The translations under genes were made by a program, and so were the position numbers. The notes beneath the pieces were generated by a model that saw nothing but the letters and a program-made list of their open reading frames with translations, did no database searches and was not told where the DNA came from. Source: Lutispora sp. (GTDB lineage: Bacteria; Bacillota; Clostridia; Lutisporales; Lutisporaceae). Taken from it: a DNA stretch of 39,072 bases. Of the stretch, positions 1-39,072 are shown one piece after another. Position 1 is the stretch's first letter. The number at the start of each line of letters is the position of its first letter. The stretch is from contig JAQUTA010000005.1 in NCBI GenBank assembly GCA_028709965.1, forward strand, positions 16,625-55,696, given 5' to 3'.

Positions 1-194
1 GGATAGGATAAACTCTCATTGTAATCCAACTCAGCTACATCCTCTGGAGCATATAACCTTTTTACCTCGATTCCTGAAGTGGTAACAAACTTAGTCTTTC
101 TTTCTGGATTCCTTGCCAAAACTTTAGAAATTTTTGTGTTTTCCCAATTTTGTCTTTCTGCTTTTTGAGCATCAAGCTTATCTTTGTTATACAT
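1..194 (-). CDS. Methylmalonyl-CoA mutase-like large subunit, N-terminus (partial)
   Basis: Reading frame open from an ATG at 192-194 to the window edge, so only the first 64 or so residues are present. The start is set by GGGAGG at 201-206, about six bases upstream. The translation begins MYNKDKLDAQKAERQNWENT and contains the stretch PERKTKFVTTSGIEVKRLY, followed by a DYNESLSYP-type segment. This matches the N-terminal substrate-domain entry of the methylmalonyl-CoA mutase family, B12-dependent carbon-skeleton mutases that interconvert methylmalonyl-CoA and succinyl-CoA or related acyl-CoA pairs. The B12-binding domain and substrate residues lie outside the window, so methylmalonyl-, ethylmalonyl- and isobutyryl-CoA mutases cannot be told apart. 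It is separated from fhs by a terminator and has its own promoter candidate. Confidence 0.75.
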   Translation of the reverse strand, partial: MYNKDKLDAQKAERQNWENTKISKVLARNPERKTKFVTTSGIEVKRLYAPEDVAELDYNESLSY

Positions 195-364
195 GCTTAG
201 CCTCCCATATTAAAAATAATATTTGTGCTTTAATAGTTTAAATATAAGGGTATGTAAATAATCCACAAACATCAATCAATTTTTCAACAAATTTTGTAAA
301 CCTTATTGAAATATTTGAATGATATCTTTCATTTTTGTTTAAATCTGCAAGTTTTCCTTCTTTA

Positions 365-393
365 ATTCTATCTTATCATATTCCAAATGTAAA
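365..393 (-). promoter_or_regulatory. Sigma-A promoter candidate for the mutase gene
   Basis: On the minus strand, -35 TTTACA (388-393), a 17-base spacer and -10 TAGAAT (365-370), each one base off consensus. Transcription would start near 358, leaving a leader of about 160 bases. Confidence 0.5.
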
Positions 394-471
394 GGGTACT
401 ATAAAATTTGTTTTTCTCATTTTTTCCTACACATTGTGTATTATACCTCAAATTTCTAATTGAGACCATTT

Positions 472-496
472 AAAAAGCGGCTTTCGCCGCTTTTTT
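472..496 (-). terminator. Intrinsic terminator after fhs
   Basis: Stem GCGGC/GCCGC with a four-base loop, flanked by A and T runs on both sides (AAAAAGCGGC and GCCGCTTTTTT), so it could work in both directions. It lies 13 bases past the fhs stop. Confidence 0.85.
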
Positions 497-508
497 ATTT
501 ACCTATAA

Positions 509-2176
509 TTAGAACAACCCCGTAATGACACCTTTTTCGTCAACATCTATCTTTTCTGCTGCAGGAATCTTGGGCAGTCCGGGCATAACCATGATATCAC
601 CTGTTAGCGCAACTATGAAGCCGGCACCTGCTGATACCCTTACTTCCTTGACTGTTATTTCGAAGTCTTGAGGTCTCCCTATAAGCTCCGGATTATCCGA
701 CAAAGAATACTGTGTCTTAGCCATGCATATGGGGTACTTATCTAAGCCTAAATCTTCCAGAAGCTTTATTTCTTTTTCTGCTCTTCCTGTATACTGCACC
801 CCTTTAGCTCCATAGATTTCCTTTGCTATCTTTCCTATTTTCTCTTTAATGCTTTCATTTTCATCATATATGAATTTAAAACTGTTTTTTTGGTCACAAG
901 CTGCTACAACCTTTGATGCCAAATCCTCGCCGCCTGCTCCACCCTTTTCCCATACATCACAAATGGAAGCCTCTACACCTTGAATTCTGCAAAGGTCCAT
1001 GAGTTTTGCAACTTCTGCTTCAGTATCTGTAACAAATTTGTTTATTGCAACAACCGCGGGAACACCAAATTTATTTACATTTTCTATATGCTTCTTGAGA
1101 TTTTCAAAGCCTTTTTCCAATGCAGGTACATTTTCCTGACCTAAATCAGTCTTTTTTACTCCGCCATGCATCTTGAGAGCTCTTACAGTTGCCACTATTA
1201 CCACAGCTGAAGGTGCTATACCACCATAGCGGCATTTGATATCCATGAATTTCTCTGCACCAAGGTCTGCGCCAAAACCTGCTTCAGTGATCAAATAATC
1301 CACAAGTTTTAAGCCTAACTTCGTTGCCATAATGCTGTTGCAGCCATGGGCTATATTTGCAAAAGGTCCCCCATGTATAAAGGCAGGAGTGTTTTCCAAT
1401 GTTTGCACCAGATTCGGCTTGATAGCATCCTTGAGGAGTAGTGTCATAGCTCCATGAACCTTTAAATCTCCTGCAGTAATAGGTTTGTTTTCATAACTAT
1501 AACCTATTATTATTCTTGAAAGCCTCTCCTTCAAATCCATTATGCCCGTTGAAAGACAAAGTATTGCCATTATCTCTGAAGCAACTGTTATCATAAAGCC
1601 ATCTTGTCTTACAAATCCATTTACCTTTCCGCCCAATCCAACGACCACTTCCCTTAGAGCTCTGTCATTCATGTCTAATACTCTTTTCCATACTATCTGC
1701 CTAGAGTCAATCCCTAGAGCATTTCCTTGGGTTATATGATTATCTATTGCAGCTGAAAGCAAATTATTAGCAGTGGTTATAGCATGAAAATCTCCTGTAA
1801 AATGAAGGTTAATATCTTCCATGGGTACAACTTGAGCATAACCGCCTCCAGCAGCTCCGCCCTTTACACCAAATACTGGCCCTAGAGATGGCTCTCGAAG
1901 TGCTATGGCGGATTTCTTGCCCAGTATTGCCAGAGCTTGCCCCAATCCTACAGTAGTTGTTGATTTGCCTTCTCCTGCCGGCGTAGGTGTTATTGCAGTA
2001 ACCAAAACCAATTTGCCATCTTCTTTATCCTTGAGCCTATCCCAAATACTTAAATTGACTTTTGCTTTATACCTGCCGTATAATTCTACTTCTTCTTCAG
2101 CAATTCCAATGTCCTGAGCTATGTCCATAATTGGCTTCATCTTAGCTTCTTGGGCTATTTGTATATCTGTTTTCAT
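509..2176 (-). CDS. fhs: Formate--tetrahydrofolate ligase
   Basis: ATP-dependent ligation of formate to tetrahydrofolate giving 10-formyl-THF, a cytoplasmic one-carbon enzyme used for purine and formyl-Met synthesis and, in acetogenic or purine/amino-acid-fermenting clostridia, in the methyl branch of the Wood-Ljungdahl or glycine pathways. At 555 residues it has the normal length. The family P-loop [13 protein letters not shown] is at about residues 63-75, and the conserved [19 protein letters not shown] segment follows near residue 94. The ATG is preceded by AGGAGGT at about ten bases. It lies downstream of ftsH, separated only by the ftsH hairpin, and ends in a strong terminator. No folD, fchA or other pathway genes are in the window, so the pathway it serves is not shown. 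Confidence 0.97.
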
Positions 2177-2214
2177 CTATGTATGTACCTCCTATTTAGA
2201 TTTATATTAAATTA

Positions 2215-2238
2215 AAGGAATGGTTTTAACCATTCCTT
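2215..2238 (-). terminator. Hairpin at the ftsH stop codon
   Basis: An 11-bp perfect stem AAGGAATGGTT/AACCATTCCTT with a two-base loop as written; the ftsH stop codon lies inside it. On the minus strand the tail is TTTAATTTAATAT, a weak U-tract, so termination may be partial with read-through into fhs. Confidence 0.6.
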
Positions 2239-4048
2239 ATGCATTTGCAAATATCTCCTCGAACTCATCTTTGTCCAGCTTTTCTCTTTCAAGCAAAGCA
2301 TTGGCAACCCCATGAAGTTTGTCTATATTAGCTCTGAGAATTGCTTCAGCCCTCTGATAACCATTTTCTACTATTCCTCTTATCTCTCTATCTATATTGG
2401 CTGCAACTTCCTCGCTATAATTCCTGCTTCTGGCAAAATCTTTTCCTAAGAATACCTCATCATGATCTGTGCCAAAAGTCATGGGTCCTAACTTATCACT
2501 CATACCATATTCAGTTACCATCTTCCTTGCTATGCTTGTAGCTCTTTCCAGATCATTTTTGGCTCCGGTGCTTATGTCATCTAAGACTACCTTTTCCGCT
2601 ACACGTCCCCCCATAAGGGTCACAATCTGGTCTTCCAATTCTATCTTTGACGTATAAAACTTATCTTGCTGAGGAAGAGAAATAGTATAACCTCCGGCCC
2701 TTCCCCGTGGAATAATGGATATTTGATGAACCGGATCTGCATTAGGGATAAGCTTTTGCACCACTGCGTGACCGGCCTCGTGATATGCAGTAAGCTTTCT
2801 ATCCTGCTCACTGACCACCCTGCTCTTTTTCTCCGGTCCTGCCAATACTCTAAGAGTTGCCTCTTCGAGCTCTTCCATATCAATCTTCTTTTTATCTTTT
2901 CTTGCAGCCATAAGAGCAGCTTCATTCATAAGGTTTTCAAGGTCTGCAGGTGTAAATCCAGGTGTACTCTTAGCCAATGTTCCTAGGCTTATGCTTTCGC
3001 CTAATGGCTTATTTCTAGCATGAATCTGAAGTATTTGTTCTCTTGCCTTTACATCAGGTATTCCTACCATAATCTGTCTATCAAATCTTCCGGGTCTGAG
3101 TAGTGCCGGATCGAGTATATCAGGTCTATTAGTAGCTGCAATAATTATTATGCCCTCATTTAGATTAAACCCATCCATCTCGACGAGAAGTTGATTTAGT
3201 GTCTGCTCTCTTTCATCATGTCCTCCACCTAGTCCTGCTCCTCTTTGTCTTCCTACCGCATCTATTTCATCTATGAAAATTATGCAAGGAGAGCTTTTCT
3301 TGGCTTGCTCAAATAAGTCTCTTACTCTTGAAGCTCCAACTCCTACAAACATCTCCACGAAATCCGAACCGCTTATGCTGAAGAAAGGAACTCCCGCTTC
3401 TCCGGATACTGCCTTAGCAAGATAGGTCTTGCCTGTGCCCGGAGGTCCAACCAGCAAAACTCCCTTTGGTATTCTAGCTCCCAGCTCAATAAATCGTCTG
3501 GGCTGCTTGAGGAAATCAACTATCTCGCCCAATTCTTCCTTTTCTTCATCGGCCCCTGCTACATCAGCAAAGGTAACCTTCTTCTTGTCATCAGCTAAAA
3601 GCTTTGCCTTGCTCTTGCCAAAAGACATTACCCTATTTCCTCCCCCTTGGGTCTGTTGGGTAAATATAAAGAAAAAAACTATAAGCAGAACAAACAATGC
3701 GGCTGACGGCAAAATCGAAAGCCATACAGAGGTTTGCTGAGGTTTTTCATATATTATATTGAGAGAGCCCCTTTCAGCATAATCTTGCGCCAATTGATTA
3801 AACTGCACACTGGGCACTGTAGTCTCAAATTTTTTACCATCACTGAGCTTTCCGGTGATTACTGATGTAACACCTAAATCGCTCACATATATTTCTCCTC
3901 TTATTCTTTTACTTTCTACTTCTGAAATAAACTGGGTATAAGAAAGCTTAGTCTTTCCTTCGCCGGTATTGCTGAATATTTGGGCGAAGAATATGATTAT
4001 TATAAAAATCAGTACATAAAAGCTTATACCCTTTAAAAACTTTCTCAA
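2237..4048 (-). CDS. ftsH: ATP-dependent zinc metalloprotease FtsH
   Basis: Membrane-anchored AAA+ protease that extracts and degrades membrane and regulatory proteins. Visible parts in order: membrane segment at residues 7-24, extracytoplasmic domain, second membrane segment at 107-130, Walker A GPPGTGKT at 201-208, Walker B IIFIDEID near 256-263, second region of homology [19 protein letters not shown] at 305-323, zinc site HEAGH at 423-427 and the third zinc ligand Asp499 in NDLERAT. The 603-residue length is typical. The start is a TTG, chosen because GAGGAGGG lies six bases upstream. It sits last in the spoIIE-yabS-kinase-tilS-hpt-ftsH order shared with Bacillus and also has its own promoter candidate just after hpt. 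Confidence 0.97.
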
Positions 4049-4088
4049 AAATTACCCTCCTCTAAACCGTGTTACCTACAATAGAATA

Positions 4089-4117
4089 ATTTTATCATAG
4101 GAAACTATAAATTACAA
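4089..4117 (-). promoter_or_regulatory. Sigma-A promoter candidate for ftsH
   Basis: On the minus strand, -35 TTGTAA (4112-4117), a 17-base spacer and -10 TAAAAT (4089-4094), in the short gap between the hpt stop and the ftsH ribosome site. This fits separate heat- or stress-responsive expression of ftsH, but no operator is visible. Confidence 0.5.
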
Positions 4118-4657
4118 TTAGGAATATACCTCGGGTTTCAGAATGCAAACGAAGGGCAAGTTCCTATAAGTTTCTGCATAATCAAGCCCATACCCAACAA
4201 CAAACTCATCAGGAATATGAAAACCTACATACTCTAAATCAACCTCTGCTTTTCTTCTATCCGGCTTTTCCAATAGGGTACATATCTTTACGCTGCTAGC
4301 ATTTCTGGATTTAAGATAATCAACGAGGTAGTTCAATGTAAGACCGGTATCTACAATATCCTCTACAATTAATATATCCTTGCCTGCTATATCCTTCTCC
4401 AAGTCCTTAACAATTCTTACCACACCAGAGGATTTGGTAGAAGAGCCATAACTGGAAACCACCATGAAATCCATAGTAAGAGGCAGGTTTATCTCTCTTA
4501 TCAAATCAGATAAAAATACCACACAGCCTTTTAGTATTCCTACTACCATCAGGTTCTTATCTTTATAATCATTAGTGATTTTCTCACCCAGTTCCTTTAC
4601 TTTTTCTTTTATTTCACTTTGATTTATAAGTATCTTAAGTATATCGCTATTCATCAT
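4118..4657 (-). CDS. hpt: Hypoxanthine(-guanine) phosphoribosyltransferase
   Basis: Purine salvage enzyme that joins hypoxanthine or guanine to PRPP to give IMP or GMP in the cytoplasm. The PRPP-binding loop VEDIVDTG is at about residues 98-105, preceded by a run of beta-strand residues (ILIVED); the C-terminal YVGFHIPDEFVVGYGLDYAE segment is typical of HPRT. Length 179, as expected. Two adjacent ATG codons (4655-4657 and 4652-4654) are possible starts; the GGGGG ribosome site gives 4 and 7 bases of spacing, which favours the second slightly. The start overlaps the end of tilS, suggesting translational coupling, the same arrangement as in Bacillus where TilS and HprT also interact with ftsH regulation. 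Confidence 0.95.
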   Translation of the reverse strand: MMNSDILKILINQSEIKEKVKELGEKITNDYKDKNLMVVGILKGCVVFLSDLIREINLPLTMDFMVVSSYGSSTKSSGVVRIVKDLEKDIAGKDILIVEDIVDTGLTLNYLVDYLKSRNASSVKICTLLEKPDRRKAEVDLEYVGFHIPDEFVVGYGLDYAETYRNLPFVCILKPEVYS

Positions 4658-6047
4658 ATGTCCCCCTTAATATGTTTATCATAATGGCTTCTTTTGTATC
4701 CTTGGTTATTTTATACTTATCGCTCAATCTTTTCCCTAAAACCCAGACAATTTCCTTGCCATCTGCAATTAGGAAAACATTATCCCTCTCATCCCGAGGT
4801 ATCTTTTCATCAATAAAGTATTCCTTTAACTTTTTAGAGCCTTTCAGACCTATGGGAGAAAAAATATCTCCCTCCAGCCGATTTCTTAATACCAGCTCTT
4901 CCTTTATCTTAGCTTTATCAATATAAACCCTTTGCTTGTCTTTTTTTACATCAGTAATTTGGGATGCATCTATGGTTGTCAGCCTGATACTAAAACCAAG
5001 CAAAGCAGCAATGTTGTCCCTGTCATCCTCCAACCTTAAATAGTACTTATCAATTTCATCCTTCGTATCAAATTTCAATATCATTTTGTCATAAGATACA
5101 TAAGCTTTGATATTGCCAGGCAATATAACAGCCGCTCCTGTGCTCTTGTCCAGTAAATCTACTACTGTTTCAATATTTTTGTACTCGATCCCTCTTAGGC
5201 TGCCTGAAAGCTCTTCTATACCCATCCTGATAATTCTTCTCATAAGAGCAGGATGGATATTATTCAATTTATTAATATTATATTCTATACTATTTTCGCC
5301 TATTATTGCAATCTCTAAAAATACAATTTTAGCCTCTTTATTAAAAAAATCATTTTCCAGGGTCACAATATCAGAAAATCTATGTAAAGTGCTCATTATA
5401 TTGGCATTGAAATTTTTCTCTATATAAGGTATAAGCTCAAGCCTAACCTTATTTCTGCCATATATGGGTTCTAGGTTTGTTTTATCTATTCGAGGGTTTA
5501 GTGCTTTTTCTTCACAATAGGCTTCGATTTCATCTCTTCTAACATTAATTAGAGGTCTTATTATTTCTCCTCGGGCGGCTTCAATTCCTTTCAAACCATC
5601 TATTCCACTGCCTCTAAATAGATTCATAAGCACTGTTTCTACATTATCGTTCATATTATGAGCTACTGCAATTTTATTTGCTCCAACCTCATTTGCAACC
5701 TCTTTAAATAGCCTATACCGAATCTCTCTTCCTGCTTCTTCTGAAGACAATCCGTTCTCCTTAGCATAGGCAGTCACATTAAAAACCTGAATAAAGGCAT
5801 CTATGCCCCACTCTTTGCATATTTCTTTCACATAAAGCGCATCCTCATCTGCATCTTTTCCTCTGAACTGATGGTTGAGATGAGCTGCATATATTTTTAA
5901 CCCCAAGGCCTCCTTGAGCTCTAGAAGCACATGAAGCAAGCACAAGGAGTCAGGTCCTCCTGATAATCCAACGACTATAGAATCTCCATGGTCAAGCATA
6001 CTATATTTTTTTATTGTCTGTTCAACAACCAAAGCCAGGTCTCTCAT
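4647..6047 (-). CDS. tilS: tRNA(Ile)-lysidine synthase
   Basis: ATP-dependent modification of C34 in the CAU-anticodon tRNA-Ile to lysidine, which changes both charging and decoding to AUA. The N-type PP-loop SGGPDS is at residues 29-34, followed by the NHQFRGKDADEDA and HNMNDNVETVLMNLFRGSG segments characteristic of TilS. The C-terminal third carries the TilS substrate-binding part (EGDIFSPIGLKGSKKLKEYF). At 466 residues the length is right. It follows the kinase gene but is separated by 194 bases that contain one copy of the three-hairpin repeat, so transcription of tilS may be affected by that element. Confidence 0.96.
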   Translation of the reverse strand: MRDLALVVEQTIKKYSMLDHGDSIVVGLSGGPDSLCLLHVLLELKEALGLKIYAAHLNHQFRGKDADEDALYVKEICKEWGIDAFIQVFNVTAYAKENGLSSEEAGREIRYRLFKEVANEVGANKIAVAHNMNDNVETVLMNLFRGSGIDGLKGIEAARGEIIRPLINVRRDEIEAYCEEKALNPRIDKTNLEPIYGRNKVRLELIPYIEKNFNANIMSTLHRFSDIVTLENDFFNKEAKIVFLEIAIIGENSIEYNINKLNNIHPALMRRIIRMGIEELSGSLRGIEYKNIETVVDLLDKSTGAAVILPGNIKAYVSYDKMILKFDTKDEIDKYYLRLEDDRDNIAALLGFSIRLTTIDASQITDVKKDKQRVYIDKAKIKEELVLRNRLEGDIFSPIGLKGSKKLKEYFIDEKIPRDERDNVFLIADGKEIVWVLGKRLSDKYKITKDTKEAIMINILRGTYDE

Positions 6048-6151
6048 ATGATATCAGCTCCACTCACATTCGTTAAAGACATTTCTAGTTTATTCTACAT
6101 AGAATTTAATTATCCTCTTTTTTAGAATGGCGAAAAGGGAGTTAAAGCTTT

Positions 6152-6284
6152 CAACACTGAACTAACCCGCCCTAAGTCCCCCGCATCTAGAGGCGGCGGG
6201 TGTCCCAGGGCGGTTAAGTCCAGTATGGACTCCACTAACATTCAGCGGGGGTTGATTCCCCCTCTGAATGAAGTCTCGTTCAAT
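6152..6284. repeat. Three-hairpin intergenic repeat, copy A
   Basis: A 133-base element matched by an inverted copy at 11082-11214, with about 14 differences in a hand alignment. Reading the plus strand it has three consecutive stem-loops: a GC-rich two-step stem (CCGCCCT 6167-6173 with AGGGCGG 6207-6213, inner CCCGC/GCGGG), a short stem AGTCCA/TGGACT (6217-6222 and 6226-6231), and a stem CATTCAG/CTGAATG (6239-6245 and 6264-6270) with inner GGGGG/CCCCC. It is far more GC-rich than its surroundings. The right end reads into the 3' end of the kinase gene and supplies its stop codon. No transposase or obvious target-site duplication is seen. It could be a MITE-like element or a mobile structured RNA or DNA element; family unknown to me. 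Confidence 0.9.
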
Positions 6285-7165
6285 TTCATAAGCATAAACC
6301 CTAATAAAAATACTAGAATTGCTATTATGGAATCTAGCCAAGAATCAATGCCAAACACCTTGTCCTTTTCACTCAAATCAATATTTCTAAGGTTTTTGAG
6401 AAATACTCTGCAACCTATTATATCACCCTTCAATACCTTCTCAATCAAATCAATAAGTGTTTTGGGGATATTGTCTTTCTTCAGAATATCCATTGCTGAC
6501 TTTATTTTATCTTTATCCGGTGTAAGCTTTCGCCCTATTAAAAGGGTCATAAGCAAAATTGCTGCACTAAAGGTTTGATAAGAGATGTCTGCAACCCTAT
6601 CTCCCAAACCCCAAGAACATCTGTCATACAAAGGCGTGTACTCCTTTACACCCTTTCCAAATTGGGTCAGGCTTCCGAAGTCCACTAAACGTATTGTAAG
6701 ATTCCTCTCATCAACCATTATGTTCTCATGCTTCAAATCAGAGTAAATCAAACCTTCATCATTAATGTCCGCTATAATCTGGAGTATTATTATGAAGATA
6801 TCTATTTTTAACTTCAGTGGTAAACTATCCTTCATAACTTTAGTCAAATTATATCCTTTAATATATTCCATTGCAAAATAGTGATATATCTCACCATGAA
6901 TCTCAAAATCGTCCAATTCATAGACTTTAGGAATATAGTCCTTGCCTTCATATCTTTTCATGACGTCATATTCCTTGGTAATGCTCATCATAGATTTGGT
7001 GACTTTCAAGGCTACAAGCCCTCTATGCTCATGGTTGGCTAAATATATTTCTCCCACGCCTCCACTGCCTATAGGTTTAATTATTTTATATTTGCCTTTA
7101 TACCAACGCCCTATTATTTCTTTGCATTTAACACTATACATAGTGGGCTTGCGCAGGAGCTTCAT
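6242..7165 (-). CDS. YabT-like membrane serine/threonine protein kinase
   Basis: Hanks-type kinase with a C-terminal membrane anchor, positionally equivalent to Bacillus YabT, a sporulation-linked kinase. Visible: glycine loop IGSGGVGEIY at 32-41, invariant Lys54 in VALKV, catalytic loop YSDLKHENIM at 141-150 (Asp143, Lys145, Asn148; the usual HRD is YSD), and DFG at 162-164. A single membrane segment spans about 276-293 and is followed by only a short tail. Residues from about 294 (KLNETSFRGGINPR) and the stop codon lie inside repeat copy A, so the original C-terminus was probably replaced. Start choice is uncertain: the ATG at 7163-7165 overlaps yabS by 32 bases; Met9 at 7139-7141 gives a tighter overlap. 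Neither has a strong ribosome site, so coupling to yabS translation is likely. Confidence 0.85.
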   Translation of the reverse strand: MKLLRKPTMYSVKCKEIIGRWYKGKYKIIKPIGSGGVGEIYLANHEHRGLVALKVTKSMMSITKEYDVMKRYEGKDYIPKVYELDDFEIHGEIYHYFAMEYIKGYNLTKVMKDSLPLKLKIDIFIIILQIIADINDEGLIYSDLKHENIMVDERNLTIRLVDFGSLTQFGKGVKEYTPLYDRCSWGLGDRVADISYQTFSAAILLMTLLIGRKLTPDKDKIKSAMDILKKDNIPKTLIDLIEKVLKGDIIGCRVFLKNLRNIDLSEKDKVFGIDSWLDSIIAILVFLLGFMLMKLNETSFRGGINPR

Positions 7166-7844
7166 ATTCTATTATCAAACCGGCAGCTGTCTCAATGGCA
7201 GGACCAGTGGGAGTCCCTCCGTACGCCTTTAAGGCTTTTAATCCCTTCTCAAGAATATGCATTTCAGTGGTAAACTCACAAGCCACATTTGCAGTACTTC
7301 CAATATCACCTGGATACGAAACTAATGCTACTCTGCTGATGCCCTTTCTATTGTTCAGTGCCTCCATCAAATCCACAACACAGTTTTTGGCCAATTCCAG
7401 CTTATTGGTCATGCTCTTGCTAGTATCCAACACTATGGCATACAGCAGATCAACCCTCTCTCCATAGTTTTCTATGAATTCAACCACTCTCATTCTGGAT
7501 TTGGGTTCAATGCTTGTTATATCCTGTCCTACAATTGATTTTAATTGTTTGCTCACTATACATTCCAGGGTATGATTCACAGTTTTCTGAGTCATAGCCT
7601 GCAAAGTCAAGCCCAGATCCTTAGGATAGCAATAATCACACAGACCACCGCCAGCCTTTGATATGGCCTCTATTTCCATGACATCTCCTTCCTCATTGCC
7701 TTCACTGTCAATAATGCCTATGGCGCTCACCGTAATCCCCATTTCTTTTGCCTTAGACGCTGCTTCTATTGGACTCACACCAATATTTGACCTTCCATCG
7801 GTAATAATAATCATCTGCCTTATAACTCCATATTCTTGAATCAT
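7134..7844 (-). CDS. yabS: YabS-like VWA-domain protein
   Basis: Soluble von Willebrand A-type protein of unknown role between spoIIE and the kinase, as in Bacillus. The 236 residues show MIDAS (metal-site) elements in an unusual order: the strand-plus-TDG element (MIIITDG, 11-17) comes first, DTSKS (140-144) is in the middle, and the GTPTGPA threonine loop (210-216) is near the end. In ordinary VWA domains the DxSxS element comes first and the TDG-type element last. A CDYC pair sits at 69-72. The start ATG has AGGAGGT six bases upstream, but that ribosome site is inside a 12-bp hairpin. The 3' end overlaps the kinase start. Function unknown; a scaffold or phosphorylation partner for the kinase or SpoIIE is only a guess. 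Confidence 0.85.
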   Translation of the reverse strand: MIQEYGVIRQMIIITDGRSNIGVSPIEAASKAKEMGITVSAIGIIDSEGNEEGDVMEIEAISKAGGGLCDYCYPKDLGLTLQAMTQKTVNHTLECIVSKQLKSIVGQDITSIEPKSRMRVVEFIENYGERVDLLYAIVLDTSKSMTNKLELAKNCVVDLMEALNNRKGISRVALVSYPGDIGSTANVACEFTTEMHILEKGLKALKAYGGTPTGPAIETAAGLIIEYEAPAQAHYV

Positions 7845-7851
7845 AAAAAAA

Positions 7852-7885
7852 CCTCCTTTTTTGTATTTATTGCCAAAAAAGGAGG
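7852..7885 (-). promoter_or_regulatory. Terminator-like hairpin overlapping the yabS ribosome site
   Basis: Perfect 12-bp stem CCTCCTTTTTTG/CAAAAAAGGAGG with a ten-base loop. On the minus strand the 3' arm is itself the yabS Shine-Dalgarno, directly followed by seven Ts and the ATG at 7842-7844. It can be read as the spoIIE terminator, as an attenuator, or as a structure that hides the ribosome site. Confidence 0.7.
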
Positions 7886-7898
7886 CATATATTCAAGC

Positions 7899-10277
7899 TT
7901 AAGCTGATTTCCAAATCTTTGCCACCAATACTGTCATATCATCAGGAGTCTTACCCTTGGATTTTTGGAGACAGTTCTCCATTATAGCATCCGCCATTTT
8001 CTTAGGATTTCTTGTATCAATATTATATATTACATCTCCCAGCCATTTCTCCTTATCCAAATCCTTGTCATTGGCCTCCAATACTCCATCAGTGATCATG
8101 ACAACAAAATCCCCATCCCCCATCTTTCTTCTATTAAATTCAACCTCTATCTTATCCAATATACCCGCAGGTAGGGAGCTGTTCCTAATAATATCCACTC
8201 TGTCCTTATACTTAATAAATGTTGACACCGCCCCAACCTTTAGAAATTCTACCTCACCACTATATTGATTGATGAGAGTCATGTCCACAGTTGCATAATT
8301 CTCATCATCGGATTTTATTAATAAAAGAGAGTTTATGGCTTCCAAGGCTGTGTTTTGATCATAACCCGCTGCCAAAAACCTTTCAAGGAGGTTTACAGCC
8401 ATCCCGCTTTCCATAGCTGCCCTAGGACCGCTTCCCATTCCATCGCTGAGTATCATAAAGAACTTTCCATCCTTCAACTCCAACAATGAATAATTATCCC
8501 CAGATATGGAGGAGGCCTGTTTCTGCATTCTGGCAATACCTGTGGCAATAGAATATCTATGGGCTTCTCTAAATTTCAATACGCATGTATCTTTGCCTGA
8601 TAAAGAGCAAGAAACTCCATATTTTGTGAAATGTTTTCCCGTAATTTTTCTTAATTCAGATAATATCTTACTTATGCATTCTCTTTTACCACCGCAATTT
8701 TTGTGCCTTATATCTATTTCAGTGCTATCTTTGCCAACGATAACTGATACGTCATCAATAGGTATGCCTAGTTTGTCCATATGCACGATTATATCTTCCT
8801 CCAAAGCCCTATTAAATTCTAGATTTGCATTAAATTTATCAGCTAGTCCTCCAATAAGCTTTGAAGTTTCCTGCATTTGATTGCTTAATGCATATCTGCT
8901 GTTATCAATCTTTCTCTTCCATATCAGGCCATATCTATATATATCATAATGATATTTCAGTCTGCTCCACACCCTATCAGGAAACAAACACTTGTCTATA
9001 ATTTTTTTGTCTTTATCAGCCTCAGTAAAAATACCGTTTTCAATATTTGACAATGAGGAAAACATCTTTTGATAGGTGCTATAAAACTCTTTTTCCCAAC
9101 AGTCATTATACATTCCGCAACTCTGACAAGTATCTTTTACTACCTTCTCCAATATCTCTGCTGCATCCAGCTGAGAAAAGTATTCCTTGCTTCCTAAGCC
9201 AACATTCATTGAAACAGACAGCTCCTTAAAAACATCTGCAATCTCCAATAATCTTTCAACAGTATACTCCTTTACCCTGCTTTCTTCTTCGGTCTTAGAG
9301 GACGCGTTTATGTCAATGCCCCATTTGTGGGATGAAAACTTTTCTATTTTCTTATCTGAAATAAACATAAATATCAAAGCTGCAGCTAAAATTTCTTCTA
9401 TTCTTATGAGAACCTCTGTTGAGCCATTTATGTAAAAAGTCATAAAAGCATTAGCTGCAATGAAGCCTAGGATAGATGCAATGCGTCCATAGGGCTTCAT
9501 TGCAGCAGCCAAAATCCCACAAATACCATATACTCCAATTGCCGAAGGATATATATCCCCAGATAAGGCTTGCAGAGCTCCAAAAGCAGTACCCGATGCT
9601 GCCCCTATCCCAATATTCCCTACATGCGATAAGAGAAGTATGATCAATATGGATATAATATTTTTTATTGATAACTGCCATAAATGTATTGAAGTGCTAA
9701 AAAAAGCAGAAAGAATAAGTAATGAGGCGGATATAATTTCTTCAGTGGATATTCTGGTTCTTTTTTTTATATTCATAAATAGTGGCATGGCTTTATCATA
9801 GATATTTATCAAGGCACATATCATAATAGATTCTATTATAATCATAAGCATATCATAAAGATAATAATCCTTTATATAAAAAATAAAAATTCCTGCCCCA
9901 AGGTTTACTACAGGAGCAAAGATGCTGAAAAACACTTTTTTATTCAATCTTGTCCTATTTGTAATCAAATAAAAAATAAGTAAAATTGATACAAGAATTA
10001 TATTCTTCAGTAAAAGCTCAGGGCTTTTCAAGCTTAATGCACCCGCCAAGAGACTTATGCCTATAGCATAGGGTTTTAAGCCATTTACCATGAAAACGCA
10101 CAATAATGCAATGGCAAAAGGGTTTAGAAAGTCCAATATTACTATACGTCCCATAAGAAATCCAAGTAAAATTCCTGCAGCGTTAAGCATAAATCTACTG
10201 CCCTGCGTTATAAATCTTAATTTGGGTATCCCTTTCTTCTCAGCAACAACTAAATCAACCAATACAGCCACCACCTA
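7899..10277 (-). CDS. spoIIE: Stage II sporulation protein E
   Basis: Membrane PP2C-type serine phosphatase that, in Bacillus, dephosphorylates SpoIIAA to activate sigma-F in the forespore and interacts with FtsZ at the polar septum. Numbering from GTG 10272-10274 gives 791 residues: about ten hydrophobic segments at roughly 30-305, a central linker with a C-x2-C-x6-C cluster near 383-392, and a C-terminal phosphatase domain with SDGMGSG at 610-616, ITDG at 727-730 and DDMTV at 778-782, the metal-binding motifs of the family. Two tandem GTG codons (10275-10277 and 10272-10274) follow an in-frame stop, so the start is one of these; the ribosome site is weak. The upstream promoter has Spo0A-type architecture. 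Confidence 0.96.
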
Positions 10278-10308
10278 TTATTTACTCAACATCAATTCTG
10301 TAAATTTA

Positions 10309-10341
10309 ATATTACCAAAAGTTGGCTGAAATATTTGTCAA
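10309..10341 (-). promoter_or_regulatory. Spo0A/sigma-A type promoter candidate for spoIIE
   Basis: On the minus strand, TTGACA (10336-10341), a 21-base spacer and TAATAT (10309-10314). The over-long spacer is the known signature of Spo0A-activated sigma-A promoters such as Bacillus spoIIE and spoIIG. The complement of the -35 reads TGTCAAG (10336-10342), near the 0A box TGTCGAA, and further TGTC cores (TGTCAC and TGTCAT on the minus strand) lie within about 70 bases upstream. Confidence 0.5.
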
Positions 10342-10480
10342 GTTAAGTGTATTGCCAAAAAGTTATTTGTGACATGGTGAATAGAAAAATGACAATAAAG
10401 AATAAATCTCACGCTAATAAGACAAGACTCAACAGCTATAAATAAATATAATTGGGGACAACCTATATAAAAAGGCGATT

Positions 10481-10506
10481 AAAAATAAGGCAGTCTTTCG
10501 GCTGCC
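10481..10506 (-). terminator. Intrinsic terminator after the peroxiredoxin-like gene
   Basis: On the minus strand GGCAGCC-GAAA-GACTGCC (one internal mismatch) followed by TTATTTTT, about 65 bases after the stop codon. Confidence 0.75.
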
Positions 10507-10570
10507 ATTGCATAAGTGCCCTTTGCAGCCTCTGTTGATGCTATAGCTTTCTTTAAATCATTTTGAATGT

Positions 10571-11041
10571 TTAAGCAGATGGGTAGTTGTCTATAAACTT
10601 AAGAATTTCTGCCGCATTGGTGTCCGGCTTTGCTTTCGGAAAAACCTTGATGATGTCACCAGTTTCATCAATCACAAAGGTTGCACGCGCTACACCCATG
10701 TATGCTTTTCCATATATCTTTTTCTCTTGCCAAACTCCATATGCCTGAATGACTGTAAGGTCCGGATTAGACAATAAAATAAACGGCAATTCGTATTTCA
10801 CTGAAAAATTGCGGTGGGATTTTTCACTGTCTCTGCTGATACCTATGATTGCAATTTGATTGGATTTAAAACTAGCATATGCATCTTTGAATGCACGCGC
10901 TTGGCGTATGGAACCAGGCGTATTATTCTTGGAATAAAAATATACAACTACTTTTTTATCGTGAAAATCCGAAAGGCTTACAGCGTTGCCGTCCTTATCA
11001 TTCAATGTAAAATCAGGTGCTTTGGATCCTACTTCTAACAT
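10571..11041 (-). CDS. Bcp/PrxQ-type peroxiredoxin homologue lacking cysteines
   Basis: Clear homologue of the thiol peroxidase Bcp (AhpC/TSA fold, 156 residues): N-terminal VGSKAPDFTLNDKDGN, strand VVVYFYSK at 31-38, then the active-site position NTPGSIRQAR. Family members have TPGC with the peroxidatic Cys and usually a resolving Cys five residues on (TPGCTxxAC); here these are Ser44 and Arg49. No cysteine occurs anywhere in the protein, so ordinary thiol peroxidase activity is not expected. The rest of the fold, including the C-terminal KPDTNAAEILKFI, is intact and there is no frameshift, which speaks for a retained other role or recent inactivation. The ribosome site GGAGGAG is well placed. 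A -10 TATACT (11073-11078) is present, but the -35 position falls inside repeat copy B and matches poorly. Confidence 0.9.
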   Translation of the reverse strand: MLEVGSKAPDFTLNDKDGNAVSLSDFHDKKVVVYFYSKNNTPGSIRQARAFKDAYASFKSNQIAIIGISRDSEKSHRNFSVKYELPFILLSNPDLTVIQAYGVWQEKKIYGKAYMGVARATFVIDETGDIIKVFPKAKPDTNAAEILKFIDNYPSA

Positions 11042-11081
11042 AGTTTATCTCTCCTCCGTTTATTTTAAAATTAGTATACTC

Positions 11082-11214
11082 ATTGAACGAGACTTCATTC
11101 AGGGGGGGATTCAACTCCCTCTGAATGTTAGCCGAGTCCATACTGGACTTAGCCGCCCTTGGGCACCCGCCGCCTGTAGAGGCGGGGGTCTTAGGGCGGA
11201 TTGGTTCAGTGATA
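11082..11214. repeat. Three-hairpin intergenic repeat, copy B (inverted)
   Basis: Second copy of the 133-base element, in the opposite orientation to copy A, about 89% identical by hand alignment, with the three stems kept (CATTCAG/CTGAATG near 11096-11127, AGTCCA/TGGACT near 11135-11149, CCGCCCT/AGGGCGG at 11153-11199). The conserved ends ATTGAACGAGACTTC of both copies face each other across 4.8 kb. It lies 40 bases upstream of the peroxiredoxin start codon and 58 bases past the tRNA terminator. Confidence 0.9.
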
Positions 11215-11280
11215 AATACATACACTTAACATAATCTTAACATATGTACTACCACTACGTCACGGTGTCGAATTATAAAA

Positions 11281-11319
11281 AAAACAAAAAGCCTACAAAG
11301 TACAATACCTTGTAAGCCT
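11281..11319 (-). terminator. Intrinsic terminator of the tRNA operon
   Basis: On the minus strand a 12-bp stem with several G-U pairs (AGGCTTACAAGG with CTTTGTAGGCTT), loop of seven, followed by TTTGTTTT. It lies 11 bases past the CCA end of tRNA-Thr. Confidence 0.8.
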
Positions 11320-11329
11320 ATTTTTCAAA

Positions 11330-11405
11330 TGGAGCTGGTGATGGGATTCGAACCCGCGACCTGCTGATTACAAATCAGCTGCTCTGCCAGTTGAGCTACA
11401 CCAGC
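11330..11405 (-). tRNA. tRNA-Thr (TGT)
   Basis: Cloverleaf with acceptor GCTGGTG/CACCAGC, anticodon loop with TGT between TT and AA (decodes ACA), T-loop GGTTCGAATCC and an encoded CCA. Last gene of the six-tRNA operon. Confidence 0.95.
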
Positions 11406-11410
11406 ACGTA

Positions 11411-11485
11411 TGGTGACCCATGGGGGAATCGAACCCCCGTTACCGCCGTGAGAGGGCGATGTCTTGACCGCTTGACCAATGGGCC
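11411..11485 (-). tRNA. tRNA-Glu (CTC)
   Basis: Acceptor GGCCCAT/ATGGGTC, anticodon loop CTCTCAC giving CTC (decodes GAG), T-arm GGGGGTTCGATTCCCCC and encoded CCA. A second Glu tRNA with TTC for GAA must be elsewhere in the genome. Confidence 0.93.
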
Positions 11486-11510
11486 AAATATAATTCTCTA
11501 CAAAAAAAAA

Positions 11511-11587
11511 TGGTAGCGGCGATTGGATTTGAACCAATGACCGTTCGGGTATGAACCGAATGCTCTAGCCAACTGAGCTACGCCGCC
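11511..11587 (-). tRNA. tRNA-Met (CAT), elongator type
   Basis: Acceptor GGCGGCG/CGCCGCT, anticodon loop TTCATAC, D-arm AGCTCAGTTGGCTAGAGC, encoded CCA. Its sequence resembles the elongator tRNA-Met of Bacillus and is unlike the two initiator copies next to it. A CAT anticodon on a lysidine-modified tRNA-Ile is the alternative, less likely from the overall sequence. Confidence 0.88.
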
Positions 11588-11636
11588 ATTATCTGATTGT
11601 AATATGCGTCGCATTTGACAATCATCTGCAAGTTTT

Positions 11637-11713
<77 letters not shown>

Positions 11714-11728
11714 ATAAATATTAAAATT

Positions 11729-11804
11729 TGGTTGCGGGGGAGGGATTTGAACCCACGACCTCCGGGTTATGAGCCCGACGAGCTGCCAGCTGCTCCACCC
11801 CGCG
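11729..11804 (-). tRNA. Initiator tRNA-fMet (CAT), copy 2
   Basis: Same initiator features as the neighbouring copy (C1-A72 mismatch, GGG/CCC anticodon stem, CAT), acceptor CGCGGGG/CCCCGCA, encoded CCA. The two genes are 15 bases apart, and the anticodon and T arms are identical. Confidence 0.95.
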
Positions 11805-11812
11805 ATAAATAT

Positions 11813-11901
11813 TGGTGCCGAAGACCGGAATCGAACCGGTACGGTCTTTAAGGACCGCAGGATTTTAAGTCCTGTGCGTCTGCCAGTTCCGCCACTTCGG
11901 C
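11813..11901 (-). tRNA. tRNA-Leu (TAA)
   Basis: Class II tRNA of 89 bases with a long variable arm (GCGGTCCTTAAAGACCGT), acceptor GCCGAAG/CTTCGGC, anticodon TAA in GACTTAAAATCC (decodes UUA) and encoded CCA. First gene of the operon, 30 bases after the predicted transcription start. Confidence 0.95.
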
Positions 11902-11937
11902 CAACTGCTCGGCATACACCGTACAGCGACAAATATC

Positions 11938-11966
11938 ATTATATATGTTTTATGCCGTATCGTCAA
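11938..11966 (-). promoter_or_regulatory. Strong sigma-A promoter of the tRNA operon
   Basis: On the minus strand TTGACG (11961-11966), exactly 17 bases, TATAAT (11938-11943). The predicted start near 11931 precedes tRNA-Leu by about 30 bases. Confidence 0.85.
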
Positions 11967-12001
11967 TAACAATTTTATGAAATGTCAAAAAAACTAAAAA
12001 A

Positions 12002-12922
12002 TTAAAAAACTTTACCGTATTTTATTATTGCACCTTCGAGGTTGTCGTTTTCGCTGACCATGATATTTTCAGCATTTAGTTTGCCCATTATATATTTAGT
12101 AATAAATATGCCCGTGGGTATTATATCGGCTCTTTCCTTCTGCAAGCCCTTTATATTATACCTCTCTTTCACTGACATTGATTTCAAATTTTCAAAAAGC
12201 TTATCTAAAAACATTTTTGTTAATATAGTATTGTGAATCTTTTCCCAATCATATACTTTCATTTGATGAAAAATCGAAGCTGCTGTTGTAGCAGTTCCTC
12301 CAATAGCAACTATTTTGCATATTTTCTTATCTTTTAGATAGTATAAGGAATCTTTAAAAAGCATGTCCAAACTTTCTTCTAATGCATTAATATCTGATTG
12401 ATGCATAGGATTTTCCTTAATAAACTTTTCAGTCATTCTAACAGCTCCTGCATTAATACTAGTTGAATAGACAATTCTATCGCCTACACCTAGTACTAAT
12501 TCAGTACTGCCTCCTCCCACATCTATAACAAGAAAATTATCTGTATCATCAAAGCCATAAGAAGCACCAATTATACCAATCTCAGCTTCCTCTTCTCCAT
12601 TTAAAATCTTGATATCTAATCCTACCTCGTTTTTAACCTTTTCCAAGAATTCTTCTTTATTCCCTGCATCTCTTAAAGCACTAGTGGCAATGATTATTAT
12701 CTTTTCTGCATTAAAGTATTCTGCCTTGTTTTTAAAATATTTGATTGCTTCAATATTCTTTTCCATTGCTTTTTCAGTAAGCAACCCTGAGGGACTCATG
12801 TCTTTGCCAATTCTTGTTGTAATAACTTCTTTGCTTTTTTTCTTGAACTTACCTCCAACAACTTCACAAAGCATCAATCTGATTGAATTTGTTCCCAAAT
12901 CTATCGCGGCTATTTTTCTCAT
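12002..12922 (-). CDS. Ppx/GppA family phosphatase
   Basis: Exopolyphosphatase / guanosine pentaphosphate phosphohydrolase family, ASKHA fold. The phosphate-1 motif IDLGTNSIRLML is at residues 7-18 and the second motif VIDVGGGSTELVLG in the middle, both with the expected Asp and Gly residues. At 306 residues it is the short form without the C-terminal HD-like domain. The frame is open 90 bases further upstream, but ATG 12920-12922 is chosen because GGGAG sits six bases away and the upstream codons would cross the yabR terminator. Substrate (polyphosphate or pppGpp) cannot be decided from sequence. It is a typical neighbour of yabR in clostridia; it ends just before the tRNA promoter, without a visible hairpin. 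Confidence 0.9.
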   Translation of the reverse strand: MRKIAAIDLGTNSIRLMLCEVVGGKFKKKSKEVITTRIGKDMSPSGLLTEKAMEKNIEAIKYFKNKAEYFNAEKIIIIATSALRDAGNKEEFLEKVKNEVGLDIKILNGEEEAEIGIIGASYGFDDTDNFLVIDVGGGSTELVLGVGDRIVYSTSINAGAVRMTEKFIKENPMHQSDINALEESLDMLFKDSLYYLKDKKICKIVAIGGTATTAASIFHQMKVYDWEKIHNTILTKMFLDKLFENLKSMSVKERYNIKGLQKERADIIPTGIFITKYIMGKLNAENIMVSENDNLEGAIIKYGKVF

Positions 12923-12952
12923 ATCGATCTCCCTTTTATGCATCATTGATTT

Positions 12953-12986
12953 AAAAACAATACTGTCAGCATAACTGACAGTATTG
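12953..12986 (-). terminator. Intrinsic terminator after yabR
   Basis: Perfect 12-bp stem CAATACTGTCAG/CTGACAGTATTG, five-base loop, then TTTTT on the minus strand; it lies 13 bases past the yabR stop. Confidence 0.92.
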
Positions 12987-12998
12987 AGCCAATTTAAA

Positions 12999-13424
12999 TT
13001 ATCTCTGAGCAAAGTCTCCCTTGCGGCTATAACCGCCGCCTCTCTTTGATTCCTTGTTTTTCATAAATTCTTGAAGTCTTTCATCGCTCTCCTTCATGAA
13101 TTTTGAAAGTCTGTCCTCAAAGTTTCCGCTTTGGTTTTTCTTAGACTCCTGCTGCCAGTCTATTTCAACAGGCTTTGTTGATTTTTTGATAATTTGAGCT
13201 TGCTTGATAGACAGGTTTATCTTTCCGTCCCTGTCAACGTTTAACACTTTTACCCTAACGGCTTGTTTTTCTTTTAAATAGCTGTTTATATCTTTTATAT
13301 AAGTATCAGCAATTTCCGAAATGTGTACTAGTCCGGTTTTCCCCCCTGATAATTGAACAAAGGCACCAAATTTTGTAATATTTGCTACTATTCCGTCAAC
13401 TATCATACCTTCCTCTATAGGCAT
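12999..13424 (-). CDS. yabR: S1-domain RNA-binding protein, YabR/general stress protein 13 family
   Basis: Residues 1-73 form one S1 domain with the usual signature (EEGMIVDGIVANITKFGAFVQ, then GLVHISEIAD, and VLNVDRDGKINLSIK). The C-terminal half is charged and low in complexity (KFMKESDERLQEFMKNKESKRGG). Proteins of this family bind the ribosome or mRNA and affect translation under stress; the precise role here is inferred from family only. 141 residues, normal. GGAGG is 12 bases from the ATG, slightly long. It follows divIC as in Bacillus and ends in a strong terminator; the Bacillus neighbour spoIIE is here displaced by ppx, the tRNAs and the peroxiredoxin. Confidence 0.9.
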   Translation of the reverse strand: MPIEEGMIVDGIVANITKFGAFVQLSGGKTGLVHISEIADTYIKDINSYLKEKQAVRVKVLNVDRDGKINLSIKQAQIIKKSTKPVEIDWQQESKKNQSGNFEDRLSKFMKESDERLQEFMKNKESKRGGGYSRKGDFAQR

Positions 13425-13482
13425 ACTGAAAAAATTCCTCCTTTAATTTGCAATAGGTGATAATTGTATTTTTACGCTATAA

Positions 13483-13797
13483 CTAATTACCCCCTTCATG
13501 CAAATTGACATCAGACAAGGATTGATCAACATATACTCTCTCTTCGGCCTTGACTAATCCGAGCTGCTCTCTGGCTGCTTTCTCAACATACTCCATGGTT
13601 GATGTATCTTTGAGCATGTCCTGCAACTTCTGATTCTGCTTTTTGGCTGCATCAATCTTATTAGATATTGCCTGTTGAGATTTTTTTAGCCTGTATATGG
13701 TGACCTGCTGGCTGGCAACTGTGAAGACAGCATAAAGAATAAATATAAATACAAAAAAATTAGTCCATATTATTTTCTTTTTCTTTTTATTCTTCAT
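13483..13797 (-). CDS. divIC: Septum formation initiator DivIC/FtsB
   Basis: Small bitopic division protein that, with FtsL and DivIB, links the septal peptidoglycan synthase to the Z ring. Layout: short basic cytoplasmic N-terminus (KNKKKKKIIW), membrane segment at about 12-28, coiled coil at about 32-62 (YRLKKSQQAISNKIDAAKKQ), then the family C-terminal box EYVEKAAREQLGLVKAEERVY. 104 residues is typical for FtsB/DivIC. The ribosome site is AGGAGG nine bases from the ATG. It lies between yabQ and yabR as in Bacillus. Confidence 0.92.
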   Translation of the reverse strand: MKNKKKKKIIWTNFFVFIFILYAVFTVASQQVTIYRLKKSQQAISNKIDAAKKQNQKLQDMLKDTSTMEYVEKAAREQLGLVKAEERVYVDQSLSDVNLHEGGN

Positions 13798-13827
13798 AGC
13801 ACATATCCTCCTAATAACCCAGAACCA

Positions 13828-14352
13828 TCATTCATCCTTTTTATGATTATCCCTTTTAATTATCAGTTTATAATATTTTTTCATATCTCTCAATAGTTTT
13901 TTAGGTAATAATGCTATTTTCTTTGCTTTTATTATTTTTATTTTGAAAAACTCCTTGATTATATACAAAGGACGGACTATAAAATACCATAAAAACCTAA
14001 AAGGCAAAACTATTAATCTGCTGCCTCTTTTTAATGATGCTCTCATAGCTTGAAATATGTAAGCGAAAAAAGCTACCGCAATTTTGCCTATTATCCTTTC
14101 ATATAAAAAGAAGCCTACTATAAATCCTATAAAAACATAAATTCTCAAATCCCCATAGTTGCTTGAGAATATTGCCCATACGGCAATTAAAAGCGTAAAC
14201 AATAAAAATAAGATGTCCCAAAGAGAAGTAAAGAGTCCCTTTGATTTGTGGGCGCCTTTAGCAGCTCTATATATATCATACACTAGTCCAATAATAATTC
14301 CACCATAAACAGTGATGGAAAAAACAAAAATTTGAAACTGCACTGTCTCCAT
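13828..14352 (-). CDS. yabQ: Spore cortex biosynthesis protein YabQ
   Basis: Membrane protein of 174 residues with about four hydrophobic segments in the first 100 (VFSITVYGGIIIGLVYDIYR; an ILFLLFTLLIAVWAIF stretch; YVFIGFIVGFFLYERIIG; VAFFAYIFQ) and a strongly basic C-terminal half rich in Lys. The motif GLVYDIYRAAKGA is typical of YabQ. In Bacillus YabQ is a sigma-E-dependent outer forespore membrane protein needed for cortex. It lies 29 bases after yabP, and the gap between them contains its GGAGG ribosome site; the two are clearly one transcription unit. Confidence 0.88.
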   Translation of the reverse strand: METVQFQIFVFSITVYGGIIIGLVYDIYRAAKGAHKSKGLFTSLWDILFLLFTLLIAVWAIFSSNYGDLRIYVFIGFIVGFFLYERIIGKIAVAFFAYIFQAMRASLKRGSRLIVLPFRFLWYFIVRPLYIIKEFFKIKIIKAKKIALLPKKLLRDMKKYYKLIIKRDNHKKDE

Positions 14353-14381
14353 AGGAAAACCTCCGTGGCTGCAATAAGCTT

Positions 14382-14669
14382 TTATTTAAAGAGGCTCTTA
14401 AAAAATCCTTTGTCGCTCTTATAAACTCCTTTTGATTCATAGACCATGGAATGTATGAGGCCTTTGATCAACACATCACCATCATTGACATTTAAGCTGC
14501 TGATGTGCAAATCATCACCCTTTATCACCAGTTCTCCCATTTGGGTACTCACTATGACAGTGTTATCATTAAAGCTGCCAACATCTGTGACTCCGCTTAT
14601 ATAAAGCTTTTCCCTTCCTTCAAGAGTAATATTATGAGGTTTGGACTTTATTCCTTTCATATCTTCCAT
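14382..14669 (-). CDS. yabP: Sporulation protein YabP
   Basis: 95-residue protein with the YabP/YqfC family pattern HNITLEGREKLYISGVTDVG followed by repeated beta-strand units ending in GDVLIKGLIHSMVYE. Sigma-E-dependent in Bacillus and involved in spore formation through an unknown mechanism. The frame could be extended five codons to a GTG at 14682-14684, but the GGAGGG ribosome site lies inside that extension, so the ATG at 14667-14669 is the better start. First gene of the yabP-yabQ-divIC-yabR run. Confidence 0.9.
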   Translation of the reverse strand: MEDMKGIKSKPHNITLEGREKLYISGVTDVGSFNDNTVIVSTQMGELVIKGDDLHISSLNVNDGDVLIKGLIHSMVYESKGVYKSDKGFFKSLFK

Positions 14670-14712
14670 ATATAACCCTCCCACGCCTACTAGAAATAGT
14701 AAATTATATTAA

Positions 14713-14738
14713 TTTATATGCGCTTTGGGTCATAATAT
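14713..14738 (-). promoter_or_regulatory. Sigma-E promoter candidate for yabP
   Basis: On the minus strand, ATATT (14734-14738, in ACATATT), a 13-base spacer and CATATAAA (14713-14720), compared with sigma-E ATATT and CATACAnT. It lies just upstream of yabP, which is a sigma-E gene in Bacillus. Confidence 0.4.
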
Positions 14739-14743
14739 GTATC

Positions 14744-14989
14744 TTAGGGTTCTAATATCTTATACATTTCCTTCGCTTCATCTTTTGCTGCCTTTTCATT
14801 AACATTCAAAATTTCTGCCCTTATTTTCCTGTCTCCAAAGACAATTTCAATTATATCTCCTATTTTTACTTCTGCACCAGGCTTTGACATTTTTCCGTTC
14901 AAATAGATTTTCTCTCCCACACAAGCGTCTTTGGCTACTGTTCTTCTTTTTATAAGCCTTGATACTTTAAGAAACTTATCCAATCTCAT
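14744..14989 (-). CDS. rqcP: RqcP (YabO), S4-domain ribosome quality control factor
   Basis: 81 residues made almost entirely of one S4 RNA-binding domain: MRLDKFLKVSRLIKRRTVAK, then KIYLNGKMSKPGAEVKIGDI. This is the size and sequence of RqcP (formerly YabO/HSP15-like), which acts with RqcH in adding alanine tails to stalled nascent chains on 50S subunits. It lies between hup and yabP as in Bacillus. GGAGG is six bases from the ATG. Confidence 0.92.
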   Translation of the reverse strand: MRLDKFLKVSRLIKRRTVAKDACVGEKIYLNGKMSKPGAEVKIGDIIEIVFGDRKIRAEILNVNEKAAKDEAKEMYKILEP

Positions 14990-15010
14990 ACAAATCCTCC
15001 TTTATGTTAG

Positions 15011-15038
15011 AAAAAAATCAGGTCAATGACCTGATTTT
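15011..15038 (-). terminator. Intrinsic terminator after hup
   Basis: Near-perfect palindrome AAAATCAGGTCA-A-TGACCTGATTTT followed by more Ts on the minus strand, 27 bases past the hup stop. rqcP starts 22 bases later, so it needs read-through or a promoter of its own. Confidence 0.85.
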
Positions 15039-15064
15039 GCTCTGCGTATGTAATTTAGGTTCGC

Positions 15065-15340
15065 TTACTTGTTAACAGATTCCTTAAGATCCTTGCCAGC
15101 TTTGAATATTGGAGCCTTTGAAGCTGGTATCTTTATTTCTTCTTTTGTTCTTGGGTTTCTGCCTACTCTGGCAGCTCTTTGTTTAACTTCAAATGTGCCA
15201 AAACCAACCAATTGTACCTTTTCACCTTTTTCAAGACTTTCTTGTACAGAGTCCATGAATGCTTTCAGAGCTTTCTCAGTATCTTTCTTTGTCAATTCGC
15301 ATTTTTCAGCCATGCTAGCAATAAGTTCAGCTTTGTTCAT
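15065..15340 (-). CDS. hup: DNA-binding protein HU
   Basis: 91-residue histone-like protein, clearly HU: MNKAELIASMAEKCELTKKD, GEKVQLVGFGTFEVKQRAARVGRNP (read as two adjacent parts: the beta core ending in FGTFEV and the arm start RAARVGRNPRT) and the C-terminal helix APIFKAGKDLKESV. Binds and bends DNA nonspecifically as a dimer. Strong ribosome site GGAGGGG eight bases upstream. It is placed between mazG and rqcP, a common position in clostridia. Confidence 0.96.
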   Translation of the reverse strand: MNKAELIASMAEKCELTKKDTEKALKAFMDSVQESLEKGEKVQLVGFGTFEVKQRAARVGRNPRTKEEIKIPASKAPIFKAGKDLKESVNK

Positions 15341-15423
15341 TAAATAACCCCTCCTAAATTAATTTGTTCATAAGTTCTATAAGCTTATTCTCTATTTCTG
15401 GCAGAAATCCTTCTTTTTTATCA

Positions 15424-16902
15424 TTAGTTTTTATCATTTTTAGTAAAATTATGTGTTTTTGCCTTATTCCACAACAAATCCATCTCTTCAAGAGTCATTT
15501 CTTCCAGTTTTTTACCTTCTTTCAAGGCATTTTCTTCAACAAAATTGAATCTATTGATGAATTTATTTATAGTCTTTACTAATGCTAGCTCAGGTTGAAT
15601 ATTAAGGAATCTTGCTACATTTACAACTGCAAAAAGCAAATCACCAATTTCTTCTTCTATTTTGCCTTTTTTTACAGATTTATATACCTCCTTTAACTCC
15701 AATATTTCTTCATCGACCTTTGCCATTGCCCCATCCACATCAGGCCAATCAAATCCAGCTAGGGCGGCTCTTTCCTGAATCTTGTAACTTCTGGTCAAAG
15801 AGGACATCGCCTTTGGAATGGCTATCAAGGTTTCTGTAAAAGTATTAACACCTTTTTCATCTCTTTTTGATGCTTCCCAGCTCTCTAAGGCTCCTCCTTC
15901 GTCATTGGCTAGAGTTTCTCCAAATACATGAGGATGCCTGGAAATCAGCTTGTCTACTAGAAATGTAATTACATCATTGATATGAAACTCCCCAGCCTCC
16001 TTTCCAATCTGACAATGGAATACTACCTGGAGAAGTACATCTCCTAGCTCTTCTATCAATTGATCAATGTCATCACTCTCTATTGCATCAATTGCTTCAT
16101 AGCATTCTTCCAAAAGATAAGGCTTTAAACTGTTATGATTTTGTTTCCTATCCCAGGGGCATCCCTCGTCTCCTCTGAGATATTCCATCAAATCTACCAA
16201 ATCATCCATACTTTTAAACTTTTTATCTTCTGCTGCAGGAGGTATATAGATGCTTGTGAGGTAATCCACCCACTCTATTGAATCCAATTGATACAGCGGA
16301 ATCCACTCCATTCTCTCTTGATTCTTGACTCCCGCTGCTTTTATTATACATATCCTTTGATCATCTTTATAATGGTCCATTAGTATCAATTTTACCTCTG
16401 AAGAGACTAATTTGCTGTATACTTGGGTGATAATGTTGCCGCAATTAACATCCGGTCTTTGCTTATCCAATCTCAGTCCATCAATTATTTTCAAGCCTGA
16501 TGAAATATCTATTTTCAACGAGGCAGTCACTGCATCTATAAAGCTCATGGCGCCTTCCACAATTACATCTATTTTACCCTTTGATTTTTCCAATATAAGC
16601 CCTACGCTTTTTTCTGCAGCCAAAGGATGTCCAGGCACTCCATAAACCACGTCCTTGCCTTCTAAGGCAATATTTATGATTCTATCACATATTGTTTCAT
16701 AAACTTCTTCAAAGGTCTGAGATGAGTCGTAAATGTCGTCACAGGTGGAAAATCGGATTCCCATAGCCGCTATTTTATCTACCATTGGATGTTTTTCTGT
16801 CCTTAGTATCAGGGTTTGTGCATTTTTTATTATATTCTCCACTTTAAGAGTGAGACTATCATAATCTCCCGGTCCCAAACCTATTATTGTTATTTTTCCC
16901 AT
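15424..16902 (-). CDS. mazG: YabN-type fusion of a tetrapyrrole methylase domain and MazG
   Basis: Two-domain protein of 492 residues. The N-terminal half is a SAM-dependent tetrapyrrole methylase-like domain (IIGLGPGDYDSLT, residues 6-18; YGVPGHPLAAE near 87-97). The C-terminal half is an all-alpha NTP pyrophosphohydrolase MazG with GCPWDRKQ at 247-254, EExxE at 265-269 and ELGD at 285-288, and a second, weaker repeat EEIGD at 417-421. MazG domains hydrolyse NTPs or dNTPs, probably for house-cleaning; the methylase substrate is unknown in the family. An ATG nine codons upstream (16927-16929) is in frame, but AAAGGA lies before the internal ATG 16900-16902. It is the normal Bacillus neighbour of the spoVB-like gene. 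Confidence 0.92.
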   Translation of the reverse strand: MGKITIIGLGPGDYDSLTLKVENIIKNAQTLILRTEKHPMVDKIAAMGIRFSTCDDIYDSSQTFEEVYETICDRIINIALEGKDVVYGVPGHPLAAEKSVGLILEKSKGKIDVIVEGAMSFIDAVTASLKIDISSGLKIIDGLRLDKQRPDVNCGNIITQVYSKLVSSEVKLILMDHYKDDQRICIIKAAGVKNQERMEWIPLYQLDSIEWVDYLTSIYIPPAAEDKKFKSMDDLVDLMEYLRGDEGCPWDRKQNHNSLKPYLLEECYEAIDAIESDDIDQLIEELGDVLLQVVFHCQIGKEAGEFHINDVITFLVDKLISRHPHVFGETLANDEGGALESWEASKRDEKGVNTFTETLIAIPKAMSSLTRSYKIQERAALAGFDWPDVDGAMAKVDEEILELKEVYKSVKKGKIEEEIGDLLFAVVNVARFLNIQPELALVKTINKFINRFNFVEENALKEGKKLEEMTLEEMDLLWNKAKTHNFTKNDKN

Positions 16903-16935
16903 GCAAAACTTCCTTTCTTGAGACTTCATTCAGTT

Positions 16936-18537
16936 CTATAGCAGTCCCCTTTTCTTCAGCATTTGGGATAATCTTTTGCCTCCCGGAGCTGTATCCAATT
17001 CCTCTTTTGTAACGCCCTTTATAAGTATCAGCACTATTCCATATACCAAGACAGCAAGCAATATGCTGATTAGGGTTGCCATTCGATTGCTACCCAATGC
17101 GGCATAAGATAGCTTATAGCTCAAATAAGCTGTAAAGGTCATAGCTGCAGTAGCAATAGCAGGTTTTATAGCGATAGAAGCTATCCCCAAGCCTCCTTTT
17201 TGATAAATCAAGAGAGCTCTCAGATTCAGCACTGTAGCTGTTGCATATCCAAGCACTGTGCCTAAGGCTGCACCATTGATGTTTAGAGCAGGAATAGAAG
17301 TCAGCACATAGCTGACAACAGCCTTTACTAAGGCGCCTATGACCATGTTTTTAACGGGTATTCTTTCTTTACCCATTCCTTGCAATATTGCTGTCATAGT
17401 TTGAACCAAGGTAAGAAATATTACACTTACTGATGCATATCTAAGTGCAAGACCAAGGCTTGCAGTCTCATTGGGATAAAACATCTGCATAATAGGTCCT
17501 GCCAGTATAAAAAGCCCCATGGCAGCAGGCAAGCCTAAAATCAAGCTCATCTTCAAAGCCAGCTTGGATTTTCTTTTTACAGAGTCCTGATCTCTCTTGG
17601 CTACTGATTCTGTAATGGACGGCACCAAACTAGCCGCTAAAGAAATAGTAAACACCTGAGGAACATTGATAAAAGAAGCAGCTATGCCCTTTAGCTGTCC
17701 ATATAGCATGGTTGCAGTTTCTTGATTATATCCTGAAGCTAAAAGTCTATCCATCACAATATAATTATCCATAAGGCTCATTATTGGCATTATACTCCCA
17801 CCAATCATGATGGGCAAAGAGAATTTTATTATCCTATTGACTATACTACCTATGGATTCAGTCTCTCTCCCTTTGAATTGAGCCAGATCTGCTTTTATCA
17901 TCTTCTTTTTTCTCGCATAAATAATATATAAAGTAAGAAAGCTTACCAAGCCTCCAACAGTAGTGCCAAAGATAGCGCCGGCGGCTGAAGTTTCAAAACC
18001 TAAAGGCAATAATAAATATGCTAGGACAATACCCACAAGAACTCTGCTTATTTGCTCTGTCACTTGAGATACAGCGCTAGGTGTCATGTTTTGCATACCT
18101 TGAAAATATCCCCTGAATGCACCGCTTGCAGAAACCGTAAATATAGCCGGTGAAACTGCAAGAACTGCCAAATAAGAACCCGGGTTTTTAAAAGCTTGTG
18201 AGAAAGCCGCTGCGTTAAAGAATAATGCTACAGATAAAATAAGCCCAATGGCAGCTAAAAGCCACATGGCCACTTGAAATATCTTATGGGCTTCATCTTT
18301 TCTACCTGCCTCCAATCTTTCAGAAACCAGCTTGGATATGGCTGTAGGTATAGCAAAGGAAGAAAAGGTAAGCATGAGTATGTATAGATCATAGGCTGTC
18401 TGATGATAAGCCATGCCCTCCGAAGTTATGATCGACGCTAGAGGAATTCTGTATATAGCCCCTAATACCTTTGAGATTATACCTGCTATTGTAAGTATCA
18501 ATGCTCCCTTTACAAAAGAATTCTTATTATTGTCCAT
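16936..18537 (-). CDS. SpoVB-like polysaccharide (lipid II) flippase, MOP superfamily
   Basis: 533-residue polytopic membrane protein, about 14 membrane segments, with the MATE/MOP pattern ALILTIAGIISKVLGAIYRI at the N-terminus and a FRGYFQGMQNMTPSAVSQV segment near residue 140 that is typical of SpoVB/YtgP/YabM proteins. Family members transport undecaprenyl-linked sugars such as lipid II across the membrane; SpoVB is required for cortex. By position it corresponds to Bacillus YabM, by sequence type to SpoVB, and I do not separate these. GGAGG precedes the ATG. Upstream on the minus strand an ATATT and a GATAAAAT 15 bases apart resemble a weak sigma-E site. Confidence 0.9.
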   Translation of the reverse strand: MDNNKNSFVKGALILTIAGIISKVLGAIYRIPLASIITSEGMAYHQTAYDLYILMLTFSSFAIPTAISKLVSERLEAGRKDEAHKIFQVAMWLLAAIGLILSVALFFNAAAFSQAFKNPGSYLAVLAVSPAIFTVSASGAFRGYFQGMQNMTPSAVSQVTEQISRVLVGIVLAYLLLPLGFETSAAGAIFGTTVGGLVSFLTLYIIYARKKKMIKADLAQFKGRETESIGSIVNRIIKFSLPIMIGGSIMPIMSLMDNYIVMDRLLASGYNQETATMLYGQLKGIAASFINVPQVFTISLAASLVPSITESVAKRDQDSVKRKSKLALKMSLILGLPAAMGLFILAGPIMQMFYPNETASLGLALRYASVSVIFLTLVQTMTAILQGMGKERIPVKNMVIGALVKAVVSYVLTSIPALNINGAALGTVLGYATATVLNLRALLIYQKGGLGIASIAIKPAIATAAMTFTAYLSYKLSYAALGSNRMATLISILLAVLVYGIVLILIKGVTKEELDTAPGGKRLSQMLKKRGLL

Positions 18538-18640
18538 AGTTGACCTCCAAACTTCACGTTAAACAAATACATTTTATCATATCTTATATTTAAAATATAC
18601 ATTCAATATCTCTATTAGAACCCCTTACTGTATTAACGAA

Positions 18641-18674
18641 AAAAATGATGGCAGCTTCTTTTTTTGCTGCCATC
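18641..18674 (-). terminator. Intrinsic terminator after spoVT
   Basis: Nine-bp stem GATGGCAGC/GCTGCCATC, ten-base loop, then ATTTTTTTC on the minus strand; it lies just past the spoVT stop. Confidence 0.92.
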
Positions 18675-18679
18675 CTACA

Positions 18680-19237
18680 TTATTGATCCATCTGTTTTCC
18701 TAAAAAACTTGCTGCTGTTTCAGCAATCTTTTTTTCCAAGTCGCTCATCTTAACATTTGTTTCTTTGCTAAGTAGTATTACTGAGCCAATTGGGTCTCCC
18801 TCTGATACTATAGGTACTATGACTCCCGAGGTATACCTTGGCGGTCCTTCTTCATCTGCTGTAATATTTATCATTTTATTGCCATTTGTACCATCCAGCA
18901 TCATTGTTGTCTTATCTTCAATTATTTTATCCACAGCTGGGCTTATTTTCTTCTCCAGAAGCTCTTTTTTTGAAGCTCCTGCCACAGCGATTATGTTATC
19001 CCGATCGCTTACACATGCAATGTGTTCCAAAGAGCTATGCAATGAATCTGCATATTCTTTTGCAAAATCACTTAATTCTCCGATTGGAGAGTACTTCTTT
19101 AAAATAACTTCTCCCTCTCGGTCTGTAAAGATTTCAAGAGGATCGCCTTCTCTAATGCGAAGAGTTCTTCTGATTTCCTTAGGTATAACAACTCTTCCTA
19201 AATCATCTATGCGTCTTACTATTCCGGTTGCTTTCAT
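18680..19237 (-). CDS. spoVT: Stage V sporulation protein T
   Basis: Forespore transcription regulator controlling sigma-G genes. N-terminal AbrB-type swapped-hairpin DNA-binding domain (residues 1-50: IVRRIDDLGRVVIPKEIRRT, REGDPLEIF) and a C-terminal GAF-like domain (about 58-182: CVSDRDNIIAVAGASKKELL, SGVIVPIVSEGDPIGSVILL). 185 residues, close to Bacillus SpoVT. A strong AAGGAGGG ribosome site is present, and a sigma-G-like promoter lies 54 bases upstream, in line with sigma-G control in Bacillus. Neighbours match Bacillus (mfd on one side, the yabM-type gene on the other), with the prsA-like gene interposed. Confidence 0.97.
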   Translation of the reverse strand: MKATGIVRRIDDLGRVVIPKEIRRTLRIREGDPLEIFTDREGEVILKKYSPIGELSDFAKEYADSLHSSLEHIACVSDRDNIIAVAGASKKELLEKKISPAVDKIIEDKTTMMLDGTNGNKMINITADEEGPPRYTSGVIVPIVSEGDPIGSVILLSKETNVKMSDLEKKIAETAASFLGKQMDQ

Positions 19238-19290
19238 GCTTTACCCTCCTTTTTTTTTCGATTTAAATTGACAATTATGTCTTTAATCCT

Positions 19291-19320
19291 TAGTATTTTA
19301 CGGAGGTTAAGCTTTTATAC
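19291..19320 (-). promoter_or_regulatory. Sigma-G promoter candidate for spoVT
   Basis: On the minus strand GTATA (19316-19320), exactly 18 bases, AATACTA (19291-19297). The sigma-G consensus is gHATR-N18-CATWMTA, so only the first base of the -10 differs. spoVT is a known sigma-G gene. Confidence 0.6.
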
Positions 19321-19345
19321 ACATATTTGCAAATTTAGGAATATA

Positions 19346-20311
19346 CTATAAACTTTTTGGAAATTTCTCTATTTTAGCCTTGCTCTTCATTTCCTCTAAG
19401 AAAGTATTGTAATTCTCATTCTTTTTATCAGTTTGCATGGTAGTTTTCAATTCGTCCTTAACGTCTTCAAATTTATCCACAGTTTTATCTTCAACTTTTA
19501 TTATATGATATCCATAATCACTCTTTACCAAGTCGCTTATTTCACCGGCTTTCAGTGCAAAAGCTGCCTCTTCAAAGGGCTCCACCATCTCTCCATGTCT
19601 GAAATAGCCCAAGTCGCCGCTATTTTCTTTGGCGCTTGGATCAGTAGAAAATTCTTTGGCTAAGGCGTTAAAGTCCTCTCCGGCTTTAACTCTTTCCAGT
19701 ATCTTTTTTGCTTCTTCTTCTGTATCCAATAGTATATGGCTGGCTTTTACTCTATAAAATAAATTTATATGACTGCCATAATAGTCTGCCAGCTCATTGT
19801 CCGTAACTTCCACTTCTTGTGTAAGCTTTTCCTTCACCTTGTTTATCATCAAATCTTTTTTTAGATTTTCCTTAAAGTATGCTTCATCCATTTTCAGACT
19901 TGTTAAAAACTCAGTATATTTTTCCTCAGAATTAAAAAGCTTCTTCCATTTATCAACTTCTTCGTTGATTTCTTCGTCAGAGGCTGTGATACCCATTTCA
20001 TTGGCTTTATGGAGTTGTACACGATCGCTTATCATTTGCTCCAAGACTTGCTCCTTTGCCAAATCAATATACTTTTTACCTTCATAGTCCTTCTCCCATA
20101 TGCTTGGATCTTGATTCATCTCAACCTGAGTCTTAAACACCTCGAATATCTTATCAAATTCAGCTTTAGTAATATTTTCGCCATCCACTTTAGCTACAAT
20201 AGTTTTGTCTGGATCTCCTGGCTTTACCCTCACCATATCGCAACCTGCAGCCAAAAAAGCCATCAATGCGATAATCACAACTGTAACGCCTAATAATTTT
20301 TTGTTATTCAT
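19346..20311 (-). CDS. prsA: PrsA-like foldase lipoprotein, parvulin peptidyl-prolyl isomerase
   Basis: Extracytoplasmic folding factor tethered to the membrane. Lipoprotein signal with lipobox LAAGC at 20-24 and Cys24 as the lipidated residue, a SurA-like N-terminal helical region (about 40-170), a parvulin domain at about 188-280 (ASHILLDTEEEAKKILERVK, FSTDPSAKENSGDLGYF, GYHIIKVED), and a charged C-terminal helix. 321 residues, usual length. It begins one base after the mfd stop, with its ribosome site inside mfd, so it is the last gene of the glmU-prs-pth-mfd run. This gene is not at this place in Bacillus. Symbol by similarity; several paralogues may exist in the genome. Confidence 0.88.
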   Translation of the reverse strand: MNNKKLLGVTVVIIALMAFLAAGCDMVRVKPGDPDKTIVAKVDGENITKAEFDKIFEVFKTQVEMNQDPSIWEKDYEGKKYIDLAKEQVLEQMISDRVQLHKANEMGITASDEEINEEVDKWKKLFNSEEKYTEFLTSLKMDEAYFKENLKKDLMINKVKEKLTQEVEVTDNELADYYGSHINLFYRVKASHILLDTEEEAKKILERVKAGEDFNALAKEFSTDPSAKENSGDLGYFRHGEMVEPFEEAAFALKAGEISDLVKSDYGYHIIKVEDKTVDKFEDVKDELKTTMQTDKKNENYNTFLEEMKSKAKIEKFPKSL

Positions 20312-20312
20312 T

Positions 20313-23300
20313 TCAATTTACTCCCCTCTTAGCATCAGTATTTTCTTCATTATATATGGCCAATTTCTCTAAAAAGTCAGAAATAGACTTCAAATATTTA
20401 TCATCCTTGCCTCTTTCCAGTTTATAAATAAAGTAGGGCTGCTCGCTTGCCATGAATGACACTCTATGTCCGTATTCATCCATAAGCTTGATGGCTGCTT
20501 CTGCCTTTATATATTTATCATTCTTGAACTTAAATAAGGCTCCTTCAGGTTTTTGTGCTGCCAAAATCATCCCGAGCTTTGAAGCCATATATTTGATATA
20601 GGATATCATCATAAGATTGCTCACTGAATCCGGTATATCACCAAATCTATCTTCGATTTCCTCCTCTATGTCATAAAGAGAGCTCACCCCATCGATGGAA
20701 GCAATTTTTTGATAGACTTCAATTTTTTGATTCTCATCTTCTATATAGGTTAAAGGTATATAAGCTTCTATATCAAATTCAATGGTTGTATCAATCTTCT
20801 CCCTAAGCGGTCTTCCTGTAAGCTCTCTTACAGTATCCTCTAAAAGCTTTGTATATAAATCATAGCCTATGGATTCCATATGGCCATGCTGCTCTCTTCC
20901 CAAAAGATTGCCCGCGCCTCTAATCTCTAGATCTCTCATAGCGATTTTAAAACCGGAGCCAAATTCAGTAAATTCTTTTATAGCCTGCAATCTCTTTTCT
21001 GCCACTTCTGTAAGCACCTTGTCCCTTTGATAGGTCAGGTAGGCATATGCCAATCTATTTGATCTCCCAACTCTTCCTCGCAGCTGGTACAGCTGTGACA
21101 GACCCATCTTGTCTGCGTCATGGACTATTATAGTATTTACATTGGGTATATCAAGCCCTGTCTCAATTATAGTAGTACATAAAAGCAAGTCATATTCTCC
21201 ATTATAAAAGTCCAGCATAGTATTTTCAAGCAATCTTTCATCCATCTGGCCATGGGCTACTGCAATCTTAGCTTCAGGCACCAAGACTTTCAACCTTTCC
21301 GCCATTTTGCCGATGGTTCTCACCCTATTATATAAAAAATAAATCTGACCTCCCCGGTTTATTTCTCTTAATATTGCATCCCTTACTATTTCATCATTAT
21401 ATTCCATCACATAGGTTTGCACAGGATATCTCTCTTCCGGAGGCTCCTCTATTACACTGATGTCCCTAATACCTATCAAGGACATATGAAGAGTTCTTGG
21501 TATTGGTGTGGCAGTAAGAGTCAGCACGTCAACATTCTGTCTCATCTGCTTTATTTTTTCCTTATGAACCACTCCAAATCTCTGCTCTTCATCTACTATC
21601 AAAAGTCCCAGGTCTTTAAAAGTTATATCATTTTGGAGCAATCTATGAGTCCCAATAACCAAATCCACAGCTCCTATTCTGAGAGCTTCAAGGGTCTTTT
21701 TTTGTTCTTGGGCACTCCTAAACCGAGATAGCATATCAATATGCATTGGAAAATTTCCAAATCTTTGATTGCATGTATTAAAATGCTGCTGGGCCAATAT
21801 GGTGGTGGGTACTAATATGGCTACCTGCTTTCCATCCATAATGCATTTAAAAGCTGCCCTAAGAGCAACCTCTGTCTTGCCATAGCCCACATCTCCGCAC
21901 AAAAGCCTATCCATGGCTTTGTCTGTTTCCATATCCTTTTTTATTTCCTCTATACAGTTCAACTGATCAGGAGTCTCCTGAAAGGGAAACATGTCTTCAA
22001 AGTCTTTTTGCCATCTGCCATCTTTGGAGAAAGAAAATCCCTTCATTTGCTGTCTCTCTGCATAAAGCTTCAACAGCTCGTCTGCCATGCCTTCTATAGC
22101 CTTTTTGGCTCTAGCCTTTGTTTTTACCCACTCAACTCCTGAGAGCCTGTTTATTTTGGGAGCTCTATCCCCAGCTATATATTTCTGTATAAGGTCAAAC
22201 TGATCTGTGGGTATATAGAGCTTATCATTTCCGAAATATCTTATATGTAAATAATCTCTTATCACATTATTTACTTTGAGCCTCTCAATACCCATATATT
22301 GACCAATACCATGATTTTCATGAACAACATAATCACCGGCCTTAAGGTCGCTGAAAAACTTTAAGGAGCCTGCTTTTTTCTTAGCGGTCTTTCTCTTTCC
22401 CCCGCCAAAAACCTCCATGTCCGTGATTATTGCATATTTTATAGAAGGAAACTCAAAACCTCCGCTTAGATTCCCCGGAAGGATTATGATATGCCCTTCC
22501 TTAAGCTCAAAGCCAAGCTTATCTTGATATAAGGCCTCTATGCCATCATCCTTTAAGCCTTCTGCCAGCCTTTCTCCTCTGTCTTTGCTGCCCGCCAAAA
22601 TGAGTATTTTGTATCTTCTGCTTCGGAGCAGCTTTATTTCATCTATGAGCAAATTGATTTTACCATGGAAAGGCTGCATGGAGCGACTGAGAAAGCTTAT
22701 TGTTTTTTGAGGCTTAAAATCTGCCGTACTTTTCAGCAGTGCATTAAAGCATATTATTTGATTATCTTTAATCTTTAGCAAAATATCATCATATGTAAAT
22801 ACCGCATTAAGCTGTTCAGGCAAAAGCTCTCCCTCTTCCAGAAGGCTTTTGAAATGTTCTTCATACTCCAATCTAACATTATCAAATCTTTGCCTCACCC
22901 TATTAGGCTCATCCACTACAACCATGAAATCCCTTAGATAATCTATAATGCAGTGACTCTCCTCATAAAAGAAGGCCAAATACCTATCAATGCCTTGAAA
23001 ATACATATTACTCTTAATTTTTTCTAAGTCCTCTGCAATTTTTTCTCTAAGTTTCTCACCTATACCCTTCTTTTTCCCGGATGCTTCATAAAGCTTCAAT
23101 CTCTTATTTAACTCTTTTTCCAGTGTTATAGAGGCTCTGACAAAATCTTCAGCTTCTAGAATCATCTCTTTCATTGGAAACAATGAAAGAGTCTTCAGCT
23201 TCTTCAAGGACCTCTGAGTACCAGGATCAAAATGTCGAATAGAATCAACTTCATCATCAAAAAGTTCAATTCTCACAGGATAGTCTTCTGTGGGACCATA

Positions 23301-23846
23301 AAAATCTATTATACCACCTCTTATGGAAAACTGTCCTCTTCCTTCTATCATGTCCACTCTCTCATAACCGGAAGTAGCAAAATATGCGGTGAAATCCTCT
23401 ACAGGCATTTGATCTCCTATATTTATATCTATAAGCTTAGAGTAAAAATAATCCGGCTTTGGCATCTTAGACAACAAAGCTTCTACAGATGCACACAAAA
23501 TAACTCTATCTCCTCTGCCTAATCTGTGTAATGCCTTTAGCCTATTTACTTCAATTTCATTGCTCCTTGCATCTATTTTATGAAAAATCATTTCTGCAGT
23601 AGGCAATAGCACTGCAGCATCCGGATCAAAAAAACTGATGTCCTCATAAATCTTACGAGCCAAAATATCATTGTGAGTTATGATCAAGATTGATTTACCA
23701 CAATTTCCACTGACTCCCGCTATCACCATAGATTTTTGGGCATCAGAAATTCCGTGAATTTCAACTGTTTTAGTATTTTCACGGAGTGATTTTATCAAAT
23801 ATTTATATTCTTCCAAAGACTCAAGGGGCATCAAAATGTTATCCAT
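20313..23846 (-). CDS. mfd: Transcription-repair coupling factor Mfd
   Basis: 1177-residue DNA translocase that removes stalled RNA polymerase and recruits UvrA. In order: UvrB-like N-terminal domains, RNA-polymerase interacting (CarD-like) domain at about 500-560 (GDYVVHENHGIGQYMGIERL), and translocase with Walker A GDVGYGKT at 651-658, DEEQ at 752-755, TATPIPRTLHMSL and RGRVGRSNR, and a C-terminal TRCF domain. As usual for Mfd the N-terminal domain lacks a functional helicase Walker A (SGNCGKS is a relic). The ATG overlaps the end of pth by eight bases (ATGGATAA), so the two are translationally coupled. In Bacillus fin (yabK) lies between pth and mfd; it is absent here. Confidence 0.98.
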   Translation of the reverse strand: MDNILMPLESLEEYKYLIKSLRENTKTVEIHGISDAQKSMVIAGVSGNCGKSILIITHNDILARKIYEDISFFDPDAAVLLPTAEMIFHKIDARSNEIEVNRLKALHRLGRGDRVILCASVEALLSKMPKPDYFYSKLIDINIGDQMPVEDFTAYFATSGYERVDMIEGRGQFSIRGGIIDFYGPTEDYPVRIELFDDEVDSIRHFDPGTQRSLKKLKTLSLFPMKEMILEAEDFVRASITLEKELNKRLKLYEASGKKKGIGEKLREKIAEDLEKIKSNMYFQGIDRYLAFFYEESHCIIDYLRDFMVVVDEPNRVRQRFDNVRLEYEEHFKSLLEEGELLPEQLNAVFTYDDILLKIKDNQIICFNALLKSTADFKPQKTISFLSRSMQPFHGKINLLIDEIKLLRSRRYKILILAGSKDRGERLAEGLKDDGIEALYQDKLGFELKEGHIIILPGNLSGGFEFPSIKYAIITDMEVFGGGKRKTAKKKAGSLKFFSDLKAGDYVVHENHGIGQYMGIERLKVNNVIRDYLHIRYFGNDKLYIPTDQFDLIQKYIAGDRAPKINRLSGVEWVKTKARAKKAIEGMADELLKLYAERQQMKGFSFSKDGRWQKDFEDMFPFQETPDQLNCIEEIKKDMETDKAMDRLLCGDVGYGKTEVALRAAFKCIMDGKQVAILVPTTILAQQHFNTCNQRFGNFPMHIDMLSRFRSAQEQKKTLEALRIGAVDLVIGTHRLLQNDITFKDLGLLIVDEEQRFGVVHKEKIKQMRQNVDVLTLTATPIPRTLHMSLIGIRDISVIEEPPEERYPVQTYVMEYNDEIVRDAILREINRGGQIYFLYNRVRTIGKMAERLKVLVPEAKIAVAHGQMDERLLENTMLDFYNGEYDLLLCTTIIETGLDIPNVNTIIVHDADKMGLSQLYQLRGRVGRSNRLAYAYLTYQRDKVLTEVAEKRLQAIKEFTEFGSGFKIAMRDLEIRGAGNLLGREQHGHMESIGYDLYTKLLEDTVRELTGRPLREKIDTTIEFDIEAYIPLTYIEDENQKIEVYQKIASIDGVSSLYDIEEEIEDRFGDIPDSVSNLMMISYIKYMASKLGMILAAQKPEGALFKFKNDKYIKAEAAIKLMDEYGHRVSFMASEQPYFIYKLERGKDDKYLKSISDFLEKLAIYNEENTDAKRGVN

Positions 23847-24399
23847 TAAACTTGTTCATTGCTGCGGCAATGCCTTTCAAAACAATTTCTTCTACTGCAT
23901 CAGCTGCTCTTTTCACTGCTTCTACCATAATAGGAATCTCATCTTTAGGAAACTTACCTGTAACATAATCAGCCAAATCCATATATTCCGGCTGTTTTCC
24001 TATTCCTATTCTGATCCTTGGAAAATCGTCCTTATTCAATAAGTATATTATTGATTTCATACCATTATGTGAGCCGGAGCTTCCCTGTGGTCTTATGCGC
24101 AAAACCCCAGGTGAAAGATCTACATCATCATAAATAATAATAAGATTTTCGCTAGGCAGTTTATAGTAATCAACCACGTTCATAACGCTTTCACCACTTA
24201 AATTCATATAGGTTTGAGGCTTTACCAGCAAAATCTTCTCAGTACCTATATATCCTTCTCCCACCAAAGCCTTGTGTCTTATCTTATTTATATTTATATT
24301 TAATTGTCGGGATAAATAGTCTACAGCAACAAAGCCTATATTATGCCTTGTGTCTGCATATTTTGTCCCTGGATTGCCTAAACCTACTATTACAAACAT
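23839..24399 (-). CDS. pth: Peptidyl-tRNA hydrolase
   Basis: Releases tRNA from peptidyl-tRNA dropped by the ribosome. Family signature VGLGNPGTKYADTRHNIGF near the N-terminus, with catalytic His19 and Asn9, and the loop KPQTYMNLSGESV. 186 residues, typical. The frame can be extended four codons to a TTG, but GGAGG lies within that extension, so the ATG at 24397-24399 is chosen. It sits between prs and mfd as in Bacillus (spoVC). Confidence 0.96.
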   Translation of the reverse strand: MFVIVGLGNPGTKYADTRHNIGFVAVDYLSRQLNININKIRHKALVGEGYIGTEKILLVKPQTYMNLSGESVMNVVDYYKLPSENLIIIYDDVDLSPGVLRIRPQGSSGSHNGMKSIIYLLNKDDFPRIRIGIGKQPEYMDLADYVTGKFPKDEIPIMVEAVKRAADAVEEIVLKGIAAAMNKFNG

Positions 24400-24467
24400 T
24401 TTATCCTCCAAAAGTGCTTAAGGCAACGGACATTATGCCATGCCCATTGCCTATAAGTTGTCCATTC

Positions 24468-25415
24468 TTAATCGAAAAGCTTGCTTACAGAAAGCGCCTC
24501 ATAAATCCTGTGAATTGCTTCTGCAAATAAAGGCGCAACAGATAAAACCTTGATTTTGTCGCTGCACTTATCGCCAGGAAGCGGAATAGTGTCAGTTACA
24601 ATTAATTCCTTAATAACCGAATCATTTATTCTCTCAAAGGCCGGACCTGATAGCACCGGGTGAGTACAAGCCACATAGACTTCCTTAGCGCCCCTGTCTA
24701 TCAACGCCTTGCCCGCATTGGCTATGGAACCTCCTGTATCTACCATATCATCTATCATAATGCAATTTTTGCCGTTTATATCTCCAATTACATTCATAAC
24801 CTCTGCTACATTTGCCTTGGGTCTTCTCTTATCGACAATAGCCAAGGGTGCAGTGAGTCTGGAGGCAAGGCCTCTAGCTCTTGTAACTCCACCTACATCA
24901 GGAGATACAACCACCACATCCTTCAAATCCTTCTCCAAAAAATAATTAGCTATAATAGGCATAGCATAAAGATTGTCCACCGGAATGTTAAAGAATCCCT
25001 GTATTTGTGGAGCATGCAAATCCATAGTCAAAACTCTGTCTGCCCCGGCAGTTGTAATCAGATCTGCAACCAACTTAGCAGTGATGGGTTCCCTGGGTTT
25101 TGACTTTCTATCCTGTCTTGCATAGGCATAGAAAGGTATAACTGCTGTTATTCTCCCCGCTGAAGCTCTCTTTAGTGCATCAATCATAATCAAAAGCTCC
25201 ATCAAATGATTGTTGACAGGAGCATTGGTGGATTGAATAACAAATACATCTGCTCCTCTTACGGATTCATTAATATTTACGGATATTTCACCGTTGCTGA
25301 AGGTGCCAATCTGAGCATCTCCTACAGGTACACCAACTATATCAGCGATTTGTTTTGCTAATTCCTTGTTTGCATTGCAGTGGAAAATTTTTATACATTC
25401 ACCATGTGCTATCAT
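24468..25415 (-). CDS. prs: Ribose-phosphate pyrophosphokinase
   Basis: Makes PRPP from ribose 5-phosphate and ATP, supplying purine, pyrimidine, His, Trp and NAD synthesis and the salvage enzyme encoded by hpt in this window. 315 residues, class I. Visible motifs: N-terminal [20 protein letters not shown], the ATP loop [13 protein letters not shown], the [20 protein letters not shown] signature, and the PRPP loop [12 protein letters not shown]. The ribosome site GGAGGG is 11 bases upstream. It follows glmU by 20 bases in the glmU-prs-pth-mfd operon. Confidence 0.98.
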
Positions 25416-25435
25416 TTTATTGAAACCCTCCTAGT

Positions 25436-26818
25436 TTATTCTTCCTCTTTTAAAAGTCCTTTTCTTTTGACCCAGCCTTCTTTGTTTTCCTGTCTAATCC
25501 TTCCTACAGCAAGATTTGCTTCAGGCACATCTTTTGTCACCGTAGTACCGGCAGCTATATATGAATTCTTGCCAACCACTAGAGGTGCCACTAGATTTAC
25601 ATTGCAACCTATAAAACTGTTATCCATCACCTTTGTTCTGTGCTTTTCTTTACCATCATAATTTACAAATACAACACCACAGCCCAAATTTACTCCATTG
25701 CCCACATCTCCATCACCTACATAGGTGAGATGAGAGGCTTTTGAATGATCTCCAAAATTGGAATTTTTCATTTCAACAAAATCACCAATCTTAGCGTGCT
25801 TACCTATTACATTTCCAGGTCTTAGGTAAGCAAAAGGTCCCACTGTAGTACCTTCCCCTATGCGGCTTTCTAAAACCACAGAATTCTCTACATGAACCCC
25901 GGCACCTATATGACTGTCCGATATGGTGGAATGAGGACCTATGACTGCATCCTCTTCTATATATGAAGTGCCTTTTACCAGGCACCCGGGCAGTATAGTC
26001 ACATCTCTCTCAATTTTTACCCCAGCATCAATGTAAGTATTGCCAACATCAGTAATTGTTACCCCATTTAGCAAATGTCCTTCTATGATTCTTTTTTTCA
26101 TAATAGAAGCAGCTTGAGATAACTGCAGCCTATTATTAACACCCATTATTTCTCCCGAATTTTCAATCTTATAAGCTCCAACACTAAGATTCTTATCATT
26201 AAAAATCTTTATTACATCAGTGAGATAATATTCTCCTTGATCATTATCATTTTTCAGCTCTTTTAATGCTTCTTTCAGCATAGAGCCGTCAAACAAATAT
26301 ATACCTGAATTAACCTCCTTTATCTGCTTTTGCTCTGAATTCGCATCCCTCTCCTCCACAATAGCAGCAACTTTACCATTATTGTCTCTTATAATTCTCC
26401 CATAAGAATAAGGGTTCTCAAAATCAGCTGTAAGAACTGTAGCATTATACCCCCCTTGCTTATGAGCTTTGTATAATTTATTTATTGTTTGTGGTGTCAA
26501 CAGAGGAGTGTCACCATAGAGCACCAAAACATCACGGTCAGTGATAAATTGGGCTGCTTGCATTACAGCATGGCCTGTACCCTTTTGCTGCTTTTGAAGT
26601 GCAAACTTAACCCCTTTAATTGTATCCTGCACTTCTTTGGCTCCATGACCCACTACAACTACTGTATCTGATGCGCCGGCTTCCTTGGCACAATCAACAA
26701 CATGCTCTACCATGGCTTTGCCACAAACCTCATGTAAAACCTTAGGCTTTTTGGAATACATCCTTTTTCCCTCTCCTGCTGCCAATATAATTGCCAGCAT
26801 ATAGGATGTGTTATTCAA
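25436..26818 (-). CDS. glmU: Bifunctional GlmU (glucosamine-1-P acetyltransferase / GlcNAc-1-P uridyltransferase)
   Basis: Makes UDP-GlcNAc for peptidoglycan. The N-terminal nucleotidyltransferase shows LAAGEGKRM at 12-20 and VLYGDTPLL; the C-terminal half is a left-handed beta-helix of hexapeptide repeats (GPHSTISDSHIGAGVHVENS; GEGTTVGPFAYLRPGNVIG) ending with the acetyltransferase region. 460 residues, usual. The start is a TTG at 26816-26818, supported by GAGGGTGG a few bases away; the first ATG (codon 7) has no ribosome site. First gene of the glmU-prs-pth-mfd-prsA run. A -10-like TAGAAT is seen on the minus strand about 50 bases upstream, with no good -35. Confidence 0.97.
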   Translation of the reverse strand: MNNTSYMLAIILAAGEGKRMYSKKPKVLHEVCGKAMVEHVVDCAKEAGASDTVVVVGHGAKEVQDTIKGVKFALQKQQKGTGHAVMQAAQFITDRDVLVLYGDTPLLTPQTINKLYKAHKQGGYNATVLTADFENPYSYGRIIRDNNGKVAAIVEERDANSEQKQIKEVNSGIYLFDGSMLKEALKELKNDNDQGEYYLTDVIKIFNDKNLSVGAYKIENSGEIMGVNNRLQLSQAASIMKKRIIEGHLLNGVTITDVGNTYIDAGVKIERDVTILPGCLVKGTSYIEEDAVIGPHSTISDSHIGAGVHVENSVVLESRIGEGTTVGPFAYLRPGNVIGKHAKIGDFVEMKNSNFGDHSKASHLTYVGDGDVGNGVNLGCGVVFVNYDGKEKHRTKVMDNSFIGCNVNLVAPLVVGKNSYIAAGTTVTKDVPEANLAVGRIRQENKEGWVKRKGLLKEEE

Positions 26819-26935
26819 ATTACCACCCTCTATTATACATTTTATTTCGTTATTTTCACTCTATATTCTAACATAATACTTTTAGGATAAAAAGAATTTT
26901 TGTAAATACCATTATAATCCTTCCCTTTTCTCCCC

Positions 26936-26966
26936 AAAAAAATACCGGAGTCCCAATACTCCGGTA
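26936..26966 (-). terminator. Intrinsic terminator after the Met/Cys-rich gene
   Basis: Nine-bp stem TACCGGAGT/ACTCCGGTA, six-base loop, then TTTTTTT on the minus strand, 29 bases past the stop codon at 26996. Confidence 0.92.
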
Positions 26967-26995
26967 TAATATTTATATTCTTATCTTTTATATTC

Positions 26996-27349
26996 TCATC
27001 TTTTGTAATATGGATGTGGGCACCAATCATGCTGATCTTTCTTCTTTTTGTGTTTATAGTAGTATTCTTCCTTGTCATCGCTGCTATCATCGCTGTCATC
27101 CTCTTCTTCATACCAGTCTTTCATATCCCAATCATCGTAATGTCCCTTATGCTTCATTTTAGTCTCTTCCATATACATAGGCTCTTCCATCATATGCATC
27201 ATGGGACACTTCATCATGCCATAATGCATCATGGGGCACTGCATCATGGGGCATTGCATCATAGGCATATCCATTTCTGGCATTTCCATATCATCCATAT
27301 CCATATCCGGCATACAGTCCTTCGGATTAAGATACTTTTTATCTGCCAT
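26996..27349 (-). CDS. Met/Cys/His-rich acidic small protein, unknown function
   Basis: I do not recognise a named family. The 117 residues have three parts: a Met/Asp-rich section (DMDMDDMEMPEMDMPMM), a set of CPMM repeats (MMQCPMMQCPMMHYGMM, then KCPMMHMMEE) giving Met-Cys-His clusters, and an acidic, Ser/Asp-rich region (EEEDDSDDSSDDKEEYYY) followed by a basic HKKKKDQHDWCPHPYYKR end. No signal peptide or membrane segment. Composition resembles metal-binding or spore-coat proteins. ATG 27347-27349 is preferred because GGAGGT is six bases away; the ATG just before it (27350-27352) is possible. The gene has its own terminator and lies behind the spoVG terminator, so it is a single-gene unit with an unseen promoter. 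The repeat codons make short direct DNA repeats at about 27200-27262. Confidence 0.75.
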   Translation of the reverse strand: MADKKYLNPKDCMPDMDMDDMEMPEMDMPMMQCPMMQCPMMHYGMMKCPMMHMMEEPMYMEETKMKHKGHYDDWDMKDWYEEEDDSDDSSDDKEEYYYKHKKKKDQHDWCPHPYYKR

Positions 27350-27433
27350 CATCTTACCTCCCAATATATTAATACCAATATTATATATATATTCATTGGA
27401 AGGAAAATATGATACTAAAGCAATCTATTAATG

Positions 27434-27468
27434 CAAAAAGCCCCACCCAAATAAATGGAATAGGACTT
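27434..27468 (-). terminator. Intrinsic terminator after spoVG
   Basis: On the minus strand an 11-bp stem with G-U pairs (AAGTCCTATTC with GGGTGGGGCTT), loop of nine, ending in CTTTTTGC. It lies about 20 bases after the spoVG stop. Confidence 0.7.
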
Positions 27469-27488
27469 TAATGACAAGCACTAATTAA

Positions 27489-27752
27489 TTACTCTGCGTC
27501 CTTTACTTTCTCGTATTCCTCAAGTATCGCAGATTGTATTCTCTCTCTAGTTAAAGAATTTATAGGATGCGCTATATCCTTAAACTCCCCATCCGGTGTT
27601 TTTCTGCTGGGCATAGCTATAAAAAGCCCTTCCTGCCCTTCGATAACTTTAATGTCATGAACTACAAATTCATTGTCGAAAGTAACAGATACAACAGCTT
27701 TCATCTTGCCTTCAGCATTCACCTTTCTAATTCTAACGTCAGTTATATTCAT
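27489..27752 (-). CDS. spoVG: Septation/sporulation regulator SpoVG
   Basis: 87-residue nucleic-acid-binding protein, highly conserved: [60 protein letters not shown]. In Bacillus it affects asymmetric septation; elsewhere it is a global regulator. The frame is open 12 codons further upstream, but the ATG at 27750-27752 has AAGGTGG nearby and fits the family start. A consensus sigma-H promoter lies about 50 bases upstream, as in Bacillus, where spoVG is the model sigma-H gene. The Bacillus gene yabJ (RidA) between purR and spoVG is missing here. Confidence 0.97.
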
Positions 27753-27800
27753 CCTGCTCACCACCTTCCCGCCCAAATGCTTTGTCAATTAATAGATAAA

Positions 27801-27829
27801 ATATTCGCCACTTTTTCAATTAATCCTTC
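27801..27829 (-). promoter_or_regulatory. Sigma-H promoter of spoVG
   Basis: On the minus strand GAAGGATTA (27821-27829), 11 bases, GGCGAATAT (27801-27809). Both boxes fit the sigma-H consensus RnAGGAwWW-N11/12-RnnGAATww completely. Confidence 0.8.
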
Positions 27830-27865
27830 TTTTTGCTTGGAATTTTCTGAAAATAGGCATAATTC

Positions 27866-28684
27866 TTAACAAAACAGCATATCTTTGTAGATATTTATTG
27901 TTCCATTATCTTCATCCACCTCATCTACTTCCAAAAGAGAAATATAATCATGCACAAGCTTTTCCTTTGGTTCTGTAGTCTTCATCAAAAAACCCATTCC
28001 TGCAACTTCTACTTTTATTTCTTTCATAAGCTCAACTATACCTTTGGCTGTTCCTCCGGCTTTCATAAAATCATCAATTATCAAAACCTTTTTGCCTTCA
28101 GGGATAGCCCTCTTTGACACAAACATGGTTTGAATTCTTTTAGTAGAGCCGGATACATAGTTGATGCTCACTGTGGAACCTTCCGTAACCCTGTTTTCTC
28201 TTCTTATTATCACCAAGGGTATGTTCAAAGCTCGGGCTGTAGTATGAGCCAAAGTAATACCCTTAGTCTCAATAGTGATCACATACTCAGCTCCGCTGTT
28301 CATAAAATGGGTAGCAAATATTTCCCCCGCCTTTGCTGAAACCCTTGGATCATAAATAACATCAGACATATATATATAATTTCCAGGAATAATTCTTTTG
28401 GGATCCTTTAATCTATCACACAATTCCTCCAAAAAGCTTCTTGCATCAGACTTTTCTACATAAGGTCTATATTTAACTCCCCCAGCTGCACCTGATATGG
28501 TTTCAATCCGTCCAAGAGATATTTGCTCAACTATTTTCTTGGCAGCTGTAATATCCTCACTTATAGTAGATTTAGCTGCAGCGAACAATTCGCTAAAGTA
28601 ATTCAAAGTGAACAAGTGATTTGGATTATCGCTTAGTATCTTTATTAGTCCTGCAACCCTGTCATTTCTTTTGAACTTCTCCAT
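27866..28684 (-). CDS. purR: Purine operon repressor PurR (Bacillus type)
   Basis: 272-residue PRPP-responsive repressor of purine genes: N-terminal winged-helix domain (about 1-75: NDRVAGLIKILSDNPNHLFT, KSTISEDITAAK) and a C-terminal phosphoribosyltransferase-fold domain with the PRPP loop IDDFMKAGGTAKG. Unrelated to the LacI-type PurR. The ribosome site is AGGGGG ten bases from the ATG. First gene of the Bacillus-like core cluster. It starts 55 bases after the sigma-54 activator gene with no terminator between, so read-through is possible. Confidence 0.95.
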   Translation of the reverse strand: MEKFKRNDRVAGLIKILSDNPNHLFTLNYFSELFAAAKSTISEDITAAKKIVEQISLGRIETISGAAGGVKYRPYVEKSDARSFLEELCDRLKDPKRIIPGNYIYMSDVIYDPRVSAKAGEIFATHFMNSGAEYVITIETKGITLAHTTARALNIPLVIIRRENRVTEGSTVSINYVSGSTKRIQTMFVSKRAIPEGKKVLIIDDFMKAGGTAKGIVELMKEIKVEVAGMGFLMKTTEPKEKLVHDYISLLEVDEVDEDNGTINIYKDMLFC

Positions 28685-28739
28685 CGTCTTTCGCCCCCTA
28701 AAATACGAATATTATTACCAATACTATGCTTTTTATTCA

Positions 28740-30635
28740 CTAAATTCCATGCTTAATATCTGTAATACTATAATCTTTTATTTTTCTATATAGTGTATTC
28801 CTGCCTATTCCTAAGGCCTTGGCACATGAAGTAATATTCCCGTTATATCTATTCAGCATGGTTAAAATGTATTGTTTCTCCATGGAAGCTAGCGTAAGAG
28901 GTATTTCCTTGGTTTCTGCAATATTCTCTTTATTATTCTTATCTAAGTTTTCATCTATTCCATCAATGGACTCTGTATTTATTATTCTTTCCACGAGATT
29001 TTCTAGTTCTCTTATATTGCCCGGCCATGGTGCTTCCACTAGAGCTTTTATATATTCCTCAGGGATTGAGACTTTTCTTTTGTTAAGCTTTTTAGAAATA
29101 GTAGAAAGGAAATAATCAAGCAAAAGAGGTATATCCCCTTTTCTTTCTCTTAATGGAGGAAGAAACACAGGCAATACATTTAATCTATAAAACAAATCTT
29201 TTCTAAAGTTACCTTTCATTGTTTCATCGGAAAGATTTTTATTTGTTGCAGCAATAATCCTCACATTAACATATATTTGCTTGTAGCTCCCTATACGGGT
29301 TACAACCCCTTCTTCAATTACTCTTAAGAGCTTAATCTGCATATCATTAGGCATCTCACCGATTTCATCTAAAAAAACAGTTCCTCCGTCTGCTATCTCA
29401 AATTTACCTGCATAGCCTCCCCTTCTGGCTCCCGTAAAAGCACCTTCTTCGTATCCAAAAAGCTCAGATTCAATAAGATTCCTCGGTATTGCCCCACAAT
29501 TTACTGCAATAAAGGGCTCGTCCTTTCTTTTGCTATAATTATGTATTGATTGGGCAAAGACCTCCTTGCCTGTACCACTTTCTCCCATGATAAGTATTGT
29601 GGATTTACTATCAGATATTTTTTTGGTGTATTCAATTATCTGAATAAAATTTTTATCCTGCCCAATTATTTTGTCAAAGGAGTATATTGCCTGACTTGCC
29701 GCAATTCTTCCTGCTAGTTTTCTTACCTTGTGAACATCTCTAAAAACGAAAGTAATCTCGCTGATACTATTCCCACTATATATGGGATATAGGCTGGTAT
29801 TGAATTGTAGTTTGTTTTTCCTTGCATTTACTGAAACTTCTTCATTAGTAAAAGTGCCTCCAGTCAGCAAAATGCTTTTTATCTTTTCCCATCCGTCGAT
29901 AAGAAGACCTATGGGTATGCTTTTTATTTCTTTTTCACTATATCCAAACATATCTTCCATGGTAGAATTGGCCATGTTTATTCTTCCTTCTATATTGCAT
30001 GTTATTATGCCTGTATCCATAGAATCCAGAACTGTTTTAAAATGCGTTTTATCGCATATTATTTTATCATTGTATTCGTTATTTTCAATCATCTTTCCTA
30101 TGGCCACTACAGCAGCCACTACCATTCCTAAGGTGTGAGAATGCACTGCATCCGAATATCCTGTAATATCTAATGCACCTACTACTTGCCCCATTTTTAT
30201 TATGGGTGCTGCTGAGCAGGTCCATCTATGATAAGCATCTATAAAATGCTCATCTCCCGATATTTGAACAGGCATCCTCTCAGCGAGGCATGTGCCTATT
30301 GCATTGGTTCCTATGCTCTTCTCATCCATAAAGGCTCCCGGAGCCATCTTCAGCGAATAGGCATCGGATAATATGCTATCATCTCCAATTATGTTCAATA
30401 CGCAGCCTTCTTTATCGGATAGTATTACAAAAAAATCAGAACCCTTAACAAAGTTATAAAGCTCATCCATAAAAGGTAAGGCTGCCAATAAAAGATCCTT
30501 ATTCTCATCAAGCCTCATTTGCAATTCATTGGAGGATAGAATATCCTTGCTGTACATAGTTCCTTTTTTTACTCCATAGGCTATACTCCTATTTAGGGAT
30601 CTATTTATATACTCTCTTTTCCCACTAGATTTCAT
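28740..30635 (-). CDS. Sigma-54-dependent transcriptional activator (GAF-PAS-AAA+-Fis)
   Basis: Enhancer-binding protein of the AcoR-like type, 631 residues. GAF-like N-terminal sensor (about 50-190: [20 protein letters not shown] and [10 protein letters not shown], typical of AcoR-type regulators), a PAS domain (about 200-305: [20 protein letters not shown]), an AAA+ core with Walker A GESGTGKE at 351-358 and the sigma-54 contact loop GAFTGA at 398-403, and a Fis-type helix-turn-helix at the C-terminus ([22 protein letters not shown]). The frame extends 34 codons upstream, but the ATG at 30633-30635 has GGGAGG eight bases away. Because a sigma-54 promoter lies in front of the adjacent AOR gene, this protein is the likely activator of that operon. 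The ligand is unknown. Confidence 0.94.
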
Positions 30636-30666
30636 ATATAAAACCTCCCGATGACTGATTAACTTG

Positions 30667-30695
30667 AGTATACATTTTAATAGGAATAAATGCAA
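30667..30695 (-). promoter_or_regulatory. Sigma-A promoter candidate for the activator gene
   Basis: On the minus strand TTGCAT (30690-30695), 17 bases, TATACT (30667-30672), placed between the moaD-like terminator and the activator ribosome site. Confidence 0.65.
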
Positions 30696-30702
30696 TTTAT
30701 AG

Positions 30703-30739
30703 AAAAAAAATGGCCTGCCAAGAATAAATCTTAGCAAGC
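30703..30739 (-). terminator. Intrinsic terminator of the AOR operon
   Basis: On the minus strand an 11-bp stem (GCTTGCTAAGA with TCTTGGCAGGC, two G-U pairs), loop of five, then CATTTTTTTTC. It lies 12 bases after the stop of the MoaD-like gene and ends the operon before the activator gene. Confidence 0.88.
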
Positions 30740-30751
30740 TATTTTTTTAGT

Positions 30752-30976
30752 TCAACCTCCGCCTACAGGCGGAAATATTGATACTGTGTCTCCTTGCACC
30801 AAAATACTGTCTATATTTGCATCTCTGCCATTTATAAGAAGTATTGAAATCTCCTTAGGGTCTATATTTAGTATTTTGACTGCTTTCTTAATCGTATCCC
30901 CTTCATTCATGTCCAGTAAAACTACCTTGTCTCTGCCTTCTCTTAGATATGCAAAAAGCTTAACCTTGATATCCAT
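30752..30976 (-). CDS. MoaD/ThiS-like sulfur carrier, AOR-associated
   Basis: 74-residue ubiquitin-like protein ending in PPVGGG, i.e. with the C-terminal Gly-Gly that is thiocarboxylated in MoaD/ThiS proteins. N-terminus MDIKVKLFAYLREGRDKVVL is MoaD-like. It begins eight bases after the AOR stop with no good ribosome site, so it is translationally coupled to AOR. In AOR operons such proteins are thought to help make the tungsten-pterin cofactor; whether this one replaces or adds to a general MoaD cannot be seen. Confidence 0.88.
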   Translation of the reverse strand: MDIKVKLFAYLREGRDKVVLLDMNEGDTIKKAVKILNIDPKEISILLINGRDANIDSILVQGDTVSIFPPVGGG

Positions 30977-30982
30977 GGTAAA

Positions 30983-32770
30983 TCATAATCCTAAGCTTTC
31001 TAGTTTTTCCTCAGTAGGAGCACCATCCACCCAACCTCTTAGTTCATAGTATTCAGGTAGAAGCACCGATAGCTTTGTTACATTTCCCTTAGAAGGTCCC
31101 TCAGCTATTTCCTCCTCCAAAAGCCTTTTTGGTAAAGTATCATAAGATCCATCTATACCAGCTTTTAGATTAAATACTCTTTCCAGATTATATATCCTTT
31201 CTCCAGCCCCTATGAGACTCTCACCGGTATGCTGGCTGCCAGTTACAGCATTATATAATTCTGCATAGTCATCTGCACTGAAAGCAAAGGAAGAAAACAG
31301 GCATAGTCCTAATGAATCTATTGCAGCAGTGAGATCCTGGAATGTTTTTGCCCACTGAGCCTTGCCTTCTAAAGCAAATCTATCCAGCTTTACCGGTGAG
31401 CCTAATATTTCAGGAGATATTAAATATCCTCTAACATGGCATCCACCTCTGTTTGAAGTTGCATATTGAACTCCCTGACCCTGTATAGCTCTGGGGTCAT
31501 AAGCTGGTATCTCCAACTTCTTTACACTCATGGAAAGCTCCGGTGCCCCATAGCTTTCGCAAAGCCTGTAGGAGCCCATGCCCAATTTATGACCAAATCC
31601 CTCCCTAGAACCCATTTTTTGAGTCCAGTATATTATAGCCTCTGTGTTACCAAATTTTAAATCCGGTCCAGCCAAATCCTCCTCCTTGATGTAGCCTTTT
31701 TCTCTTAACTCCATGGCTGCTGCTAGAGTTGCTCCTGTTGATATTGTATCTAAGCCATATTCATTGCACCAGAAGTTTGCATCTATAATAGCTTTAATAT
31801 CAGAAATTCCGCAATTGGATCCGAAAGCCCATATGGTCTCATATTCGGGTCCCCCACCCTCACTATCGTGGATCCTTACATATCTCCCACAGCCGATAGG
31901 GCATCTATAGCAGGCTGTTCTTTTGATCAGGTGATCATTGGCCAGGGTTTCTCCGCTTATTTCCTCTGCCTTGTCAAATTGGGACGTCTGGAAATTGTGC
32001 GTTGGGAATACACCGTTTTCATTGATGATATTTACCAATATTGCTGTGCCGTAGGCGGGCAGTCCTGTGCCTGTGACACCATCTTCTTTGATTTGTTTGT
32101 TTAGTTTTGAAACAACTTCCTTTAATTTTTCTTCGTCATATACATTAGTTTTCTTACTTCCTTTAACTACAATAGCCTTCAGATTCTTAGACCCCATAAC
32201 AGCACCAACACCGGAGCGTCCTGCGGCACGATCCTCATCGTTGATAATCGCTGCAATATTGGAGAGCTTCTCTCCTGCAGGTCCTATGGTCAGCACCTTT
32301 GCCTTTTCCCCATGAGCGGTTTTTAATGCCTTAGTGGTCTCTGAAACCAGCTTGCCCCACAGATGCTCCCCATCCCGTATTTCTACTTTGTCATCTTCAA
32401 TATTTATGTATACAGGTTTTTCTGATTTGTCTTCAATAATTATTGCATCGTATCCAGTTGCCTTAAATTCCGCTCCCCAGTAGCCTCCTGAGTTTGAACT
32501 TGCCACAGTGCCGCTTAGGGGCGATTTTGTAACCACCATATACCTTCCTCCTGTAGGAACAGGAGCTCCTGTCAAAGGACCGGTTATTACTATAAGTTTA
32601 TTATCTGGGCTTAACGCATCTACCTTTGGGTCGATTTCATCCAATAGAATTTTTGAGCCAAGACCTCTTCCGCCAATGAATCTTTCTGCATCATGAGTAT
32701 TGATATCTTCCACCTTTACAGTCTTTTCTCTCAGGTTAACTCTTAATATTTTACCATTATACCCGTTCAT
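30983..32770 (-). CDS. aor: Tungsten-containing aldehyde:ferredoxin oxidoreductase
   Basis: Oxygen-sensitive cytoplasmic enzyme that oxidises aldehydes to acids with ferredoxin and can run in reverse at low potential. 595 residues, usual AOR length. N-terminal domain with GGRGLGSKIL at 33-42 and the pterin-binding segment TGAPVPTGGRY; [4Fe-4S] ligands Cys287, Cys290, Cys294 (CYRCPIGC) and Cys490 (GLCLFSSF), with the same spacing as archaeal AOR. Strong AAAGGGGG ribosome site. Expression probably depends on sigma-54 because of the -24/-12 promoter just upstream. Narrower subclass (AOR, FOR, GAPOR or benzoyl-CoA-type) not decided, although AOR proper fits best. Confidence 0.94.
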   Translation of the reverse strand: MNGYNGKILRVNLREKTVKVEDINTHDAERFIGGRGLGSKILLDEIDPKVDALSPDNKLIVITGPLTGAPVPTGGRYMVVTKSPLSGTVASSNSGGYWGAEFKATGYDAIIIEDKSEKPVYINIEDDKVEIRDGEHLWGKLVSETTKALKTAHGEKAKVLTIGPAGEKLSNIAAIINDEDRAAGRSGVGAVMGSKNLKAIVVKGSKKTNVYDEEKLKEVVSKLNKQIKEDGVTGTGLPAYGTAILVNIINENGVFPTHNFQTSQFDKAEEISGETLANDHLIKRTACYRCPIGCGRYVRIHDSEGGGPEYETIWAFGSNCGISDIKAIIDANFWCNEYGLDTISTGATLAAAMELREKGYIKEEDLAGPDLKFGNTEAIIYWTQKMGSREGFGHKLGMGSYRLCESYGAPELSMSVKKLEIPAYDPRAIQGQGVQYATSNRGGCHVRGYLISPEILGSPVKLDRFALEGKAQWAKTFQDLTAAIDSLGLCLFSSFAFSADDYAELYNAVTGSQHTGESLIGAGERIYNLERVFNLKAGIDGSYDTLPKRLLEEEIAEGPSKGNVTKLSVLLPEYYELRGWVDGAPTEEKLESLGL

Positions 32771-32808
32771 TTATATCCCCCTTTATAATTATTTTACTAT
32801 ACAATAAT

Positions 32809-32823
32809 GCAATAATTATGCCA
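32809..32823 (-). promoter_or_regulatory. Sigma-54 (-24/-12) promoter of the AOR operon
   Basis: On the minus strand TGGCAT-N5-TTGC, matching TGGCAC/T-N5-TTGC with exact spacing. The start codon of AOR lies 39 bases downstream of the -12 GC. Confidence 0.85.
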
Positions 32824-32942
32824 TATACTACCCGGTTTAGTTAATTGAAGCTCTGACAGCTTTATCAGCTGCAATTCATAAGCTAGAATATTTCTAAATA
32901 ATGACAGTAGCGCCATATCAGTACACATATCAATTAATAGGC

Positions 32943-32978
32943 TGTTCCTAAACGGCACATTGTTCCTTATTGGAACAA
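32943..32978. promoter_or_regulatory. Upstream activator binding site candidate for the AOR promoter
   Basis: Perfect inverted repeat TTGTTCC-N5-GGAACAA (32960-32978) plus a TGTTCC half-site at 32943-32948, about 140 bases upstream of the sigma-54 promoter, a normal enhancer distance. AcoR-like activators often bind TGTTCC/GGAACA dyads; the pairing with the local activator is inferred. Confidence 0.6.
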
Positions 32979-33083
32979 CAGTATTATTTCTACCGGTTCT
33001 CTGAAAATTTCGTTATGTAATATTTAATAATTTTATATACAAGCAAATTATAAGGGCTATAATAGTATTATAATTAATAGATG

Positions 33084-33111
33084 TTTACTATAAATATTGA
33101 CATACTATAAT
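33084..33111 (+). promoter_or_regulatory. Sigma-A promoter candidate for murC
   Basis: TTTACT (33084-33089), 16 bases, TATAAT (33106-33111), directly upstream of the GGGAGTG ribosome site. The transcript start would leave a leader of about ten bases. Confidence 0.45.
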
Positions 33112-33128
33112 TTAGGGAGTGTAAAACC

Positions 33129-34511
33129 ATGTTTTTATCAGATAACATAAAAACTGTCCACTTTATTGGCATTGGTGGCATCAGCATGAGTGGTCTTGCA
33201 GAAATATTATTAGATGCCGGATATAATGTTTCAGGTTCGGATATTCAAGACAGCTCAATTATACGAAAGCTAAAAAGAGATGGTGCATTAATAACCATGC
33301 CTCACAATGCAGAAAGTGTAATAGGAGCAGACTTAGCGGTATATACCTCTGCAGTCAAAGATGATAATCCAGAAATCATAAAGGCAAAAGAACTGAACAT
33401 ACCTTTAATGGATAGAGCAACTTTCTTGGGAAAAATAATGAAAGAATATTCTTATGGCATTGCTGTTGCAGGCTGCCATGGCAAAACCACCAGCACTTCT
33501 ATGGTATCAATTATTTTCAAAAACGCAGGCTTAGACCCTACAGTGCTATTAGGCGGCGAACTAGATGCCATCGGAGGCAATGTAAGGATTGGTAAAAGCT
33601 CGTATTTCATCACAGAAGCCTGTGAGTATATGGAGAACTTTTTGAAGTTCTATCCTTACTTTGGGGTAATACTTAATATTGATGAAGATCATCTTGATTA
33701 TTTCAAGGGACTCCAACATATAAAGGAAACATTTATAAAATTTGCACAGCTCATACCCAAGGAAGGTTGTCTTTCCCTATGTGCTGATAACAGTCATGCA
33801 ATGGAGGTTTTAAACCATGTTAACTGCAATGTTGTAACCTTCGGTATTGAAAGTGAAGCAGATTATATGGCAAAAGATATAGAGTTTGATAAATTTGGTC
33901 ATCCTTCCTTTAGAGTTATTAGAAGAGGAGAAGATTTAGGTATCTTTAAGTTAAGAACACCAGGCTTTCATAATATATTGAACTCATTATCAGCTTTGAC
34001 TGTATCTGACTTCTTCGGTATATCAACTAAGATTACCAAAGACAGTTTATTAGAATTCGTAGGGACTCATAGAAGATTTGATATTAAAGGCACACTAAAT
34101 GACATCACAGTAATTGATGATTATGCCCATCATCCTACTGAGATAAGGGTGACTTTGAATGCAGCGAGAAAATTTCCCCATAATAAGCTTTGGTGCATAT
34201 TCCAACCCCACACCTATACAAGGACTAAGCATTTGATGAAGGAATTTGCAGGCTCTTTTCATGATGCTGATCATGTAATAATAACGGATATTTATGCAGC
34301 CAGAGAAAAAGATACGGGAGAGATTCATTCAAAGGATTTGGCTGATGAGGCCAATAATATAAGCGGCAATGTGATATATATGAAGGAATTCGCTGATATA
34401 GCTGAGTATGTAGCTAAGAATGCTGAGCCGGGAGATATGATAATGACGGTGGGAGCCGGGAGCATAACCAATCTAGGACCAATGATTATTGAGAAGTTGC
34501 ATCAAACATAA
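33129..34511 (+). CDS. murC: UDP-N-acetylmuramate--L-alanine ligase
   Basis: ATP-dependent addition of the first L-Ala to UDP-MurNAc in peptidoglycan synthesis. The Rossmann glycine motif HFIGIGGISMSG is at 11-22, the P-loop GCHGKTTST at 115-123, the central HRRFD (THRRFDIKG) and DDYAHHPTEI near residues 330-345. 460 residues, typical. The only plus-strand gene in the window. GGGAG precedes the ATG by about ten bases. Its last 26 bases overlap the 3' end of the oppositely oriented aroE, with no terminator between them. A single-gene unit. Confidence 0.97.
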   Translation: MFLSDNIKTVHFIGIGGISMSGLAEILLDAGYNVSGSDIQDSSIIRKLKRDGALITMPHNAESVIGADLAVYTSAVKDDNPEIIKAKELNIPLMDRATFLGKIMKEYSYGIAVAGCHGKTTSTSMVSIIFKNAGLDPTVLLGGELDAIGGNVRIGKSSYFITEACEYMENFLKFYPYFGVILNIDEDHLDYFKGLQHIKETFIKFAQLIPKEGCLSLCADNSHAMEVLNHVNCNVVTFGIESEADYMAKDIEFDKFGHPSFRVIRRGEDLGIFKLRTPGFHNILNSLSALTVSDFFGISTKITKDSLLEFVGTHRRFDIKGTLNDITVIDDYAHHPTEIRVTLNAARKFPHNKLWCIFQPHTYTRTKHLMKEFAGSFHDADHVIITDIYAAREKDTGEIHSKDLADEANNISGNVIYMKEFADIAEYVAKNAEPGDMIMTVGAGSITNLGPMIIEKLHQT

Positions 34512-35337
34512 CATCGACAGGAGCTTCCACCCCTGTCCATATTTCAAATGCCTGAGCCCCTTGATATACCAGCATGCCCAGGCCTGATAAGGTTTTGCAG
34601 CCTATCTTCTCAGCTTCTTGAAGAAGTTTTGTTTTCTTTGGATTATACACCACATCACAGACAATGAGATTGCTATGCAACAAGCCTTTATCTATAGACA
34701 TTTCATCTGCATTTGGATAAGTCCCCACATTAGTGGTATTTATAAATATATCAGCTTCTTTCAAAGCCTCTGCCATATTCTCATACACCATTGGAACAGC
34801 TATGCTGGAATTTCCAAATTGGCTGTTTATGTCTACCACCAAAGCTGCTGCTTTTTCATAGGTTCTATTACAAATATACAGCTTATTAACTTTATTCATT
34901 GCCAAAGTCATTGAAATTGCCCTTGAAGCACCACCACTGCCGAGAATAAATATTTTCTTGCCTTCTGCTCTAAGACCCAGACCTGCTTCAAAAGAACGCA
35001 AAAAACCTATCCCATCCGTATTGTAACCTTTCAGCTTCCCATCCTCTATCAGAACTGTATTTACAGCTCCTATAGATTTTGCAAGGCTGTCTATCTCATC
35101 TAAATATTTAATAATCTCTATTTTATAAGGTATTGTCACATTGAAGCCGCTAAAATTCATTTTAGGCATAGCTTTTACAACTGTTTCTAAATCTTCGGCT
35201 TTTACCTCTATAGGAATGTATAAATTATTTATTTCCTGGCTTTGAAAAGCAGCATTTTGCATAGCAGGCGATATGCTATGGCCTAAAGGGTAGCCTAGTA
35301 ATCCTATTAATTTTGTTTTTGAATTTATGTTTGTCAT
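34486..35337 (-). CDS. aroE: Shikimate dehydrogenase
   Basis: NADPH-dependent reduction of 3-dehydroshikimate to shikimate in aromatic amino-acid synthesis. N-terminal GYPLGHSISPAMQNAAF with the catalytic region ending NVTIPYK (Lys in the TIPYK motif), the nucleotide-binding GSGGASRAI near 130-138, and C-terminal GLGMLVYQGAQAFEIW. 283 residues, usual. AAGGAGG nine bases upstream of the ATG. It starts 11 bases after the large VWA gene, so probably belongs to the same operon although the functions are unrelated. The 3' end overlaps murC. Confidence 0.95.
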   Translation of the reverse strand: MTNINSKTKLIGLLGYPLGHSISPAMQNAAFQSQEINNLYIPIEVKAEDLETVVKAMPKMNFSGFNVTIPYKIEIIKYLDEIDSLAKSIGAVNTVLIEDGKLKGYNTDGIGFLRSFEAGLGLRAEGKKIFILGSGGASRAISMTLAMNKVNKLYICNRTYEKAAALVVDINSQFGNSSIAVPMVYENMAEALKEADIFINTTNVGTYPNADEMSIDKGLLHSNLIVCDVVYNPKKTKLLQEAEKIGCKTLSGLGMLVYQGAQAFEIWTGVEAPVDVMFDATSQ

Positions 35338-35348
35338 GATAGGCCTCC

Positions 35349-38078
35349 TTACTTATTTTTCTTACTCTTAAGCAATGCCGCTGTATCCAGAGTACTGCCA
35401 GCAGTCTTGCTTTTCTCATTCTTGGTTTCCTTATCCGTTTCTTCTTTTATAATCTTCTTATGCTTTTCATCATTATTTTCAGTTTTTCGTTCTAGAACAG
35501 CGTCTTTTTTTATAGACTTAACTTTCTTTTTTGCCAACCTATCCACAGGCAGCTTCAATCTTCTTAGTGCTATGTCCACTAAAAACGCAAATAAAGCCAA
35601 TAACAACATGGGGAAGGTCAGATCCAATCTTCCTCTTACAGGAGCGATAGAACCTTGGAATACTTCTGATGAATCCTTAATATATTTTCCTCCCGACTCC
35701 AATACCAGCCGTTCCAATTTATCGCTGCTGGCATCCATGGAATATTCAGGAGAGTATTGGGCAGATATTCCCGTGCTAACAGCACTTTGTATTTCTCCGT
35801 CCTTGCTTTGAACTGCTTTTATGAGATATGCCCCCGTATCATCTATTCTAAATTGGCCTTTGTAATGTCCAGGCGCCTCTGCATTGAGAGGTATTTCAAT
35901 GGCTTCGAGAGATGGAGTGGTTATTACGGCTTTGGTATCCATAGTTTCCTTGCTATTTTTTTGCTTTACGCTTATCTCTCCAAAGCCTCCCTGTATCCGT
36001 GTCTCCACCTCCAAGTCCTCACTGGAGTAATTCTCTATAGTCCAATTGATCAAGTTGTTCCAAAGAGCAGGGTTATCCTCCCAGTTTACATAATTGCCGC
36101 TCCATTTTCCGCTCATATCCGAATTCCAAGCAGCAGTCTTGCCCAGGCCATACTGCCAAAGGGTCAATATAGGATCCCCTTCATCGCTCTCTAAAAGCAC
36201 CCTTGCAGCATCCTTGGGGCTTGCTGCAATATAGCCCAGAAGCTTGGGCATTCCTTTTCTCACCGCATCCTCTATAACAGGGTGAGGGAATGCAACTCTA
36301 GGTGTAAATTCTCTATTATTCAGATATGCCCTAGCTGCCATAAAGGTTTCCTTGGCAAATATAGTAGGTATATTGGAATACTCATCTGTTACATAGAATC
36401 TTCCCCCGGCCTTTTGGGATATATATTCCAAAAGGTTTACATCCGCGTCACGACCTGCAGCTACTGTTGAAATTGTTATGCCTGATTTCTCCGCTTCCTC
36501 CAAAAGCTTGTCGTAACCGGTCTTTTCTGCTTGACCATCCGTTAAAAGAATTATATGCTTTATCTTGCTTTTTTGGCTCTTCATGCTTTTTACTGCTTCT
36601 TCCAAAGCGGGCAATATGCTGGTGCCTCCGCCTTGCCTAATGGTTCCTATATCATTTCTCAAAGCTTCTCTGTCCGTGGGTTTTTGAGGCTTTACTACCC
36701 AATACTGAGCGTCATCAAAAGCCAAAACCCCTATTTCATCATTGTCCCTTAAGGAGTCCAATACCCTGGCAGCGGCTTCCTTGGCCAAATCCAGCTTGGT
36801 TATTCCCCCGCTGGCCTCCGACATACTGCCTGATTTATCTATGACTGTGATGATTGACATGTCCGGAATGGTCTTCTTGCCTTTCAGCTCCATGTTTACG
36901 GGTAGCACCTTTTCTAAAGAGGTTTTAAAATATCCCCCCAAAGCGAAGGAATCATCTCCCCCTGAAGCTATTAGCCCTCCTCCAAAATCCCTCACGTAAG
37001 GCTCAAGGGCTTTTAAAAACCCGTCACTCAGATTTTCTGCAGAGACATTAGCCAATATAACTGTCTTGTATTGCGCCAAAGACTGCAAATCTGCAGGAGC
37101 AGAATGGGCGTTGGCTCTTTTGTAAGTTGCCTTTGCGCCATCCAGTATTTTGGCTATTTCGTTCCCTTCACCCTCTTTATCCTCCAGAAGCAATATCATT
37201 GGCCTATCCAATACATTGAGAAAGGATGAAGCTTCATTGTTTCTCATTTCTATATCCAAATCAGCCTCTATGACAGCCCTGTAGGTTTTAAAGCCTCTTG
37301 CATCAGCCTTATCTTTAAAAACAAATCTATTATCCCCTTTTGTGATTTCTACGTTCTCCTCAGCAGCCTTCATAGCCCCATCAAATAGTGTGAGTTTGCC
37401 TGATGTATTCACATTGCTTTTTATGCTGACCCCAATATTAAATTCTTCGCCAATATTTAGGGTTTGCGGCACAGTAAGGCTTATGGCAGACACCTCGTTG
37501 CCTTTTTGTCTCTCTATTTTCAAAACCTTAAAGTCCACTCCCTTTTCTTTGAGAGTCCCGGCAATATTGCTGCTGTTTCCTTCATTTTCCTCACCATCAC
37601 TTATGAGCACTATCCTCTTTTTGCTCTTATCAGGCAACACAGATAAAGCTGCGTTCATAGCTTTTTCTATATTGGTGTACTTGCCTCCCTGCCCGCTGCT
37701 TATGGAATCAAAAGCAGGCTCCTTTGAAAGAAAATTCTCCATGGTAGGCTCTTCTCCAAAGGATATGACCCCTGCTTCATCCTTATCCTTCATATGTTCT
37801 ATAGCTTTTTTGATGAAGCTTTCCCCATCTTTTTTATGCTCTGTCATGCTATCAGAGCCGTCCATCAAAAAAATGGTCGCAGTATCATCTATGTTCCATG
37901 TAATACCTATGCCGGCCAAAGATAGTATGAGAAAAGAAAATGTAACAAACCTTGCTGCCAGTATTATAGCTTTCTTAGTTTTCCCTCGATGGTTCAAAGC
38001 TTTTGAGGTAACAAAAAGCAATGCTATTGCAGCAAATATGAGTAGAAGCCATATAGGCTTTGCAAAATCAATTACCAT
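35349..38078 (-). CDS. Large membrane protein with two VWA domains and a GATase-like segment
   Basis: 909 residues counted from the ATG at 38076-38078. In order: two N-terminal membrane segments (about 9-25 and 36-60), a first VWA-like domain with DGSDS (73-77) and ISDG, a beta-rich region, a glutamine-amidotransferase-like segment (RDFGGGLIASGGDDSFALGG, about 363-382), a second VWA domain with a complete MIDAS start DKSGSMS (414-420) and LLTDG (511-515), a further beta-rich region, a membrane segment at about 821-838, and a long Lys/Glu-rich tail. This is the BatA-like family often found with MoxR ATPases and DUF58 proteins; function in Firmicutes is unknown, cell-envelope assembly or stress is a guess. 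It overlaps the upstream gene by 11 bases (ATGGTAATTGA). The frame extends 14 codons upstream; the internal ATG is the better start. Confidence 0.85.
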   Translation of the reverse strand: MVIDFAKPIWLLLIFAAIALLFVTSKALNHRGKTKKAIILAARFVTFSFLILSLAGIGITWNIDDTATIFLMDGSDSMTEHKKDGESFIKKAIEHMKDKDEAGVISFGEEPTMENFLSKEPAFDSISSGQGGKYTNIEKAMNAALSVLPDKSKKRIVLISDGEENEGNSSNIAGTLKEKGVDFKVLKIERQKGNEVSAISLTVPQTLNIGEEFNIGVSIKSNVNTSGKLTLFDGAMKAAEENVEITKGDNRFVFKDKADARGFKTYRAVIEADLDIEMRNNEASSFLNVLDRPMILLLEDKEGEGNEIAKILDGAKATYKRANAHSAPADLQSLAQYKTVILANVSAENLSDGFLKALEPYVRDFGGGLIASGGDDSFALGGYFKTSLEKVLPVNMELKGKKTIPDMSIITVIDKSGSMSEASGGITKLDLAKEAAARVLDSLRDNDEIGVLAFDDAQYWVVKPQKPTDREALRNDIGTIRQGGGTSILPALEEAVKSMKSQKSKIKHIILLTDGQAEKTGYDKLLEEAEKSGITISTVAAGRDADVNLLEYISQKAGGRFYVTDEYSNIPTIFAKETFMAARAYLNNREFTPRVAFPHPVIEDAVRKGMPKLLGYIAASPKDAARVLLESDEGDPILTLWQYGLGKTAAWNSDMSGKWSGNYVNWEDNPALWNNLINWTIENYSSEDLEVETRIQGGFGEISVKQKNSKETMDTKAVITTPSLEAIEIPLNAEAPGHYKGQFRIDDTGAYLIKAVQSKDGEIQSAVSTGISAQYSPEYSMDASSDKLERLVLESGGKYIKDSSEVFQGSIAPVRGRLDLTFPMLLLALFAFLVDIALRRLKLPVDRLAKKKVKSIKKDAVLERKTENNDEKHKKIIKEETDKETKNEKSKTAGSTLDTAALLKSKKNK

Positions 38079-39072
38079 TAATATACACCATCCATTCTGC
38101 AGCAAGCAATAGCAATACAATAGTCAAAATAGAAGTGCGAAGGTTTAATCCTGTAGAGAAATACCCTCCAGCATTATTAAAGTTTCTCTCACCTTCCCAC
38201 TGGGCTTCAAAGGCTCTAGCTGCTTCTTCCCTGGGGAAGTTCACAGCAAATATTCTCTGGCCTTCGCTTTGACTGCTCTTGTATGAAAGCTTGTAAATTC
38301 CCACTTCTCCTGTATTGTCAAAGCCATAGGAAAGCAATTCCTTACTCATGCTCGTCTTATCGCCTTTAGGGTTTTCTATTACAGCTTCCTCAATATCATT
38401 AGAAAAGTTCAAAGAAATGGTTTCACCGCTGGAGTAATAAGGCTTTCCCTGTTCTTCCATATCCGTGAGATAAGCTGATATATTGTACATGAATATGGGA
38501 AAAGCAGTATTTAAAGCAAAGTCGCTGTCATGTATATCAAAAGCCATGTAGGCTATTTTTCTCTTTTCATAAACACCGGCTCCTGCTGCGATGTTTTGTC
38601 CCGTCTTCATCAAAGCATCAGCCCAATAGGGCTTCTCTATATTCTTCATCTTTCCTATATAAAAGCTGTAATCATCAATATGCTGATTCAAATCATGCCT
38701 CAATAGTTCTGCCTTGCCGCCGCCAATTGCTTCCTTTACCTCCAAGTAGGGATTCCCCGCTTCCGGATTGATAAAAAACAGGTTGCCACTTTGGGGCAAT
38801 TGGGCAGGCATTGTGCCATCAAATATATAAAGATCATATTTATCATCCGATATATTCACATCATTAGTCTTATATATCTCCAGTCCTTCTATGGAGCTGA
38901 GTGCCTTCTCAATAAACATGTTTTTCTGAGAAAAGAGAAGCACTGATTTGGGTTTTGTGCTTTGAAGCACCAAATAAGCCTTATTATCCTCCAATAAAGC
39001 ATCCTTTTCTGTAAGCTCTGCCCACAGATATTTATATTCCTTTGCTATTTCTTGGAATAGAATATTGCGGGA
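38068..39072 (-). CDS. BatA-like membrane protein, 5' end outside the window (partial)
   Basis: The frame is open to the window edge, so the gene continues past 39072. A TTG at 38992-38994 could be read as a start, but the 26 codons before it are open and look coding (ILFQEIAKEYKYLWAELTEK), so that start is unlikely. 334 residues are present: a mixed alpha/beta part with short motifs such as DLYIFDGTMPAQLPQSGNLF, a beta-rich domain (SGETISLNFSNDIEEAVIEN), and a C-terminal membrane segment SILTIVLLLLAAEWMVYING. The end resembles BatA/VWA membrane proteins, in which the N-terminal membrane helices and VWA domain would be in the missing part. It is coupled to the large VWA gene by an 11-base overlap; together they look like the distal genes of a MoxR-DUF58-VWA cluster. 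Confidence 0.65.
   Translation of the reverse strand, partial: SRNILFQEIAKEYKYLWAELTEKDALLEDNKAYLVLQSTKPKSVLLFSQKNMFIEKALSSIEGLEIYKTNDVNISDDKYDLYIFDGTMPAQLPQSGNLFFINPEAGNPYLEVKEAIGGGKAELLRHDLNQHIDDYSFYIGKMKNIEKPYWADALMKTGQNIAAGAGVYEKRKIAYMAFDIHDSDFALNTAFPIFMYNISAYLTDMEEQGKPYYSSGETISLNFSNDIEEAVIENPKGDKTSMSKELLSYGFDNTGEVGIYKLSYKSSQSEGQRIFAVNFPREEAARAFEAQWEGERNFNNAGGYFSTGLNLRTSILTIVLLLLAAEWMVYINGN

Follow-up and report, generated by a model that had tools for sequence, protein, structure and literature searches.

The stretch between spoVG and glmU in Lutispora raises the question of whether a short, methionine- and cysteine-rich reading frame is a genuine gene and, if so, what its product may do. 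Within the window, the 39,072 nucleotides of DNA that were analysed, the frame was confirmed at the coordinates first reported for it, 26996..27349 including the stop codon, and it lies on the minus strand, which the first-pass annotation left unstated. It begins with an ATG at 27349 and encodes 117 amino acids, a call backed by purifying selection and by homologues behind spoVG; with the in-frame ATG that lies one codon further upstream the product would have 118 residues. The ribosome-binding site GGGAGG (27357..27362, minus strand) was read from the sequence and is invariant in five Lutispora.

Methionine is the commonest residue of the protein (21%), with Asp and Glu together making up 26% alongside 10 Tyr, 7 His and 5 Cys. 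Residues 33-51 (27197..27253, minus strand) form a segment with a period of five residues, QCPMM QCPMM HYGMM KCPMM, in which CPMM lies at 33-36, 38-41 and 48-51 and HYGMM at 42-46. The first-pass annotation was mistaken in counting four CPMM repeats, as three are exact and the remaining unit of the period is HYGMM. Three CPMM were found in none of 200,000 composition-preserving shuffles of the 117-residue protein and two in 21. The acidic Ser/Asp stretch and basic tail described earlier are both present: the former, EEEDDSDDSSDDKEE (residues 81-95; 27065..27109, minus strand), contains SDDSSDD and coincides with an acidic block in the aligned members, and the latter is a Tyr/Lys-rich C-terminus ending in CPHPYYKR (26999..27064, minus strand), which takes a WPPxxP..YKK-like form in several other genera. 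The N-terminus, MADKKYLNPKD, is hydrophilic with no signal peptide evident by eye.

Lutispora is placed by NCBI in the Lutisporales, Lutisporaceae, with the window genome (G000) and G003 belonging to the same genus. A homologue was found in 17 of the 22 genomes searched of this order. A nine-member profile matched 14 of the 22, and the homologues of G010 and G014 were added by reading the DNA behind spoVG. That of G011 gave a single-protein match (E 1.3e-5) but was missed by both the nine-member and the 14-member profile, and its standing as a homologue therefore owes more to location than to sequence. The five genomes without a homologue could not be judged, four having no SpoVG match and one having SpoVG at a contig edge. 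In all 16 genomes with the relevant DNA assembled, the homologue follows the spoVG match in the same orientation and begins 119-570 bases further on, with no intervening ORF of at least 40 codons in 13 of them and a small one in G006, G010 and G015; in G004 the gene is truncated by the contig end and spoVG was not found. Each genome with a match holds one copy, which the profile split into two pieces in three genomes. A search for orthologues at the same locus had been advised by the first-pass annotation, which also allowed for there being none anywhere; they were found in 16 of 16 genomes with that DNA, and the 17 homologues contradict the second outcome.

An alignment of 14 members shows what recurs in the family: a start similar to M[ST]DKK, units of Cys-Pro-Met, and an acidic block of Ser and Asp that is in most cases headed by W-[YF]. 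A tail of Tyr and Lys recurs as well, and outside Lutispora most genera have WPP in it. C33, P34, M40 and P49 are invariant columns of this alignment, which is approximate due to low complexity. The number of CPMM units varies: G014 has 0, and the 12 members counted range from 1 to 4, with the maximum of 4 in G007. The repeat therefore does not define the family. Codon changes in 12 chosen pairs among 12 family genes gave pN/pS values of 0.11-0.27, which show purifying selection. Values of dN/dS were 0.04, 0.09 and 0.11 in the three pairs with finite dS, of which two dS values (2.87 and 2.06) were near saturation. The sense frame is open in all 12 family genes, while the shifted sense frames hold 5-17 stops. 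An open frame on the plus strand (27014-27412) is interrupted by one or more stops in 10 of 12 family genes compared and is, by this comparison, an antisense shadow of the gene.

To place the family more widely, the 14-member profile was run against 391 Clostridia genomes. It matched 14 of the 19 that belong to the window's own taxonomic family and none of the other 372. Neighbour loci were obtained with GlmU as the query, the best 80 of 221 being kept; 38 of these showed no SpoVG and were uninformative on the gap. Another 34, in which spoVG precedes glmU and GlmU identity does not exceed 52%, were taken as lying outside the order. None of the 34 has a Met/Cys-rich ORF of at least 40 codons between spoVG and glmU, a stretch of 88-416 bases at 33 loci and of 1800 at the other. 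An initial contig scan with the protein itself gave one stretch fitting a pattern, and none was confirmed. In Pfam the best match to the window protein was Med19 (E 0.0094, 16.4 bits against a cut-off of 25, residues 58-108); NCBIfam gave none for the window protein and one at E 0.078 for one of the 14 members, and a PDB search gave no match up to E 1. Literature searches found nothing relevant by title on CPMM and spores, nothing on such a protein under methionine-rich spore coat proteins, and, for Lutispora, no spore proteome among the matches listed. Within the genomes searched this is, on the sequence comparisons, an order-specific and new family, of a kind expected in spore formers. An AlphaFold model built from a shallow alignment of eight sequences was of low confidence throughout (mean pLDDT 53.1, pTM 0.11), as would be expected of a chain that is probably disordered.

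The place of the gene between spoVG and glmU was borne out by the window ORFs, the neighbour loci and Pfam. SpoVG (27489..27788, minus strand; named by Pfam) is the fixed upstream neighbour, and glmU (25436..26818, minus strand; Pfam nucleotidyltransferase and hexapeptide families) lies downstream in Lutispora. A terminator-like hairpin with a U-run stands behind spoVG (approximately 27435..27470, minus strand; z -4.60), where it aligns in five Lutispora and none of 200 shuffles folds as well. Behind the Met/Cys-rich gene is a second one with a 10-bp stem and a T-run (26936..26967, minus strand; z -2.81), matched by 2 of 200 shuffles; a terminator consensus scan picked up only this downstream hairpin and not the one after spoVG. 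With U-run hairpins on both sides, the gene looks like its own unit. The earlier description of an isolated transcription unit gains support from these hairpins, from the conserved position and from a sigma-E-like element in the genus. In those genera of the order outside Lutispora for which both genes were seen (L045, L046, L048, L050 and L051), spoVG and glmU lie 4.7-5.0 kb apart. It should also be noted that the parts of this gap read in L008 and L182 encode, by eye, a quinolinate synthase-like (NadA) protein, and that G010 has a second, divergent SpoVG-like protein of 60% identity at L184 (G010:C208).

Upstream of the gene, a putative sigma-E-type −35 element, TCATATT (27406..27412, minus strand), was recognised from the alignment of five Lutispora and a promoter matrix, along with a putative −10 element, AATATATA (27386..27393, minus strand), at a spacing of 12, or possibly 14 via a TA repeat. 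The blocks GTATCATATT and TGAATATATATAT are invariant in the five Lutispora with a variable spacer between them, and 47 of 60 columns from the element to the start region are invariant as against 10 of 25 just upstream. In B. subtilis, yabP, spoIVA and spoVB are sigma-E genes. The two blocks resemble the elements upstream of yabP (five genomes of the genus, [AT]CATAT[TA]-N13-CATATAAA) and spoIVA (six genomes, TAATATT-N13-CATATATA), which were read as sigma-E promoters. For C. difficile, a published study describes an ATA motif as the sigma-E −35 and a −10 very similar to that of sigma-K (PMC3789822).

For the matrix, training sites from the order were selected by eye at yabP, spoIVA and spoIIID. 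With it, the upstream region of the gene comes second among 29 chosen window genes, after the training gene yabP, and the score is reached by 30 of 2898 overlapping 150-base segments, training sites and own site included. Low scores were given to spoVB, spoIIE, yabQ and spoVT in the window. Of 15 family upstream regions, only 7 attained a score of at least 13 and the other 8 have no such site; the putative −10 carries an A in place of the usual C. Three genomes contain the strict motif TCATATT-N14-YATAYAH at 21 sites, against 5 in the reversed control. Most of these sites lie inside other genes, and apart from the three that belong to this gene none was seen by eye to precede a known sporulation gene. 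A sigma-E regular expression matched 7 of 16 Lutisporales upstream regions (single-region shuffle p 0.006-0.049), and one for sigma-K matched none of the 16. A loose sigma-E scan of the window gave matches everywhere and was discarded as undiscriminating. A sigma-A reading, TTTGCA-17-TATCAT (9 of 12), was rejected: its TTTGCA shares bases with the end of the spoVG terminator, and the spacing from TTTGCA to TATCAT, by eye, drifts between species. On these upstream sequences a sigma-E promoter is a fair reading for the genus, G009 and G011, and a tentative one elsewhere in the order.

The gene is thus under selection, the sole family match in each genome that has one, fixed at its locus and, in the genus, preceded by a conserved promoter-like element. 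It is considered moderately probable that its product is a lineage-specific structural protein of the Lutisporales spore envelope, either coat or exosporium. SpoIVA is found in 21 of 22 Lutisporales genomes and SpoIIID in 8 of 9 tested, and Pfam identifies spoIIE, spoVT, yabP and yabQ in the window. The spore-coat packing first proposed for the protein is strengthened by the conserved position, the sigma-E-like element in the genus and the spore-forming lineage. As to how it would act, we infer the sigma factor, the time and place of expression, the disorder and the cross-linking as follows. RNA polymerase with sigma-E would transcribe the gene in the mother cell during sporulation, and the small, disordered and highly charged protein, having no evident signal peptide, would stay in the mother-cell cytoplasm. 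It would then stick to the forming coat and be locked there by Cys, Tyr and Lys cross-links, with the Met/Cys-Pro repeats serving as flexible cross-linking or packing units. In their Tyr and Lys content the tails bring to mind CotC of B. subtilis.

Proteins of the spore surface are frequently specific to a lineage and escape standard families, and CdeC of C. difficile is a cysteine-rich spore-surface protein that self-assembles. One report presents unrelated Cys-rich proteins as building spore surfaces in many lineages and as common in spore formers (PMC7333573). CsxA of C. sporogenes and ExsY/CotY of B. cereus, as treated there, are likewise unrelated Cys-containing proteins of spore formers with limited spread. 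The high cysteine number of CsxA/ExsY-type lattice proteins was not found here, there being 5 Cys in 117 residues and 3-5 in 12 members against 25 in CsxA (PMC7333573). Unlike CsxA, ExsY and CdeC, the protein has methionine as its commonest residue and no family match, and its self-assembly is putative. A bolder and rather improbable extension is that CPMM repeats in the spore coat of an anaerobe would serve as sacrificial traps for oxidants or soft metals, a "methionine-armoured" layer distinct in role from disulfide-lattice building. The fixed locus and the predominance of methionine make the protein a simple case for asking if anaerobe spores are shielded by Met-rich repeats from oxidants or metals.

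The first rival to the spore-envelope reading is a cytoplasmic sponge for soft metals (Cu, Ag, Hg), in which Cys-Pro-Met-Met and Met-His clusters would take up monovalent metal and become folded in doing so, as in SilE. SilE is described in one paper as a disordered Met/His metal sponge for silver (PMC5008109), and the window protein is, like SilE and PcoE, small, Met/His-containing and probably disordered. The invariant C33, P34, M40 and P49 of the approximate 14-member alignment and six MxxM in the window protein would suit such a role. However, no metal transport, efflux or sensor gene was recognised by eye among the window ORFs of at least 120 amino acids, nor any metal gene among the 20 window proteins searched in Pfam, and the CPMM number falls to 0 in G014 with 1-4 in 12 members. 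SilE is also periplasmic, belongs to a Gram-negative sil operon and carries repeated MxxHxxxxxHxxM-type motifs (PMC5008109), whereas the window protein has one MxxH/HxxM (0-3 in 12 members), Cys-Pro-Met-Met instead, a hydrophilic N-terminus with no signal peptide by eye, and no metal-resistance operon recognised in the window. The sponge is judged unlikely; soft-metal binding is chemically plausible and could coexist with an envelope role, unsupported as it is by the recognised neighbourhood.

A vegetative role for the product, as a partner or regulator linked to the RNA-binding SpoVG, would account for the fixed place behind spoVG across the order, and is given only a slight probability. The strong U-run hairpin between the two genes and the gene's own conserved upstream element in the genus speak against it. 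So do the 34 of 34 loci outside the order without a Met/Cys-rich ORF in the gap, where SpoVG evidently does without such a protein. A spurious frame, to which the low-complexity composition and the want of a Pfam or NCBIfam match above cut-off might point, has next to no probability and is excluded by the homologues in the order together with the pN/pS values of the 12 chosen pairs and the sense frame open in 12 of 12.

A possible parallel to the spore-envelope reading comes from CPMM proteins elsewhere. Two nearby CPMM codon runs were found in 8 of the 391 Clostridia genomes, six of the window's family and two of other clostridial families. The latter two encode Met/Pro-rich CPMM proteins, at 1396-2202 of L200 and 1231-1716 of L206, both on the minus strand and without a Pfam or NCBIfam match. 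The sigma-K consensus is AC-N16-CATA, and a sigma-K-like element, AC-N16-CATANNNT, begins 57 and 70 bases before the start codons of L200 and L206, respectively (shuffle p 0.024 and 0.031, post hoc). The AC and CATA parts of the consensus are borne out for C. difficile in the study cited above (PMC3789822). Both proteins resemble the window family in their CPMM motifs, methionine richness and mother-cell-type promoter-like element upstream, but differ in lying at other loci, in negative profile scores and, by eye, in being Pro-rich and lacking the acidic-aromatic block. Found after the fact, they are no more than suggestive of an independent parallel.

Elsewhere in the window, between purR and murC (28740-32770), Pfam identifies a sigma-54-type activator and an aldehyde ferredoxin oxidoreductase, neither of which had a match in the ten loci read. 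The distance from purR to murC is 0.25-0.5 kb in G003, G001 and G005. With this distance short and neither gene matched in the loci read, the region 28740-32770 appears to have been inserted in the window genome.
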